A stretch of 56,994 nucleotides of DNA from NCBI GenBank assembly GCA_007693965.1, contig RECQ01000039.1:1-56994 (forward strand), read 5' to 3'. Positions 1 to 56,994 of this stretch are shown one piece after another; within the stretch, counting starts at the first letter, position 1; the number at the start of each line of letters is the position of its first letter. The notes beneath the pieces are model-generated. The model did not search any database. It was not told the DNA's origin and worked only from the letters and a program-made list of their open reading frames with translations. Made by a program: the position numbers and the translations under genes. This DNA is from Phycisphaeraceae bacterium. Its GTDB lineage: Bacteria; Planctomycetota; Phycisphaerae; Phycisphaerales; UBA1924.

Positions 1-66
1 GGGGGGGGGGGGGGGGGTGGGCCGGGGGTGGGGGGGGGGGGGGGGGGGCGGGGGGGGGGGGGCGGG
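1..66. repeat. Poly-G run at the window edge
   Basis: Sixty-six bases that are almost all G, broken by a few T and C. No coding or structural signal is visible. A run like this at the very end of a sequence is typical of a two-colour-chemistry sequencing or assembly artefact, although a true G-tract (G-quadruplex former) cannot be excluded. It extends the first reading frame upstream with poly-Gly, which should not be annotated as protein. Confidence 0.75.
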
Positions 67-133
67 GAGATGGGCAACCATTGGCGCGATTCACGGATTC
101 ATTGACGCGATCCACAGATACGGAGACACATCC

Positions 134-1168
134 ATGAGGCAGGAACACGCATCCGACGCTCGGGCAGGCTCGATGGGCGCCCCTTCGATCGGCAGGACGC
201 TCGCGCTCGGCGCTCTCGCCGCCGCCGCAGCACTCGGCGCCGCGGCCCACGAGGATGCGCACGCAGGCGTGACGCTCTACGAAGGCCCTGTCACTGTGAT
301 ACCGGTGGAACTAAGTCAGGCAGTCGGAAGTTCTCCCCAAGCAATGATGGTTGCTCCTGATGGGGAGGGCGACGTTGTTCTCTTCACTGCCACCGGAGCA
401 GGAACATCAGTAATATACGATGCAGAGACATTTGAGTTTCTGAGTCTTGGAAGTGTCGGCTTTCTGAATGGATTGGATTACAACGCGAAGACGGGCATTT
501 TTGCAGGCAGCTCAATTAGTGCGAATTGGGGCTACGGCACTGAACCCGATCAAGATCAATGGACAGTCTTGCCAAGCGGATTCGTCAACGCTCAAGCAAT
601 CGCTGCGGCAGACGATTATGTGTTGTTGTTCGGCACTCCAAGCACCGGCGGCCGTGCTTTGGCGATGCTTGACTACGTCGGCAACGTATTGGGCCAGGCA
701 GTCATACCACAAGAAATGATTATTTCCGACGCATCTCACCTTGGAAACGGAGAGTTTCTTGCCACGTGGCGTAACACTGACACCCTTGAACGATATCTTT
801 CCCGGTGGCAATACACCCTTGACGACCAGGGCGAAATACATCTGGTGGAAACACAGCGATGCACAATAGAAGGATTCAATGTCACTACCGCGACTCTGCT
901 TGGCGTTCACCAGGATGCCGGCGATTCTCGGGTGTACTTTGGCATCAACAACAGTGGAAACCTGATGATTGCACGTGGACATTTGGCGCCGCCCCCGGCG
1001 CCGTGCGCTGCGGATCTGACAGGCGACGGCGGCGTCGGCTCGGCGGACCTGGGTGTTCTCCTCGGTGCGTGGGGCCAGGCGGGCTCGGACGCGGACATCA
1101 ACGGCGACGGCGTGGTGAACTCGCTGGATCTGGCGATCCTGCTCGGCTCGTGGGGGCCGTGTGAGTGA
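134..1168 (+). CDS. Secreted protein with C-terminal dockerin-like repeat pair
   Basis: A 344-residue protein of unknown function. I start it at ATG 134 because GGAG lies 8 bases upstream and anything earlier runs into poly-G. A hydrophobic Ala/Leu/Gly stretch near residues 18-37 looks like a signal peptide ending near AHAG. The body (about 45-280) has no family I recognise; its repeated short strands could form a propeller-like fold, which is a guess. After a Pro/Ala linker the last 60 residues hold two dockerin-like calcium motifs, DLTGDGGVG and DINGDGVVN, each followed by LGxWG. The body is visibly richer in A+T than the tail and the neighbours, so the domain may have been acquired or be evolving fast. 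Export is likely; attachment through the tail is inferred. Confidence 0.8.
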   Translation: MRQEHASDARAGSMGAPSIGRTLALGALAAAAALGAAAHEDAHAGVTLYEGPVTVIPVELSQAVGSSPQAMMVAPDGEGDVVLFTATGAGTSVIYDAETFEFLSLGSVGFLNGLDYNAKTGIFAGSSISANWGYGTEPDQDQWTVLPSGFVNAQAIAAADDYVLLFGTPSTGGRALAMLDYVGNVLGQAVIPQEMIISDASHLGNGEFLATWRNTDTLERYLSRWQYTLDDQGEIHLVETQRCTIEGFNVTTATLLGVHQDAGDSRVYFGINNSGNLMIARGHLAPPPAPCAADLTGDGGVGSADLGVLLGAWGQAGSDADINGDGVVNSLDLAILLGSWGPCE

Positions 1169-1334
1169 GGTTTTGAGTGGGAGAAGGGCGCCGGGTGCCG
1201 GGGTAGAGCCGTCTTCGGCTCTGCCCCGCCGCAGCACTGTGAGTCTCCGATTGCTTTGAACTCAGGAATTCGAAGCTACCGACTGGGGTGATTCCGGCGT
1301 CGGTTTCGTGTTTGGGCGCTGTGTTTCCATTCGG

Positions 1335-1364
1335 CGTGGCAAAGGCGAGGACGCCTATGCCACG
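1335..1364. repeat. REP-like palindrome
   Basis: A near-perfect inverted repeat: CGTGGCA-a-AGGCG, loop AGGA, CGCCT-a-TGCCACG, giving 12 pairs with one mismatch. It looks like an interspersed intergenic palindrome. It could act as a transcription or mRNA-stability element, but only one copy is in the window. Confidence 0.5.
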
Positions 1365-1471
1365 GCACCCTTCGTGCAACCGTTTCGGACACGCGCTTCG
1401 GGCTCGTAGCGCGGCCCTCGCTCCTCACCCCTCATCCCTCACCCCTCACCCCTCACCTCCCCCCTCTCCTG

Positions 1472-1477
1472 TACTCT
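1472..1477 (+). promoter_or_regulatory. -10-like box of pyrC, leaderless spacing
   Basis: TACTCT is followed by 7 bases and then ATG of pyrC. At usual -10 to +1 spacing, transcription would begin at the start codon. No Shine-Dalgarno is present. No clear -35 is visible because the upstream sequence is a CT-rich repeat. Confidence 0.5.
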
Positions 1478-1484
1478 GTCGGGC

Positions 1485-2822
1485 ATGTCCAGAATGCTCA
1501 TTCGAGGGGGGCGTGTGATTGATCCGGCGTCGGGGGTGGACGCTGTCATGGATGTCGCCATCGAGGGGGATCGGGTTGTTTCGGTCGGGGCGGGTCTTGC
1601 CGCTTCGGCGGCGGACGAGGTGATTGACGCTTCGGGGTTGATTGTGGCGCCGGGGTTGATTGATCCGCATGTGCATCTGCGTGAGCCGGGGCAGGAGGAG
1701 CGGGAGACGATTGCGAGCGGGTCCGCCGCGGCTGTGATGGGCGGGTTCACCACCGTCTGCTGCATGCCCAACACGGCGCCGGCGCTGGACACGGCCTCGA
1801 TGGTGCGGGCTGTATTGGACCGTGCCCTGGCGGCGGCGGCGTGCCGGGTGTTTCCCATCGGGGCGGTGAGCAAGGGGCGGGGCGGCGAGGAGCTGGCCGA
1901 GATCGCGCTGATGGCGAAGGCGGGGGCGGTGGGCTTCAGCGATGATGGCGATGTGTTGGCCTCGGCGGGGCTGATGCGCAAGGCGCTGGGGGCGGTGCGG
2001 GCGACGGGGCTGGCGCTGATGCAGCACTGCCAGGAGCCGACGATGACGCGCGGGGCGGCGATGCACGCGGGGGCGGTGTCGACGCGGCTGGGGCTGGTGG
2101 GATGGCCGCGGGAGGCGGAGGAGGTGATCGTCGAGCGGGATGTGCGGCTGGCGCGGGCGGCGGGGGCGCGGTACCACGTGCAGCACATCAGCTCGGCGGG
2201 GTCGGTGGAAATCGTGCGGCGTGCCCGGGAGGACGAGGCGCTGCGCGAGCTGGTGACGGCGGAGGCGACCCCCCACCACATGCTGCTGACGGATGCGGCG
2301 TGCGAATCGGGGCCGCGGGGGGCGTATGACACGATGTGCAAGATGAACCCGCCGCTGCGGACGGAGGCGGATGCGAAGGCGATCCGCGAGGCGGTGGCGG
2401 AGGGCGTCATCACGGTGCTGGGGACGGACCACGCCCCGCACACGCCGGAGAGCAAGGCGACGGACTTCGCCTCGGCGTCGTTCGGGATCGTGGGGCTGGA
2501 GACGGCGCTGGCGCTCTATGCCAAGGCCCTGATCGAGCCGGGATTGATCGACTGGCCCGGGCTGATCGAGCTGATGACGGTCAACCCGGCGCGGCTGTGC
2601 GGGCTGGATCGGCGCGGGCTGGGGCGGCTGGAGGCGGGCGGGCCGGCGGATGTGACGATCATCGATCCGGACCTTGCGTGGACGATCCGGGCGGCGGAGT
2701 TTGCTGGGAAGGGCCGGAACACGCCCTTCGAGGGGTGGGAGGTCCGCGGGCGGGCGGTGGGGACGATCGTGGCGGGGCGGCGGGTGTGGGAGGTAAAATC
2801 AGGGGCGTCGTCCCCGGCCTGA
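1485..2822 (+). CDS. pyrC: Dihydroorotase (class I)
   Basis: Cyclises N-carbamoyl-aspartate to dihydroorotate, step three of pyrimidine synthesis, in the cytoplasm. The 445-residue length fits class I dihydroorotases. The metal motif DPHVHLREPG (His62, His64) follows the N-terminal beta sandwich, MPNT sits near residue 97, GFSDDGD supplies the Asp that replaces the carboxylated Lys of class II enzymes, and the catalytic TDHAPHT motif is near residue 314. No pyrB or other pyr gene is adjacent, so it appears to be transcribed alone, from a -10-like box directly before the ATG. An in-frame ATG three codons later is an alternative start. The N-terminal third has an unusually G-rich codon choice. 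Confidence 0.96.
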   Translation: MSRMLIRGGRVIDPASGVDAVMDVAIEGDRVVSVGAGLAASAADEVIDASGLIVAPGLIDPHVHLREPGQEERETIASGSAAAVMGGFTTVCCMPNTAPALDTASMVRAVLDRALAAAACRVFPIGAVSKGRGGEELAEIALMAKAGAVGFSDDGDVLASAGLMRKALGAVRATGLALMQHCQEPTMTRGAAMHAGAVSTRLGLVGWPREAEEVIVERDVRLARAAGARYHVQHISSAGSVEIVRRAREDEALRELVTAEATPHHMLLTDAACESGPRGAYDTMCKMNPPLRTEADAKAIREAVAEGVITVLGTDHAPHTPESKATDFASASFGIVGLETALALYAKALIEPGLIDWPGLIELMTVNPARLCGLDRRGLGRLEAGGPADVTIIDPDLAWTIRAAEFAGKGRNTPFEGWEVRGRAVGTIVAGRRVWEVKSGASSPA

Positions 2823-2824
2823 GC

Positions 2825-2852
2825 TTGCGGCGGCCTGTTGCAGTGGTACACT
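2825..2852 (+). promoter_or_regulatory. Candidate promoter of rpsB-tsf
   Basis: TTGCGG (2825-2830) and TACACT (2847-2852) are separated by 16 bases, close to sigma-70 consensus, directly after the pyrC stop. It would give rpsB a leader of roughly 235 bases, long enough for S2 autoregulation. No defined leader structure was recognised in 2853-3095. Confidence 0.5.
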
Positions 2853-3095
2853 TTCCCTTCGGCCGTGATCGGCGGCCGGCTCGTCGGCGGCGCGCGTTGT
2901 GTGCATCGCCGACGGTGGGCACTGTTTTTCTGAACCCGGACCGCGCTGACCGGCGTCCCCCACCGGCAGTTCGGCCGTCCCCCAAAGCGAGCCCCCGCGG
3001 GACGATGCGTCGGCGTCCGACCGGCCCTTGTATGGGTCGCGGCACGCCGCATCCGATCCTTCGCACCCGCCGGCGTCGCTGACATCGGAACCGCC

Positions 3096-3944
3096 ATGGC
3101 CAATTCACTTGTTCAAGACCTGATCGAATCCGGCATTCACTTCGGCCAGCACGCAAGCGGCTGGAACCCGAAGATGACGCGGTTCATCTACGGCAAACGA
3201 AACAACATTCACATCATCGACATCAAGGAGACCATTAAGGGTCTTCTGCTGGCGAAGAAGTTCGTCACCAAGACGGTGGCGGACGGGAAAGACGTGTGCT
3301 TCATCGGCACCAAGCGGCAGGCCCGCGCGGTGCTCGAGCAGCGCGTCGCCGATGTGAAGATGCACTACGTCACCGAGCGCTGGCTCGGCGGCACGCTGAC
3401 CAACTTCCGCACCATCCGCTCTCGCCTGAAGAGGCTGGAAGAGCTGGAGGCGATCGAGGCGGCGGACAACTTCGAGAGCTACTCGAAGAAGATGGAGAGC
3501 CGCCTCCGCCGCGAGATGCGTAAGATCAAGCGCAACCTCGAGGGCATCCGCAACATGGAGAAGCTGCCCGGGGCGATGATCGTCATCGACGTGCGCCGCG
3601 AGGCCAACGCGCTGCGTGAGGCCCGCAAGCTGGGCATCCCCACCATCTGCCTGATCGACACCGACGGCGATCCGGACATGGCGGACATTCCGATCCCCGG
3701 CAACGACGACAGCATGCGCGCGATCGATGTGATCGTCCGCGAGCTGTGCGCCGCGATCAACGAGGGCAAGCAGCAGCGGCAGACGAAGGCGCCCGAGGGC
3801 GATGAGTCGGGCGATCGCTCCCGCCGCAGCCGCCGGGCCCAGTACCGCGCCGACGACGAGGGCGGCGCCGAATCCGAGGAGTCGGAATCGGCCCAGGCCG
3901 GCGCCCCCGTCGTGGCCACGGCCAGCCAGAACACGCCGCAGTAA
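3096..3944 (+). CDS. rpsB: 30S ribosomal protein S2
   Basis: S2 of the small subunit, needed for S1 binding and initiation. Family hallmarks are clear: the N-terminal LIESGIHFGQHASGWNPKM, the KKFV...GKDVCFIGTKRQA core, the RWLGGTLTNF motif, and the C-terminal ARKLGIPTICLIDTDGDPD. The globular protein ends near residue 230. It is followed by a tail of about 50 residues rich in Arg, Glu, Ser and Ala that bacterial S2 usually lacks or keeps short, making 282 residues against about 240 in E. coli. There is no clear Shine-Dalgarno before ATG 3096. It lies 111 bases upstream of tsf in the classic rpsB-tsf order, so co-transcription is expected. Confidence 0.98.
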   Translation: MANSLVQDLIESGIHFGQHASGWNPKMTRFIYGKRNNIHIIDIKETIKGLLLAKKFVTKTVADGKDVCFIGTKRQARAVLEQRVADVKMHYVTERWLGGTLTNFRTIRSRLKRLEELEAIEAADNFESYSKKMESRLRREMRKIKRNLEGIRNMEKLPGAMIVIDVRREANALREARKLGIPTICLIDTDGDPDMADIPIPGNDDSMRAIDVIVRELCAAINEGKQQRQTKAPEGDESGDRSRRSRRAQYRADDEGGAESEESESAQAGAPVVATASQNTPQ

Positions 3945-4055
3945 GGCGACGCCCGCCGCGGGCGCGTCGAACCAACATCTGAACGCAACACCAGACGGGC
4001 GACGCCGCCGCCAGGGGCGCCGCCTCAAGACATCGAAACCGGAGAACTTTCAGCC

Positions 4056-4874
4056 ATGGCGGAAATCAGCGCCAAGGACGTGATGGCCCTTCGCGCCGCG
4101 ACGGGCCTCGGAATGATGGATTGCAAGCAGGCTCTTCAGGAGACCAGCGGCGACGTCGAAGCCGCCGAGGAGTTCCTGCGCAAGAAGCTCAAGGGCAAGA
4201 TGGATGCGCGCACGGACCGGGCGGCGGGCGAGGGGCGCATCGCCATCGCCACGTCCGACGACGGAAGCAGCGCCGCCATCGTCGAGCTGCGGGCCGAGAC
4301 CGACTTCACTGCGAAGAACGAGAAGTTCCTCGAAGCGGCGGACAAAGCGGCGAAGCTCGCCCTCGAGAAATCCGCCGGCGCCGTTGACGCGGATGACGCG
4401 ATCACCGGCCTGATCGACCAGATCCGCATCGTCACGGGCGAGAACGCCAGCTACGCCCGCGGCCACAAGCTCACCGGCGGCAGCGGCGGCACGTTCGGCG
4501 TGTACGTCCACCACGACGGCAAGACCGGCGTGCTGCTGCAGGGTGAGGGCGACCTGCCCGAGGCCCTCCTCCGCGACATCTGCATGCACATCACCGCCAT
4601 CACCCCCCGCCCCCACGGCGTCACCGCGGACGACATCCCCGCCAACATCGTCGAGAAGGAGCGCAAGTTCGCGCTCGAGCAGGCGATGGAGAGCGGCAAG
4701 CCGCAGGAGATCGCGGAGAAGATGGTCGAGGGCAAGATGCGCAAGTTCTTCGAAGAGGTCGCGCTGATGGAGCAGCCCTTCATCAAGGACCCGGAGAAGA
4801 AGATCAAGGATCTGCTGCCGAAGGGCGCGAGCATTGTCGCGTTTCTGCGGTGGCAGGTGGGGGAGGCGAGCTGA
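4056..4874 (+). CDS. tsf: Translation elongation factor Ts
   Basis: Guanine-nucleotide exchange factor that recharges EF-Tu. The 272-residue protein opens with the UBA-like domain (VMALRAATGLGMMDCKQAL), then carries the exchange motif as ETDFTAKNEKF, where many homologues have TDFV, near residue 85, and two core subdomains ending in VAFLRWQVGE. GGAG lies about 14 bases before the ATG. It is second in the rpsB-tsf pair. Downstream is a convergent gene, and the gap is filled by an A+T-rich palindromic repeat that may end transcription. Confidence 0.98.
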   Translation: MAEISAKDVMALRAATGLGMMDCKQALQETSGDVEAAEEFLRKKLKGKMDARTDRAAGEGRIAIATSDDGSSAAIVELRAETDFTAKNEKFLEAADKAAKLALEKSAGAVDADDAITGLIDQIRIVTGENASYARGHKLTGGSGGTFGVYVHHDGKTGVLLQGEGDLPEALLRDICMHITAITPRPHGVTADDIPANIVEKERKFALEQAMESGKPQEIAEKMVEGKMRKFFEEVALMEQPFIKDPEKKIKDLLPKGASIVAFLRWQVGEAS

Positions 4875-4900
4875 GAGGGAGGGGTTTCAGAGAGGTGGGA

Positions 4901-4989
4901 TTTCAGATCTGGAATTTGAAATTCGAGAATTGAAATTTCAGATTTGAGATTTGAGATTTGAGATCTCAAATTTTGAAATCTCAAATTGA
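4901..4989. repeat. A+T-rich palindromic repeat, copy 1
   Basis: About 90 bases built from variants of GAAATTTCAGATTTGAGATTT on both strands, with inverted copies such as GATCTCAAATTTTGAAATCTC. It sits between the convergent ends of tsf and the TIGR03790 gene and is strikingly poor in G+C against its surroundings. A related element lies at 11925-11988. It can fold into several alternative hairpins and may serve as a bidirectional terminator or be a spreading non-coding repeat. Confidence 0.8.
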
Positions 4990-5053
4990 GTGCACACCTG
5001 CGCGACGACTCTGACGCCTGTGCTTGCTCGCGCCTCGAAATCCATCAGTCGCC

Positions 5054-6532
5054 TCAGTTCGGCGCGCCCCAGCTTCCCAGCAGGATCGCCAGGTCCGACG
5101 CGCCGACAGTGCCACTGCCGTTGAGATCCGCCAGGCAGTCGTTCGTGCCCCACAGGCCGAGGAGTATGCCGAGGTCCTGGGCGCCGACGACGCCGTTGCC
5201 GGTCAGGTCGCCGGTGATGCGCCCGGCGACGTTGAATCTGGCCAGCGGGTCGCCGATGGGCGTGTTCTGCCAGACCAGAACCGGGGTCGCGGTCCAGGCG
5301 GCTTCGGCGAAGGTGAGGTCGTGCTCGAGCATGTTGGCGGCGATCATCTCCAGGTCGGCGACGGTGAAGGTGAAGGGCTCGGCGACGTGGGCAATGGTGA
5401 ATGAGCCTCCGAGGGCGATGAAGTCGAGGGCCTGGCCCTGACCGCCGCGGCGCATGCCGTTGATGATGCTGTTGCCGTTGAACGACTCGTAGGAGACGAA
5501 GACCGCGCCGGGATGCAGATTGGTGTAGGTCTCGAGGTACGTCCCTGTTCCGGGCGGGTTCTCGCCGCAGGGTCCGTCGCCGAGGTTGAGATTGTGGTTC
5601 TCGCCGTAGGTTCCGAGCATGATCAATGGCGACTGCTGGTCGACCAGATCATCGCCGGTGATGAAGGCGAAGGTTTCGTCGTGGGTGACGATGTATCCCT
5701 CGCCCTCCAGCAGATCCGCCGTCCGGGAGAAATCATCCAGTGCGGGCACGATGGCGCCGAAGCCATCGTCATCGAGCTGTTGGGCGCAGGCCCACTCATC
5801 GAAGAGGGCCTGCGTCTTGCAGGGCGTGACGGTCAGCCAGAGCGATCGGGTGATGAGCGCCTGGATGTTCTGCAGCGCGGTTGTGTCGCCCATGGGCGCC
5901 GCATCGAGGCGTGTGACGAGGTACATGTCGCCGGGGGTGAGGCCGGAGACGATCCAGGCGCCGGAGAAGGGCGTGAAGGCTCTGGGCGTTGTGATCGCCG
6001 TGCGGCTGTAGGTCGATGCGGGCGTGTTGAACACACGGTGGTATGGATTGTCGATGGGCCCGGCGAAACGGGCCTGGCCATTGGGCTCGATGATCTCGAG
6101 GTCCTGTTGAATGAGCGTTAGTGTGGATTCAATACTCGCGAAGGAAGATGTAATCGTGAACTCGCCCGTGCCGTTGATGCGGGCGGGCAGGCCGCGGGTG
6201 GTGACGATGGCGATGATGCGCTGGGCGAGGGGCTCGCCTTCGACCATCGTGCCGTTGAGGTGGTTGAGGAGGGGCGTGCGGATCTTGGAGAGGTAGTTGG
6301 CGCGCGAGATGTTGCCGGGTGAGAGCGTGGCGTCGTTCAGATCAAACTCGCGCACGCCGGGGCGGGCGGCGATGTACATGTCGCGCACGGCGAGGGATTC
6401 GGCGTTGGCGGAGTTGTAGAGGAGCAGCACGCGATCGGGCGTCAGCGCGTCGCCGGCTCGGGCCGATGCTGAAAAACAGCAGACAATGCACAGCGAAAAA
6501 AACACCAGAACTCGACGGTTCACACCCATCAT
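5054..6532 (-). CDS. Secreted TIGR03790-type protein with dockerin-like tail
   Basis: A 492-residue exported protein of unknown function. I place the start at 6532: the next residues form a clean signal peptide (MMGVNRRVLVFFSLCIVCCF to ASARA), and GGGAGAGAGACC precedes the ATG; the 50 codons upstream lack these features. After the signal the mature protein begins DALTPDRVLLLYNSANAES, which matches the TIGR03790 family known from planctomycetes and other environmental bacteria and thought to have a caspase/gingipain-like fold (recollection, not computed). The last 55 residues are two dockerin-like repeats, DLTGNGVVG and DLNGSGTVG, each ending LGxWG. The gene is alone on this strand and converges with tsf. 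Confidence 0.85.
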   Translation of the reverse strand: MMGVNRRVLVFFSLCIVCCFSASARAGDALTPDRVLLLYNSANAESLAVRDMYIAARPGVREFDLNDATLSPGNISRANYLSKIRTPLLNHLNGTMVEGEPLAQRIIAIVTTRGLPARINGTGEFTITSSFASIESTLTLIQQDLEIIEPNGQARFAGPIDNPYHRVFNTPASTYSRTAITTPRAFTPFSGAWIVSGLTPGDMYLVTRLDAAPMGDTTALQNIQALITRSLWLTVTPCKTQALFDEWACAQQLDDDGFGAIVPALDDFSRTADLLEGEGYIVTHDETFAFITGDDLVDQQSPLIMLGTYGENHNLNLGDGPCGENPPGTGTYLETYTNLHPGAVFVSYESFNGNSIINGMRRGGQGQALDFIALGGSFTIAHVAEPFTFTVADLEMIAANMLEHDLTFAEAAWTATPVLVWQNTPIGDPLARFNVAGRITGDLTGNGVVGAQDLGILLGLWGTNDCLADLNGSGTVGASDLAILLGSWGAPN

Positions 6533-6685
6533 GGTCTCTCTCCCTGTCAGGGGTTTCCCGGACGGGGTAAAGCCTACTTCAACACCGCCCGGGCTCCAAC
6601 AGTGAATCGTGCCGAATCGGTGATTCCAAGCGTTCAATTGCGCGTTGTTCACCCCGTTGACCACCTGCGGCGGTCGTGACAACCG

Positions 6686-7954
6686 TCACAACTGGCACGA
6701 CCCGATCAGGGCCCCCGCCGCGTTGCCCGCAACGAAACCGCTGGCCCACGCCCACTGGAAGTTGAAGCCGCCGATGCGTCCATCGACATCGCAGATCTCG
6801 CCGCAGATGAAGAGGCCCGGCGTGATGCGCGACTCCATGGTTTCGAGGCGCAGCTCGCGCAGCGGCACGCCTCCGGCGGTGGCCTCGGCGTGAGTCCAGC
6901 CGCGATCGCCGGTGACGGGAATCGGCATTTCGGTGGCGGCCGTGACCAGTGCCCGGCGCTGCTCGCGGGTGAGGCCGGCCGGTGCGGATGGGTCGATCTT
7001 CGCCTGCGCGCACAGGGCCCGCGCCAGTCGCTCGGACGCGTGTTCGCGCAGCCATTTCAGGGGCGCCGATCCGGCGGGTCCGAGCAGGGCCGCCTCGGCG
7101 GACTCGGGCGTCTCGTGCGGGAGCCAGTTGATGACCAGGTGGGCGCCGGGATCGTCAAGCCGCGCGTGGGCCAGGTAGCGGCTGATGTCCATCGGCGCGG
7201 GGCCGGAGAGGCCAAAGTGCGTGCAGAGTGTCGAGTTGGTGAAGCTGACGAGGCGTTTGCCGTTTCCTGTGCGCACTTCGAGGGTGGCGTTCAGCGTGAG
7301 GCCGCTGAGATCGCGGATGAAACTGTCCTTCTCGACCACCAGCGGCGCCAGAGCCGCCGTGATGCGCTGCGTGACCGTGTGACCGAGGGCGCGCACGATG
7401 GCGTAGCCCGCGCCATCGGAGCCGGTCTTGGGAAGGCTCTTTCCACCGGTGGCGATGATGACCCGATCCGCTCGCAGACTCCCCCACTCCCCTTCCGGGC
7501 CATGCACGATGAAGCCGGCGTCGTTCGTCTGTTCGATGCGCTCGACTCTGCGCGGATACTGGATCTCGGCCCCGGCGTCGCGGGCGGCGTTGAGGAGGGC
7601 GTCGAGCACGGTGCGAGCCCGGTCGGTGGTGGGAAAGAGCTTGCCCGTCTCCTCGCGCTTCAGCTCGACGCCCAGCTCGCGGAAGAACTCGACGGTGCGA
7701 TCGGCATCGAAGCGGCGCAGGACCTTGCCGATGGCGGGTCGTGTCGAGCCGGCGTAGGCGGTTTCGTCGACGTGGTGGTGGGTGACGTTGCAGCGCCCGC
7801 CGCCGGCGACGAGGATTTTCGCGCCGAGGGAGCGGGCGCCATCGAGGACGGTGATGGAGGGATGTCGATCGGGCGCAGCGCGTCCGGCCCAGATGGCGGC
7901 CATGAGGCCCGCCGCTCCGGCGCCGACGATCACGAGATCCGCGGAGTCTGACAC
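6686..7954 (-). CDS. BaiN/HI0933-type flavoprotein oxidoreductase
   Basis: A 422-residue FAD-dependent, NAD(P)-type oxidoreductase of the HI0933/BaiN family; the physiological substrate is unknown. The dinucleotide motif VIVGAGAAGLMAAIWAGR starts at residue 8, and the family-typical end GRIGGFNFQWAWASGFVAGN closes the FAD fold. I start it at GTG 7954: this puts the FAD strand at the N terminus, gives normal family length, and TACACT lies 7 bases upstream. The reading frame continues further upstream, but that part is only the antisense of tRNA-Leu and gives a nonsense sequence (EGLEPS...). It is divergent from the tRNA. A bile-acid role as in gut BaiN should not be assumed. Confidence 0.88.
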   Translation of the reverse strand: MSDSADLVIVGAGAAGLMAAIWAGRAAPDRHPSITVLDGARSLGAKILVAGGGRCNVTHHHVDETAYAGSTRPAIGKVLRRFDADRTVEFFRELGVELKREETGKLFPTTDRARTVLDALLNAARDAGAEIQYPRRVERIEQTNDAGFIVHGPEGEWGSLRADRVIIATGGKSLPKTGSDGAGYAIVRALGHTVTQRITAALAPLVVEKDSFIRDLSGLTLNATLEVRTGNGKRLVSFTNSTLCTHFGLSGPAPMDISRYLAHARLDDPGAHLVINWLPHETPESAEAALLGPAGSAPLKWLREHASERLARALCAQAKIDPSAPAGLTREQRRALVTAATEMPIPVTGDRGWTHAEATAGGVPLRELRLETMESRITPGLFICGEICDVDGRIGGFNFQWAWASGFVAGNAAGALIGSCQL

Positions 7955-7961
7955 GGCGGGG

Positions 7962-7967
7962 AGTGTA
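7962..7967 (-). promoter_or_regulatory. -10-like box of the BaiN-type gene, leaderless spacing
   Basis: TACACT on the minus strand lies 7 bases before the GTG at 7954. It supports both that start and a leaderless transcript. Confidence 0.45.
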
Positions 7968-8002
7968 GAGGCGCGGGCGGCGCCGTAGAATCTCGGAACG
8001 TC

Positions 8003-8085
8003 GCCGGAGTGGCGGAATGGCAGACGCGACGGATTCAAAATCCGTTGCCCGCAAGGGCGTGAGGGTTCAAGTCCCTCCTCCGGCA
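8003..8085 (+). tRNA. tRNA-Leu (anticodon CAA)
   Basis: An 83-base class II tRNA. The acceptor stem GCCGGAG pairs with CTCCGGC, the anticodon stem ACGGA/TCCGT closes loop TTCAAAA with anticodon CAA, there is a long variable arm (TGCCCGCAAGGGCG), and the T arm GAGGG-TTCAAGT-CCCTC is canonical. The discriminator is A and CCA is not encoded. A TAGAAT -10-like box is at 7986-7991. It reads UUG leucine codons. Confidence 0.97.
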
Positions 8086-8098
8086 TTGGGTGGTACAC

Positions 8099-8116
8099 TG
8101 ACGCCCGCGGGCGTCA
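8099..8116. promoter_or_regulatory. 18-bp perfect palindrome after tRNA-Leu
   Basis: TGACGCCCGCGGGCGTCA is perfectly self-complementary and overlaps the last base of a TACACT box at 8094-8099. It could be an operator for the DUF3467 gene, or a hairpin ending the tRNA transcript; there is no T tract. Confidence 0.4.
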
Positions 8117-8217
8117 TGGGACCACCGGGCCCCCGGAACGCACAGGACCGCCGGGCCGTCACCGGTCAGCGCCCGCCGCAATTGACCACGCAGACCTTTT
8201 CGACAGGAAGTTTTCAC

Positions 8218-8577
8218 ATGGCCGATCAGAATCCCGCCGGGGGCCGCCAGGTCCAGATCCGCATCGACGAAACGCGGATGAACACCACCTACGCCAACAC
8301 CATCCGCACCTCGACCACCATGGATGAGGTCGTGCTGGACTTCGGGCTCAACCTGCCCGTCCAGCAGCAGCAGCAGCAGGACCCGAACCAGCCTGCGAGC
8401 ATGGTCTTCGCGGTCGGCTCGCGCGTCGTGCTCAACTGGGCCGGCGCCAAGCGGCTGGCCTCGAGCATGGCCCAGGTGGTGCGCGCCTACGAGGAGCACC
8501 ACGGCGAGATCCAGCTCAACCGCGGCCAGGGCGGCCCCGGTGCGGGCGGCGCTCCTGCGGGCGGGCCGCACGGCTGA
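8218..8577 (+). CDS. DUF3467 domain protein
   Basis: A 119-residue cytoplasmic protein matching the DUF3467 family, small uncharacterised bacterial proteins with the pattern seen here: an N-terminal strand pair (VQIRIDETRMNTTYANTIRT), a VVLDFG strand, and a helix covering SMAQVVRAYEEHHGEI. A run of six glutamines interrupts it near residue 46. The start is ATG 8218, preceded by ACAGGAAG; the frame is open back into tRNA-Leu but that part is not protein-like. No function is known for the family. It is followed by a long inverted repeat and then the convergent pheA. Confidence 0.88.
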   Translation: MADQNPAGGRQVQIRIDETRMNTTYANTIRTSTTMDEVVLDFGLNLPVQQQQQQDPNQPASMVFAVGSRVVLNWAGAKRLASSMAQVVRAYEEHHGEIQLNRGQGGPGAGGAPAGGPHG

Positions 8578-8606
8578 TCGCCTCTTGGGTGAACTGGGAG
8601 AGAATT

Positions 8607-8710
8607 AACCACAGAGACACAAAGACACAGAGAGAAGAATGGGAAGTGGATTTGCGAGGGCGCAATCCAACTTCCTTCTCCTCTCTGTGTCTCTGAGTCT
8701 CCGTGGTTTT
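8607..8710. repeat. Long imperfect inverted repeat between convergent genes
   Basis: Two arms of about 48 bases, starting AACCACAGAGACACAAAGAC on the left and ending with the complement (GTCTCTGAGTCTCCGTGGTT) on the right, with a loop of about 5 bases near 8656-8660. By eye the arms agree at nearly nine of ten positions. ACAGAGACAC-type repeats of this kind are a recurrent intergenic element in planctomycete genomes (recollection). It would form a large hairpin between the DUF3467 gene and pheA and could terminate both. Confidence 0.8.
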
Positions 8711-8750
8711 CTTTTTCCCTCGCTCGCGCTTCGGGCTCGTAATTGCGCGC

Positions 8751-9923
8751 TCAGAGGATGCGCGTGGCGCGCGGGTAGCTGCCGAGGACGGTCAGCTCCT
8801 GGCAGTGGGCGGCGGCTTCGCGGATCGCGTACGCGACGCTGGGATCGTCGCGGTGGCCCTGGGCGTCGATGAAGAATGTGTAGCGCCAGTTTTCGCGCCC
8901 GCTGGGGCGTTTTTCGATGTGGCTCAGGTTCACGCCGGCCCGCTCGAAGACGCTCAGCACGCTCACCAGCGCGCCGGGCTTGTCGAGCGTGATGAACATG
9001 ATCGACGTTTTGTCGTCGCCTGAGGGTCTGGCGGCCTGTTTGGCGACGACGAGAAATCGCGTGATGTTGTTGGGGTTGTCCTCGATGTCCTGATAGAGCA
9101 GGTTCACGCCGTGGATCTGCCCGGCGAGCTCCGAGCCGATGGCCGCCACGCCGGCGCCGGGGTCGGCCTCGACGGCCTGGCGCGCCAGCATCACCGCACG
9201 GCTGGAGCTTGGCGCTGCGATCTGCTCGGCGTTCGGATAGTGGGCGCTGAGCCAGCGCCGACACTGCGTGAAGATCTCGGGCTTGGAGTGGATCTGCTTC
9301 ACCGCGCCGGGCTCGCAGTTGGCAAGCAGATTGTGGCGCACGGTGACGAGCACCTCGGCGTAGATGGTGACATCGCGCGAGTCGCGGAAGGCGTCCAGCG
9401 TTTCGATGATGCCGCCGCCGGTGGAGTTCTCGATAGGGACGAGCCCGTAGTCGGCATGGCCGCGGCGCACCTCCATGAAGACGCCGGCGATGTCCTGGAT
9501 GTCCGCGAACTCGACGGACGAGCCGAAGTGCGCCGTCGCCGCAGCGTGGCTGAACGATCCCTGCGGCCCGAGGTAGCCGATGCGCAGCGGCTGCTCCAGC
9601 GCGAAGCTGCCGCTCATCAACTCGCGGAAGACGCCCTCGATGGTGCGGTCGGGCAGCGGCCCCATGTTCGCCGCCAGCGCCTTGCGCAGCACATCCGCCT
9701 CGCGGTGGGGCGCATAGATCGGGATGTCGGTGCCGCGTTTGAGATTCCCAACTTCGACCACAACGCCGGCCCGCTCGTTGAGCAGTTCGACGAGGCGCTT
9801 GTCGATCTCATCGATGCGCACGCGGCACTGTTCGAGACGAGCGGCGGCGTCCACCCCGGGCGCTCCCGAATCGGCGTCGTCGCCGGATCCCTTGCCCTGC
9901 TGTTCCGATTCATCCTGCGGCAT
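8751..9923 (-). CDS. pheA: Bifunctional chorismate mutase / prephenate dehydratase
   Basis: Converts chorismate to prephenate and then phenylpyruvate for phenylalanine synthesis, in the cytoplasm. From the chosen start it has 390 residues. An AroQ-type mutase helix set (RVRIDEIDKRLVELLNER ... HREADVLRKAL) is at about 35-100, the dehydratase domain runs from RIGYLGPQGSFSHAA with PIENSTGGGI and the catalytic TRFLVV, and a C-terminal ACT domain carries the phenylalanine-binding EKRPSG motif, so feedback inhibition is expected. Start is ATG 9923, with a weak GATGAT box 6 bases upstream. An in-frame ATG at 9953 would add ten residues but overlaps the divergent neighbour's start. Confidence 0.95.
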   Translation of the reverse strand: MPQDESEQQGKGSGDDADSGAPGVDAAARLEQCRVRIDEIDKRLVELLNERAGVVVEVGNLKRGTDIPIYAPHREADVLRKALAANMGPLPDRTIEGVFRELMSGSFALEQPLRIGYLGPQGSFSHAAATAHFGSSVEFADIQDIAGVFMEVRRGHADYGLVPIENSTGGGIIETLDAFRDSRDVTIYAEVLVTVRHNLLANCEPGAVKQIHSKPEIFTQCRRWLSAHYPNAEQIAAPSSSRAVMLARQAVEADPGAGVAAIGSELAGQIHGVNLLYQDIEDNPNNITRFLVVAKQAARPSGDDKTSIMFITLDKPGALVSVLSVFERAGVNLSHIEKRPSGRENWRYTFFIDAQGHRDDPSVAYAIREAAAHCQELTVLGSYPRATRIL

Positions 9924-9951
9924 GCCCCCATCATCGGCCGCCGAAGCCCCC

Positions 9952-11004
9952 ATGCCAAGCCCGGGTTCTCGGACAGAGGCGGATCCAGCTTCGAAGACCT
10001 ACGATTGGCTTGTCCGCCGCAGCTCGGCCGCAGCTCAAGAGGATCGGCCCCTGACACACCAGCCCGCAGAGTTTGATCGCGTCACCGAGGCGCTCTCCTC
10101 CACGATCGAGGCGCTGCCGTGGGGCGCCAGCGCCGTTGCGGTGGTCGCGCTCGGCGCGGGGCTGCTTCTCTGGCTTCGCGGCCGAGGCGTGGTGCGGCCT
10201 GCCTTTGCGATCGGTTTCGCCGCGATCTTCGGGGCGATCGGTTTCTACGGGCCCCCCGCCGTCGGGCTTGATATCGATCCCCACCTCGGGCTCGGCGTGG
10301 GCCTTGTGCTCGGCGCGCTGCTCGGGCTGGCGATGTTCCGCTTCGCAATGGCGGTGATGCTGGGCGCGACGCTCGGCCTTGCAGCGCCGCTGATCGCCGG
10401 CGCAGCGCTGCGCCTCGAACCAACCTGGCTCCAGCTGCGCGAGGAAGCGCCGACCGAAACCACCGAGCAGCGATTCATTCCCGGCGAAGGAGGGACCGAT
10501 AACTTCATCACATGGTCCGAGAACATCCTGCGCGATCTCGGCGTTCCATTGCCGGAATCGAGGGAGCCTGCGGATCGCGACGCCAGATCGCCGGAGCCCC
10601 GCGAAGAGGGTGAGGCTGGTGAGCGACTGGTTGCGGAAGGCGCCGAGCGGGTGCGCAATTTCCTCCGCGCTCTCGGCGAGGAAGCGCGGATCGAGTGGAA
10701 TGCGCTGAGCGTTTCTGACCGGTGGATCCTCACGGGAAGCGCCATGCTGGGCGTTTTGGTGGGGTTCCTGTCGGGTCTGGCGAGGCCGAAACATGTGGCG
10801 GCGCTGGTGACTGGCTTCGCAGGAGCGGCCATGTGGCTGCCCGCCGCGGCCTTCCTGTTCAAGGCGCACGATTTGCCGGGTGCGGGCTTTCTGCCCGCCT
10901 CGCCGCTGGCGTGGCTGGTGGTGTGGGTCGCAATTGCGATTGTCGGGGCCCTGCTCCAGTGGACCTCGCTGCGTCCTCGCGCCGATAAGTCTCAGTCCAG
11001 GTAA
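9952..11004 (+). CDS. Multi-pass membrane protein, uncharacterised
   Basis: A 350-residue protein I cannot assign. It has a soluble N-terminal 50 residues, then Gly/Ala/Leu-rich membrane segments at roughly 60-80, 85-105 and 110-150, a hydrophilic acidic central part (about 160-255, rich in Glu and Arg) and two or three further membrane segments before the C terminus (GSAMLGVLVGFLSGLARP; the AMWLPAAAFLF stretch; WLVVWVAIAIVGALL). ATG 9952 is the only ordinary start codon in frame before the first membrane segment; it shares the CATG tetramer with a possible pheA start on the other strand. A second membrane protein with a similar Gly-rich pattern follows 50 bases later, so the two probably act together. 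Confidence 0.65.
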   Translation: MPSPGSRTEADPASKTYDWLVRRSSAAAQEDRPLTHQPAEFDRVTEALSSTIEALPWGASAVAVVALGAGLLLWLRGRGVVRPAFAIGFAAIFGAIGFYGPPAVGLDIDPHLGLGVGLVLGALLGLAMFRFAMAVMLGATLGLAAPLIAGAALRLEPTWLQLREEAPTETTEQRFIPGEGGTDNFITWSENILRDLGVPLPESREPADRDARSPEPREEGEAGERLVAEGAERVRNFLRALGEEARIEWNALSVSDRWILTGSAMLGVLVGFLSGLARPKHVAALVTGFAGAAMWLPAAAFLFKAHDLPGAGFLPASPLAWLVVWVAIAIVGALLQWTSLRPRADKSQSR

Positions 11005-11054
11005 TGGATTGAAGCTTCTCCCCCCACCCGACCAACGCCAGAGGCACGGACGCC

Positions 11055-11831
11055 ATGAACATGTCGCTTGTCACATTCGCGCAGACCAACGCCGCCGGCG
11101 CCGACACCGGCCCCCTCAACGCCGCCGGCGCCAGCCCGATCGCAGTCTTCGAGAACGGCTTCTCCGGGCGTATTGACCTGCTCAACCATCCCGAGAACCT
11201 GATCTCGGTGCTCACCCAGGTGCATCCGGTGTGGGCGGGGATTTTCGTTGTTGTGGGCGCGCTGTGCATTCTCAATGGATTCCGTTGGCACAAGATCGTG
11301 ATCGTCCTGTTGTCGGGGATGCTGGGCGTCGCCGCGGGGATGTGGCTGGGCGATCGGATCGGCGGCGCCCACACCGTGACCGGCGTCGCCCTCACGGCCC
11401 TGTTCATGATCCTGGCTCTCCCGGGCCTGCGCTTCGCCGTGGCTCTCTTCGGCGGCCTGGCCGGCGCGTTCGTCGGCGCCAACGCCTGGACCGCGCTGGG
11501 CGGGACGCCGGACATGCATCACTTCGGCGCCATGTTCGGACTCATCGCGCTGGGCATGCTCGCCTTCATGACGTTCCGCTTGGTGATCGTGCTGTTCACG
11601 ACGATCCTCGGCGCCTCGCTGCTGGTGCTGGGCGCCCTGGCGCTCATGCTCACCGTTGAAGCATGGCGCGGCGCCATCTCCGAATCCCTGACCGTCAACA
11701 GCCTCGTTGTGCCGCTTGTCGTGACGGTGACCGCGCTCATCGGCATCATCGTTCAGCAGGGCGGCGGATTGAAGGGTCTGAACACCGCGGCGAACAATGC
11801 GTCCGCCGCCAAGAAGCCGAAGCCGGCGTGA
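11055..11831 (+). CDS. Multi-pass membrane protein, uncharacterised
   Basis: A 258-residue protein with about seven hydrophobic segments (for example AGIFVVVGALCILNGF, IVIVLLSGMLGVAAGMWLG, FAVALFGGLAGAFVGANAW, LVIVLFTTILGASLLVLGAL) separated by very short loops and rich in small-residue packing motifs. The N-terminal 50 residues are soluble and a short basic tail ends in KKPKPA. ATG 11055 is preceded by AGAGG. It follows the other membrane protein in the same direction, and the repeated Gly-x-x-Gly packing in both suggests related folds. No transporter signature is visible. The stop codon overlaps the first unit of an 8-base tandem repeat. Confidence 0.75.
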   Translation: MNMSLVTFAQTNAAGADTGPLNAAGASPIAVFENGFSGRIDLLNHPENLISVLTQVHPVWAGIFVVVGALCILNGFRWHKIVIVLLSGMLGVAAGMWLGDRIGGAHTVTGVALTALFMILALPGLRFAVALFGGLAGAFVGANAWTALGGTPDMHHFGAMFGLIALGMLAFMTFRLVIVLFTTILGASLLVLGALALMLTVEAWRGAISESLTVNSLVVPLVVTVTALIGIIVQQGGGLKGLNTAANNASAAKKPKPA

Positions 11832-11885
11832 GCGGGTGAGCGGGTGAGCGGGTGAGCGGGTGAGCGGGTGAGCGGGTGAGCGGGT
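11828..11885. repeat. Tandem repeat, unit GTGAGCGG, seven copies
   Basis: Seven perfect head-to-tail copies of an 8-base unit (11828-11883) followed by a partial one. The first copy contains the TGA stop of the preceding gene. A unit length of 8 means slippage would shift any frame. It probably arose by replication slippage and may vary between strains. Confidence 0.9.
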
Positions 11886-11924
11886 AATGATGGGTTGGGA
11901 GTGGCGGGAATGCAGGGTTGAGAA

Positions 11925-11988
11925 ATGAAATTTGAAATCTGAAATTTCAGATCTCAGATTTGAGATTTGAGATTTTCGATTTCAAATC
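11925..11988. repeat. A+T-rich palindromic repeat, copy 2
   Basis: Sequence closely related to that at 4901-4989, again variants of GAAATTTGAAATCTGAAATT with inverted AGATCTCAGATTTGAGATTT units, and again between convergent genes (a membrane protein and scpB). The rest of the 306-base gap, up to 12137, shows no gene or other signal. Confidence 0.8.
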
Positions 11989-12137
11989 CCTTCACGGGTC
12001 TTGCGCACAACGCTTCTGCTGCTCTCATCCACTGACTCCCCACCACAGACTCTCAATCACAGGCGCTTGACCCGCCACAATCTCCGCCGGCGACCTTCAT
12101 CATCAATCCTTTTGAAGCGAGTGCGCTGCGACCTGTC

Positions 12138-13031
12138 TCACTCCTGCGGACGTGGCTCTTTGTCTGTCTCGTCGATCTCCGGCGCCGCCTGTTCGCTCGC
12201 CTCGGCTTTCGCGGCGTCGTCCGGCTCCGGCGCCTCTCCCTCCTCCACCTGCTCCTGCTTCTTCGTCTGCTTCGGCGCCAGGTCCCCCACCTGGGGCAGG
12301 TCCTTCACGCTGGCGAGGCCGAAGACTTCGAGGAATCGTTTGCTGGTGCCGTAGAGCATCGGGCGGCCGACTTCTTCGGCGCGGCCGACGATGGCGATGA
12401 GGCGTCGTTCCAGCAGCGTGCGCAGTACTTCGCCGCAGGCGACGCCGCGGATGGACTCGAGCTCGGCCCGGGTCACGGGCTGGCGGTAGGCGACGATTGA
12501 GAGGGTTTCGATTGCGGCCCGGCTGAGTTTGGAGGCGCTGCGAGAGGCGTGGAACTGGGCGACGGGCTCAGCGAACTCGGCTGTGGTCATGGCCCGGTAG
12601 CCGCCGGCGACGCGCTCGATGCGGAAGGAGCGGCCGGTTTTCTCATACTGCTCGTTGAGCGACTCGATGGCCTGCTCGATGGCAGGCGCCGGCTCTGCAT
12701 CGCCCTCGGGGCGCACAACCTCGGCGAGTTTGGCGCTGGTAAGGGGCTTGTCGACACTGAGCAGCACCGCCTCGATGGCGCCGGGGAGCTTCTGAAGCGC
12801 GACAACGACGGCCTGGGCAGCGCCGGCCTGTTCGTCCTGCACGCGGCCGGATTCCCGGCTTCGGCTTCCCTGCTTCGGCGACGCCTCCTGATCGGATTCC
12901 GGCGTCGGTTTCCGGGCCTCAGCGCCGGTTGAGGCGTCGGATGGGGCGTCGGTTGACGCCGGGTGTTCGGGGTCTGCGCTGGTTTCCGGGCTGAGCGCCT
13001 CGACCGGTCTGGTTCGATGTGTTCGCGGCAT
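12138..13031 (-). CDS. scpB: SMC-ScpAB complex subunit ScpB
   Basis: Kleisin-associated winged-helix subunit of the chromosome-condensing SMC complex. The core is recognisable: AIEAVLLSVDKPLTSAKLAEVV, then YRAMTTAEF, RAAIETLSIVAYRQPVTRAELESIRGV and the second winged helix with VGRPMLYGTSKRFLEVFGL. The core is flanked by a low-complexity N-terminal region of about 90 residues (Pro, Ser, Thr, Glu) and an acidic C-terminal tail, making 297 residues where about 200 is usual. Start is ATG 13031, supported by a TAGCAT box 7 bases upstream; earlier in-frame starts give no sensible sequence. scpA is not in the window. Confidence 0.93.
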   Translation of the reverse strand: MPRTHRTRPVEALSPETSADPEHPASTDAPSDASTGAEARKPTPESDQEASPKQGSRSRESGRVQDEQAGAAQAVVVALQKLPGAIEAVLLSVDKPLTSAKLAEVVRPEGDAEPAPAIEQAIESLNEQYEKTGRSFRIERVAGGYRAMTTAEFAEPVAQFHASRSASKLSRAAIETLSIVAYRQPVTRAELESIRGVACGEVLRTLLERRLIAIVGRAEEVGRPMLYGTSKRFLEVFGLASVKDLPQVGDLAPKQTKKQEQVEEGEAPEPDDAAKAEASEQAAPEIDETDKEPRPQE

Positions 13032-13038
13032 ACCGATC

Positions 13039-13044
13039 ATGCTA
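13039..13044 (-). promoter_or_regulatory. -10-like box of scpB, leaderless spacing
   Basis: TAGCAT on the minus strand, 7 bases before ATG 13031. It selects this ATG over the one three codons earlier and implies a leaderless transcript. Confidence 0.45.
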
Positions 13045-13238
13045 GCAGGCGGGCGATGGGTTTCTTCATCATGAGGGGTCGGGCTGTGGACGCAGGACAA
13101 CACGACCGATGTTCACACGCCGCGTCGTCCGGGAAAGCCGGGCTTTCCCCCGTCAAACCCGTTTGGCATGCGTTGCGCTGGAAGAGATTCCAACCAAAGA
13201 CCGGGGCCCGCACAGGCCCGACAGGGAAGGAGTCAAGA

Positions 13239-13487
13239 ATGGCCAGGCAGAGCGATGGTGAGTACGCCCGGACGCTCATGAAAGTCCTCGAAGAGGACTG
13301 CAAGCGCATGGGAGGCAGCGAGGCGTGGAGTTCGATCGTCCTGTGGGAGGCTGAGGAGCTTCAGCGGCAGGCCTCGAAGCTGACGGTCTCCAGCGAGATC
13401 GCCCGGGAGATGCGCCTGCTGGCGGATCAGGCCCGGGCACGGGTCCGCGAAACGCGGGCACAGACCTCCAAGGCCGACGCCGCCTGA
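13239..13487 (+). CDS. Small conserved-looking helical protein
   Basis: An 82-residue protein without a family I recognise. It is predicted almost entirely helical: RTLMKVLEEDCKRMGGSEAW, WEAEELQRQASKLTVSSEIA and LLADQARARVRETRAQ read as three amphipathic helices, with heptad-like spacing in the last. GGGAAGGAG sits directly upstream of ATG 13239, a strong ribosome-binding site by local standards, and codon use matches the neighbours, so I take it as real. The frame stays open further upstream, but that part is unconvincing. It lies between scpB (divergent) and the MATE gene (same strand, 85 bases on). Confidence 0.7.
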   Translation: MARQSDGEYARTLMKVLEEDCKRMGGSEAWSSIVLWEAEELQRQASKLTVSSEIAREMRLLADQARARVRETRAQTSKADAA

Positions 13488-13572
13488 TTCCGGATACGCA
13501 GGGCCGACATCGCGAAGCGCGCCGGATTCGCCACGCCCCGCCGGGTGGGCGTAGACTCCCCGCTCTCCGCGC

Positions 13573-15162
13573 ATGGCCAGGCACACATCACACCAGCCCG
13601 ACCTCCAGAAGGCCAGCTCGCCTCTGGGAGAGATGCTGTTCGTCGCGGCGCCCGTCGTCGCGACGATGGCGTCGTACACCGTCGCCCAGTTCATCGACGG
13701 GCTGATGGTGTCGCGCCTCGGCGAGGGCGCCCTTTCGGCGCAGGGCAACGGCGCCGTCATCGCCTTCGTGCCCATCGCGATCATGATGGGCCTGTTCGGC
13801 GTCATCAACACCTACGTCAGCCAGAGTCTCGGCGCGGGCTCACCCCGGCGCGGCACGGCGTATCCGTGGAACGGGGTGTGGATGGGGATCATCGCGTGGC
13901 TGGCGGTGATGGTCCCGATGGCGATCTTCCTGCGCCCGTTGAGCGTCGATATGCCGCGGATTCTCGCGGAGTGGGTCGGCCACATCGGGATCGATGTTTC
14001 GGTGTCGGCGCCGAATCCGGAGGTGATCGAGAACCAGCTCGCTTATGCGCGCATTCTGCTGCTCGGCGCCATCTTCACGCTCTCGGCCCGGGCGATGAGC
14101 CACTTTTTCTTCGGAATGCACGCGCCGATGGTGGTGATGGTCGCGACGGTGATCGGCAGCCTGGTGAACGTGGGGATGAACTGGCTGCTGATCTTCGGCA
14201 ACCTGGGTTTTCCCGAGCTGGGCGTGCCGGGGGCGGCGCTGGGCACGGTGATCGGCTCGGCGGTTGAATGGATCATCCCCTTCGTCATCTTCCTGGGTCC
14301 GAAGCTGAACGCGAAGTACGGCACGCGGTCGACGTGGCGCCCATCGCTCAAGCGGATGCGCGAGATCCTGAAGATCGGCTGGCCCGCGGGCGTGATGTTC
14401 GGCAACGAGCTGATCTGCTGGGCGATCATGATGGCGGGGCTGATCGGGACGATCAGCGTGGCGGACAACGAGGCGGCGTGGATCGGCCTGCGCTACATGC
14501 ACCTCTCCTTCATGCCCGCGGTGGGCATGTCGGTGGCGGTGACGGCGATCGTGGGCCGGTGCATCGGCAGCGGCAGACCGGACCTGGCCGTGAAGCGGGC
14601 CTGGCTGGGCATGGGGGTGACCATGGTCTACATGGGGGCCTGCGCCGGGGCCTTCATGCTCTTCCGCGAGCAGCTCGTGGGCTTCTTCATCAGCGATCAG
14701 CACTCCCCTGAGATGACCGCCGAGATTCTGCGGATCGGCGCCCTGGTGATGATCTGCGCCGCCCTCTTCCAGGTCTTCGACGCCATCGGCATCACCATGA
14801 TGGGCGCCCTGCGCGGGGCGGGGGACACGGTCGTCCCCGGCGTCTTCGCCGCGGTGGCGAGCTGGGTGCTCATCATCCTGGGCGGCTGGATGATGAAGCG
14901 GCTCTTCCCCGAACTGGGGAGCCTGGGGCCGTGGATCGCGGCGTCGGTGTACATCATCGTCTTCGCGGTCTTCATGCTGGTGCGGTTCCAGCGGGGCGGC
15001 TGGCGCTCGATCCGGCTGCTCGGTGATGAGGAGAGCCGCCCCGACACCGAGTCCGGGGACATGGCCGTGCCCGCCCTCAGCCTGAGCGGCGCCCCTCCGA
15101 TGGCCGACTTCGAAGAGCAGGCCCGCGACCGCGCCGGGAAGAGCTGCCGGGAGCCTTCTTGA
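13573..15162 (+). CDS. MATE family multidrug/Na+ antiporter
   Basis: A 529-residue inner-membrane exporter with twelve membrane segments in two similar halves. The family pattern is clear from EMLFVAAPVVATMASYTVAQFIDGLMVSRLG at the start, the central loop before the seventh helix, and WIGLRYMHLSFMPAVGMSVAVTAIVGRCIG in the second half. MATE proteins expel cationic drugs or metabolites against Na+ or H+; the substrate cannot be told. The C-terminal 45 residues are soluble and rich in Ser, Pro and Glu. A TAGACT box at 13552-13557 would give a leader of only about 9 bases, with no Shine-Dalgarno before the ATG. Confidence 0.92.
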   Translation: MARHTSHQPDLQKASSPLGEMLFVAAPVVATMASYTVAQFIDGLMVSRLGEGALSAQGNGAVIAFVPIAIMMGLFGVINTYVSQSLGAGSPRRGTAYPWNGVWMGIIAWLAVMVPMAIFLRPLSVDMPRILAEWVGHIGIDVSVSAPNPEVIENQLAYARILLLGAIFTLSARAMSHFFFGMHAPMVVMVATVIGSLVNVGMNWLLIFGNLGFPELGVPGAALGTVIGSAVEWIIPFVIFLGPKLNAKYGTRSTWRPSLKRMREILKIGWPAGVMFGNELICWAIMMAGLIGTISVADNEAAWIGLRYMHLSFMPAVGMSVAVTAIVGRCIGSGRPDLAVKRAWLGMGVTMVYMGACAGAFMLFREQLVGFFISDQHSPEMTAEILRIGALVMICAALFQVFDAIGITMMGALRGAGDTVVPGVFAAVASWVLIILGGWMMKRLFPELGSLGPWIAASVYIIVFAVFMLVRFQRGGWRSIRLLGDEESRPDTESGDMAVPALSLSGAPPMADFEEQARDRAGKSCREPS

Positions 15163-15295
15163 GAGATCGCCCGCTGGGCCGTACATTTCTCTATTCTGAG
15201 CAGGCGCCGCCGGCCCGAGTCCGCCCCCCGTCCGGGCGGCGTCCGTGGGATCCGGCCCCGGCCACACGCCAGAAACTGACCAGGAGCCTCACTTT

Positions 15296-16234
15296 ATGAG
15301 CACCGACCCGATGGACACCCTCATCGGCGCCGACGAGAGCGTCAAGGGCGATTCCGAGGCCGCCGACCGGCACATGCGACAGGCTCGCGAACTTGAAACA
15401 ACCGGCGACCGCGAAGGCGCGATCGCGCATCTTCGCAAGGCCGTCAACGCCGATCCCGCCAACGCCCAGGCCCTCTTCCAGCTCGCCTTCGCGCTTGATC
15501 TGGCCGGCGAGGATGATGAGGCCATGTCGCTGTATGAGCACTGCATCCGGCTCTCCGAGGCGCCGGTGAATGCGCTGATCAACCTCGCGGTGCTGTACGA
15601 GGATCACGGCCAGTACGCCTCGGCGGAGAAGTGCCTGCGCCAGGTGCTGGACACGAACCCCAATCACCCCCGCGCCCGCCTGTTCATGCTCGATGTGCAG
15701 GCCTCGCGTGAGATGTACTACGACGAAGAGCTCGATCGCGACATGGCCAAGCGCAACGCCATGCTCGATACGCCGGTGACCGATTTCGAACTCTCGGTCC
15801 GCGCCCGCAACTGCCTGAAGAAGATGAACATCCGCTCGCTCGGCGATCTGCTGCGCGTTTCTGAGTCGGAGCTGCTTGCGTACAAGAACTTCGGCGAGAC
15901 CAGCCTGGTCGAGATCCGGCAGATGCTCGCCAGCAAGGGCCTGCGCCTTGGACAGCGGATCGAGGATCAGCAGCGGCAGATCCGGCGCGAGGTCTTTGAC
16001 TCCGCCCGGCGCAACAACGCCGAGAACGCGCTCAACAAGTCGGTGAGCGAACTCAATCTCACCGTTCGGGCCCGCAAGGCGCTGCAGATGCTCAACATCC
16101 GCACGCTGGGCGAGCTCGCCTCGCGCACCGAGGCGGAGCTGATGGGTGTGAAGAACTTCGGCGCCACCTCGCTCGTCGAGATCAAGGAGCGCCTCGCCGA
16201 GCAGGGCCTGAGCCTGCGCCGCCTCGATTTCTGA
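15296..16234 (+). CDS. TPR protein with two tandem RNA-polymerase alpha-CTD-like domains
   Basis: A 312-residue cytoplasmic protein of unknown function. Residues 20-135 form about three TPRs (DREGAIAHLRKAVNADPANA and following). Residues 158-225 closely match the C-terminal domain of RNA polymerase alpha: LSVRARNCLKKMNI ... GDLL ... NFGETSLVEIRQMLASKGL. Residues 248-312 repeat it: LTVRARKALQMLNI ... NFGATSLVEIKERLAEQGL. Copy 1 keeps the counterparts of E. coli alpha Arg265 and Asn268 (Arg169, Asn172) and Gly296/Ser299, but Lys298 is Thr; copy 2 keeps the Arg (Arg258) and has Lys in place of Asn268. AGGAG precedes ATG 15296. This is not rpoA: there is no alpha N-terminal domain. Binding to promoter DNA or to polymerase partners is inferred. 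Confidence 0.93.
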   Translation: MSTDPMDTLIGADESVKGDSEAADRHMRQARELETTGDREGAIAHLRKAVNADPANAQALFQLAFALDLAGEDDEAMSLYEHCIRLSEAPVNALINLAVLYEDHGQYASAEKCLRQVLDTNPNHPRARLFMLDVQASREMYYDEELDRDMAKRNAMLDTPVTDFELSVRARNCLKKMNIRSLGDLLRVSESELLAYKNFGETSLVEIRQMLASKGLRLGQRIEDQQRQIRREVFDSARRNNAENALNKSVSELNLTVRARKALQMLNIRTLGELASRTEAELMGVKNFGATSLVEIKERLAEQGLSLRRLDF

Positions 16235-16280
16235 TTCCGCTTTCAACACACCACCAACCGCGCCAGGATGGAGCGGCGAC

Positions 16281-17669
16281 ATGCCGATCGACGGACCGAC
16301 GCCAGAGAGGTGGAGACTGCCGACGCCACTGTCGCTGCGTCGGCGCCGGCGTCGATGGCGCCGCCGCAGGCTCGGGGCCACGACAGCGCTGAGTTGTTGT
16401 CTCGCCGGGTTGCTCACCATCGGCTTCACGCAGTCATGCCGGCATTCGACAAGCAGCCGGCCCGTGTGGACGCCGCAGGCGAGCCCGCTCCCTGAAGCAT
16501 CCGACGAGCTGCGCGTGCGCATCCGCCAGCGCGCTGAGCGCGTGCGCTTCTCCGGCCCCGATGAGTTGATCGTCACCCCCCTCTCGCGGCGCAGCGCTGT
16601 ACAGACGTTGCGCGGCCCGCTGGAGATCGCGCTCTCCGACGATGTCTACCTTGTGCGCGCCGGCGGCGGCGTCACCCGGACGCTGCACGGCGCCGGCCCG
16701 CTGCGCATCGAGGCGGTCGGCGCCGCTCCCATCGAGTTGGACGGCGCCCCCTACCCGGGCCGGTTCGAACTGCACCCGACGCCGCGAATCTCGCCGGGCC
16801 ACTTCGATGTGATCGAGCGCGTGAGCCTGGAGACATACCTGCCCGGCGTCATCGCGCGCGAGCTCTACGCGGGCTGGTCGCCGACCACCTTCGCCGCTCA
16901 GGCTGTCGCCGCCCGCACCTACGCACTGCATGAACGGGAGCGCCGCGCCCGCGTCGGCGCCCACTTCGATCTGGAGAGCGACGAGCGCGACCAGGTCTAT
17001 GGCGGCCTCAGCGCCAACCCCCGGGCCGAGGAGGCCGTCCGGCGCACCCGCGGCATGGTCCTGCGGCACGAGGGGCGGATTCTGCGGGCGTACTACTCCA
17101 GCACCTGCGGCGGACGTCCCGGCGCCGCAGCAGACACGTGGCCCACCGGTCCGGGCTTCGAGTTCAACCTCGACGCCCCGATCCAGGCCCACCCCCGCCC
17201 GTGCCCGTGCGATTTCAGCCCCGTCCACCGCTGGACCGTCAGCCGCGACCGATCCGAGCTGGTCGACCGCTTCCGGGCGTACGGGACTTCCAGCGGGCTG
17301 GCGATCCGCGCCATCGAGAGCCTGGGGCGGATTGAAGCCGTCCGGACCAACGCGGCGGACAGGCCCGCGGCGTACCGGGTCTACGACCGCGAGGGACGCT
17401 GGTGGCCCCTCTCCAGCGAGCAGCTCCGGCTGGCATGCAATCACAACGGCGTGTCGGGCGTGGGGCCTGTGACGCCCGACAGCCGCGTCCGCAGCGGGGA
17501 CCTGGTGGCTGAGATCGAGGGCGGCGTGGTGCGGCTGCAGGGGCGAGGATTCGGCCACGGCGTGGGGATGTGCCAGTTCGGGGCGGAGGGAATGGCCCGG
17601 GCGGGGGCAAAATGGGAAGAAATTCTTGCCCATTTTTACCCCGGAGCCGTTCTGAGCCGCGTTGACTGA
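16281..17669 (+). CDS. SpoIID/LytB-like envelope protein
   Basis: A 462-residue protein of the SpoIID/LytB family, whose members cut or remodel peptidoglycan glycan strands (SpoIID is a lytic transglycosylase that needs denuded strands). The hallmark block is IARELYAGW with the putative catalytic Glu, followed by AAQAVAARTYAL (about 195-215), then AYYSSTCGG and the terminal GRGFGHGVGMCQFGAEGMA. The N terminus has a striking Arg run (RRRRRRWRRRR, about 19-30), then a hydrophobic segment ending FTQSC that could be a lipoprotein or signal cleavage site. Extra Cys residues (STCGG, CPCDF) and Cys in GMCQFG, where Ser is usual, might bind metal or form disulfides; dsbD is in this window. It is 46 bases downstream of the TPR/alpha-CTD gene. 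Confidence 0.88.
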   Translation: MPIDGPTPERWRLPTPLSLRRRRRRWRRRRLGATTALSCCLAGLLTIGFTQSCRHSTSSRPVWTPQASPLPEASDELRVRIRQRAERVRFSGPDELIVTPLSRRSAVQTLRGPLEIALSDDVYLVRAGGGVTRTLHGAGPLRIEAVGAAPIELDGAPYPGRFELHPTPRISPGHFDVIERVSLETYLPGVIARELYAGWSPTTFAAQAVAARTYALHERERRARVGAHFDLESDERDQVYGGLSANPRAEEAVRRTRGMVLRHEGRILRAYYSSTCGGRPGAAADTWPTGPGFEFNLDAPIQAHPRPCPCDFSPVHRWTVSRDRSELVDRFRAYGTSSGLAIRAIESLGRIEAVRTNAADRPAAYRVYDREGRWWPLSSEQLRLACNHNGVSGVGPVTPDSRVRSGDLVAEIEGGVVRLQGRGFGHGVGMCQFGAEGMARAGAKWEEILAHFYPGAVLSRVD

Positions 17670-17808
17670 GACTTGGTTGAGAAAGGAGGATCCTCCGGGC
17701 ATCCGGGGCGAATATCCTTCTTCAGATCACCGCACACCGGGGTGAATCCGGGAGTAAAAGTAGCGAAGCCTCATTCCGGGGCGCTACAGTTTCACGGAGT
17801 TTTCAGCC

Positions 17809-18498
17809 ATGACATCGACCGTCCTTGATAGAGCAACCGCCGTGACCCCTTCGAATCGCCCCTCAACGATCCGTGGCCTCTCGCCCGACGAGATCGCCCT
17901 CACTCTGGACACCGTCAACGCCGGCGTCGCGGCCCTCGGCCCTGACAACGGCATCCTCTGGGCCAATCGCCGCTGGTGCGATCTGGTCGGCATTTCGCCC
18001 GAGCGAGTCGGCTCGGCCACGTTGCAGGAGGCGATTCAGGGTCCGCGTCTGAAGGAGTTTGACACCCTGATCCGCCGGGCCCGCGAGTCGGGGCGGGCGA
18101 TCCGCTTCAAGGACGCCTGGGAAGGGCGCTCCTGCGAGACGACGCTTCGCCCGCTGAGCGAGGGCAAACTGCTGATGGTTGTGAACTCGCTGATCGGCTC
18201 GCCGGCGGAGGATGAGGCGGGCGTCGAGCGGGTGGAGATCACCAGCATGGCCCTCGGGCCGCTCGACAAGCTCAGCAAGCGGGAGCGCGAGATCCTGATC
18301 CAGCTCGGCGTCGGCCAGACGATCAAGCAGATCGCGGAAAACCTGGCCCGCAGCGAGAAGACGATCGAGGGCCACCGCGATTCGATCTACCGCAAGCTCG
18401 GCGTCAGCAGCCGGGCCGAACTGGCGCTTCGCGCCATCCGCAGCGGTCTGATGGGCATCGAGACTCCCCAGGACGCCGAGCACGAAAACGCCGACTGA
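17809..18498 (+). CDS. PAS-LuxR transcriptional regulator
   Basis: A 229-residue regulator. Residues 25-125 resemble a PAS domain (LDTVNAGVAALGPDNGILWA ... CDLVGISPERV ... RPLSEGKLLMVVNSLIG), and residues 150-215 are a LuxR/GerE helix-turn-helix (LSKREREILIQLGVGQTIKQ, IAENLARSEKTIEGHRDSIY, RKLGV). It lacks a receiver domain, so PAS ligand binding or protein contact is the likely input. Orphan regulators of this type are common in planctomycetes. A TACAGT box precedes the gene and GGAG lies about 13 bases before the ATG. The 139-base gap upstream carries a perfect GGAGGATCCTCC palindrome at 17685-17696. The target genes are unknown. Confidence 0.9.
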   Translation: MTSTVLDRATAVTPSNRPSTIRGLSPDEIALTLDTVNAGVAALGPDNGILWANRRWCDLVGISPERVGSATLQEAIQGPRLKEFDTLIRRARESGRAIRFKDAWEGRSCETTLRPLSEGKLLMVVNSLIGSPAEDEAGVERVEITSMALGPLDKLSKREREILIQLGVGQTIKQIAENLARSEKTIEGHRDSIYRKLGVSSRAELALRAIRSGLMGIETPQDAEHENAD

Positions 18499-18581
18499 TC
18501 GAGCCACCTCCGCCGCGACGCTTTGGCATCCTCGCGGCTCCGGTGCGCGCACGTTTCGTCGCCACGGCGCATAATCGTCGC

Positions 18582-18626
18582 ATGCGACACAAGGGACACG
18601 ACCGACCGGGAGCGCGCCATGGGTGA
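18582..18626 (+). CDS. Possible leaderless upstream ORF overlapping the dioxygenase start
   Basis: A 14-codon frame beginning at ATG 18582, six bases after a CATAAT box, and ending at a TGA that overlaps the start of the tryptophan dioxygenase gene (stop 18624-18626, downstream ATG 18619). The peptide is basic and contains no Trp. The arrangement would couple translation of the enzyme to the short frame, or it may be chance. Confidence 0.25.
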
Positions 18627-19479
18627 GCGGGGAATCGAGCCGGGCATTCACACGGACTTCTCATCGCGCATGACGTACGCGGACTACCTGCGCCTGGACC
18701 AGGTGCTGGATGCGCAGTCGCCGCTCTCGGATCCGCCGCACCACGACGAGATGCTCTTCATCATTCAGCACCAGACGTCGGAGTTATGGATGAAGCTGGT
18801 GATCCACGAATTGCGGGCGGCGATCTCGCTCGTCAAGCGCGACGACCTGGAGCCGGTCTTCAAGATTCTCGCGCGCGTGAAGCACATTCAGGCGCAGCTC
18901 TTCGACCAGTGGGGCGTGCTGGCGACGCTGACGCCGACGGAATACGCCCAGTTTCGCGGGGTGCTGGCGAGCGCCAGCGGCTTTCAGTCGCACCAGTATC
19001 GCGCGATCGAGTTTCTGCTCGGCAACAAGGACGCCTCCACGCTGCACGTGCACAAGCACGTGCCGGAGCGGCACGCATACCTGACCGAATTGCTGAACGC
19101 CCCCAGTGTGTACGACGAGTTCCTGCGCCATCTCTCGCGGCGCGGCCTGCCCATCCCCGCCGAGGTGGTGGAGCGCGACTGGTCGCACCCGCGCGAAGGC
19201 TCGCATCCAGGGGTCGTCGAGGTGATCCGCGACATTTACGAGAATCCCAAGGCCCACTGGGACGCTTACGAGATGTGCGAAAAGCTGGTGGACGTCGAGG
19301 AGCAGTTCCAGCTCTGGCGGTTTCGGCACATGAAGACGGTTGAGCGCATCATCGGCTTCAAGACCGGGACGGGCGGCAGCTCGGGCGTTGCGTTTCTGCG
19401 CCGTGCGCTTGAGCATGTCTTTTTTCCCGAGCTGTGGGATGTGCGCACCCACATCCGCGACGCTGCGCCGGGGCGCTGA
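18619..19479 (+). CDS. kynA: Tryptophan 2,3-dioxygenase
   Basis: Haem enzyme that opens the indole ring of L-tryptophan to N-formylkynurenine, the first step of the kynurenine pathway. The 286-residue protein shows the substrate-pocket block [18 protein letters not shown] near residue 40 and the haem-region motif [20 protein letters not shown] followed by GSSGVAFL, near 235-260, with the axial His in RFRHM. The start at ATG 18619 fits the usual length and has GGGAG upstream. No kynureninase or formamidase gene is nearby, so the destination of the product (NAD synthesis or catabolism) is not shown. It ends 3 bases from the convergent histidine kinase gene, so the two transcripts must overlap. 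Confidence 0.96.
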
Positions 19480-19482
19480 CGC

Positions 19483-20346
19483 TCACACCGCGCCTTCCAG
19501 AGGCCTCGGCAGGGTGATGATGAAATCGGTGCCCCTGCCGGGCTCGCTGTGCGCCTCGATGCGCCCGCCGTGCTCATCGACGATGCGGCGCGAGATGGCC
19601 AGGCCCAGCCCGGTGCCGCCGGAGCGGGTGGTGAAGTATGGATGGAAGATGCGATCCATCTTCTCCGGGTCGATGCCGGGCCCGGTGTCGGTTATGTGAA
19701 CGCGGCACACGGGTCCGGACTCATCGCGATCGAGTTCGGTGCGCAGGATGAGCTCGCTCGCCGCGACGCCTTCGGCGCTGCGGCGTTCGTCGCGCGACAT
19801 CGCCTGCGTGGCGTTGATCATCAGGTTGAGGAGCGCCTGTTTGAACTGGGACGCGTCCACGTGGGCGAGCACAGGGCCCGGCGTCAGGCTCAGACGAAGG
19901 TGAACGCCGTTGCGTTGCGCCTGCGGCAGATAGAAGTCGGACAGCTCTTCGAGCAGCGTGTTCAGATCGGTGGGCGCGGGATCGAGGCGCAGTTCGCCGG
20001 CGAAGCGCAGGAAGCCCTCGAGGATGTCGCGCAGCCGCTCGATCTCGCGGCGCTGCACACCGATGCGCTTGGAGAGCCGGTCGCGCTCCGCCTGCTCGAT
20101 GGGCAGTTCGGCGATCGCCTCGGACAGGAGCTGGGCGTTGAGGCCGAGCGTGGAGAGCGGGTTGCGGATCTCGTGGGCCAGGCCTCCGGTCATGGCGCCG
20201 ATTTCAGCCATGCGCTCTGCATTGCGGGCCCGGCGCTCGGCGAGTCGAGCCCGCCGGACGGAGCGTTGCACCGCGATCCATGCCAGCGGCAGGCTGATCG
20301 CGACGCCGATGGCGACGCCGATGAGCAGGTGTGAGACCCAACTCAT
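19483..20346 (-). CDS. Membrane-tethered sensor histidine kinase
   Basis: A 287-residue kinase. One membrane segment (about 5-26, SHLLIGVAIGVAISLPLAW) is followed directly by a dimerisation helix pair with the phospho-acceptor GLAHEIRNPLSTL (His58), then the ATPase domain: N box QALLNLMINATQAM, G1 DTGPGID, G2 GGTGLGLAISRRIVDEHGG. There is no periplasmic or PAS sensor domain, so the signal must come through the membrane or a partner. No response regulator lies beside it. The start is uncertain: ATG 20346 precedes the membrane segment, while ATG 20400 or TTG 20421 would add a short basic extension; none has a good ribosome-binding site. Confidence 0.88.
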   Translation of the reverse strand: MSWVSHLLIGVAIGVAISLPLAWIAVQRSVRRARLAERRARNAERMAEIGAMTGGLAHEIRNPLSTLGLNAQLLSEAIAELPIEQAERDRLSKRIGVQRREIERLRDILEGFLRFAGELRLDPAPTDLNTLLEELSDFYLPQAQRNGVHLRLSLTPGPVLAHVDASQFKQALLNLMINATQAMSRDERRSAEGVAASELILRTELDRDESGPVCRVHITDTGPGIDPEKMDRIFHPYFTTRSGGTGLGLAISRRIVDEHGGRIEAHSEPGRGTDFIITLPRPLEGAV

Positions 20347-20498
20347 GCGATTCGGCCGCACTTTCTCCGCGCATTGAAATGGGACGGGCGCCGAACGCAT
20401 CCGGGCCGGCGCAGCGGACAATCAGGACAGGGAGACATGGGGGTGAAAGGTACCGCGCCGGCGCCGGATGCGCTGCGCGGGCTTCATGGGCGCAGGTT

Positions 20499-20786
20499 TC
20501 ATCGGCGGGGGCTGCGGGAATATCCCCGCTGGGGTCGGACGGTCACTTCCGGCTCATCCTTGCGGATGATGCGCGTGGCCTGCCACCCCTTGTCGCCCTG
20601 CACGGCGTCGTAGACGACTGTGGAGCCGTCTTTGAGCACACGGAAACCCTCCCCCTCGATGCGCGAGAAATGGGCGAACACATCCTGCCCCTCGGGCCCA
20701 ATGATGAATCCGAATCCCTTGCGAGGGTCAAACCACTTCACCTGGCCTTCGGCGTTGGTGATCTGCCCGCTGTTCTGCTCACTCAT
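20499..20786 (-). CDS. Cold-shock domain protein
   Basis: A 95-residue single-stranded nucleic-acid binding protein. The fold begins GQVKWFDPRKGFGFI (RNP1 as KGFGFI) and DVFAHFSRI (RNP2 as VFAHFS), followed by GSTVVYDAVQGDKGWQATRI. Residues 1-10 and a basic Arg-rich tail after residue 80 extend the usual 67-70-residue Csp. The start is ATG 20786, with AGGAT just upstream. It probably acts as an RNA chaperone. The gene stands alone, with a long upstream gap that leaves room for an extended 5' leader as in other csp genes. Confidence 0.95.
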   Translation of the reverse strand: MSEQNSGQITNAEGQVKWFDPRKGFGFIIGPEGQDVFAHFSRIEGEGFRVLKDGSTVVYDAVQGDKGWQATRIIRKDEPEVTVRPQRGYSRSPRR

Positions 20787-21061
20787 GGCGATCCTCGGGC
20801 GCGGCGCGCAAGAAAGCGCTGATCGCGTCAACTCTGAATTACGTTGGCGCATGCGTCCGACATCGCAAATGCAACGAACCGGAAACACATCAGATGAGTG
20901 CGCGGATACACAGTCACCTGAACCAAGGCCCCCCCGGACGGCCCAGGCCGCCAATAGGTCACCACGGCCTATCCATGGCCGACATCAGCCCAGATTAACG
21001 ACCGAGAAGCGATGGGTCAATAAAGAAATGCAGGGGAACGCCCCTGACATGTCCCGCACGC
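20787..21061. other. Upstream region of the cold-shock gene
   Basis: About 275 bases between the cold-shock start and the pnp terminator. It is poorer in G+C than the genes. No protein-like frame, tRNA or repeat was seen. It may contain a long csp leader, but no conserved cold-box was recognised. Confidence 0.5.
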
Positions 21062-21097
21062 AAAAGCGGCCGGAGCGGGGTTTCCGCTCCGGCCGCT
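21062..21097 (-). terminator. Intrinsic terminator of rpsO-pnp
   Basis: A 14-bp perfect stem (AGCGGCCGGAGCGG paired with CCGCTCCGGCCGCT, loop of 5) followed on the minus strand by TTTTGC. It begins 36 bases after the pnp stop, in the right orientation to end the operon. Confidence 0.9.
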
Positions 21098-21133
21098 GAG
21101 GTTGGCTCAATTCGTCAACTCAGAAGGCTCGGC

Positions 21134-23296
21134 TCAGGCCGGGGCGGCGGCCGTTTCGGCGTTCGCCTCGTCCTGGATCACGGCCTTTCGGCTGAGCTTG
21201 ATTCGGCCCTGGTCGTCCACGTTGATCACCTTGACGGTGATGACGTCGCCGATCTTCACCACATCGCCGACCTGCTTCACATAGCCGTCGGCGAGCTCGG
21301 AGATGTGGCACATGCCATCGGTGCCCGGCGCCAGCTCGATGAAGGCGCCGAAGTCCTTCACACTGACCACCTTGCCCGTGAAGACCGTGCCGACCTTGAT
21401 CTCGGCGGCCATGGCCTCGATCTCGGCCCGGGCGCCCGAAAGCGCCTCGCCGTTGGCGGCGGAGACGAAGACGGTGCCGTCGTCCTCGACCTCGACGTTG
21501 ACGCCCCACCGCTCCTGGATGGAGCGGATGGTCTTGCCGCCGGGGCCGATGAGCTTGCCGATCTTGTCGGGATCGATGCGGAGCGTTTCGAGGCGCGGGG
21601 CGAAGGTGCTGATCTCGGGGCGAGGCTTGGCGATGACCGACTCCATGGTGTCGATGATCTGGATGCGGGCCTCGCGGGCCTGCTCGAAGGTGCGCTCGAT
21701 CTGCTCGAGCACGAGGCCTCGGGCCTTGAGGTCGAGCTGGATGCCGGTGATTCCTTCGCGGGTGCCGGAGACCTTGAAGTCCATGTCGCCGAAGAAATCT
21801 TCCTCGCCGAGGATGTCGGTGACGAGGACTTCGTTCTCGCCGTTCTCATCTGTGAAGCGACCGACGGAGATGCCGGCGCAGGTGTTCAGAATCGGAACGC
21901 CCGCGTCCATCATGGCGAGGCACCCGCCGCAGACGGAAGCCATCGAGGATGAGCCGTTGGACTCGGTGATGTCGCTGATGATGCGAACGGTGTAGGGGAA
22001 CTCCTCCGGGCCGGGCAGGATGCCCTGGAGGGAGCGCTCGGCGAGGGCGCCGTGGCCGATCTCGCGCCGGCCGGGGCCCATGATGCGCCGGGCCTCGCCG
22101 GTGCAGAAGGGCGGGAAGTTGTAGTGGAGCATGAACTTCTTGGAGTACTCGGGCGTGAGGCCGTCGACGATCTGCTCGTCCTTGCCGGTGCCGAGCGTGC
22201 AGCTCACCAGCGCCTGCGTCTCGCCGCGCTGGAAGAAGGATGAGCCGTGGGTGCGGGGGAAGAGGCCGACCTCGCCCTCGATGGGGCGCAGCTCCTTGTA
22301 GCCGCGGCCGTCGGCGCGCTTGCCGCTCTCGATGATCAGCTTGCGCGTGATCTTCTTCTCGAGTGTGCGGAAGGACTCTTTCGCCTGTGAGCGGGCCTTG
22401 GCCGACTCCTTCCACTCGCCATAGGTTCCATCGGACTTCTCGGGGAAGAGCTCGTCGAGCATGGCCTTGCGGATTTCGTCGACGCGGGTGTGGCGCTCCT
22501 CCTTGCCGCCGATCTGACGGGCCTTGGTGAGCTCGGCCTCGCAGTGGGCCTTGACCTTGTCGAAGATCTCCTGAGGCGGGAGCACCAGCTCGCCCATGCG
22601 CTTCTCGACGCCGACCTTGGCGACCAGCTCGTCGATCATCTCGATGATCTGGAGAATGTGCTTGTAGCCGAATTCGATGGCGGCGAGCACATCCTTCTCG
22701 GGCATCTCGGTCGAGCCGAGCTCGATCATGTTCAGTCCGTCCTTGTGGCCGGAGAGCACAAGATCCATATCGGAATATTCGAGCTGCGACGCGGTGGGGT
22801 TGATGACGAACTGGGGGCCGTCGTCGGTGTGGATGCGTCCGACGCGGACGGTGGCGAGGGGGCCGTCGAAGGGAGCGTCGGAGATTGCCAGGGCGGCGGA
22901 GGCGCCGGTGCCGGCGAGGACGTCGGTGTCGTTCTCGGCGTCGTGGCTCATGACCCAGCACTGGATCTGGATTTCCTCGATGAAGCCATCGGGGAAGAGC
23001 GGACGGATCGGGCGATCGATCATCCGCATGGTGAGAATTTCTTTGTCGTTGGGGGCGCCTTCGCGCTTGCGGAAGCCGCCGGGGAACTTGCCCGCCGCGG
23101 CGGTGCGCTCGCGGTAGTCGACCTGCATGGGGAAGAAGTCGAGGCCTTCGCGGGCTTCGGCGCGGACAACGGTGCACATGACGACGCTGCCGCCGTAGGT
23201 GGCCATGACGCAGCTTGTCGCCAGCTTGGCGATGCGGCCGGTTTCGAGCGTCAGCGTGCGACCGCCGATCTCGCGCTCAACTTTGACATATTTCAT
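21134..23296 (-). CDS. pnp: Polyribonucleotide nucleotidyltransferase (PNPase)
   Basis: Phosphorolytic 3'-5' exoribonuclease of mRNA decay. The 720 residues contain two RNase PH-like domains (first around MQVDYRERTAAAGKFPGGF and RMIDRPIRPLFPDGF; second around ADGRGYKELRPI, GSSFFQRGETQAL and DILGEEDFFGDMDFKVSGT), the helical linker between them, a KH domain (KIGKLIGPGGKTIRSIQ) and a C-terminal S1 domain (GTVFTGKVVSVKDFGAFIEL). I start at ATG 23296: MKYVKVEREIGG matches homologues and AAGGAT precedes it; the frame extends 14 codons further without support. It lies downstream of rpsO on the same strand, the classic rpsO-pnp order, and ends at a strong intrinsic terminator. Confidence 0.98.
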   Translation of the reverse strand: MKYVKVEREIGGRTLTLETGRIAKLATSCVMATYGGSVVMCTVVRAEAREGLDFFPMQVDYRERTAAAGKFPGGFRKREGAPNDKEILTMRMIDRPIRPLFPDGFIEEIQIQCWVMSHDAENDTDVLAGTGASAALAISDAPFDGPLATVRVGRIHTDDGPQFVINPTASQLEYSDMDLVLSGHKDGLNMIELGSTEMPEKDVLAAIEFGYKHILQIIEMIDELVAKVGVEKRMGELVLPPQEIFDKVKAHCEAELTKARQIGGKEERHTRVDEIRKAMLDELFPEKSDGTYGEWKESAKARSQAKESFRTLEKKITRKLIIESGKRADGRGYKELRPIEGEVGLFPRTHGSSFFQRGETQALVSCTLGTGKDEQIVDGLTPEYSKKFMLHYNFPPFCTGEARRIMGPGRREIGHGALAERSLQGILPGPEEFPYTVRIISDITESNGSSSMASVCGGCLAMMDAGVPILNTCAGISVGRFTDENGENEVLVTDILGEEDFFGDMDFKVSGTREGITGIQLDLKARGLVLEQIERTFEQAREARIQIIDTMESVIAKPRPEISTFAPRLETLRIDPDKIGKLIGPGGKTIRSIQERWGVNVEVEDDGTVFVSAANGEALSGARAEIEAMAAEIKVGTVFTGKVVSVKDFGAFIELAPGTDGMCHISELADGYVKQVGDVVKIGDVITVKVINVDDQGRIKLSRKAVIQDEANAETAAAPA

Positions 23297-23513
23297 CGAG
23301 ACGATCCTTCTGCCTGGGCGCCTCGCGCGGTCGAGCATCGACGAGCGTCGCAGGCGCGGTTGCGTTGAAGACCCGCCCGTCTGTCAACGCAAGAGGCAGA
23401 AGGCCGCGGGCAGTCGAGCGCAGTCCGCAAGCGAAGTCGCTGCGAAAAACATGCAACTGCATGTGGCCCACTGCCGCCCCGTCGACCGGGAGGGCTTGTG
23501 GAAATCGGTCGGC

Positions 23514-23536
23514 GTCGCGGCGCCCGGCGCCGCGAC
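23514..23536 (-). terminator. G+C hairpin after rpsO
   Basis: An 11-bp perfect inverted repeat, GTCGCGGCGCC / GGCGCCGCGAC around one central C, beginning 6 bases after the rpsO stop. No T tract follows, so it may be an attenuator, RNase III-type processing hairpin or stabiliser between rpsO and pnp rather than a full terminator. Confidence 0.5.
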
Positions 23537-23541
23537 ATGCC

Positions 23542-23811
23542 TCACTTGCGCAGGCCGAGCCGCTTGATCAGACCCCGGTAGCGCTCGGGCTCCGTGCGGG
23601 CGAGGTAGCGAAGCAGACGGTTGCGCCTGCTGACCATCTGGAGCAGCCCGCGGCGGCTGCTGAAATCGTGCTTGTGATCCTTCAGGTGCTCCGTCAACTC
23701 GCGGATGCGCTCCGTCAGAATGGCGACCTGAACATCGGGCGAGCCCGTGTCCTTGTCATGCACCTGGTGATCCGTGACGACGCTCTTTTTGCGTTCCGCT
23801 GTAATTGACAT
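23542..23811 (-). CDS. rpsO: 30S ribosomal protein S15
   Basis: Small-subunit protein binding helix 22 of 16S rRNA. At 89 residues it has exactly the family length and motifs: [34 protein letters not shown] and [17 protein letters not shown], ending LIKRLGLRK. The start at 23811 ([12 protein letters not shown]) is the family start; the frame opens 15 codons further upstream without support. It is followed by pnp after a 245-base gap that contains a hairpin and no other gene. Confidence 0.98.
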
Positions 23812-23985
23812 GCCTGGTCCAGACTCCGCGGGAATAAGGGGTAGATTGGGAAGCATACACCAGACCCCGGCGGTTCTTCAACCCACCCCCGCCGCTCGCC
23901 CCCTGATTTCCCGCCGAATCCGTCCGCACCCAAGCCCCGTGGCCCCCCTTCCAGACCCCGATCCCACGCCGCGAGCTTCTGGAGG

Positions 23986-23991
23986 TATTCT
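23986..23991 (+). promoter_or_regulatory. -10-like box of the aminotransferase gene, leaderless spacing
   Basis: TATTCT, then CCCGCC, then ATG. The same hexamer spacing and the same six spacer bases occur before prfB. Confidence 0.55.
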
Positions 23992-23997
23992 CCCGCC

Positions 23998-25251
23998 ATG
24001 CGCCTCTCCCAACGCGTCCAGTCGCTCAAGCCGTCCTCCACCATCGCCGTCACCACCCGGGCCAGGCAGCTCAGGGCCGAGGGGGTGGACGTCCTCTCCT
24101 TCGCGGCGGGGGAGCCGGATTTCGACACCCCGGAGCGGATCAAGAAAGCCGCCAAGGCCGCCCTGGACTCAGGGATGACCAAGTACACCCCAATCCCCGG
24201 CGACCCCGAGACGCGGGGCGTCATCGCCCGCAAGCTCACGGAGGAGAATCGGATTCCCGGCCTGACGCCCGAGCACGTGGTGATCTCGTCGGGTGGGAAG
24301 CAGTCGCTGTATCTGATCTTCCAGGCCCTGCTGGATCCGGCGGGCGGTCCGGGCGAGGACCCGCCGGAGGTCTTGATCCCGACGCCGGCGTGGGTGAGCT
24401 ACGGGCCGCAGGCGGAGCTGGCGGGCGCCCGGGTGGTGGAGATCCGCAGCGATGCGGAGTCGGGGTTCCGGATCCGGCCTGAGCAGCTTCGGGCGGCGAT
24501 CACGCCCCGCTCGCGGATCCTGATTCTGAATTCGCCCAGCAACCCCTGCGGCACGATGTATTCGCCGGACGAAATCCGGGCCCTGGCGGCGGTGGTCGAG
24601 GAGGCCGCCCGCACGACAGCGCCGGACCTGGTCGTCGTCACCGACGAGATGTACGAGAAGATCGTCTACGGAGGGATCGATCATTTTTCCTTCGGCTCGA
24701 TCCCGGCGGTCGCGGAGCGCACCATCACGGTGAACGGGCTGAGCAAGGCGTACGCCATGACAGGGTGGCGCATCGGCTACGCGGCGGGGTCGGGGGAGTT
24801 CGGCCTGCGCTTAGCGAAAGCCTTGAGCAAGCTCCAGGGACAGATGACGACATGCATCGCGTCGTTCTTCCTGCCCGCGATCCGCGTGGCCCTGACGGAG
24901 TGCGCCGACGAGGTGGAGATGATGCGCCGGGCGTTCGCAGCGCGGGCGGAGCTGATGCATGGAATGATCGGCACGATGCCGGGACTGGTGTGCCCGAAAC
25001 CGACGGGCGCGTTCTATGTCTTTCCCGATATTTCCGCCCACTTCGGCAAGACCAGCGCAGGCGACAGGCCCATCGCCTCGGCGGCGGACTTCGCGCAGGC
25101 GCTGCTGGATGAGCACCACATCGCGGCGGTGCCGGGTGAGGATTTTCTGGGATGCGGGCCGCGGTGCGTGCGCTTCAGCTTCGCGTGCTCGGAGGAGCAG
25201 ATCGAAGCGGGGATGAAGCGGGTCGGGGAGTTTGTGGCGGGGTTGGGGTGA
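23998..25251 (+). CDS. PLP-dependent aminotransferase, class I (aspartate aminotransferase-like)
   Basis: Cytoplasmic transaminase of fold type I, 417 residues. The N-terminal block LSQRVQSLKPSSTIAVTTRA, the FAAGEPDFDTPERIKKAA motif near residue 40, NSPSNPCGTMYS around 180, VTDEMYEKIVYGG around 215, the PLP lysine in NGLSKAYAMTGWRIGY (about residue 250) and the C-terminal RFSFACS carboxylate-binding Arg all match the bacterial aspartate/prephenate aminotransferase group. Exact substrates cannot be read; pheA is in this window but not adjacent. It is divergent from rpsO and seems leaderless. Confidence 0.93.
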   Translation: MRLSQRVQSLKPSSTIAVTTRARQLRAEGVDVLSFAAGEPDFDTPERIKKAAKAALDSGMTKYTPIPGDPETRGVIARKLTEENRIPGLTPEHVVISSGGKQSLYLIFQALLDPAGGPGEDPPEVLIPTPAWVSYGPQAELAGARVVEIRSDAESGFRIRPEQLRAAITPRSRILILNSPSNPCGTMYSPDEIRALAAVVEEAARTTAPDLVVVTDEMYEKIVYGGIDHFSFGSIPAVAERTITVNGLSKAYAMTGWRIGYAAGSGEFGLRLAKALSKLQGQMTTCIASFFLPAIRVALTECADEVEMMRRAFAARAELMHGMIGTMPGLVCPKPTGAFYVFPDISAHFGKTSAGDRPIASAADFAQALLDEHHIAAVPGEDFLGCGPRCVRFSFACSEEQIEAGMKRVGEFVAGLG

Positions 25252-25374
25252 GGGGGGCGTCGCTCGTGCGCGCCTTCACACGCCAGTTTCTTTGAGGCCG
25301 CGGGGGGATTTTCGCGCGGGGAGAGGAAATATTTCGCCGCGGCAGGCCCGCTGCACGAACACCCGGGCCGCCCC

Positions 25375-25380
25375 TATACT
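25375..25380 (+). promoter_or_regulatory. -10-like box of prfB, leaderless spacing
   Basis: TATACT, close to consensus, then CCCGCC, then ATG 25387. No Shine-Dalgarno is present. This supports the upstream ATG as the true start of the frameshifted gene. Confidence 0.6.
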
Positions 25381-25386
25381 CCCGCC

Positions 25387-26518
25387 ATGCACTTTGAAGC
25401 CCACCAGAACGTCATCGATGACCTTGAGGCGCGGATTTTAACGATCCGTGACTCTCTTTAACTGCGATGCCAAACTCTCCCGCCTCGGCCAGATCGAGGC
25501 CAAGATGGAGGCTCCCGACTTCTGGGACAGGCCGGACGAGGCCCGCAGGGTTGTCGATGAGATGAAGCTTCTCAAGGCCCAGATCGGGCCTGTCGAGAAG
25601 GTTCAGGAAGAGTTCGAGGACGCGAAAGTCGCCTTCGAGCTGGCCCGCGAGGCCGGCGACAACGACCTGCTCACCGAGGCGGATGAGCAGCTCTTCGACC
25701 TCTCCAAGCGGATGGACAAAGTCGAGCTGCAGTCGCTGCTCTCGGGCAAGCACGACCATCGCAACTGCTTTGTCACCATCAGCGCCGGCGACGGCGGCAC
25801 CGAGGCCAACGACTGGGCCGAGATGCTCTTTCGCATGTATCTCAAGTTCTTCGACTGGCAGCACCCCGAGTGGAAGATCGAGGAGCTGTCGATGCAGCAC
25901 GGCGTCGAGGTCGGCATCGACTCAGTGACGCTGCACGTGAAGGGGCCCTTCGCCTACGGCTATATGTCCTGCGAGCGCGGCGCCCACAGGCTCGCCCGCG
26001 TCAGCCCCTTCAACGCCCAGGGCAAGCGGCAGACCAGCTTCGCCACCGTGGATGTCACACCCGAGTTCGAGGTGACGGAGTTGGACATCCCGGACAAGGA
26101 TCTGGAGATCACCTTCTTCGCGCGGTCATCCGGGCCCGGCGGGCAGAACGTGAACAAGGTGGCCTCGGCGTGCCGCGTGGTTCACAAGCCGACGGGGCTG
26201 ATGGTCGTCTCCAGCACCTACCGCGAGCAGCCGCAGAACAAGAAGCAGGCCATGGAAGTGCTCATGGCCAAGCTGGAGCAGCTCGAGGAGGAGCGGCGCG
26301 AGAAGGAGCTTTCGGAGGCGACCGGCGGCGCCGTGGAGCGCGGCTGGGGCACGCAGATCCGCAGTTACGTCATCTACGACAACCGTGTGAAGGATCACCG
26401 CACGGGGCATGAGGTGGGCAATCCGCAGACGGTGCTGGACGGCGACCTGCAGGGGTTCATTGATGCGGAGCTGCAGCGGCGGCGCAAGGCGCAATCGGAT
26501 GCTGCGGCGAAGGCCTGA
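25387..26518 (+). CDS. prfB: Peptide chain release factor 2, expressed by +1 frameshift
   Basis: RF2 ends translation at UGA and UAA. The gene is in two frames: 25387-25458 (24 codons, MHFEAHQNVIDDLEARI...RDSL) and 25460-26518, joined by a +1 shift at CTT-T-AAC; the zero frame stops at TAA 25459. The product is 376 residues. Both parts align with E. coli RF2, including the junction (RDSL-NCDAK here, RGYL-DYDAK there). The stop-reading tripeptide SPF is near residue 205 and the catalytic GGQ near 251 (SSGPGGQNVNK). Two features are odd: the frameshift stop is TAA, not TGA, and no Shine-Dalgarno-like sequence lies just upstream. A separate start at GTG 25448 is possible but would truncate a conserved N terminus. 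Confidence 0.95.
25453..25463 (+). promoter_or_regulatory. Programmed +1 frameshift site of prfB
   Basis: The zero frame reads TCT CTT TAA; slippage of CTT to TTT gives CTT-(T)-AAC. The position is exactly that of the E. coli CTT-TGA-C site in the protein alignment. The upstream bases (ATC CGT GAC TCT) lack the AGGGGG-type stimulator. Confidence 0.85.
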
Positions 26519-26539
26519 TTCGACGAACGGGGTGGTTAC

Positions 26540-27547
26540 TCAGGGCGTCCGGCTCTCGGCATCGGCGTCGGCTGGTTCGGCCCCCTTCAGCTCGAGATCG
26601 AAGATCAGCCACGAGTTGGGGGGGATCATGCCGCGAGGCTGCATGCCGTAGCCGAGCCATGGCGGCACGATGATGCGGCGCACGCCGCCGGGCTTCATGC
26701 CGATGATGCCCAGGTTCCATCCCTCGATGTATTCGGCGGGCAGGGTCGTGCGGACCGCTTCCTCCCCTTGCCATTCGGTCGAGTAGAAGGCGTGGCCGGT
26801 CATGACATAGCCGGTGTAACCGACGCGTATTTCATCGCCGGTGCGCGCTTCCCGGCCATCGCCTTCGAGCAGGTCTATGGCCACCAGCCCGTTTTCGTGT
26901 TCGACGACGGCGGGCTCGTGCTTGAAGCGGCGGAAGGTCATCGTCTCGGCGCCCCAGGCGGGCTCGCCGCGGGCGGTCAGGCCGGTGGTGCGCCAGTCGA
27001 GGCGATCGCCTTCAACGGCGATCTCCATATCCAGATGATGCACGGCGCGCTGCAATGTTGGGAAGGGCGAGTCGGCCGCCAGCCTGATGGTGCGGCGTCC
27101 GACCTTGGCGCGCAGGTCGCCGACGGCGTACAGGCGACTTCGAGCGATGGGAGGGAACTTCTCGGGCGCCGCCCAGGCTCCTGTGAAGATTGCGCCGTAG
27201 TCCGTCTCAGGAGCGAACTCGCTCACACGGACATCCAACTCGTTGCCGACAAGATGCAGACTCCAGACCTGGCGCCATTGTGTATCCAGTGGATCGTCCG
27301 TTCGGATCATCTGGATGTAGAGCGACCGTGGCAGGTCGTGGACGGGCAGTTCGCGGATGTGGAGGGTGAAATCGTCGCTTTTCCAGGCGCCGGAGAGCAT
27401 TACGACAGCGGTCTGGACCTTGAGCCGGGCCTCCAGACCTGCGGCGATGCGATCGGGCGCTTCCTGCCCCGCCGCCGTTCCGACGCCGGCTGTGAGTGCG
27501 AACATGAGCCCCAGCAGGGCCGTAAGGTGGTTCGAGTTGGATTTCAT
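26540..27547 (-). CDS. Exported FKBP-type peptidyl-prolyl isomerase
   Basis: A 335-residue envelope protein. A signal peptide (MKSNSNHLTALLGLMFALTA to VGTAAGQ) starts at ATG 27547, chosen because TAGAGT lies 7 bases upstream and the earlier in-frame ATG gives no signal. Residues 25-225 are an uncharacterised beta-rich domain. The last 105 residues are an FKBP fold: GDEIRVGYTGYVMTGHAFYS, EGWNLGIIGMKPGGVRRIIV, GYGMQPRGMIPPNSWLIFDL. It likely assists folding of secreted proteins through proline isomerisation; whether every FKBP active-site residue is kept needs an alignment. It converges with prfB, 21 bases apart. Confidence 0.9.
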   Translation of the reverse strand: MKSNSNHLTALLGLMFALTAGVGTAAGQEAPDRIAAGLEARLKVQTAVVMLSGAWKSDDFTLHIRELPVHDLPRSLYIQMIRTDDPLDTQWRQVWSLHLVGNELDVRVSEFAPETDYGAIFTGAWAAPEKFPPIARSRLYAVGDLRAKVGRRTIRLAADSPFPTLQRAVHHLDMEIAVEGDRLDWRTTGLTARGEPAWGAETMTFRRFKHEPAVVEHENGLVAIDLLEGDGREARTGDEIRVGYTGYVMTGHAFYSTEWQGEEAVRTTLPAEYIEGWNLGIIGMKPGGVRRIIVPPWLGYGMQPRGMIPPNSWLIFDLELKGAEPADADAESRTP

Positions 27548-27554
27548 CGGCCTG

Positions 27555-27560
27555 ACTCTA
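27555..27560 (-). promoter_or_regulatory. -10-like box of the FKBP gene, leaderless spacing
   Basis: TAGAGT on the minus strand, 7 bases before ATG 27547. Confidence 0.45.
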
Positions 27561-27729
27561 GGATCGACGAAGGCGCCCGTCATGGGGGCGCCGGCCTGGA
27601 CCAGCGGCCTTTTGGCTTTCAATGCCGGAAACTTGCGTTAGAATCCCGACTGACCTGTCTGGCAATTTGTGGGGATGGGCCGCAGTGGACCGATGGCCCA
27701 GACTGGCGTGATATGAGGAGCCGGCCATC

Positions 27730-28356
27730 ATGGGGTTATCGAAGCAGGCTGGCGCAACTCCAGCGGTCGAGGTGGATGTCACAACTCGTGGATCAGGGAC
27801 TGGCATGAGTTCGCAGACGACCACGCACTTTCAATGTTTCAGTTGCGGCCAGCGGTTCCGGTGGAGTCCGGCCGTCGCCGGGAGAACCCTTCGCTGCCCT
27901 TGCGGGGCGAAGATCCGCTGTCCTGAGCCACGGGATGAGACCATCACCGCGGCCGAATCGCTCGACGACACCGTGGCGGATGTCGAGCTGGATGAGCATC
28001 TTGACCAGATCGAATCGGGCGACTCCGTGGAAGAGTTCATCCACGAGGAGACCGCAGTCCGGCGCATCCCGCAGAAAGGGATGTTCGGCTGGCCCATCGG
28101 TCGCGAGGTGTTCTTCTGGGGCGTGGCGACTGTGATTGGGGTGGCGCTGGGCATACTGGCCCTGCTGCTTCACAAGTATTTCATCCACTACACGATCGCT
28201 TTCGTGATCGTCTTTCCGTATTCGGCGTTCCGCCTTCGCAAGGCGTGGCCGCGTTGGGCCCAGGGTCGCTCGTGGGTCGAGTGCATCAATGACACGCTCG
28301 GTGTCGTCGATGACAATGAGGGCGAGGACGAGAACGGCGCCGGTAAGACTGTCTGA
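27730..28356 (+). CDS. Zinc-ribbon membrane protein, uncharacterised
   Basis: A 208-residue protein. CFSCGQRFRW...LRCPCGAKIRC around 36-65 is a four-Cys zinc ribbon like those at the start of many planctomycete unknowns. An acidic linker follows (about 70-115), then two hydrophobic segments near 125-165 (VFFWGVATVIGVALGILALL, FIHYTIAFVIVFPYSAF) and an acidic tail. GAGGAG lies 9 bases before ATG 27730; ATG 27805 (MSSQTTTHFQCF), also with a purine-rich upstream, would put the ribbon at the very N terminus and is nearly as likely. Its stop codon sits inside a strong hairpin. The function is unknown. Confidence 0.75.
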   Translation: MGLSKQAGATPAVEVDVTTRGSGTGMSSQTTTHFQCFSCGQRFRWSPAVAGRTLRCPCGAKIRCPEPRDETITAAESLDDTVADVELDEHLDQIESGDSVEEFIHEETAVRRIPQKGMFGWPIGREVFFWGVATVIGVALGILALLLHKYFIHYTIAFVIVFPYSAFRLRKAWPRWAQGRSWVECINDTLGVVDDNEGEDENGAGKTV

Positions 28357-28370
28357 GTCTCACCGGCGCC
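28336..28370. terminator. Bidirectional terminator hairpin straddling a stop codon
   Basis: GGCGCCGGT-a-AGACT, loop GTCTG, AGTCT-c-ACCGGCGCC: 14 pairs with one mismatch. The TGA of the zinc-ribbon gene (28354-28356) lies in the loop and right arm, and the convergent recombinase gene ends at 28404. There is no long T tract on either side. Confidence 0.6.
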
Positions 28371-28403
28371 GGTCTGACGTGATCAGTGTTCTGATTTTGA
28401 GGT

Positions 28404-29432
28404 TCAGCTCGCCTCGGCCCGGGGGTGGGCCTTTTCATAGACCTCGCGCATCCGCTGCGTTGTCAAGTGGGTGTAGACCTGCGTTGTGCTGGCGGACTGG
28501 TGGCCGAGCAGCTCCTGCACGGAGCGGAGATCGGCGCCGTTGTCGAGAAGGTGGGTGGCGAAGCTGTGGCGAAGGGTGTGCGGGCTGATCGAGGGATCGA
28601 GACCGACCTGGCGGAGATACTTGTCCAACTTGCGGCGAACGCTGCGCGACGAGATACGCCCGCCGTGCTTGTTCACGAAGAGGACGCGCTCCTGCTTGTC
28701 GGCCGACCAGCTCTCGGAATAGCGGCTGTCTGATTTCACCTTCTGCACGTAGTGGCGGATGGCGACGAGGGCGTGTGAGCCCAGGGGGACCAGTCGCTCC
28801 TTGCGTCCCTTGCCGCGGACTCGGAGGGCCTCGCCCTGCTCATCGAGATCATCGACATTGAGATCGACGAGTTCGGAAACGCGGATGCCGGTGGAGTAGA
28901 GCGTCTCGAGCATGGCGCGGTCGCGGGCGCCGAGGACATCGCCGTCATCGGGAGCGGAGAGGAGCCGCTCGACCTGCTCGACCGTAACCGCCTTGGGCAG
29001 CCGCTTGGACTGACGCGGCGTGCGGATGAGGGTCATGGGATTGCGGTCGGAGAGTGTGCGCTTCTCGGCCCACTTGTAGAAGGAGCGGAGGGTGGCGATC
29101 TTGCGGGCCATGGTGGCGGGGGAATACTGCTGATCGGCGAGATGGTTGAGGAAGCCGCGGATGAGATCGGCGTCGGCGCCGCAGATGGCGGCGGTGACGG
29201 TCGCGGCGCTCATCTTGCCGGGGGCCTGTCCGTTCTCGGCGCCGGTTCGTGAGCGGATCTGCTCGAGCGCGCCGGCTTCGGCCTGCTGATCGGGCTCGAC
29301 ATTCAGTTCATCCGCGAGATATCCCACGTACTGGGTCAGGTCGGCCCCGTAGCACTTTGCGGTGTAGGGGCTGAAATGCCGTTCGTCGGTGAGATATCCC
29401 TGAAAGGCGCTGATGATTGGAAGCATGCTCAT
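28404..29432 (-). CDS. Tyrosine recombinase of the XerC/XerD family
   Basis: Cuts and rejoins DNA through a phosphotyrosine; Xer proteins resolve chromosome dimers at dif. The 342 residues have the N-terminal SAM-like arm-binding domain (about 8-130) and the catalytic domain with all expected residues: Arg184 (TGIRVSEL), Lys208, His285 and Arg288 (HTLRHSFATHLL), His311 (LGHQS) and Tyr320 (TQVYTH). An insert of about 25 residues (48-75) lengthens the N-terminal domain compared with E. coli Xer (298 aa). AGAGG precedes ATG 29432. It is last in a minus-strand cluster with a small unknown and two lipoproteins, with no attachment site or phage gene nearby, so a housekeeping role is likely. XerC and XerD cannot be told apart here. 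Confidence 0.92.
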   Translation of the reverse strand: MSMLPIISAFQGYLTDERHFSPYTAKCYGADLTQYVGYLADELNVEPDQQAEAGALEQIRSRTGAENGQAPGKMSAATVTAAICGADADLIRGFLNHLADQQYSPATMARKIATLRSFYKWAEKRTLSDRNPMTLIRTPRQSKRLPKAVTVEQVERLLSAPDDGDVLGARDRAMLETLYSTGIRVSELVDLNVDDLDEQGEALRVRGKGRKERLVPLGSHALVAIRHYVQKVKSDSRYSESWSADKQERVLFVNKHGGRISSRSVRRKLDKYLRQVGLDPSISPHTLRHSFATHLLDNGADLRSVQELLGHQSASTTQVYTHLTTQRMREVYEKAHPRAEAS

Positions 29433-29486
29433 GTTGACCTCTGCCGTTGTGAATGTTGACGCCGGAACCGGCGCGGAACGTGTTGA

Positions 29487-29732
29487 CTAACCCTGAATTC
29501 CCTGACTTGAAACCTTGTGCAATCCTGCTCCGAGACGTCTGCCCATCTGGTGGGAGACGACGGCGGCGTCAAACCACTCGAAGCCGTTGTCCCTCTCTTC
29601 GGCCAGATCGGCGAGCGCGCAAAGCACTCCCTGCTCATCTCCGACGCTCCATGTGAAGCGCCAGCGATGCGCCGCCTTCACCAATGTGACAGTGCGCCGC
29701 TTCGGTTTGTCGGTGCTTTCAGTTGCGCTCAT
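29487..29732 (-). CDS. Small hypothetical protein upstream of the Xer gene
   Basis: An 81-residue protein with no family I recognise. It has a basic N terminus (KPKRRTVTLVKAAHRWRFTW) and a helical centre (VLCALADLAEERDNGFEWFD, AAVVSHQMGRRL). GAAGGG lies just before the ATG. It is 54 bases upstream of the recombinase gene on the same strand and 51 bases downstream of the CsgG-like lipoprotein gene, so it is probably in the same transcript. Codon use matches the neighbours. Confidence 0.65.
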   Translation of the reverse strand: MSATESTDKPKRRTVTLVKAAHRWRFTWSVGDEQGVLCALADLAEERDNGFEWFDAAVVSHQMGRRLGAGLHKVSSQGIQG

Positions 29733-29783
29733 GCCGTCCGGCCCTTCTCTGCGCCGCGCGAGCGCGGCGCAGTGGGCGGCGGC

Positions 29784-30557
29784 TCAGCGGCTTGTTTCCG
29801 CGGCGACCGTTCTGGCGTGGCGAATCCGCTCGGCGTCGAGCAGGCGCTCCGTCAGGTGGTAGCACGCGAACTCAGTGAACAGCGTCATGCTCGCCAGGTA
29901 GCGCCTCCATCCCAGCGCCGTCGCCGGGTCGTGGCGCCCTTCTGCAAAGGCGCGGGCGGCCATCTGAATCTCGTGGTTGGCGCCGTGCAGGTGCTCGGCG
30001 ACGAAGGAAGATGGCGCGATTGATCCGTCACGACTCATGAAAAGGCCGTAATCGGAAGCCGCCGACTGCAACGCGCGCGGATCGATGCGGCTTGACGAAC
30101 GACCGTCGTCTGATGGCCGGAAGATCGCCAGGCTCATGCCGAACTGGAGCGGGTCATAGGGCTCCCACGCCGTGATCGACCCGACCAGAATCGCATCAAC
30201 CTCAAGGGCCTCGGCCAGGCGCAATGCCGACTCCGGTGAATCGACCGCCTGCATATTGAGAGTTCGCATGGCCCCCAGCACCCGGTTGGTGGGGAGGACA
30301 TTGATCCCGCGAACCTGCTGCACCTGACTGGCCAGGGCGTCGGTGACGAGAAGCGGATCGAAGACGCCCACGCCGGACTCATTCCGGAGGGGGGCCACGG
30401 CCCAGAGCGTCGATTCACCCGGCGCAGCATGGGGCCAGGTGAGCGGACGGGGCTCGCGAAGCTTCTCGCCGGCGCAGCCGCCGATGATCGTCGTGAGAGT
30501 GACGAGCGCCAGCAGCGCGGTGCGCAGACTGAAGAGCATGTGCTGTTCGGTTGTCAT
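29784..30557 (-). CDS. Lipoprotein with a CsgG/FlgO-like fold
   Basis: A 257-residue lipoprotein: a hydrophobic leader ending TTIIGGC gives a lipobox near residue 28. The mature part contains LWAVAPLRNESGVGVFDPLL, ALASQVQQVRGINVLPTNRV and ALRLAEALEVDAILVGSITA, the strand-helix pattern of the CsgG/LpoB/FlgO N-terminal domain, which reads as a nucleotide-binding-like alpha/beta sandwich without a catalytic site. Such proteins form outer-membrane pores or activate envelope enzymes. The assignment rests on pattern, not on a computed alignment. It lies 120 bases downstream of the PD40 lipoprotein gene. Confidence 0.75.
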   Translation of the reverse strand: MTTEQHMLFSLRTALLALVTLTTIIGGCAGEKLREPRPLTWPHAAPGESTLWAVAPLRNESGVGVFDPLLVTDALASQVQQVRGINVLPTNRVLGAMRTLNMQAVDSPESALRLAEALEVDAILVGSITAWEPYDPLQFGMSLAIFRPSDDGRSSSRIDPRALQSAASDYGLFMSRDGSIAPSSFVAEHLHGANHEIQMAARAFAEGRHDPATALGWRRYLASMTLFTEFACYHLTERLLDAERIRHARTVAAETSR

Positions 30558-30677
30558 GGCGTCCTGCCTGTTCTGCGCCGGCTCAGCCGCCGCTCAAATT
30601 CCTGGTGATCGCCGACTTTTCGCGTCCGTGCGCCGGCGATCCTGCGTTCCTTCCGTGGAGCGCGTGGGGGTCTGGGT

Positions 30678-31979
30678 TCAGTTGTCGTCATCCCGTCCGC
30701 CCAGGGGGACGTTTGCGAGATTCTGTTCGGAGCCGCCGGTGCGCGGACCTGTGGCGGCGAGAATGGCCTTCTCCGGCGCCAGCGACCAGACACTGTCGCG
30801 CCCGCTGCGGTCTGAGACGAAAAGAATCCTGTTGTCCGCGCCCCACACCGGCATGAGGTTCACGAACCGGCCGCCGGTGAGGTTGGCGCGGCCGCTGCCG
30901 TCGAGATTGACGATCCAGAGGTCGGCGCTGTACGGACGCTCACCGAGTTCGTGCTGCGGGTTGGGGATGGTTGCGAAGGCGATGCGCCGTCCGTCGGGGG
31001 ACCACGTCGGGTTCACCACCGCAGCGACTGAGCTGGAGATGATCTCGGTGGGGTTGATTCCTTCGCCGTTCACATAGTCCATCATCCAGACGCTGAAGAG
31101 CCGCTCTCCGCGCTCGCGGCTGCGCTGGAAGAGGATGCGATCGCCGGTCGGGCTCCACTTGGGGAAGAGCCCGTAGCCGAGGAAGCGCTTGACGGCGGGG
31201 TTGGCCACATCAAGGACCCAGACTTCCCAGCGGTTGCTGGTCGTGCCGAGGCGGCAGTAGACGAGCCTGGAGCCGTCGGGCGACCAGCTCGGGTGCATTT
31301 CCGCGGCGATGTCATCGGTGAGCTGCACCGCCTGGCCGCCATTGGAGTTCATGACGTAGATGTTCCACGCGCCGGTGCGGTCGGATGTGAAGGCGACGCG
31401 GGCGCCGTCGGGGCTGAAGGTGGGCATCACATCGTTGCCGGGGCTTGACGTGAGCTGCGTCAGGGCGCGGCTGCCGACCCGCTTTATGTAGATGTCGGAT
31501 GTCGGGCGGTGCTGGGTGCTGGAGAAGACCAGGAAGCGGCCGTCCTTGGTGATGTCAGGGTCGAAGTCGGCGCCTTCGTTGGAGAAGGTGATCTGCATGA
31601 GGTTTTCAGCGCCGTCGTAGCGGACGGAGTCGGACTCGGAGGATCCGCCGAGGTCGCCGTAGACGCTGATGGAGGAGGGGTTGGCCCATGTGCGCGAACG
31701 GTTGGTCGCCGCGATGGTTCGGGGCCGCTCACCGTCGGTCGCGCTGTCGGCCTCATTGGAGAATGGATCGAAGAAGCTCTCGCCATTGCGATCGGCGCGG
31801 CGGGTCTCGGTCTTCCTGGTCTCATCGAGCTGGGCGACCGGCGGCTGGGACCGGGCGGCGGACTTGCCGTCGGACCCGCCGAAGAAGCTGCAACCGGTCG
31901 AGAAGGCGCCCGCCATCGCCATCGTGAAGATGAGCGTGAGCGAGCGGCGTGTGGTCTTGTTTGTGAGAGAGAGCGTCAT
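30678..31979 (-). CDS. TolB-like PD40 beta-propeller lipoprotein
   Basis: A 433-residue lipoprotein with a signal ending FSTGC (lipobox Cys near 30), a low-complexity linker to about 110 and then a six-bladed propeller of PD40 repeats: FDPDITKDGRFLVFSS, PTFSPDGARVAFTSDRTGAW, HPSWSPDGSRLVY, FPKWSPTGDRILFQ, PTWSPDGRRIAFA and LMPVWGADNRILFVSDRSGR. TolB of the Tol-Pal system has the same blades, but no tol genes are seen, so a general envelope scaffold is also possible. GGAGG lies about 12 bases before the ATG. It is first in the four-gene cluster that ends with the recombinase. Confidence 0.88.
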   Translation of the reverse strand: MTLSLTNKTTRRSLTLIFTMAMAGAFSTGCSFFGGSDGKSAARSQPPVAQLDETRKTETRRADRNGESFFDPFSNEADSATDGERPRTIAATNRSRTWANPSSISVYGDLGGSSESDSVRYDGAENLMQITFSNEGADFDPDITKDGRFLVFSSTQHRPTSDIYIKRVGSRALTQLTSSPGNDVMPTFSPDGARVAFTSDRTGAWNIYVMNSNGGQAVQLTDDIAAEMHPSWSPDGSRLVYCRLGTTSNRWEVWVLDVANPAVKRFLGYGLFPKWSPTGDRILFQRSRERGERLFSVWMMDYVNGEGINPTEIISSSVAAVVNPTWSPDGRRIAFATIPNPQHELGERPYSADLWIVNLDGSGRANLTGGRFVNLMPVWGADNRILFVSDRSGRDSVWSLAPEKAILAATGPRTGGSEQNLANVPLGGRDDDN

Positions 31980-32348
31980 GGTTGCGTGCCTCCGTGCGCG
32001 GCCAGATTCGGCGCAACGCCCGCTGACGGGGTCGTCTGCGCGCCCGACCTGTCATCGGGTCGGGTTTGGGTCGGCCGGCTCGGTCTCCACCGCAGCCAGA
32101 CCGCGTGCGTTCACCTCATCATGGCCCACGGGCTCGATGCCCGTCGCGCCGGCGACGCTCCGCGTCGGGGCCCTTATCGGACGCCTCGCAGCCCGGACTT
32201 GAGATCCGGACGTTGCGATCAGGCACTGAATCGGACGTCCCGCCGGACCGGATAAGTCAGACTTCCGAAAAATCGGACCCTTGAGATGTCCCCCTGAGCC
32301 GGGCGGCGGCTGGACGCCCGGCGGGGCGCGGAGGATGATCGACGCCCC
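31980..32348. other. Divergent intergenic region upstream of queC
   Basis: 369 bases between the PD40 lipoprotein gene and queC, presumably with both promoters. I see a T-arm-like hairpin (ACGGG-CTCGATG-CCCGT, 32117-32133) with no matching acceptor or anticodon arm, and a TCCGA-AAAA-TCGGA hairpin at 32266-32279. No gene and no preQ1 riboswitch signature were recognised. Confidence 0.55.
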
Positions 32349-33062
32349 ATGCCCCCGCCCCCCACCGCCACTGACCCCCCCGCCGCCGTCGTGCTCGTCT
32401 CGGGCGGGCTCGACAGCGCCGTGGCCCTGGCGACCGCCCGGGCCGCTGGCGCCGCCTGCCACGCCCTCACGTTCGACTATGGGCAGCGGCACCGCGTCGA
32501 GCTGGAGGCCGCCCGGAAGGTCTCGGAGCAGCTCGGGGCGACGCGGCATGTGCTGCTGTCGATCGACCTGCGCGCCTTCGGCGGCTCGGCGCTCACCTCG
32601 GACACGATCGACGTTCCGAAGCAACGGGCGCCCAGCGGCGCCGAGACGGAGATTCCCGTCACCTACGTGCCGGCGCGGAATCTGGTCTTCCTCTCGCTCG
32701 CCACCGCGCTGGCTGAAACGATCGGCGCCTCCGACATCTACATCGGAGTCAACGCGGTGGATTATTCCGGCTACCCCGACTGCCGCCCGGCGTTCATCGA
32801 GGCCTTCGCGCGCTGCGCCGACCTGGCGACGAAGGCCGGCGCCGAGGGCGGGCGGCTGCGGATCCGCACGCCGCTGATGGAGATGAGCAAGGCCGAGATC
32901 ATCCGCGCCGGCGCGGATCTGGGCGTCGACTTTTCACTGACGCACAGCTGCTACGACCCGGACGAGCGGGGACGCGCCTGCGGCGGGTGCGATTCGTGTG
33001 TGATCCGGCGAGCGGGGTTTGAGGCTTCGGGTGTGGAAGATCCGACGATCTACGCTGCGTGA
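32349..33062 (+). CDS. queC: 7-cyano-7-deazaguanine (preQ0) synthase
   Basis: ATP-dependent conversion of 7-carboxy-7-deazaguanine to preQ0 in queuosine biosynthesis. The 237 residues carry the PP-loop [14 protein letters not shown] (about 14-27), [37 protein letters not shown], and the C-terminal zinc site SLTHSCY...[11 protein letters not shown] (Cys near 201, 211, 214 and 217). It converges with the queD-like gene 38 bases away, so two queuosine genes lie together but on opposite strands. queE and queF are not in the window. Confidence 0.97.
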
Positions 33063-33100
33063 CAGGACCAATGGGACAAAGAGGACCCATGGGATTCACT

Positions 33101-33892
33101 TCACCCGGGATAGGTGCAACTGGTCTTCTCGGTCTCCCAGACTGTGACGCTCTGCAGCGTGGCGCCGTCTCCCGCGGATGACACCGCCGGCGCCAGCCGC
33201 TCGTAGACCACACGCGCGATGTGCTCGACCGACGGGTTCAGCGCCTTGAACTCGGGGACATCGATGTTCAGATGTTTGTGGTCGAGATGGCGCACCACGG
33301 TTTCGTCGGTGATGCGTTCCAGGTCGGCCAAGGCGAATCGCTGGCGCCCTTCTGCGTCGAGCGGAACGCTCACCACCGGCTCGACCTGGTAGTTGTGGCC
33401 GTGGCCGTGGGGGTTGTTGCACTTGCCGAAGAGGCGATGGTTTTCCTCGTCGGTGAGCGTGTCGACGTGCAGGCGATGCGACGCCGCGAACTCGAACCGC
33501 TGTCTCAACAGAACACGATTTTCCATATCTCGCTCCAGCTCGACACTGTATGTGGGAGTGAGTCGCCAGCGCAGGCGCGCGACGCGGCCGCCGAGGGCCT
33601 CGTCCAGCTCCTGGTGGATGGCGGGGAGCAGCTCGCCGGGCTCGGGCGTCGGGGGCGCGGCGCAGACTCCGGTGATGAGATCGACCACGCGCGTGCGCAC
33701 GGCGCGGTCCACGTCCTTGATGTCCACCGAGTAGCCGGTGACGGGGTCCGCCTCGCCGCGGCAGACGACGTCCAGCTCGTAGTGGCGCCCGAGGCCGCGC
33801 ATGGCCGGGTGGCCGGCGAAGCTGTTGGCGACGGCGCCTGCGACGGGCTGATCGTTGATGGCGAAGCGGACGGTCCGCGAGAGCGTGAGCAT
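33101..33892 (-). CDS. queD: Two-domain 6-carboxytetrahydropterin synthase / PTPS-like protein
   Basis: Makes 6-carboxytetrahydropterin for queuosine (QueD) or, in related proteins, pyruvoyltetrahydropterin. The 263 residues are two PTPS-like halves. The C-terminal half (about 130-263) has the complete site: zinc His139 (FAASHRL), His164 and His166 in CNNPHGHGHNY with Cys158, His205 in HLDHKHLN and Glu253 (VWETEK). The N-terminal half (3-128) has the same start-and-turn pattern (SFAGHPA...GLGRHYELDV, DIKDVDRAV) but has lost both HGH ligands (Leu, Arg). The CNNPHGHGHNY form resembles eukaryotic-type PTPS. The start at ATG 33892 is supported by TACCAT 6 bases upstream. QueD is preferred because queC is adjacent. 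Confidence 0.88.
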   Translation of the reverse strand: MLTLSRTVRFAINDQPVAGAVANSFAGHPAMRGLGRHYELDVVCRGEADPVTGYSVDIKDVDRAVRTRVVDLITGVCAAPPTPEPGELLPAIHQELDEALGGRVARLRWRLTPTYSVELERDMENRVLLRQRFEFAASHRLHVDTLTDEENHRLFGKCNNPHGHGHNYQVEPVVSVPLDAEGRQRFALADLERITDETVVRHLDHKHLNIDVPEFKALNPSVEHIARVVYERLAPAVSSAGDGATLQSVTVWETEKTSCTYPG

Positions 33893-33898
33893 CCGGTG

Positions 33899-33904
33899 AT
33901 GGTA
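33899..33904 (-). promoter_or_regulatory. -10-like box of queD, leaderless spacing
   Basis: TACCAT on the minus strand, 6 bases before ATG 33892. Confidence 0.4.
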
Positions 33905-34049
33905 GCGCTTCTGTGGTCCGAGGCGGGTAGAGTTGATTCGGAATCCGGCGGGCCGGATCGCACGAATAATGCGCCGGGATCTTCCCACGCTTCCTCAACC
34001 GCCAGAACCCGCGGCGCCCTTCGCTGGCGCGCCCTTCAGGAGAGAGACC

Positions 34050-34655
34050 ATGCCCGGACTGCTTCAATCGCTCGCGTTCATCGCCACCGCGCTCGGCGCC
34101 GCGGCGCTGTTGGTTTTTTCGCAGCCCGGCGTCGCGGCGGACGCCGACGGGGCGTCGAAGAGCGCCGACCCCGCCTATGTCCTGGGCTTCACGATGGACA
34201 GGATCGACGGCGAGCCGCAGAAGCTGAGCGAGTATGAGGGGAAGGTCCTCATGATTGTGAACGTGGCGAGCCGCTGCGGCATGACGCCGCAGTACAAGGC
34301 GCTGCAGGAGCTCTACGAGAAGCACGCCGAGCGCGGGCTGGTGGTGCTGGGCTTCCCCGCCAACAACTTCATGGGCCAGGAGCCGGGGACGAACGAGGAG
34401 ATCGCCGAGTTCTGCGAGCGGAACTACGGCGTGACCTTCCCGATGTTCTCGAAGATCAGCGTGAAGGGGCGCGACATGCATCCGCTCTACCAGCGACTGA
34501 CCTCGCAGCCGGCGCCGATCGGCGGGAACGTGAGCTGGAACTTCCAGAAGTACATCGTGGACCGCAGCGGCCGCGTTGTCGCCATGTTCGGCCCGCGAAC
34601 GCGGCCGGACGATCCGAAGATCGTCGAGTTGATTGAGAAACTGCTGGGGTCTTAG
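34050..34655 (+). CDS. Exported glutathione peroxidase-like protein
   Basis: Thiol peroxidase, 201 residues, exported: a hydrophobic leader (LLQSLAFIATALGAAALLVF) ends near VAADA. The peroxidatic residue is Cys76 in NVASRCGMTPQY, with no selenocysteine codon. LGFPANNFMGQEPG holds Asn where the classical tetrad has Gln, and WNFQKYIVDRSG supplies the Trp-Asn pair. Most bacterial homologues use thioredoxin rather than glutathione; the envelope location here would need a periplasmic donor, for which dsbD in this window is a candidate (inference). CAGGAGAGAG precedes ATG 34050. Confidence 0.93.
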   Translation: MPGLLQSLAFIATALGAAALLVFSQPGVAADADGASKSADPAYVLGFTMDRIDGEPQKLSEYEGKVLMIVNVASRCGMTPQYKALQELYEKHAERGLVVLGFPANNFMGQEPGTNEEIAEFCERNYGVTFPMFSKISVKGRDMHPLYQRLTSQPAPIGGNVSWNFQKYIVDRSGRVVAMFGPRTRPDDPKIVELIEKLLGS

Positions 34656-34707
34656 AACAGAGTCATGAACTCTGAGGTCGCAGAGAGTCGCAGAGGAGAG
34701 ATGTGAA

Positions 34708-34893
34708 CACGGAGTAAAACGGAGTGATACGGAGGGATACGGAGTCGGAGTAGTAGAAGAGGAGTGATTGCAGTGTGTATTGCCGTCAGAGAGTAGAACG
34801 ACTCAGTAAGGCTGCGAAGATCACACTTCAGATACTTCCGAACAACACAATCTCAAACACCCTCTTCCTCCGAGTCACTCCGCGGCCTCCGAG
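34708..34893. repeat. Low-complexity ACGGAG repeats between convergent genes
   Basis: At 34708-34750 a 7-11-base unit (ACGGAGT / ACGGAGTGATA) recurs about five times, and near 34868-34893 the complementary CTCCGAGTCACTCCG form appears, so the region can fold on itself. It fills the 239-base gap between the convergent peroxidase and yebC ends and may act as a terminator. Confidence 0.65.
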
Positions 34894-34894
34894 T

Positions 34895-35644
34895 TCACCC
34901 CAGCTCCGCCAGCTCTTCATCGGGAATGTCAAAGTTGGCATAGACCTTCTGCACATCGTCGTTGTCTTCGAGGGCTTCGTAGAGGGCGAGGACGCGTTTG
35001 GCGTCGCCGCCGCGGACTTCGACGGTGTTGTTCGGCTCCATCGTGATCGATGCGCTCGCGGCCTCGACGCCCGCGTTGTCGATGGCTTCCTTCACGGTGA
35101 GGAAGTCCGCCGGCGCGGTGGTGATGGTCCAGGTGTCGCCGTCCAGGGCGGCGTCCTCGGCGCCGGCCTCGATGGCCAGATCCATCATGCGCTCCTCGTC
35201 GGGCGCCTTGTCTTTTTCAATGGTGATGACGCCCTTCTGCTCGAACATGTAGCTGACGCAGCCGGTGGCGCCGAGGTTGCCGCCGTACTTGCCGAAGATG
35301 AGGCGCATCTCGGGGGCGGTGCGATTGCGGTTGTCAGTGAGGCAATCGACGATGACGGCGACGCCGCCGGGGCCGTAGCCCTCGTAGCGGACGTCTTCAT
35401 ACGACTCGCCATCCAGCTCGCCCGCGCCCTTCTTGACGGCGCGTTCGATGGTGTCCTTGGGCATGTTGGCGGCCTTGGCCTCCTCGATGGCGTATCGGAG
35501 GGTGAGGTTGGCCGCGGGGTCGCCGCCGCCGTTTTTGGCGGCGACGATGATGGCGCGAGAGCACTTGCTCCAGAGCTTGCCGCGCTGGGCGTCGACGCGG
35601 GCCTTGCGGTGCTTGATGTTCGCCCATTTGCTGTGTCCGGCCAT
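34895..35644 (-). CDS. yebC: YebC/PmpR family protein
   Basis: A 249-residue cytoplasmic protein with the family start MAGHSKWANIKHRKARVDAQ and the blocks MPKDTIERAVKKGAGELDGE, YEGYGPGGVAVIVDCLTDNR, NRTAPEMRLIFGKYGGNLGA and TGCVSYMFEQKG. Long annotated as a transcriptional regulator, the family has recently been linked to relief of ribosome stalling at proline-rich sequences; the translation operon it belongs to here fits that. The start is fixed by MAGHSKW, 4 bases after the stop of the TPR gene; the frame extends a little further upstream without support. Confidence 0.97.
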   Translation of the reverse strand: MAGHSKWANIKHRKARVDAQRGKLWSKCSRAIIVAAKNGGGDPAANLTLRYAIEEAKAANMPKDTIERAVKKGAGELDGESYEDVRYEGYGPGGVAVIVDCLTDNRNRTAPEMRLIFGKYGGNLGATGCVSYMFEQKGVITIEKDKAPDEERMMDLAIEAGAEDAALDGDTWTITTAPADFLTVKEAIDNAGVEAASASITMEPNNTVEVRGGDAKRVLALYEALEDNDDVQKVYANFDIPDEELAELG

Positions 35645-35648
35645 TCGT

Positions 35649-38600
35649 TCAGCGACCCTCTCTGTCGGACCGGACTGCAGCGCCGGCGCCGTTGCCATTC
35701 ATCTCGTGAAACTCTTCCGCTGTCGGCGCGATCGCCGGCTCCTCACCTGCCTCCAGCGCATCAATCTTGGCGTCGACGGACTCAGCCAGTTCGCGGAACT
35801 CCTCATCTGCGATGGTCTGGTTGACCCGCAGCGCCTCCAGATGCGTCTGCGAGGCGCGCCACAGGGCCTCCGCCTCCTCCCGTTCGCCCACGCGCCACAG
35901 CGCATCGGCCAGATGGTCGGTAATGATCGCCTGCCCGTAGCTTCGCACCGGACTTGGCGGCTGCTTTTCGATAAGCGCTGTGGACTTTCGCAGCAGTGAG
36001 ATCGCGCCCTCACGCACCACATCGCCATTCGCATCGACTTCATCGTGGAAGACGCCGAGCTTGTAGCGGACCCAGCCGATCGAATCCACGACGTTGTATT
36101 CGTCCGGCTCCTCCTGGTAGGCGATCTGGAGCATGCGGTAGGCCTCGTCCAGGTCTTCGTACCGCTCGGTCATGCGATAGCCGAGATTGTTGTTCGCCAT
36201 CGGATGCGTCGGATCGATCCGCAGCGCCACGCGATACACCTCGTCGGCGTCGTCGGCCATGCCCTCGAAACTGTATGACTGCGCGAAGTTGTAGAGAAGC
36301 TCCGCGGTCGCACGGGGCTCTCCCAGGCGCGACCGGGGGGCGCGCGAGTTTATCCGGATCAACTCATCGCCGAGGCCGGCGTCAGAGATGGCGCGGGCGG
36401 CGCGTTCAATCGAAGGTATGTCGCGGAGATATGCGGCCAGCTTCAGCCAGGTATCCAGGATTGCCGCGTTCGGCGACTCAACGCCCTGCACGCGCCCCTC
36501 CAGCAGACGCAGCGCGTCTTCAGCCCGTTCACTTTCACCCAGCAGGCCGATCGCGAAGTTGGTGATGTTGTCAGCCTGGTCGCCGTGCTGGCGCACGGCG
36601 CGGTTCAGGGCCCGGCTCATGCGTTCGACCGGGGCGCCGATGGCGGAGAGCAGCCGCAGGAGGTCCGCGTGCAGCGTGAGTTCGCCAGGGGAGAGCTTGC
36701 CGAGCGCCCGGTCGAGAATAGCGGCGCCCTGCATCGGATCCAGATCTTCAGCCAGGGCGCTGCGTGCGAAGAAGTTGGCGAGCTGCGCCAATGGTTTGGC
36801 GTCGTCTTCCTGAACAGCTCCATCGCCACGCAATCCAGTCAGCAGCGCTTCGGCGGCGCTTTCAATGTCGTCGCGCCGGATGAGAATTTCGGCGAGCTCC
36901 ATGGCGCCACGGATGGAATCGGGCGTCCCGGAGCGCTCCATGCGGCGAAGAGCCATCGCGTCGGCCTGGTCGACATCGCCGATCACTTCGCGCAATACAG
37001 CTTCGAGGCGGCGCATGGCGGCGAGGTCGTTCGGGCGCATCTCGAGCCAGTCGCGCAGCGTCTGGGCGGACTCCTCGCCTTTGCCGCGGGCGGCGAGAAC
37101 GCGGGCCAGCTCAAGCCGCGGCGCCGCATCGGTGGGTCGCTGTTCGACCTTCTCCTTCAGCCACTGCTCGGCCCGTTCCTCAGAGCCGGTGCGCATCCAC
37201 AGGATCACCAGCAGCTCGATCACCGACTTGGAGGGGTCGTCCTCCGCGAGGCTGACAAGCTCGCGTTCGGCCTGGTCGAACTGACCGGCGCGCACGAGAT
37301 CCTGAGCCCGCAGCCAGCGCAGCGTGCGGCTGGAGGGCACCGCGGTCCGGAGCCGTCGCACCGTGTCGGTGAGCCGGCGCTGATCAGCGAGCTGTCCGCC
37401 AGGTCCGTGCAGGCTGATGAGAAATCCGTATGCCTCCTCCAGCGTGGGATCGAGCTCGACAGCGCGCTCGCTCAGACGCCGGGCTTCGCCCCATCGCTCC
37501 ATGGTCTGCGAGATTTCAGCGGCCCGCAGGAAGATGGTGGCGCGGCGGATGGCGCCCAGCGGCGCCTCATCGTCAAGCAGCGGCTCGATTCGCTCGAGCG
37601 CTTCGGCGTGGCGACCGAGCGATTGCAGCAGGATCGCCGACGCATAGCGCAACTCGGCGTCTTCGCCGATGTCGAGGTCTTCGAGCAGCTCCAGCGCTTC
37701 GGTTCGGCGTCCGTCCTGCGCCAGTGTGCGCGCGAGGGCCGCGACCGCCGGCGCGAAATCCGGCCTCGATGCGATCAGTCGGCGCAGTTCGGCTGAGGCG
37801 GCGTCGACATCGCCGGTGATCTCGTGCAGTCTGGCGAGCAGGAGCGAGCCTGCATCGGCGTCGGCGCCGCGGAGGCGCAGGGTTGGATAGGTCTCGATCA
37901 GCAGTTCGGCGGAGGGGGGCAAGCGGAGCAGGGCCGCGGCGTAGCGGGATGTCTCCAGCGGCGCCGCCTGAACGAGCTGGATGGTCTGCCGCAGCAGGCC
38001 GGCGACATCATCGGGGTCGAGACGCCGGTACAGATCGGCGAGCGCGCTTTCGTCCGCCGGCGCCTTCGCCAGTCGGTCGCGCAGAATGTCGAGGGCACGA
38101 TCAGAGGAGAGCGCGGCGGCGCGGGCCCGGGCCAGACGTCCGGAGGCGAGGAGGCGCTCCTCTTCAGGCAGCGACGCCTCGACCTCCGCGATCGCACTCG
38201 CCAGCGCTTCGCGGATCGCCGATGAGCCGCCATGCTGCGACAGATACTCGATCAGGCGCATGTGCCGGTCTTCAACCTGGCCGCGTGCGGAGATGATTTC
38301 ACCGAGCACAGCCATCGCGGCGACCGCGGGACGGCCCAACTGCATCGCGGCGTTCACGCGACGCGGCGCGATGGCGCCGGGGTCGAGCGTGGGGAGCGAC
38401 GCGGCGTTGTCATAGGCTTCGAGCGCTTCATCATGGCGGCCCAGGCGCGTTGCGGCGTCGCCGATTTCGCGCCAGGCGTCCCCGCGATCACGGTACACCT
38501 CCGCCAGTTCACTCCGGTAGATCGTCGGATCGCCATAGCGATCGGGCAGGTCCGCCGCGATGGCGAGCGCCTCGACGCCGGCGCTTATGAAACCCAGCTC

Positions 38601-39344
38601 GAGCAGCGCCCGGCCGAGCCCGAGCGAGATGATGTGGCGCAAGGCGGGATCCTGCCCCTCGTGCTTCAGCCACGCCCGCGACAGCAGCGACGCCGCATCA
38701 GCGTGCTGTCTGCGGTCGAGCGTCGCCAGGCCGACCTGCACCAGGCTGCGCATGTCCTCTGGGTCGCGGCGCAGCGCCTCGCGATACGACGCAACCGCCA
38801 TCAGGCGATCGCCCATGATCGCGTACGCATCGCCCAGCTCACGCCACGGCGCCGCGGCGTCGGGGTCCAGTCGGACCACTTCCTCAAGCTCGGCGACGGC
38901 GGAGCGCAGATCGCCGGAGAGCCGGTGCTCGCGGGCGGCGACGTATCGGCGCAGCGCTTCGGGCGGGGCGATGGAATCGACTTTCTCGTGCGTTTCGTCG
39001 ATCACCAGGGGCGTCGTGTTTCGCTGCGCCGCCAGGTTCGCCACCACATCGCTGAGCGAGCGATGCGCATCGGCGTCGGCTTCATCAACCGGGGAGAGCA
39101 GCGCCGAATCGACACCAGGGGGCGCCGGCGCCTCGCGGGCGCGAGACGACGGTCGCGAAGCCTCTCGCTGGGCGAGCACCTCGAGCTGGCGACCGAAACG
39201 CGTCTGCGATGGATCCGTGGAGGATTCTGAAGTTGTGGTGGAAGCGCAGCCGCAGAGCAAGACCGCCGCGGCGAGGCTGATCGTCGCCGCCATGATCGGG
39301 GCGATGGTTCGTTCACGCCGGCGAGTTCGATGGACGCATCTCAT
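35649..39344 (-). CDS. Giant TPR lipoprotein
   Basis: A 1231-residue envelope protein. A leader after a basic N terminus ends in AAAVLLCGCAS, a lipobox near residue 35, so the protein is probably anchored to a membrane. From about 130 onward it is an array of TPR-like helix pairs (YVAAREHRLSGDLRSAVAEL, AAPWRELGDAYAIMGDRLMA, DEALEAYDNAASLP, and the C-terminal PTHPMANNNLGYRMTERYED), with degenerate units in the middle. It could scaffold an envelope complex. ATG 39344 is chosen because TAGAGT lies 6 bases upstream; a GTG two codons earlier is in frame. It lies 51 bases after the HhH gene and 4 bases before yebC, so it has its own promoter inside the translation operon. Confidence 0.88.
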   Translation of the reverse strand: MRCVHRTRRRERTIAPIMAATISLAAAVLLCGCASTTTSESSTDPSQTRFGRQLEVLAQREASRPSSRAREAPAPPGVDSALLSPVDEADADAHRSLSDVVANLAAQRNTTPLVIDETHEKVDSIAPPEALRRYVAAREHRLSGDLRSAVAELEEVVRLDPDAAAPWRELGDAYAIMGDRLMAVASYREALRRDPEDMRSLVQVGLATLDRRQHADAASLLSRAWLKHEGQDPALRHIISLGLGRALLELGFISAGVEALAIAADLPDRYGDPTIYRSELAEVYRDRGDAWREIGDAATRLGRHDEALEAYDNAASLPTLDPGAIAPRRVNAAMQLGRPAVAAMAVLGEIISARGQVEDRHMRLIEYLSQHGGSSAIREALASAIAEVEASLPEEERLLASGRLARARAAALSSDRALDILRDRLAKAPADESALADLYRRLDPDDVAGLLRQTIQLVQAAPLETSRYAAALLRLPPSAELLIETYPTLRLRGADADAGSLLLARLHEITGDVDAASAELRRLIASRPDFAPAVAALARTLAQDGRRTEALELLEDLDIGEDAELRYASAILLQSLGRHAEALERIEPLLDDEAPLGAIRRATIFLRAAEISQTMERWGEARRLSERAVELDPTLEEAYGFLISLHGPGGQLADQRRLTDTVRRLRTAVPSSRTLRWLRAQDLVRAGQFDQAERELVSLAEDDPSKSVIELLVILWMRTGSEERAEQWLKEKVEQRPTDAAPRLELARVLAARGKGEESAQTLRDWLEMRPNDLAAMRRLEAVLREVIGDVDQADAMALRRMERSGTPDSIRGAMELAEILIRRDDIESAAEALLTGLRGDGAVQEDDAKPLAQLANFFARSALAEDLDPMQGAAILDRALGKLSPGELTLHADLLRLLSAIGAPVERMSRALNRAVRQHGDQADNITNFAIGLLGESERAEDALRLLEGRVQGVESPNAAILDTWLKLAAYLRDIPSIERAARAISDAGLGDELIRINSRAPRSRLGEPRATAELLYNFAQSYSFEGMADDADEVYRVALRIDPTHPMANNNLGYRMTERYEDLDEAYRMLQIAYQEEPDEYNVVDSIGWVRYKLGVFHDEVDANGDVVREGAISLLRKSTALIEKQPPSPVRSYGQAIITDHLADALWRVGEREEAEALWRASQTHLEALRVNQTIADEEFRELAESVDAKIDALEAGEEPAIAPTAEEFHEMNGNGAGAAVRSDREGR

Positions 39345-39350
39345 GGGCAC

Positions 39351-39356
39351 ACTCTA
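39351..39356 (-). promoter_or_regulatory. -10-like box of the TPR lipoprotein gene, leaderless spacing
   Basis: TAGAGT on the minus strand, 6 bases (GTGCCC) before ATG 39344. It lies just after the preceding gene of the operon, so it would be an internal promoter. Confidence 0.45.
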
Positions 39357-39395
39357 GGGGGATCGTCGCGGGCATTCCCCGTGTGGTCGGCGCGA

Positions 39396-40136
39396 TCAGG
39401 ACTTCTTGCGGGGCCCTCTGGCGGATCGTGTGGATGTTTTCCGCGCAGCTCCGGTGGAGCGCGATCGCGTTGCGCCTGTAGGGGCGGCGCCCGTCACCGC
39501 CGCGGGGTTCACCACGGCGGGCGAGAACTCTTCGGACCAGGACTGGAGCACCAGATGGGCCTCCAGCGCGTCGGCGGCCTTGATCTGGCGTTCCAGGATG
39601 GAGGCGCCCTTCTCCAGCGTGGCGTCCTCGGGCAGGGCGCCGACGGAGATGAGGGCGCCGAGCAGACGCTCATCAATGGGGACGGCGTGGCCTCCGAGGC
39701 CGATGAGCATGACGCGGGCGGAGACATACTGCGGCACGCCGTCGAGCGACTCGACCATCTGGCGGGCTTCGCGCTTGTTCATCTTCTTGAGCGGTTCGAG
39801 GGTGACGGCGTGTTCGCGCTTGTAGATATCGTTGAGGGCGGCGCGGAGCCGCATGGCGCGCTCCTCGACGCGCGGGTAGCGCTCACCGAGGATGGCGACG
39901 ATTTCGTCGAAGAGGCAGATGCGCAGCTCGTTCATATCAACGACCGCCGACTGAACCCGCTTCCACGCAAGGTCCGCCTTGGCCGTCGACGCCTCCCAGA
40001 GCAGGAAAGAATAGACGAGCTGATGCGTCGGATCGTCCAGGAAGGGCTGGCCGTCTGCGGCGACTTTCAGCTTGGCGCGGAGATGCTTCAGGAGCTCCTG
40101 CAGTTTCTCTGTGTGGTTGATCGCGCTGGTGGTCAC
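39396..40136 (-). CDS. HhH-GPD-like protein without the catalytic Lys
   Basis: A 246-residue protein, probably DNA- or RNA-binding. The helical order resembles the endonuclease III/HhH-GPD fold: PTHQLVYSFLLWEAS at 36-50, then an HhH-like LEPLKKMNKREARQMVESLD and GVPQYVSARVMLIGLGGHAV followed by PIDERLLGALISVG. Asp155 corresponds to the conserved catalytic Asp, but the glycosylase Lys of the GVGRKTA motif is absent and there is no C-terminal iron-sulfur Cys cluster. A basic Ser/Thr/Arg/Lys tail closes the protein. The start GTG 40136 overlaps the rbfA stop as GTGA, so translation is coupled. The fold call is a pattern reading and should be tested by structure prediction. Confidence 0.7.
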   Translation of the reverse strand: MTTSAINHTEKLQELLKHLRAKLKVAADGQPFLDDPTHQLVYSFLLWEASTAKADLAWKRVQSAVVDMNELRICLFDEIVAILGERYPRVEERAMRLRAALNDIYKREHAVTLEPLKKMNKREARQMVESLDGVPQYVSARVMLIGLGGHAVPIDERLLGALISVGALPEDATLEKGASILERQIKAADALEAHLVLQSWSEEFSPAVVNPAAVTGAAPTGATRSRSTGAARKTSTRSARGPRKKS

Positions 40137-40558
40137 GTCGGCTCCTCGGGTGATTTTTCGATTGTTTTGTCGTGGTCCGCGCTCCCGTCCTCCTCGCCGG
40201 CTTCATCGAGCGGCTTGAGGCCCGCCGTGGCCTCGGAGATGGCGCGGAAAATGGCGGCCTGCTCCTTGATCGTCCGGTCGAGCCGGAAGCGAATCTCGGG
40301 CGTGCGCGACAGGTCCAGCATGTCGCTGACCTGGTGACGAATGTGTCTGGACGCGCTGGTGAGGCCGTGCATGGTCAACTTCTCCGCCGATTCGGGCATG
40401 ATGGAGACGCTGACCGTCGCCACCTTCAGATCCGGCGAGACCTTGACCTCGGTGACGGTGATGGTTCCGGAGATGCGCGGATCGGAGAGACCGCGGGTGA
40501 GGAGAGTCTGCACGCCGCGGTGCAGCGTGGAGGCGAGTTGTTCGCACCGGCGGCTCAT
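40133..40558 (-). CDS. rbfA: Ribosome-binding factor A
   Basis: Late-stage 30S maturation factor. The 141 residues have the KH-like fold with RCEQLASTLHRGVQTLLTRG, DPRISGTITVTEVKVSPDLK, VATVSVSIMP and the C-terminal TPEIRFRLDRTIKEQAAIF. An acidic tail of about 25 residues (EAGEEDGSADHDKTIEK) extends it. The ATG overlaps the ylxP stop (ATGA), and the downstream HhH gene overlaps its own stop (GTGA), so three genes are translationally coupled. Confidence 0.96.
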   Translation of the reverse strand: MSRRCEQLASTLHRGVQTLLTRGLSDPRISGTITVTEVKVSPDLKVATVSVSIMPESAEKLTMHGLTSASRHIRHQVSDMLDLSRTPEIRFRLDRTIKEQAAIFRAISEATAGLKPLDEAGEEDGSADHDKTIEKSPEEPT

Positions 40559-40953
40559 CGGTCGGACTCCTCGATCTCGTCACCGATGTGCTTGTCGATG
40601 TCGCCGAAGATCGCCGCGGCTTCGGGCATCTCGTCGTCAACGCCGACCGTTTCCGGATCAACCTGCGAGCCGTGCAACACCTGGCGAGAGACATGACTCA
40701 GCTCGGCGTCGTGCAGTGAGCGCAGCTTGTGGATGATCTTGTCCATCACGGTTCCGATCTGGGCCGCCGAGTTCGACACCATGACGAGCCCCATCACGGC
40801 GACAACGGGGCTGTCCAGCGCGCTCACCTCGGCGATCGAGACCATGTGCTCGCGGTGCAGGCGATCCTTCACCGAACGGATCACACGGCGCTTGTCCTTC
40901 AGCGACGTCGATCCGTGGATGAGCAACTCGAACTGGAGCACGCCGATGAGCAT
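40555..40953 (-). CDS. ylxP: YlxP-like DUF503 protein
   Basis: A 132-residue DUF503 protein. The family core is MLIGVLQFELLIHGSTSLKD KRRVIRSVKDRLHREHMVSI with AEVSALDSPVVAVMGLVMVS and HVSRQVLHGS at the end of the fold. YlxP genes accompany infB and rbfA in many bacteria and have been tied to ribosome assembly. It lies 52 bases downstream of infB, after a short hairpin, and overlaps rbfA. Confidence 0.93.
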   Translation of the reverse strand: MLIGVLQFELLIHGSTSLKDKRRVIRSVKDRLHREHMVSIAEVSALDSPVVAVMGLVMVSNSAAQIGTVMDKIIHKLRSLHDAELSHVSRQVLHGSQVDPETVGVDDEMPEAAAIFGDIDKHIGDEIEESDR

Positions 40954-40980
40954 GAGCAGCGCCCGAACGCGTTGAGTCGC

Positions 40981-40998
40981 GCGGCGCCACGGCGCCGC
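40981..40998 (-). other. Hairpin between infB and ylxP
   Basis: GCGGCGCC-AC-GGCGCCGC, an 8-bp perfect stem, 7 bases after the infB stop. There is no T tract. It may modulate read-through or protect the infB mRNA end. Confidence 0.4.
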
Positions 40999-41005
40999 GG
41001 AGGAG

Positions 41006-43882
41006 TCACAGCGTGCGCTTCACCTCCACACGCCTGTAGCATTCGAGCACGTCGCCTTCCTTGATGTCGTCGTACCCGGCGATCTTCATGCCGCATTCCT
41101 GGCCGGCGCGAACTTCCTTGGCGTCGTCCTTGAATCGCTTGAGCTGTTCGAGCGTGCGGTTGTTCTCGACGATGATGCCGCCCCGTGTGACGCGGATGAG
41201 CGCGTTGCGCTCGACTGTGCCGTCGGTGACGTAGCAGCCGGCGATGGCGCCGACCTTCGACACCTTGAAGACCGCCCGAACGTCGGCGTGGCCGAGGATG
41301 TCCTCGCGGACGTCCGGCTCCAGCAGGCCCTCGGCGGCCTTCTTCAGGTCGTCCACGATGTCGTAGATCACCTGGTAGGTGCGGATCTGCACGCCCTTCT
41401 GCTCGGCGAGCTGGCGGGCCTTGCCGGAGGGAATGACGTTGAAGCCGATGATGACCGCCCGAGAGGCGTCGGCAAGCAGCACATCCGACTCGGTGATGCC
41501 GCCGACCGCGGCGTGCAGCGCTCGCACGCGGACATCCTCCGTGGTGATGTCCTCGGCGCTCTTGCGAAGCACGTCGACCGATCCCTGAACGTCCGCCTTG
41601 ATGACGACGGTCAGTTCCTTGATCTTGGCCGCCTCCATCTGGCTGAACATGGTTTCGAGCGTGACCTTGGGCTGGGCCAGCTCGCGCTCACGGTCGCGAT
41701 CGCGGCGCTGCTCGGCCGCCTCCTGCGCCTTCTTGAGCGAACCAACAACGTAGAACTTGTCGCCCGCGTCTGGGAGCTCATCGATGCCGGAGATCTGCAC
41801 CGGGTCGGCGGGGTGGGCCTCGCGGATGCGCTGGCTGCGATCGTTGGTGATGTCGCGCACGCGTCCATAGCCGCGACCGATGACGATGAAATCGCCGATC
41901 TTGAGCAGGCCGTCCTGGATGAGGATGTTGGCGACGGGGCCGCGGCCTTCGATCATGCGCGACTCGATGACGGAGCCGCGGGCGGCGCCGCCGAAGTCCG
42001 CCTTGAGTTCGAGAAGCTGGGCCTGGTAATCCAGGGTCTCCAGCAGCTCATCGACGCCCTGGCCGGTGATCGCGCTGGTGCGCACGACTTCGGTGTCGCC
42101 ACCCCACTCGGCGGGGTTCAGGCCGTGCTCTGCGAGCTGACCGAAAACCTTCTGGATGTTGGTGTCGGACGCCTCGGGGCGATCGATCTTGTTGAGGGCC
42201 ACGACGATGGGCACACCAGCCGCCTTGGCGTGGCTGATGGATTCGACAGTCTGAGGCATGACGCCGTCGTCCGCCGCGACGACGAGCACAACGATGTCCG
42301 TCACCTTGGCGCCGCGGGCGCGCATGGATGTGAACGCCTCGTGGCCGGGTGTGTCGAGGAAGACAACCTGCTTGTCTTCATCACCGACATTGACGGGCAC
42401 GCGGAAGGCGCTGGTGGCCTGCGTGATGCCTCCGGCTTCGCCCTCGGCGACCTTGGCGTTGCGGATGCGATCGAGCAGCGATGTCTTTCCGTGGTCGACG
42501 TGGCCAAGAATGGTGACGACGGGATGTCGCGGGCGCTCGTCCACCGCTTCACGGCTGGCGAACTCTTCCTTCACCACCTGCTCGGCGGTCTTCTCTTCTT
42601 CGACCTCGAGCTCGATGTTGTATTCGAGCATGATTTCCTGGGCCTTCTCCGCGTCGATGCCGGAGTTCACCGTCGCCATCACACCCTGCATGAAAAGCTT
42701 CTTGATGATCTCGGAGGCCTTCACACCGGTGGTCGAGGAGAGATCCTTGATGGTGAAGGGCTCGGCGATCTTGACGACGCCGCCGGTGGCCGCGGCGGGC
42801 TGGGCCCGCTCGCCTCCGGTGGTCTCGCGCTTCTTCATGTCCCTGCGGCGCTGGCGGAGGAAGCCGCCGGCGCGGGAGAGACGGGCCTCGCGCTCCACGA
42901 GGTCCTGCTGTCGCCAGTTGGCGCCGGGGCTGGATTCGGGAACGCCGGCGCCCGCGCCACCGCCGCCACCGCCGCGGGCTGAACGACGCGCACCGGCCGG
43001 TCCGGCGCGGCGCTTGTTGCGACGCGATCCGCGCCCGGACTCTTCATCGCCGCCCATGGCGCCCGGTCCGCCGCGGCCGGGGCCGACACCCGCGCCGGCG
43101 CCGCTGCGCGGGCCACGGTTCATCGGCATCGCGTCTGACTGCGGCCTGCGGCTGCGCGGCGAGGAGACAGGATCCGGCGCCTCGACGCGAACCACCTTGG
43201 GTCCTGAAAGTCGCGCCGGCTTGGTCGCATCCAGCGTCGGGCCCGCAGGGGAGACGGACTCCGGCCGACGCGGCACGTTCATCACGGGCTGAGAGAGCTT
43301 TTCGCGACCGGGTGGAGTTCCGCCGTCGGCCTCATCCGGACCATCGGCGTCCGGTGCGGCTTTCCTGGCGTCAGTTCCCTCGTCCTCACGGTCAGAATCA
43401 GTGCGCTTCGTGCTCGTCGTGTCGCCCTCTCGCTGCGGCGCGATCTCGGGCGCCTTGGAGGCGACCGGAGCGGGCGTGCGACCGGGGGCGTCCACTTTCT
43501 TTTCGTCGCCGGAGGGCGCCTCGGGGGTGCGTGTCGGCGCGTCCGGTCGAGTCGGGGCGATCTCGGGAGCGCTGGGAGCTGAAGTCTCCGCTTCCTTCTT
43601 CTCCGCCGGCTTCTCCGGCTCTCTGGGCTTGGCGCGGGCCCTGGCCTTGGGCGCAGCGCGCACCTTCTGCAGATCCACCTGGGGCGCGGTCTGGATTGCG
43701 GTGACGGAGCCACCTGAACCTTCGGCGCCGCCGAACCATTCGCGGATGGTCGCCTCCAGTCCGGCTGAGATGCTGGACATGTGATTGTTCATGTTGGGTA
43801 CGCCCTCATCCTGACACTTGGTCAGAATGGCTTTGGACGTCACTCCCAACTCTTTGGCAATCTCAAATACGCGCTTGGCCAT
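41006..43882 (-). CDS. infB: Translation initiation factor IF-2
   Basis: GTPase that brings fMet-tRNA to the 30S subunit. The 958 residues begin with an IF2N fold ([20 protein letters not shown]), a low-complexity linker rich in Pro, Ala, Arg, Glu and Gly (about 80-370), a second IF2N-like part near 390, then the G domain with [15 protein letters not shown] (about 459), [12 protein letters not shown] and SAITGQG, and domains II, III and IV ending [14 protein letters not shown] lies upstream of ATG 43882, which I prefer to the frame's earlier start because MAKRVFEIA is the usual N terminus. It follows nusA by 107 bases in the conserved operon. Confidence 0.97.
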
Positions 43883-43989
43883 TCGTCTCCGCTCGGCGCC
43901 GGCTTGTTTGAACTTCGACGCCCGATCTTTCTTCAACATCTTCGTTCGCGGGCCGCGACGCGCGGCCACTCACTCATTCACTGTTTCGA

Positions 43990-45573
43990 TCAGCTGTTGC
44001 TCTGTCGGCTTTCACTTCTATCCAGCACATCCCGGATGGCGCCCTCGACAATCTCGCCGCCCTGCACGGAGTCGCTTTCGCTGTCGGTCGGGGCGTCGGC
44101 GGATTCGTCAGGGTCGTAACCGGCGTCGGGCTCATCTTTCTTGCGCTCTTCCGTTTCATCCGCCGGCGCGGGCGCCACTTCGGCGCCGCTGAGAATCGCA
44201 TCGGCCCGGGCGTCCGCGTCGGCGCTCAGGCGCTCCAGCGACTCGGGATCGGTGATGACCTCACGCGGCATGCCGCCTGCGGAAAGAATTGCGGCGGCGG
44301 CGATGTCGGAGGAGATTTCGCCTCCATCGCCCTCGCCTTCGAGCATGCGACGGGCCGCGGCCTCTTCCTCAACCCTGCGCTTCTCGGCCTCGGCCTTCTC
44401 ACGAGCCTGCTGCTCAGCCACGATCTTGGCCTTCTCGGAGGCCGAGTTGATGACGGTTTCGGCGAGCTCGGTGGGCATCTCCAGCTCGTCGATGAGGACC
44501 TGGGCGCCGGCTTCCTCGACATCGAAGACGCTCACGAAGCCGAGGGCCGCCAGCTTGTCCAGCATCTCCTCGGTGACGCCCTCGATGGGCTCGAGCGTCT
44601 CGGCCATCGCCTCCAGACCCTTGTTGAACTCGACGGGCGTGAGGATGTCGATGTCCCAGCCGGTGAGGCGGGCGGCGAGGCGCACGTTCTGCCCCCGCTT
44701 GCCGATGGCCAGCGAGAGCTGATCTTCATTCACCACCACCGTGGCCCGACCGAGCTCGAAGCAGAGGCTGATCTCGGCGACCTCGGCGGGCTTGAGGGCG
44801 TTCTGGATGAGCACCTGGCTGGACTCATTCCAGCGGACGATGTCGATCTTCTCGCCGTTGAGCTCGTCGACGATGTTCTTGATGCGCGAGCCGCGGACGC
44901 CGACACAGGCGCCGACCGCGTCCACCTTCGAGTCGATCGAGGAGACGGCGACCTTGGTGCGGTATCCGGCCTCGCGGGCCATGGCCTTAAGCTCGATGAC
45001 GCGCTCGGAAACCTCGGGGACCTCGACCTCGAAGAGGCGCTTGATGAAGTCCGGGTGGCTGCGCGACAGCACGATCTTCACCTGGTTGCCCACATCGCGG
45101 ACATCGAGGATGAGGCAGCGGATGCGGTCGCCGGGCTGGAACTGCTCGCCGGGGATCTGCTCGGAGCGGGGCATGAAGCCCTCGGCCCGGTCGATGGTGA
45201 CGACCAGGGCGCCGCCCTCGTAGCGCTGGGCCACGCCGGTCGAGATCTCGCCGACGCGCTTGGAGAACTCTTCGTAGAGGCTGGTGCGCTCGTCCTCGCG
45301 GAACTTCTGGATCATGACCTGCTTGAAGGTCTGGGCCGCGATGCGCCCGAAGGCCTCGGGCGGGATCTCGAGAGGAGCACCGTGGCGGAAGAGGCGGATC
45401 TCGCCCGTCAGCTTGTCGACTTCACACTGGAACTCCTCGGTGTCGAGCGTATTGAAGTGTTTCCGCGCGGCCGACACCATCGCCATCTCCAGATCCTGGA
45501 GGAGCATGTCGCGGTCGACGTTCCTGTCGCGCGCGATCGAATCGATGATGCGGAGCATTTCCTGGGTGTTCAT
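43990..45573 (-). CDS. nusA: Transcription termination/antitermination factor NusA
   Basis: RNA polymerase-bound elongation factor. The 527 residues show the N-terminal domain (MLRIIDSIARDRNVDRDMLL ... MVSAARKHF), an S1 domain (GEISTGVAQRYEGGALVVTI), KH1 (KVAVSSIDSKVDAVGACVGV RGSRIKNI) and KH2 (ALKPAEVAEI ... LSLAIGKRGQNVRLAARLTG WDIDI). After a short helical acidic repeat region it ends in a long acidic tail rich in Asp and Glu (about 400-527) that E. coli NusA does not share in this form. AGGAAAGG precedes ATG 45573. It is first in the operon; rimP, often upstream, is absent. Confidence 0.97.
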   Translation of the reverse strand: MNTQEMLRIIDSIARDRNVDRDMLLQDLEMAMVSAARKHFNTLDTEEFQCEVDKLTGEIRLFRHGAPLEIPPEAFGRIAAQTFKQVMIQKFREDERTSLYEEFSKRVGEISTGVAQRYEGGALVVTIDRAEGFMPRSEQIPGEQFQPGDRIRCLILDVRDVGNQVKIVLSRSHPDFIKRLFEVEVPEVSERVIELKAMAREAGYRTKVAVSSIDSKVDAVGACVGVRGSRIKNIVDELNGEKIDIVRWNESSQVLIQNALKPAEVAEISLCFELGRATVVVNEDQLSLAIGKRGQNVRLAARLTGWDIDILTPVEFNKGLEAMAETLEPIEGVTEEMLDKLAALGFVSVFDVEEAGAQVLIDELEMPTELAETVINSASEKAKIVAEQQAREKAEAEKRRVEEEAAARRMLEGEGDGGEISSDIAAAAILSAGGMPREVITDPESLERLSADADARADAILSGAEVAPAPADETEERKKDEPDAGYDPDESADAPTDSESDSVQGGEIVEGAIRDVLDRSESRQSNS

Positions 45574-46083
45574 TCCGAGGGCCTTTCCTGACCTGTTCTG
45601 TTCCGGTTGTCGGGTTGTCGAGTTGTCCTGTCCATCCGTCGTCCGCCTGGCGGATGCCGGGCGGTGTATCTCTTAAATGCGGCAAACCACGAACGTCTGA
45701 AAGACGCGCGTGGTCCGCGGCGCAACGCTCCCGGGTCTCCATGACCCGGGCGCTGGAACGACCTGTGCATCATGCTCAGGTCATCGCACCGCTCCCGTTC
45801 GGAGACCCACGGACGTCGCCGCAGGGACTCCGGGACGAGCGAATCCGGCGCAGGGCGCCGCCATCGCTTGTCCGGGATTAACGCTCATTGTCGTCACGGA
45901 CCATATCCATGCCGATTGCTACCTCCAGCCGCAACCATCGCGGCCGACAAAAGAGTCAGGTGAAGGATAGGGTCTTTACGGCCGATGCGTCAAGCCGGGG
46001 AGCCCGGGTGGACAAGGCAATCACCCCTGACCTTAAGTTCGCTGCGAGATCGGCGCCGTTCGGTCGCACTCCAGACCCGGCCC
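45574..46083. other. Upstream region of the nusA operon
   Basis: 510 bases between fliM and nusA with no protein-like frame. It contains a strong hairpin at 45730-45750 (CCCGGGTC-tccat-GACCCGGG), a small CGTCT-gaa-AGACG hairpin just beside it and a GGTTGTCG triplet repeat near 45608-45631. These could be a leader or attenuator of nusA, which is autoregulated in some bacteria, or the fliM terminator. No rimP or tRNA was found. Confidence 0.55.
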
Positions 46084-47100
46084 TCAGACGCGGTCCTTGG
46101 ATTCCACCGGACGAAGCACCTTCAGGGCCCGCATCCCCTTGATCTGGCCGATGTTGGCGAGGAATTTTTTCTGCCCCTCGACGCACAGCACCACGTGCTC
46201 GCTGGCGGGCTTCTCGGTGACGATCAGATCTCCCTCGGCCATGTCCATGAGGTCTCGGAGGGTGATGGTGGTCTCGGCGAGCAGGCCGCTGACCTCCAGC
46301 CCCGCCCGATCGAGCTGTCCGGAGATGCGGTCGGCGAACTCGCGGGAGCCGCGCAGGCGCCCGGCGTTGAACCAGCTCTGGGCGCTGAGCTCCTCCATCA
46401 CCGGCTCGATGACGTTGTAGGGAATGCACAGGTTCATCGTGCCGGCGCGGTTGGACATCTTCAGCTCGAAGGCGATGACGATGACCACCTCGTTCGGAGG
46501 CACGATCTGCACGATCTGCGGGTTCGATTCGGTCTCGGTCAGCTTGAAGGCCAGCTCCTTCACACCCGACCAGGCTTCGCGCAGGGCCGCCACCGCGCGG
46601 TCGGTGATCTTGCTGATCAGGCGCGTCTCGATCGCGGTGAGAGGCCGCTGGGGGATGAAGAGGTCTTCGTTGTTGCCGCCCAGCAGGCGATCGATGATCG
46701 GGTAGATGATGAGCGGGCTGATTTCGAGGCAGATCTGCCCCTGCAGGGGCTCGGCGTCGAGCAGGTTGAAGGCGGTGGGATTGGGCAGGCCGTTGATGAA
46801 CTCGGCGTAGGTCATCTGCTCGCAGGTGACCACGCGGACTTCGACGATCATGCGCAGGAAACCTGACAAGCTGGCGCCGAAGTTTCGGGCGAAGGATTCA
46901 TGCAGCGTCTGCAGGGCCCGCATCTGGTCCTTGCTGACGCGCTCAGGGCGCTTGAAGTCGTACGAGCGCACCTCGACCGAATCGATGTCGCGCCGATGGC
47001 GGCTGAAGATCAGATCGCGCTCCGACTCCTCTTCCTCCTCCCCCGTGTCAACGGCGGCGAGCAGGGCGTCGATGTCAGACTGATCGAGAATTTCGGCCAT
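46084..47100 (-). CDS. fliM: Flagellar motor switch protein FliM
   Basis: Part of the C-ring that binds CheY-P and reverses rotation. The 338 residues have the N-terminal CheY-binding LDQSDIDALLAAV, the middle domain RVSKDQMRALQTLHESFARN...LIIYPIIDRLLGGNN and the C-terminal SpoA domain (VSGLLAETTITLRDLMDMAE GDLIVTEK). It is the only flagellar gene in the window; other motility genes must lie elsewhere. A 10-bp hairpin (47120-47142) stands 20 bases before the start and no good ribosome-binding site is visible, so the start could be under structural control. It is upstream of the nusA operon but 510 bases away. Confidence 0.96.
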   Translation of the reverse strand: MAEILDQSDIDALLAAVDTGEEEEESERDLIFSRHRRDIDSVEVRSYDFKRPERVSKDQMRALQTLHESFARNFGASLSGFLRMIVEVRVVTCEQMTYAEFINGLPNPTAFNLLDAEPLQGQICLEISPLIIYPIIDRLLGGNNEDLFIPQRPLTAIETRLISKITDRAVAALREAWSGVKELAFKLTETESNPQIVQIVPPNEVVIVIAFELKMSNRAGTMNLCIPYNVIEPVMEELSAQSWFNAGRLRGSREFADRISGQLDRAGLEVSGLLAETTITLRDLMDMAEGDLIVTEKPASEHVVLCVEGQKKFLANIGQIKGMRALKVLRPVESKDRV

Positions 47101-47119
47101 GCGGTGCTCGTGTCATCCC

Positions 47120-47142
47120 CCGCGGCGTCTGCGACGCCGCGG
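47120..47142 (-). other. Hairpin just upstream of fliM
   Basis: CCGCGGCGTC-tgc-GACGCCGCGG, a 10-bp perfect stem 20 bases from the fliM start in a divergent region. It could influence fliM translation or be an operator for either gene. Confidence 0.4.
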
Positions 47143-47253
47143 ACGTCCCCCGGCTTCTCCCGGGGCGTCCTCACCCTCGTATCGGACCACGCTTCCCACC
47201 ACCTTGAGCCCCGCATGCGGCGGCCCATGGAACAATCGGGCCGCCGGGCGGTT

Positions 47254-47259
47254 TAGAGT
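47254..47259 (+). promoter_or_regulatory. -10-like box of dsbD, leaderless spacing
   Basis: TAGAGT, then GTCAAC, then ATG 47266. No Shine-Dalgarno is present. Confidence 0.45.
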
Positions 47260-47265
47260 GTCAAC

Positions 47266-49185
47266 ATGAACTCCCTTTCTCATTCCGGGCTTCGATCCGC
47301 CCTCACCACCCTGCTGATCCTCCTCCTCGCCCCCCTGGCGACGGTGGCCCAGCCGTCCTTCGACTCGTTCGGGGCGTCCTCCCCCCCCAGCGATCCGGTC
47401 CTGGTCTCGGCCTCCGCATCAAGGACCGCCCTGGTCCCCGGCGACCAGTTCGCCATCGCCGTGGTCTTCGATCACGAGGACGGATGGCACATCCATCCCA
47501 ACAACCCGGTCGTCCCCCGGGAGATGGGCAGCTTTCAGCCCATCCCCACCACCATCGAGTTTGAGCCACCCTCGGGTGTGACCATCGGCCCCATCCAGTG
47601 GCCGAACGTCTACGAGGTCGAGGTCGCCTTCGCCGGCCCTTCAGTCAAATACGGCGTCTACAAGGAAAAGGCCGTCGCCTACATCCCCATCCTGCTCGAT
47701 GCGGATGTTGAGCCCGGCGAGCTGATCTTCGACCTGCGGGTGAGCTTCCAGGCGTGCGACGATGTCGTCTGCCTCCCGCCGGATTCGGAGCGCATCACCG
47801 TCACGCTGGACATCCTCGATCCCGCCGACGCCGGTCAGGCCGGCCCCGCCAACGCCGCGCTCTTCCGTGATTTCGACATGAGCGTCTTCGATGAGATCGG
47901 CGACTGGGGCGCCGGCCTCTCACTCGTGACTTTCAACATCTTCGGTCTCATCGAGTTTGACCTGAACGCGGTCGGCTTCGTCGGCCTCGCGCTGCTGCTC
48001 CTCCTCGCGGCCCTGGGCGGCCTGCTTCTGAACATGACGCCCTGCGTGCTGCCCGTCATCCCCATCAAGATCATGGGCCTGAGCCAGGCGGCTTCGAACC
48101 CCGCCCGCTGCTTCGCCCTCGGTCTCACCATGTCGCTGGGCGTGATCGCCTTCTGGCTTGCGATCGGCGGCGCCATCGCCTTCATCGCCGGCTTCGACGC
48201 CATCAGCAGCCTCTTCCAGCTTCCCTGGTTCTCGCTGGTCGTCGGCGCTTTCATCGCGGTGATGGCGCTGGGAATGTTCGGCGTCTTCGGTGTGGGGCTG
48301 CCGCAGTGGGTGTACAGGTTCAACCCGCGTCATGACACGCTGGTGGGCTCGTTCGGATTCGGTGTGATGACGGCCATTCTGTCGACGCCGTGCGTGGCGC
48401 CCTTCATGGGCGCCGCCGCCGCGTGGGCCGCGGTGCAGCCGTCTGGGATCACCTTGGCCGGCTTCAGCGCCATCGGCGTCGGCATGGCCCTGCCATACCT
48501 GGTTCTGTCCGCAAATCCGAAATGGGTGGACCGCATCCCGCGCACCGGCCCGGCCAGCGAGCTGGTCAAGCAGGTGATGGGTCTGCTGCTGCTGGCGGTT
48601 GCGTCCTTCTTCTTCGGCATCGGGCTCTCATCGGTGCTGGTGACGCCGCCGGATCCTCCCTCGCTGGCGCACTGGTGGTTCGTGGGGCTCTTCGCCGCGG
48701 CTGCGGGGATCTGGCTCATGCTCCGCACCTTCCGGATCACGAAGTCCACGCCGCGGCGCGCCATCTTCGGCGGCCTCGGCGCCGCCACCGTTCTCACCGG
48801 CGTCGCCCTGGCGGTGAACATGACCGACCGCGGCCCGATCGACTGGATCTACTACACCCCCGAGCGCCTGGCCGAGGCGAACGAGAGCGGCGATGTCGTC
48901 GTCATCGATTTCACCGCCGAGTGGTGCCTCAACTGCAAAGCGATCGAGGCGGCCGTGCTCTTCCGGCCTGAGATCGCCAACCTGCTGAATGGCGCCGGTG
49001 TGGTCCCGCTGAAAGTCGACCTGACCGGCGGCAACCCCGAGGGCTCGGCCCTGCTCAAGGAGTTCAACTGGGTGGGCATCCCCCTGCTCATCATCGACGG
49101 CCCCGGCCTGGAGCAGCCGATCCTCTATGGCGACGGATACACCGTCCCCATGGTCCGGGAAGCCATCGAGCGGGCCCGCGGCTGA
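47266..49185 (+). CDS. dsbD: Thiol:disulfide interchange protein DsbD
   Basis: Carries electrons from cytoplasmic thioredoxin across the membrane to reduce periplasmic thiols. The 639 residues give the full three-part DsbD: signal peptide and periplasmic alpha domain with the Cys pair SFQACDDVVC (about 163 and 169); the eight-helix membrane domain (about 225-520) with its Cys pair in NMTPCVLPVIPIK (about 259) and STPCVAPFMG (about 375); and a C-terminal thioredoxin-like gamma domain with EWCLNCK near 554. It may feed the exported peroxidase or cytochrome maturation; the partner is not shown. It is divergent from fliM and followed by a tRNA gene. Confidence 0.95.
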   Translation: MNSLSHSGLRSALTTLLILLLAPLATVAQPSFDSFGASSPPSDPVLVSASASRTALVPGDQFAIAVVFDHEDGWHIHPNNPVVPREMGSFQPIPTTIEFEPPSGVTIGPIQWPNVYEVEVAFAGPSVKYGVYKEKAVAYIPILLDADVEPGELIFDLRVSFQACDDVVCLPPDSERITVTLDILDPADAGQAGPANAALFRDFDMSVFDEIGDWGAGLSLVTFNIFGLIEFDLNAVGFVGLALLLLLAALGGLLLNMTPCVLPVIPIKIMGLSQAASNPARCFALGLTMSLGVIAFWLAIGGAIAFIAGFDAISSLFQLPWFSLVVGAFIAVMALGMFGVFGVGLPQWVYRFNPRHDTLVGSFGFGVMTAILSTPCVAPFMGAAAAWAAVQPSGITLAGFSAIGVGMALPYLVLSANPKWVDRIPRTGPASELVKQVMGLLLLAVASFFFGIGLSSVLVTPPDPPSLAHWWFVGLFAAAAGIWLMLRTFRITKSTPRRAIFGGLGAATVLTGVALAVNMTDRGPIDWIYYTPERLAEANESGDVVVIDFTAEWCLNCKAIEAAVLFRPEIANLLNGAGVVPLKVDLTGGNPEGSALLKEFNWVGIPLLIIDGPGLEQPILYGDGYTVPMVREAIERARG

Positions 49186-49236
49186 GCATCCTGCGCCGCA
49201 TACGCCCTCCATATCCCGCGGCGTCGCCCGTAAGGA

Positions 49237-49265
49237 TTGACACAGCGGGGGCAGGGCCATACTTT
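49237..49265 (+). promoter_or_regulatory. Sigma-70 promoter of tRNA-Gly
   Basis: TTGACA (49237-49242), 17 bases, TACTTT (49260-49265). Transcription would start about 30 bases before the tRNA. This is the closest match to consensus in the window. Confidence 0.8.
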
Positions 49266-49302
49266 TCTCTCTCCGCCCGGCGACGCCCGGGCGGCGGACA
49301 AC

Positions 49303-49374
49303 GCGGGTGTAGCTCAGTGGTAGAGCGTCACGTTGCCAACGTGAATGTCGTCGGTTCAAATCCGATCACCCGCT
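49303..49374 (+). tRNA. tRNA-Gly (anticodon GCC)
   Basis: A 72-base tRNA. Acceptor GCGGGTG/CACCCGC, D arm GCTCAGTGGTAGAGC, anticodon stem TCACG/CGTGA with loop TTGCCAA (anticodon GCC), T arm GTCGG-TTCAAAT-CCGAT and discriminator T, as usual for Gly. CCA is not encoded. It decodes GGC and GGU. Confidence 0.97.
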
Positions 49375-49381
49375 TTGGAAT

Positions 49382-49430
49382 AAATCGCGCAAGTCACTGA
49401 GATTCAGGGGCTTGTGCGATTTGTCGTTTT
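49382..49430 (+). terminator. Intrinsic terminator of tRNA-Gly
   Basis: An extended hairpin (left arm 49382-49400, right arm 49404-49422) with 18 of 19 positions paired, loop GAT, followed by GTCGTTTT. It begins 8 bases after the tRNA. Confidence 0.85.
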
Positions 49431-49495
49431 GAGACGTCTCGAGCTGTGACCGCCCCGCGCGATGTTCGGGCGTCGGCGTTCAGGAGCGCCGACCA

Positions 49496-50542
49496 ATGCC
49501 CACACGAGCCTTCGCCGCCACGTCGCCCACGTCTCCCCTCGGCCCGCACGCCATCGAGCGGCGCGAGCCGACGCCGGGGGATGTCGAGATCGAGATCCTC
49601 TACTGCGGCGTGTGCCACACCGACCTGCACTTTGCGCGCGATGAGTGGGGATTCACGAGCTTCCCCGTCGTGCCGGGCCACGAGATCCTCGGGCGCGTGA
49701 CGCGCGTGGGGGAGGCTGTCACGCGGTTCAGCCCGGGCGACCCGGCGGCGGTGGGATGCCTGGTCGATTCATGCCGCACGTGCGCGAGCTGCAAGGCCGA
49801 TCAGGAGCAGTTCTGCCTCGGCGGCGCCGTGTTCACATACAACGGCGAGGACAAGCACCTCGGCGGCATGACGTACGGGGGGTACTCCGAAAAGATCGTC
49901 GTGGACGAGGCGTTCACGCTGAAGGTTCCCGCGGGTCTGGATCCGGCCGGGGCCGCGCCGCTTCTGTGCGCAGGAATCACGACATATTCGCCCCTGCGCC
50001 GCTGGAACGCAGGGCCGGGCAAGAAGGTGGGGATCGTGGGGCTCGGCGGTCTGGGACACATGGGTGTGAAATTCGCGCGGGCGTTCGGGGCGCACACGGT
50101 TCTGTTCACAACGTCGGAGGGCAAGGTCGCGGACGGAAAGCGCCTTGGAGCTGACGAAGTGGTGATCTCGAAGGACGAGGCGCAGATGGAGGCGCACGCC
50201 GGCAGCTTCGACATGATCCTCGATACAGTTTCGGCGGATCACGATCTGAACGCGTATCTGAACCTGCTCAAGCTCGACGGCTCGCTGGTGCTGGTCGGGG
50301 CGCCTCCGAATCCGCAGCCGGTCAGCGTGTTCGGTTTGTTCATGCCGCGCCGGCATCTGTCGGGCTCGCTGATCGGCGGAATTGCAGAGACGCAGGAGAT
50401 GCTGGATTTCTGCGGCGAACATGGAATCGTCTGCGAGATCGAGCAGATCCGCATTCAGCAGATCAACGAGGCGTACGAGCGGATGCTGCGCAGCGATGTG
50501 AAGTATCGCTTCGTGATCGACATGGCGTCGATCCGCGCGTGA
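49496..50542 (+). CDS. Zinc-dependent alcohol dehydrogenase (YahK/CAD-type)
   Basis: NAD(P)-dependent aldehyde reductase/alcohol dehydrogenase, 348 residues. Catalytic zinc ligands are in YCGVCHTDLH and PGHEILG, the structural zinc uses four Cys in CRTCASCKADQEQFC, and the Rossmann motif is VGIVGLGGLGHMGVKFARAF. YTGE-like loops and GGYSEKIVVDE place it near the broad-substrate YahK/cinnamyl-alcohol group, which prefers NADPH. AGGAG lies before ATG 49496. It is between tRNA-Gly and the tricorn-like protease and appears to stand alone; an inverted repeat follows it. Confidence 0.94.
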   Translation: MPTRAFAATSPTSPLGPHAIERREPTPGDVEIEILYCGVCHTDLHFARDEWGFTSFPVVPGHEILGRVTRVGEAVTRFSPGDPAAVGCLVDSCRTCASCKADQEQFCLGGAVFTYNGEDKHLGGMTYGGYSEKIVVDEAFTLKVPAGLDPAGAAPLLCAGITTYSPLRRWNAGPGKKVGIVGLGGLGHMGVKFARAFGAHTVLFTTSEGKVADGKRLGADEVVISKDEAQMEAHAGSFDMILDTVSADHDLNAYLNLLKLDGSLVLVGAPPNPQPVSVFGLFMPRRHLSGSLIGGIAETQEMLDFCGEHGIVCEIEQIRIQQINEAYERMLRSDVKYRFVIDMASIRA

Positions 50543-50917
50543 TGCGACCGATCGAACGACAAAAGCAAGCTGAAGTGATCATGTCGAACGGCGCCGAGGG
50601 ATTCCGGCGCCGTTCAGATCGCCGGGGGTCGGAGGCGTCACCGCGTTGACATCGTCCTCCACGATCACGCCGTCGCGAATGACTTCGTACGCAGTGAAAT
50701 CGCAGGCAAAGTGTGCAGGTGCGCTGCGGCGTGGCCTGTGTGAATGGCGCCTCCGTCCATCAGGACGATGGCGATCCGGATCCGGGACGGATCGGCCTCA
50801 TGCACCTCGCCGCAACCTCATCGCGGTCAGCTGCTAGGATCAGGATTCAGACCCGAGCGTGTGCATTCGACGATCGGTCGACCGCCGTAATTCGATTTTC
50901 CAGAGGAGTCCTGAGCG
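50543..50917. other. Intergenic region with hairpin and a possible gene relic
   Basis: 375 bases. A hairpin at 50586-50615 (GAACGGCGCCG / CGGCGCCGTTC, loop 8) lies 43 bases after the dehydrogenase stop and could end it. On the minus strand two overlapping frames between about 50580 and 50790 read like protein (MDGGAIHTGHAAAH, and in another frame YEVIRDGVIVEDDVNAVTPP followed by GDLNG), suggesting a decayed frame with a dockerin-like end. This is weak evidence. The protease gene starts after an AGAGGAG site. Confidence 0.45.
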
Positions 50918-53900
50918 ATGCGCCGTATGAGTATTCAGTCCTGCCTTGTCTTCATCATTGCCCTCCTGACCGCCCCGTTCGCCGCGGCCCAGGACATCTC
51001 ACCGAACTGGTTCCGAACCCCCGCCATCTCACCCGACGGCTCGACCATCGTCTTCGAGCACGGCGGCGACCTCTACTCCGTCCCCGTCGCCGGCGGCCGG
51101 GCCATCCCGCTCACGCTCCACCCCGCCCACAACACCCGCCCCGTCTGGTCGCCCGACGGATCGAAGCTCGCCTTCGCCTCCGACCGCCACGGCAACTTCG
51201 ATGTCTTCCTCATGCCCGCGACCGGCGGCACGGCGAAGCGCCTCACCTACCACTCGGCCAACGACTTCCCCTCCGACTTCACGCGCGACGGCGAGTCGGT
51301 GATCTTCGAGAGCGCCCGCATCGGCGATGTCCAGAGCGTGATGTTCCCCACGCCCATTCTCAGCGAGCTGTACAGCGTCTCGATCGAGGGCGGCACGCCG
51401 GAGCTGATGCTGACCACGCCCGCGCTCAACGCCCGATTCGACGCCGCGGGCGAGCGACTCGTCTACGAGGACCGCAAGGGATACGAGGACGAGCTGCGCA
51501 AGCACCACACCTCGTCGATCGCGCGCAACATCTGGGTCCACAACCTCGCCAACGGCGCCCATGAGAAGATGACCGACTTCGAGGGCGAGGACCGCAACCC
51601 GCACTGGACTCGCGACGGCCGCTCCATCCTTTTCCTCTCCCAGCGCAGCCGCGACGGCGGCGTCGGCGCCTTCAACGTCTTCCGCATGCCCGCCCAGCCC
51701 GGCGCCGAGGCGACGCAGCTCACGTTCTTCGAGAACCATCCCGTCCGCCATCTCTCCGTCGCCAACAACGGCGCCGCCGTCTTCAGCTGGCACGGCGAGA
51801 TCTTCCACATGCCCCAGGGCGCCGAGGCGCAGCGCGTGCCCATCACCATCGCCATCGACGGACGCAGCGGCGTCGAAACCGAAACCCGCCGCTCCGGCGC
51901 CAGCGAGTTCGCCGTCGCTCCCAGCGGCAAGGAGGTCGCCTTCGTCGTCCGCGGCGATGTCTACGTCACCTCCACCGAGTTCGGCACCACACGCCGCATC
52001 ACCAACACGCCCGAGCAGGAGCGATCGGTGCAGTTCGCGCCCGACGGACGCTCGCTGGTGTACGCCGGCGAACGCGATGGCGCCTGGAACATCTACAAGG
52101 CCACCCTCGTCGATGATGACGAACTCTACTTCTTCAGCTCCACCAAGATCGAGGAAAAACCCCTCATCGCCTCCGACGCCGACGAATTCCAGCCCCTCTT
52201 CTCGCCTGACGGCAAACAGCTCGCCTACCTTCACAACCGCTCCACGCTGCGCGTCCTCGACATCGAGAGCGGCGACTCGTGGACCGTCAAGAGCGGCGAA
52301 GCTTTCTACTCCTATTCCGACGGCGATCACTTCTTCACTTGGTCTCCCGACAGCGAGTGGCTGGCCGTTCACTTCTACAACCGAGGCCGGGCCTTCGTGA
52401 ACCAGGTCGGCATCGTTCCCGCCGACGGCTCGCAGACCATGCCCACCGACATCTCCAACTCCGGCTACAGCGATGTGCGCCCCATCTGGGGCTTTGACGG
52501 AGGCGCCATCGTGTGGGCCTCCGATCGCTACGGCATGCGCAGCCACGGAAGCTGGGGCGCCCAGTACGACGTCGTCGCCGCCTTCCTCAATCAGGACGCC
52601 CACGACAAGTTCCGCCTCTCCCGCGAAGAATACGAGCTGCGCAAGGAGCTCGAAGAGAAGCGCAAGAAGAACGATGAGAAGAAGGAAGACGAAAACAACG
52701 ACGACAACAACGAGAACGGCGAGAACGGCGACAACGATGAGAATGGCGAGAACGGCGATGAAGAAGCCGAAGACAAGCCGGAGCCCATCGAAATCGACTT
52801 AAAAGGCCTCGAAACCCGCACCGAGCGCCTCACCATCCACGCGTCCGATCTCGGCGACTACGCCGTCTCGCCCGAAGGCGACAAGCTCTTCTACCTCGCC
52901 CGCTTCGAACGCGGCTACGACCTCTGGGTCCGCGACTTCCGCAAGGAGACCACGAGCATGCTCCGTAAGCTCAACGCCTCCAGCGCCTCGATGACCCTCT
53001 CCAAGGACGGCAAGGAGATCTTCCTCCTCGCCGGCGGCTCGCTCTCCAAGATCAACGCCTCCAGCGGCGAGCAGACCCCCATCGCCTTCAGCGCTGTCGT
53101 CGAAATCGACGGCCACAAGGAGCGCGAGCACCTCTTCGAACACGTCTGGCGCCAGACGAAGAGAAAGTTCTACCGCCCCGACCTTCACGGCGTGGACTGG
53201 CAGTTCTACCGCGAGCAGTACAAGCCCAAGCTCGCCGGTGTGAAGAGCAACCGCGTCTTCGCTGAGCTTCTTTCTGAAATTCTCGGCGAGCTCAACGCCT
53301 CCCACACCGGCGGCCGCTACTTCCCGCCCCCCCAGGATGGAAACACCAGCACCGCCGCCCTCGGCGTCTTCTATGACAACGACTACGAAGGCCCCGGACG
53401 GCGCATCGCCGAGATCATGGAAGGCGGCCCGCTCGACCGCTCCGAGCTTGACATCGAGGCCGGAATGATCATCACCCACATCGATGGCGTCGAACTCACC
53501 GCAACCACCAACTTCTACGCCCAGCTCGACGGCAAGGCCGGAGACCGCGTCCGCCTCACCCTCCAGCGCGAGGACGGCGAATCCTTCGATGAGGTCGTCC
53601 GACCCGTCTCCCTCGGCGCCGAGAACAACCTGCGCTACGAGCGCTGGGTGCGCACCCGACGCGAGCTTGTCGACGAGCTTTCCGATGGACGCCTCGCCTA
53701 CATGCACGTCCGCGGCATGAACGATCCCAGCTTCCGCGTCTTCTACCGCGAAGTCCTCGGACGCCACTACGACCGCGAAGCCCTCATCGTCGACACCCGC
53801 TTCAACGGCGGCGGGTGGCTCCACGACGACCTCATCACCTTCCTCACCGGCGAGCGCTACGTCGACTTCTACCCCCGCGATGATGAGTCCCCCAATGTCA

Positions 53901-54265
53901 GCTACGTCGGCGACACGCAGTGGCGCTGGACCAAGCCCTCCATCGTCGTCATGAGCGAGGGCAACTACTCCGACGCCCACTTCTTCCCCTGGGCCTACAC
54001 CGAGCTCGAAGTCGGCGACACCGTCGGCATGCCCGTCCCCGGCACCGCCACCGCCGTCTGGTGGGAGCGCCTGCACACCGGCGATCTCGTCTTCGGCATC
54101 CCCCAGGTCGGCACCAAGGGCATGGACGGCGAATACCTCGAGAACCAGCAGCTCGAACCGACCCACGAAGTCCCCCTCCCCCCCGAGGACGCCGCGGCGG
54201 GACGGGACACGCAGATCATCGAAACGGTGCGCATCATGCTGGAGCAGCTCGACAACAACGATTGA
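50918..54265 (+). CDS. Tricorn-like protease (S41 family), exported
   Basis: A 1115-residue serine peptidase. A signal peptide ends at FAAAQD (about 25). Two propeller regions follow: PD40-like repeats (AISPDGSTIVFEHGGDLYSV, PVWSPDGSKLAFASD, PHWTRDGRSILFLS, VQFAPDGRSLVY, PLFSPDGKQLAYL). A 40-residue acidic Asn/Asp/Glu/Gly run near 580-625 interrupts the second. The C-terminal part has the helical C1 domain, a PDZ domain near 830-890 and the S41 core: catalytic-His region NASHTGG (about 794), VDTRFNGGGW, and the nucleophile in EGNYSDAHF (Ser about 1018). The tricorn Glu counterpart is probably in GEYLENQQLEP. It likely degrades peptides in the envelope. AGAGGAG lies 10 bases upstream. Confidence 0.93.
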   Translation: MRRMSIQSCLVFIIALLTAPFAAAQDISPNWFRTPAISPDGSTIVFEHGGDLYSVPVAGGRAIPLTLHPAHNTRPVWSPDGSKLAFASDRHGNFDVFLMPATGGTAKRLTYHSANDFPSDFTRDGESVIFESARIGDVQSVMFPTPILSELYSVSIEGGTPELMLTTPALNARFDAAGERLVYEDRKGYEDELRKHHTSSIARNIWVHNLANGAHEKMTDFEGEDRNPHWTRDGRSILFLSQRSRDGGVGAFNVFRMPAQPGAEATQLTFFENHPVRHLSVANNGAAVFSWHGEIFHMPQGAEAQRVPITIAIDGRSGVETETRRSGASEFAVAPSGKEVAFVVRGDVYVTSTEFGTTRRITNTPEQERSVQFAPDGRSLVYAGERDGAWNIYKATLVDDDELYFFSSTKIEEKPLIASDADEFQPLFSPDGKQLAYLHNRSTLRVLDIESGDSWTVKSGEAFYSYSDGDHFFTWSPDSEWLAVHFYNRGRAFVNQVGIVPADGSQTMPTDISNSGYSDVRPIWGFDGGAIVWASDRYGMRSHGSWGAQYDVVAAFLNQDAHDKFRLSREEYELRKELEEKRKKNDEKKEDENNDDNNENGENGDNDENGENGDEEAEDKPEPIEIDLKGLETRTERLTIHASDLGDYAVSPEGDKLFYLARFERGYDLWVRDFRKETTSMLRKLNASSASMTLSKDGKEIFLLAGGSLSKINASSGEQTPIAFSAVVEIDGHKEREHLFEHVWRQTKRKFYRPDLHGVDWQFYREQYKPKLAGVKSNRVFAELLSEILGELNASHTGGRYFPPPQDGNTSTAALGVFYDNDYEGPGRRIAEIMEGGPLDRSELDIEAGMIITHIDGVELTATTNFYAQLDGKAGDRVRLTLQREDGESFDEVVRPVSLGAENNLRYERWVRTRRELVDELSDGRLAYMHVRGMNDPSFRVFYREVLGRHYDREALIVDTRFNGGGWLHDDLITFLTGERYVDFYPRDDESPNVSYVGDTQWRWTKPSIVVMSEGNYSDAHFFPWAYTELEVGDTVGMPVPGTATAVWWERLHTGDLVFGIPQVGTKGMDGEYLENQQLEPTHEVPLPPEDAAAGRDTQIIETVRIMLEQLDNND

Positions 54266-54302
54266 CGACGCTTCCGCATACGCGAGAAACCTGACTCAAA
54301 GT

Positions 54303-54336
54303 AAAACGCCGCCGATGCGCATCGGCGGCGTTTTTC
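54303..54336. terminator. Intrinsic terminator after the tricorn-like gene
   Basis: A long, near-perfect palindrome (AACGCCGCCGATG/CATCGGCGGCGTT around CG) followed by TTTTT, with AAAA before it. It begins 38 bases after the stop and would work in both directions. Confidence 0.93.
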
Positions 54337-54405
54337 TTCCCGGTCACAGTCGCTCCACAATCATCACATGCCTTCGGCCGCTGCGCAAGCGGGTAGCATC
54401 CTCTT

Positions 54406-54411
54406 TATGAT
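54406..54411 (+). promoter_or_regulatory. -10-like box of the DUF4236 gene, near-leaderless spacing
   Basis: TATGAT, then 8 bases, then ATG 54420. No Shine-Dalgarno is present. Confidence 0.45.
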
Positions 54412-54419
54412 CCCCCGTC

Positions 54420-55469
54420 ATGGGCTGGCGTTTCTTCCGCAGAACAAAGATCGCTCCCGGGCTGACTCTGAACCTCAGCCGGGCCGGCCCATCGCTCTCC
54501 ATGGGCCCCCGCGGCGCCCGCATGACCGTCGGTCGCCGCGGCGTGCGCCGCACCGTCGGCATCCCCGGCTCCGGCGTCCACTACACCACGCAGTCAGGCT
54601 GGGGGTCGTCGAAGCGCACAGGCTCAGCGACGCGCACGCGGCGCTCCCGCGCCGCCGTCGCCCAGGCCGCGGCGAAGGAGCGCCTCTCACTCGGCTTCCT
54701 CGACCGAATCAGCATCCCCCGCTCCGAGCGCGACTTCACCGAGGCCCTGCGCAGCGAGCTCGCCGGCGATGATGCGGCGGCGCTCAAGCACGCCGAGCAA
54801 TCCGCATCCGAACATCCCGACAGCGCCTTCCTCGCGGGCGCCATCCAGTTCAAGCGCGGCCGCTACGCCCAGGCCGAGAAGCATTTCATGACGGCCCGCC
54901 GCAGCCCCGCACGGCTCGGCGCCCTGTACCGCAAGTATGAGGTCCGCTTCGCCGTGAGCATGCCGATCGCGCAGGGCGTGTGGGCCCATCTCCAGCCAAC
55001 TCCCGCCGGCGCCCTGCTCGCGCTGGCCGAGACCCACCAGAGCCAGGGTCGGTGGCGCGAATCGGCCAAGGATCTTGAACGCCTGCACAAGGAGCAGCCG
55101 CACGATCTGGTCGTGCGCCTCTCGCTCATGGAGCTGCTCGTCGAACACTTCGGCGAGCCCCGCGGCCTGAAGATGGCCGCGGAGATGGGCGCCGGCGTCG
55201 AGAACGAATCCGCAATCCACGCCGGCGTCCTCTACTTCGCCGGCAAGGCCCTGCGCCTGCTCGACATCCAGACCGGCGCCCGCGACCAGCTCACCAAGTC
55301 GCTGCGCCGGAGCAAGGATCGCCCGCCGGAGCTGCTCACGGCGGCGCGGTACGAGCGGGCCCTGGTGTATGAGGCGCTGGGGCAGCGGTCCCGTTCGCGC
55401 AGCGAACTGGAGCGCGTGTACGCGGAGGATCCAAGGTTTGAGGATGTGGCGGGGAGGCTGGGGGTATGA
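54420..55469 (+). CDS. DUF4236 protein with TPR-like C terminus
   Basis: A 349-residue protein. The first 60 residues are a clear DUF4236 domain: MGWRFFRRTKIAPGLTLNLS, RAGPSLSMGPRGARMTVGRR, GVRRTVGIPGSGVHYTTQSG, a short beta-hairpin-rich module of unknown role. The rest (about 105-349) is helical with TPR-like pairs (DAAALKHAEQSASEHPDSAF, YAQAEKHFMTARRSP, RWRESAKDLERLHKEQPHDL, RYERALVYEALGQRSRSRSE). In other bacteria DUF4236 is usually a stand-alone short protein, so the fusion suggests it acts with partners bound by the repeats. It follows a terminator and probably has its own near-leaderless promoter. Confidence 0.85.
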   Translation: MGWRFFRRTKIAPGLTLNLSRAGPSLSMGPRGARMTVGRRGVRRTVGIPGSGVHYTTQSGWGSSKRTGSATRTRRSRAAVAQAAAKERLSLGFLDRISIPRSERDFTEALRSELAGDDAAALKHAEQSASEHPDSAFLAGAIQFKRGRYAQAEKHFMTARRSPARLGALYRKYEVRFAVSMPIAQGVWAHLQPTPAGALLALAETHQSQGRWRESAKDLERLHKEQPHDLVVRLSLMELLVEHFGEPRGLKMAAEMGAGVENESAIHAGVLYFAGKALRLLDIQTGARDQLTKSLRRSKDRPPELLTAARYERALVYEALGQRSRSRSELERVYAEDPRFEDVAGRLGV

Positions 55470-55489
55470 CGCCTGAACTCCCGCCGGTA

Positions 55490-55531
55490 AAACGCATGGT
55501 CATCCCAGGCTGAGCACCATGCCATGCGTTT
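55490..55531 (+). terminator. Candidate terminator after the DUF4236 gene
   Basis: A 10-bp perfect stem (AAACGCATGG / CCATGCGTTT) with a 22-base loop, 20 bases after the stop and ending in TTT. The remaining gap to the next gene shows no other signal. Confidence 0.45.
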
Positions 55532-55765
55532 GAAGATCGCCGAGCGATACTGCGAGGACAGGCGACTGGTTCGGCCGATCAACTCGACTCGACGGGAAGT
55601 GAAGCTATGCGGACCAAGGCCCTATAGACACTGAACCGGACCTTCCACGCCGCCGCCCACGATTTGCTGAATTCCCCGCGAATTCTCAACACCACCGGCG
55701 CGAGGCGGTCATACTGGCTCTGTCTCCAGCTTCACTTCCCATCGCCCACACAGAGGTTGAACACT

Positions 55766-56994
55766 TTGAAATACGCCTTCCAGACGCTGCTCCGCTTCAT
55801 CACACCGTTCGGCGCAGCGTTGTTCGCAATCGCCGCCCCGGCGTCGGCGCAGATGTGGATCGCCAGCGCGCCCGGACAGTGGCACGACCCGGCGAACTGG
55901 AGTCCGCAGGTTGTGCCGAACGCGGTCGGCGCCGAGGCGTTCCTTGCGTCCACCGCCGCGGGTGGATCGATCTCCGGCGGCGGCTCGATGAGCTTCTCCG
56001 CCCCCATCACGCTCGGACATCTCAGCGTGGACATGGGATTCGGTGGCCCCTTGTTCTTCATGAACCTTGGCACATTGACGCTCGACAACGGCGGCGGCGC
56101 CGATGTGACCATCTTCACGACCGCGACTGGCGTGCTCGGGATCAGCGGACAGATCGTCCTGATGGGGAACCTCGTCACGGACTGGCGAGCGGACAATGGG
56201 CAGATCAGCGCCGACATCAGCGGAGAATACGACGTCATCATCGATTCGCCGCAGGCGCACCGACGCATTCGCCTCGCCGGCGTGAACACTTACACCGGCG
56301 ACACGGTGGTGCGTAGCGGCCGACTCGGCTTCAATTCATTGCAGAACCTTGGCGATCCTTCCGGAGCGATCATCGTCGAGGGAGACGGCACGCTGATACT
56401 TGAGAACCTCTCGGAACCGGTCATCAGCGGCGCATCATTCACGCTCATGGATGGGGGGCGCATCTGGACTCGCGCCGCCACCTGGGACGACACCATCACG
56501 ATGGTCGGCGCAGGTGAGATCGCGCCCTTGTTCGACGGGTTCGAGGCGCTTGTCTCAGGACAACTGACTGGCGACGGGACATTCATTCGCGGCTCGGCCC
56601 AGAGCTTTTTCACGACCGACCCGACCATCGAATCGATCCTGAATGTCACAAACACAACGAACGATTACACCGGCGGAACCATCATCCGCGCCGGCGTGCT
56701 CCGCATTCCGGGTGATGAAGCCCTCGGCGCCGCGGGGACGCCGATCACATTCCAGCAGGCCCCCGGCTTATCCGAAGGCCCCGGCGCCCTGGTGACCACC
56801 GACGACTCGACCATCGCGCGCGACATCGTCATGCTGAGCAACGGCTGGCTGCGCGCCGAGCCCGGAACCACCGGCGTCTACACAGGCGAGATCTCCGGCG
56901 CACGCGCCCTCTCCATCGGGTTCCTCGACTGGACCGGCGCCGTCGAGCTTCGCGGCGCCAACCTCTTCACCGGCGGCGTCAGCGTGCAGACCGG
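55766..56994 (+). CDS. Secreted autotransporter-type beta-strand repeat protein, partial
   Basis: Open to the window edge (409 codons seen), continuing beyond it. The likely start is TTG 55766: AGAGG ends 9 bases upstream and a good signal peptide follows (about KYAFQTLLRFITPFGAALFA to ASAQ). A second TTG at 55757 is too close to the AGAGG. The mature part is Gly/Thr/Asn-rich beta-strand sequence with autotransporter-associated repeats: TYTGDTVVRSGRLGF, DYTGGTIIRAGVLRI, NLFTGGVSVQ, the pattern of parallel beta-helix surface proteins (PATR). It is probably exported or surface-attached; planctomycete homologues often end in sorting or dockerin-like motifs, outside this window. Confidence 0.8.
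   Translation, partial: MKYAFQTLLRFITPFGAALFAIAAPASAQMWIASAPGQWHDPANWSPQVVPNAVGAEAFLASTAAGGSISGGGSMSFSAPITLGHLSVDMGFGGPLFFMNLGTLTLDNGGGADVTIFTTATGVLGISGQIVLMGNLVTDWRADNGQISADISGEYDVIIDSPQAHRRIRLAGVNTYTGDTVVRSGRLGFNSLQNLGDPSGAIIVEGDGTLILENLSEPVISGASFTLMDGGRIWTRAATWDDTITMVGAGEIAPLFDGFEALVSGQLTGDGTFIRGSAQSFFTTDPTIESILNVTNTTNDYTGGTIIRAGVLRIPGDEALGAAGTPITFQQAPGLSEGPGALVTTDDSTIARDIVMLSNGWLRAEPGTTGVYTGEISGARALSIGFLDWTGAVELRGANLFTGGVSVQT

Follow-up and report, generated by a model that had tools for sequence, protein, structure and literature searches.

prfB is the textbook bacterial +1 frameshift. In the window, by which we mean the whole analysed stretch of 56,994 nt, direct reading places the prfB ATG at 25387, from which 24 sense codons in the zero frame lead through CTT (25456 to 25458) to TAA (25459 to 25461) and then C (25462). 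The +1 frame restarts at 25460 (AAC TGC GAT GCC AAA, giving NCDAK) and stays open through 26518, and the open frame scores 400 bits against model TIGR00020, above the cut-off. The initial annotation had ended the zero frame at CTT-TAA after 24 codons and continued RF2 in the +1 frame, and both readings were borne out. The locus has the following features.

25375 to 25380, forward strand: -10-like hexamer TATACT, 12 nt 5′ of the prfB ATG (TAnnnT counts in family genes)
25387 to 25458, forward strand: zero-frame leader ORF of RF2, 24 codons, MHFEAHQNVIDDLEARILTIRDSL (an ATG exactly 24 codons 5′ of the site is kept at 147 of 189 class sites)
25426 to 25428, forward strand: GAG, a possible, less certain outer 5′ arm (three extra pairs by RNAalifold on 34 family rows)
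25430 to 25436, forward strand: hairpin 5′ arm CGCGGAT (pair counts, column-pair ranking, third-position entropy)
25437 to 25443, forward strand: hairpin loop TTTAACG (fold of the window; variable third bases in the loop)
25444 to 25450, forward strand: hairpin 3′ arm ATCCGTG, overlapping the position of the E. coli SD-like element (pair counts)
25453 to 25455, forward strand: TCT, the predicted E-site codon when the shift occurs (codon counts, 86 family sites)
25456 to 25462, forward strand: shift site CTT TAA C, predicted P-site CUU slipping to UUU (+1) with UAA in the A site (direct read, family counts)
25460 to 26518, forward strand: RF2 body in the +1 frame, stop included (ORF read, TIGR00020)

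By site, frame and stop, the window prfB belongs to the +1 frameshift kind, without the SD-like element. The idea that there is no frameshift here, either because translation starts at GTG 25448 or because the stop is an assembly error, strikes us as hardly credible. This GTG does lie in the RF2 frame, which puts the window among the 59 of 189 class sites with an RF2-frame start, but in the other 130 no such codon occurs between 16 codons upstream and 3 codons downstream of the site; a start at GTG 25448 was rejected as not conserved. The zero-frame peptide, moreover, is itself conserved, and in relatives that lack the stop it is fused to RF2 without a shift, as in L028 (relatives carry L-numbers as locus labels). 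An assembly error was likewise rejected, since relatives share the same stop.

We examined the site across the family (UBA1924) and the class (Phycisphaerae). In the family draw, prfB scored above the cut-off in 135 of 150 genomes, with 74 genera drawn, and 91 family loci were read (the window plus 30 plus 60). The shift site was found in 86 of these, as CTT TAA C in 67, CTT TGA C in 18 and GTT TAA A in one (L078); four of the others read through in frame with no stop (L014, L028, L044, L068) and one was cut by a contig end (L064). Thus, CTT TRA C stands at 85 of the 86 family sites, with the slippery CUU U and the C after the stop present. The E-site codon is TCT at 71 of the 86, TCG at 14 and TCC at one. 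In the rest of the class, 90 loci were read and 86 carried the site (10 TAA, 76 TGA), with none in L102, L122, L148 and L181. Loci L074 and L205 were added to the site set by hand, and rows L187, L199 and L200 (GTT or ATT before TGA) were left out as non-homologous sites.

Over the 172 class sites the stop was TAA in 78, TGA in 94 and TAG in none, though the parser allowed TAG; the stop is thus always one that RF2 can read. Among named planctomycetes, 17 relatives, for the most part MAGs of Phycisphaerales or Phycisphaerae, carry the hairpin, 4 with TAA and 13 with TGA. UAA is the majority state of the family: tabulating the stop in relatives, as had been proposed, gave TAA at 68 of 86 family sites and TGA at the remaining 18, so that the TAA of the window is not an error. 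In site, frame and conservation among relatives, it is what the initial annotation had described, the classic +1 site of prfB except that UAA replaces UGA. We note two observations at these loci. L078, with its degenerate GTT TAA A and one broken stem pair, could be a frameshift site in decay, or else reflect an error in the sequence. The release loop (26132 to 26161 in the window) reads GPGGQNVNKV at 86 of 86 family sites, and GAGGQHVN at 15 sites from other planctomycete classes.

The codons preceding CTT in the window are CGT GAC TCT. An SD-like sequence inside the gene that ends 3 nt ahead of CUU, usual but not universal in the motif, is missing there. The AGGGGG-type stimulator had been reported absent, and the weak SD:anti-SD duplexes agree with this. 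Computed duplexes averaged -1.0 kcal/mol (range -5.7 to -0.7) at the 67 family CGC or CGT sites with TAA, -4.3 kcal/mol at 56 class CGG sites with TGA and -6.4 kcal/mol (-11.8 to -2.9) at 15 sites of other planctomycete classes, as against -11.4 kcal/mol for the E. coli type. At the SD place, the 15 other-class sites read AGG GAC in 4, AGG GGG in 2 and AGG GAT in 1 (about 6 to 7 with AGG), with AGA GAC in 2, AAG in 2, CGG in 2 and other sequences in 2. A few class sites outside the family carry SD-like AAGGAC or AGGGAC. An altered anti-SD was rejected in relatives, where 6 of 6 family 16S genes carry the intact sequence; the 16S gene of the window's own genome was not found. Ordered by the outgroups, the likely path of the element ran from AGG (SD) through CGG (a weak SD inside the stem) to CGC (stem only).

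In the place of the SD lies a 7-bp stem-loop. Numbered from the first base of the stop, with negative positions upstream, -29 to -23 pair with -15 to -9 around a 7-nt loop, corresponding in the window to 25430 to 25436 with 25444 to 25450, and the 3′ foot of the hairpin stands 5 nt upstream of CTT. In the fold of the window, the outermost T.G of the loop could lengthen the stem to 8 bp. The GAG at 25426 to 25428 may pair with CTC at 25452 to 25454 past a G.A mismatch, a less certain extension confined to the family. All seven pairs form at 84 of 86 family sites, the remaining two forming six, and at 59 of 86 class sites outside the family; of the other 27, 13 have six pairs and 14 fewer. In other planctomycete classes, by comparison, the full stem was found at 1 of 34 sites, namely at 0 of 15 in the phylum draw and at 1 of 19 (L375) in a later set that was not random, 8 of its 20 loci being covariance-model matches. 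None of the eight in-frame relatives, in which the positions compared were aligned by hand on the leucine codon, retains seven pairs; the best of them, L044, has six and folds to -12.2 kcal/mol, so the in-frame relatives are not structure-free. The stem has two main alleles, CGCGGAT/ATCCGCG and CCCGGAT/ATCCGGG, and the two wobble positions that distinguish them change in concert. Further paired variants are CGCGCAT/ATGCGCG, in which L016 and L038 exchange Ile for Met together with CGG for CGC and keep the pairing, and CGCGAAT/ATTCGCG (L221), with L177 of the latter type at six pairs. In five class members (L110, L114, L115, L119 and L133), a stem of the GAGCGTC/GACGCTC type is displaced upstream, ahead of an SD-like CGGGAC or AGGGAC. 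An Rfam scan of 24900 to 26700 gave no match above the gathering score, and a sub-threshold match to sX13 on the opposite strand was taken as chance.

We further analyzed the stem statistically. On 121 distinct class sites, 91.3% of the pair cells were paired, compared to 82.9 ± 0.7% in shuffles and 18 to 46% in slid structures, and cells changed on both sides numbered 70 versus 32.5 in the shuffles; the number of pairs with a double change, two, was no higher than in shuffles of these sites. Column pairs were ranked on 181 sequences by two measures, a pairing-aware score and corrected mutual information. Pair -28:-10, mostly two synonymous wobble positions, ranked 1 of 7,626 on both, and pair -25:-13 ranked 61st by the pairing-aware score and 9th by corrected mutual information, while the remaining five stem pairs hardly vary and showed no covariation, the best placed of them standing 249th on the first measure and 265th on the second. 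Tree-aware tests used a FastTree tree of 189 RF2 proteins. Position -28 gave 8 independent differing pairs, with -10 compensated in 5, opposed in 0 and without difference in 3 (p 0.0625), and at -25/-13 about 6.2 of 11 independent pairs were compensated and 0.4 opposed (median p 0.0625). The tree-aware support for covariation is therefore of the right sign but thin, neither pair being significant individually.

Synonymous shuffles of -35 to -7 gave a mean of -11.4 versus -5.3 kcal/mol in the family (mean z -2.6), with mean z values of -2.2 in the rest of the class and -2.5 in the named relatives. Taken singly, 101 of 181 sequences reached p ≤ 0.05, compared to 16 of 240 control blocks from the RF2 body (mean z -0.31), and z was -0.23 at 26 other planctomycete sites. 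The hairpin of the window by itself (-10.1 versus -5.4 kcal/mol, p 0.087) was not significant. Third-position entropy in the family was 0.09, 0.16, 0.00 and 0.54 at the stem codons -30, -27, -15 and -12, but 0.94, 0.78 and 1.43 at the codons with the third base in the loop (-24, -21 and -18) and 1.29 on average over 20 conserved RF2-body codons (minimum 0.79). Third positions are thus nearly frozen in the stem, whereas loop codons vary like the gene body. RNAalifold predicted no structure when given the full set of 121 class rows, perhaps because its penalty for rows that do not pair takes no account of how many rows there are. On 34 family rows, picked by taxonomy and not by pairing, it returned the stem at -13.9 kcal/mol, extended outward by three further pairs. 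A covariance model built for the site gave a single match in each genome matched, at 25423 to 25462 in the window; it matched 55 of 61 family genomes and, in the phylum draw, 9 of 9 class members and, more weakly, 8 of 140 others. One of the 8 non-class matches read carried the full stem.

These numbers bear on the possibility that the bases pair only as a side effect of constraint on the protein and its codons, a palindromic ARI..IRD peptide spelled in GC-rich codons, which we hold to be very improbable. Such a reading would fit the conservation of RI..IR itself, the invariance of most stem pairs and the p of 0.087 for the window alone, but it has to contend with mean z values of -2.2 to -2.6 across the 181 sequences where the gene body gives -0.31, with wobble positions that covary while keeping the pairing, and with the joint Ile-to-Met and CGG-to-CGC changes of L016 and L038, which are still paired.

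A stem with the same 3′ end is present in Cyanobacteria. In 20 named cyanobacterial loci, a different stem, CCTGGGT-3 nt-ACCCAGG, also ends at -9. A class draw of 77 genomes, 72 with prfB, yielded 70 sites that were read (G440 and G474 were left out), with CTT TGA in 70 of 70 and C next in 69. All seven pairs form at 62 of the 70 and six at the other 8. On 57 distinct sites, 98.0% of cells were paired, versus 94.1% in shuffles and 11 to 57% in slides, and two pairs changed on both sides; tree-aware tests had little power in this group. Synonymous shuffles gave z -3.3 for the 20 named loci, 17 of them at p ≤ 0.05, and z -0.09 in 22 other bacteria, 3 of which reached p 0.05. The cyanobacterial 3′ arm includes a weak SD-like AGGA, and because this lies inside the arm, the stem and SD pairing would be mutually exclusive. 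Separately, four Firmicutes prfB sites (L250, L256, L257 and L258, labelled Eubacterium, Lachnospiraceae and Clostridiales) use TAA; they have an SD-like AGGGAT run, and the stretch around it, e.g., AAGTGAGGGATTCACTT, is self-complementary.

The UAA raises the question of what the site senses. The initial annotation had argued that, with UAA, shifting reports total release activity, that is, the sum of RF1 and RF2. Both factors read UAA and an RF1 homologue is present; its best prfA match (G000:C70:126-1205) reaches 356 bits where the NCBIfam cut-off is 423, and RF1 thus looks divergent in the window genome. TAA also holds 68 of 86 family sites, even though TGA ends 36 of 38 long ORFs of the window (a mechanical choice; the window is 66% GC). 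On the RF2 tree, however, the stop changes between TAA and TGA at least 16 times, with 13 independent differing pairs on supported branches, while the hairpin and the slippery site mostly persist, and UAA and UGA therefore look roughly interchangeable in this clade. Where the stop is TAA, -12 to -10 read CGC or CGT at 67 of 68 sites in the family and at 9 of 10 in the rest of the class, but this association of TAA with the SD-less stem allele does not reach significance when ancestry is taken into account on the tree. RF1, moreover, may be scarce in a TGA-rich genome, and evidence cited by Prince et al. (PMC12421855) indicates that UAA is perhaps read mainly by RF2 in most bacteria. The proposal of a rewired sensor is thus unsupported by the tree, and we judge it quite improbable. 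UAA might have been kept in this TGA-rich lineage by a weaker reading of UAA by a UGA-tuned RF2, or by the Asn that TAAC encodes at the site in place of Asp; both are possible. In the survey of Prince et al. (2025) (PMC12421855), TAA occupies 1.4% of 8,164 prfB sites and is reported as not broadly fixed within clades, and the SD as hyperconserved; the UAA majority in this family corrects the view that clades do not fix UAA. We also note that prfB frameshifting is kept in this lineage despite an apparently very high demand for RF2, contrary to a correlation published there (PMC12421855).

We consider it likely that this prfB is a working autoregulatory +1 site in which a cis-acting RNA hairpin has replaced the SD:anti-SD helix as the stimulator. 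The initial annotation had left room for a shift driven by other means, and the conserved, covarying upstream hairpin in the place of the SD favours this option. In known systems, a shortage of RF2 favours the slip from CUU to UUU over termination, and a nearby SD-like sequence stimulates it (PMC12421855, PMC5009743). Cho et al. (2013) note that the SD helix may sit 5 to 6 nt 5′ of the P site, overlapping the place where a hairpin refolds (PMC3639245). Since the stem ends 5 nt before CUU, as the SD helix or a refolding hairpin can, we infer that it acts as that helix and stimulates the shift; which way it acts, and that RF2 regulates its own synthesis here, are likewise inferences. While CUU occupies the P site and UAA the A site, the hairpin at 25430 to 25450 would refold behind the ribosome, its 5′ arm playing the role of the anti-SD strand. 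The 3′ foot of the refolded hairpin, 5 nt 5′ of the P-site codon, would then occupy the place of the SD helix, and the tight spacing would promote the slip of the peptidyl-tRNA from CUU to UUU. Scarce RF2 would lengthen the pause at the stop, and more RF2 would be made.

The hairpin could instead have been selected for another job, such as tuning how fast the prfB mRNA decays or how translation of a leaderless mRNA begins, or for restraining the shift by competing with a residual SD-like GGG. A TAnnnT starting 10 to 18 nt before the prfB ATG occurs in 49 of 85 family genes, versus 3% in shuffles, and this TATACT-like element so close to the ATG suggests that the prfB mRNA is leaderless in many family genes, a point in favour of this reading. 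In the CCCGG class allele, as in Cyanobacteria, the 3′ arm includes a weak SD-like run (about -4 kcal/mol), which would make hairpin and SD pairing mutually exclusive. Even so, the stem is retained in the family although the SD-like run is gone (mean -1.0 kcal/mol), its register to CTT is fixed to the base, the full stem is missing in 8 of 8 in-frame relatives, and the cyanobacterial stem ends at the same 3′ position. We regard selection for such another job as rather unlikely.

More broadly, and with somewhat less assurance, we think it probable that a second natural prfB stimulator exists, a cis hairpin whose 5′ arm replaces the 16S anti-SD. It would have arisen in one register in two phyla or more, with stems of different build in Phycisphaerae and Cyanobacteria, and in the lineage of the window it would have made possible the complete loss of the SD and the drift of the stop between UGA and UAA. 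If the hairpin swap is true, it would show that the shift depends on having a duplex where the mRNA exits and not on the rRNA itself, and nature would have supplied a test of models that let a helix behind the ribosome push it forward. Motif searches that rely on AGGGGG may misjudge SD-less prfB genes. In the open-licence literature, covered as partial texts, we found no natural prfB site for which an upstream hairpin is reported. The review of Atkins et al. (2016) (PMC5009743) treats the SD as the RF2 stimulator and the 5′ stem-loop of T4 gene 60 as a motor, and the parts of it covered here name no hairpin for RF2.

Compared to the E. coli-type prfB, the site agrees in its early stop behind CUU, the slip to UUU, the C that follows the stop, the +1 frame of RF2 and UCU (or UAU) in the E site, but it lacks the AGGGGG three nt before CUU, has a stem-loop instead and uses UAA in most family members. 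The closest engineered counterpart is that of Huang et al. (2018), in which a 12-bp hairpin replacing the SD at CUUUGA gave ∼60% of the +1 stimulation of the SD in E. coli lysate and was active only without RF2 (PMC6321510). There, as would be the case here, an exit-side hairpin mimics the SD helix, and stability and spacing matter (PMC6321510, PMC3639245); the engineered hairpins, however, are 12 bp in vitro or -1 attenuators, whereas the Phycisphaerae hairpin is natural, 7 bp long and conserved in prfB itself. The sites with TAA described by Prince et al. (PMC12421855) share the CTTTAA at the shift site but are reported as not broadly fixed, while here TAA is the majority state at the family level and the SD has been lost as well. 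In phage T4 gene 60, the 5′ stem-loop is likewise a natural stem that folds at the ribosome exit and is a proposed mover of the ribosome, but it serves bypass of a coding gap with no release-factor control, whereas Phycisphaerae prfB would use its stem for a shift of one base (PMC5009743).
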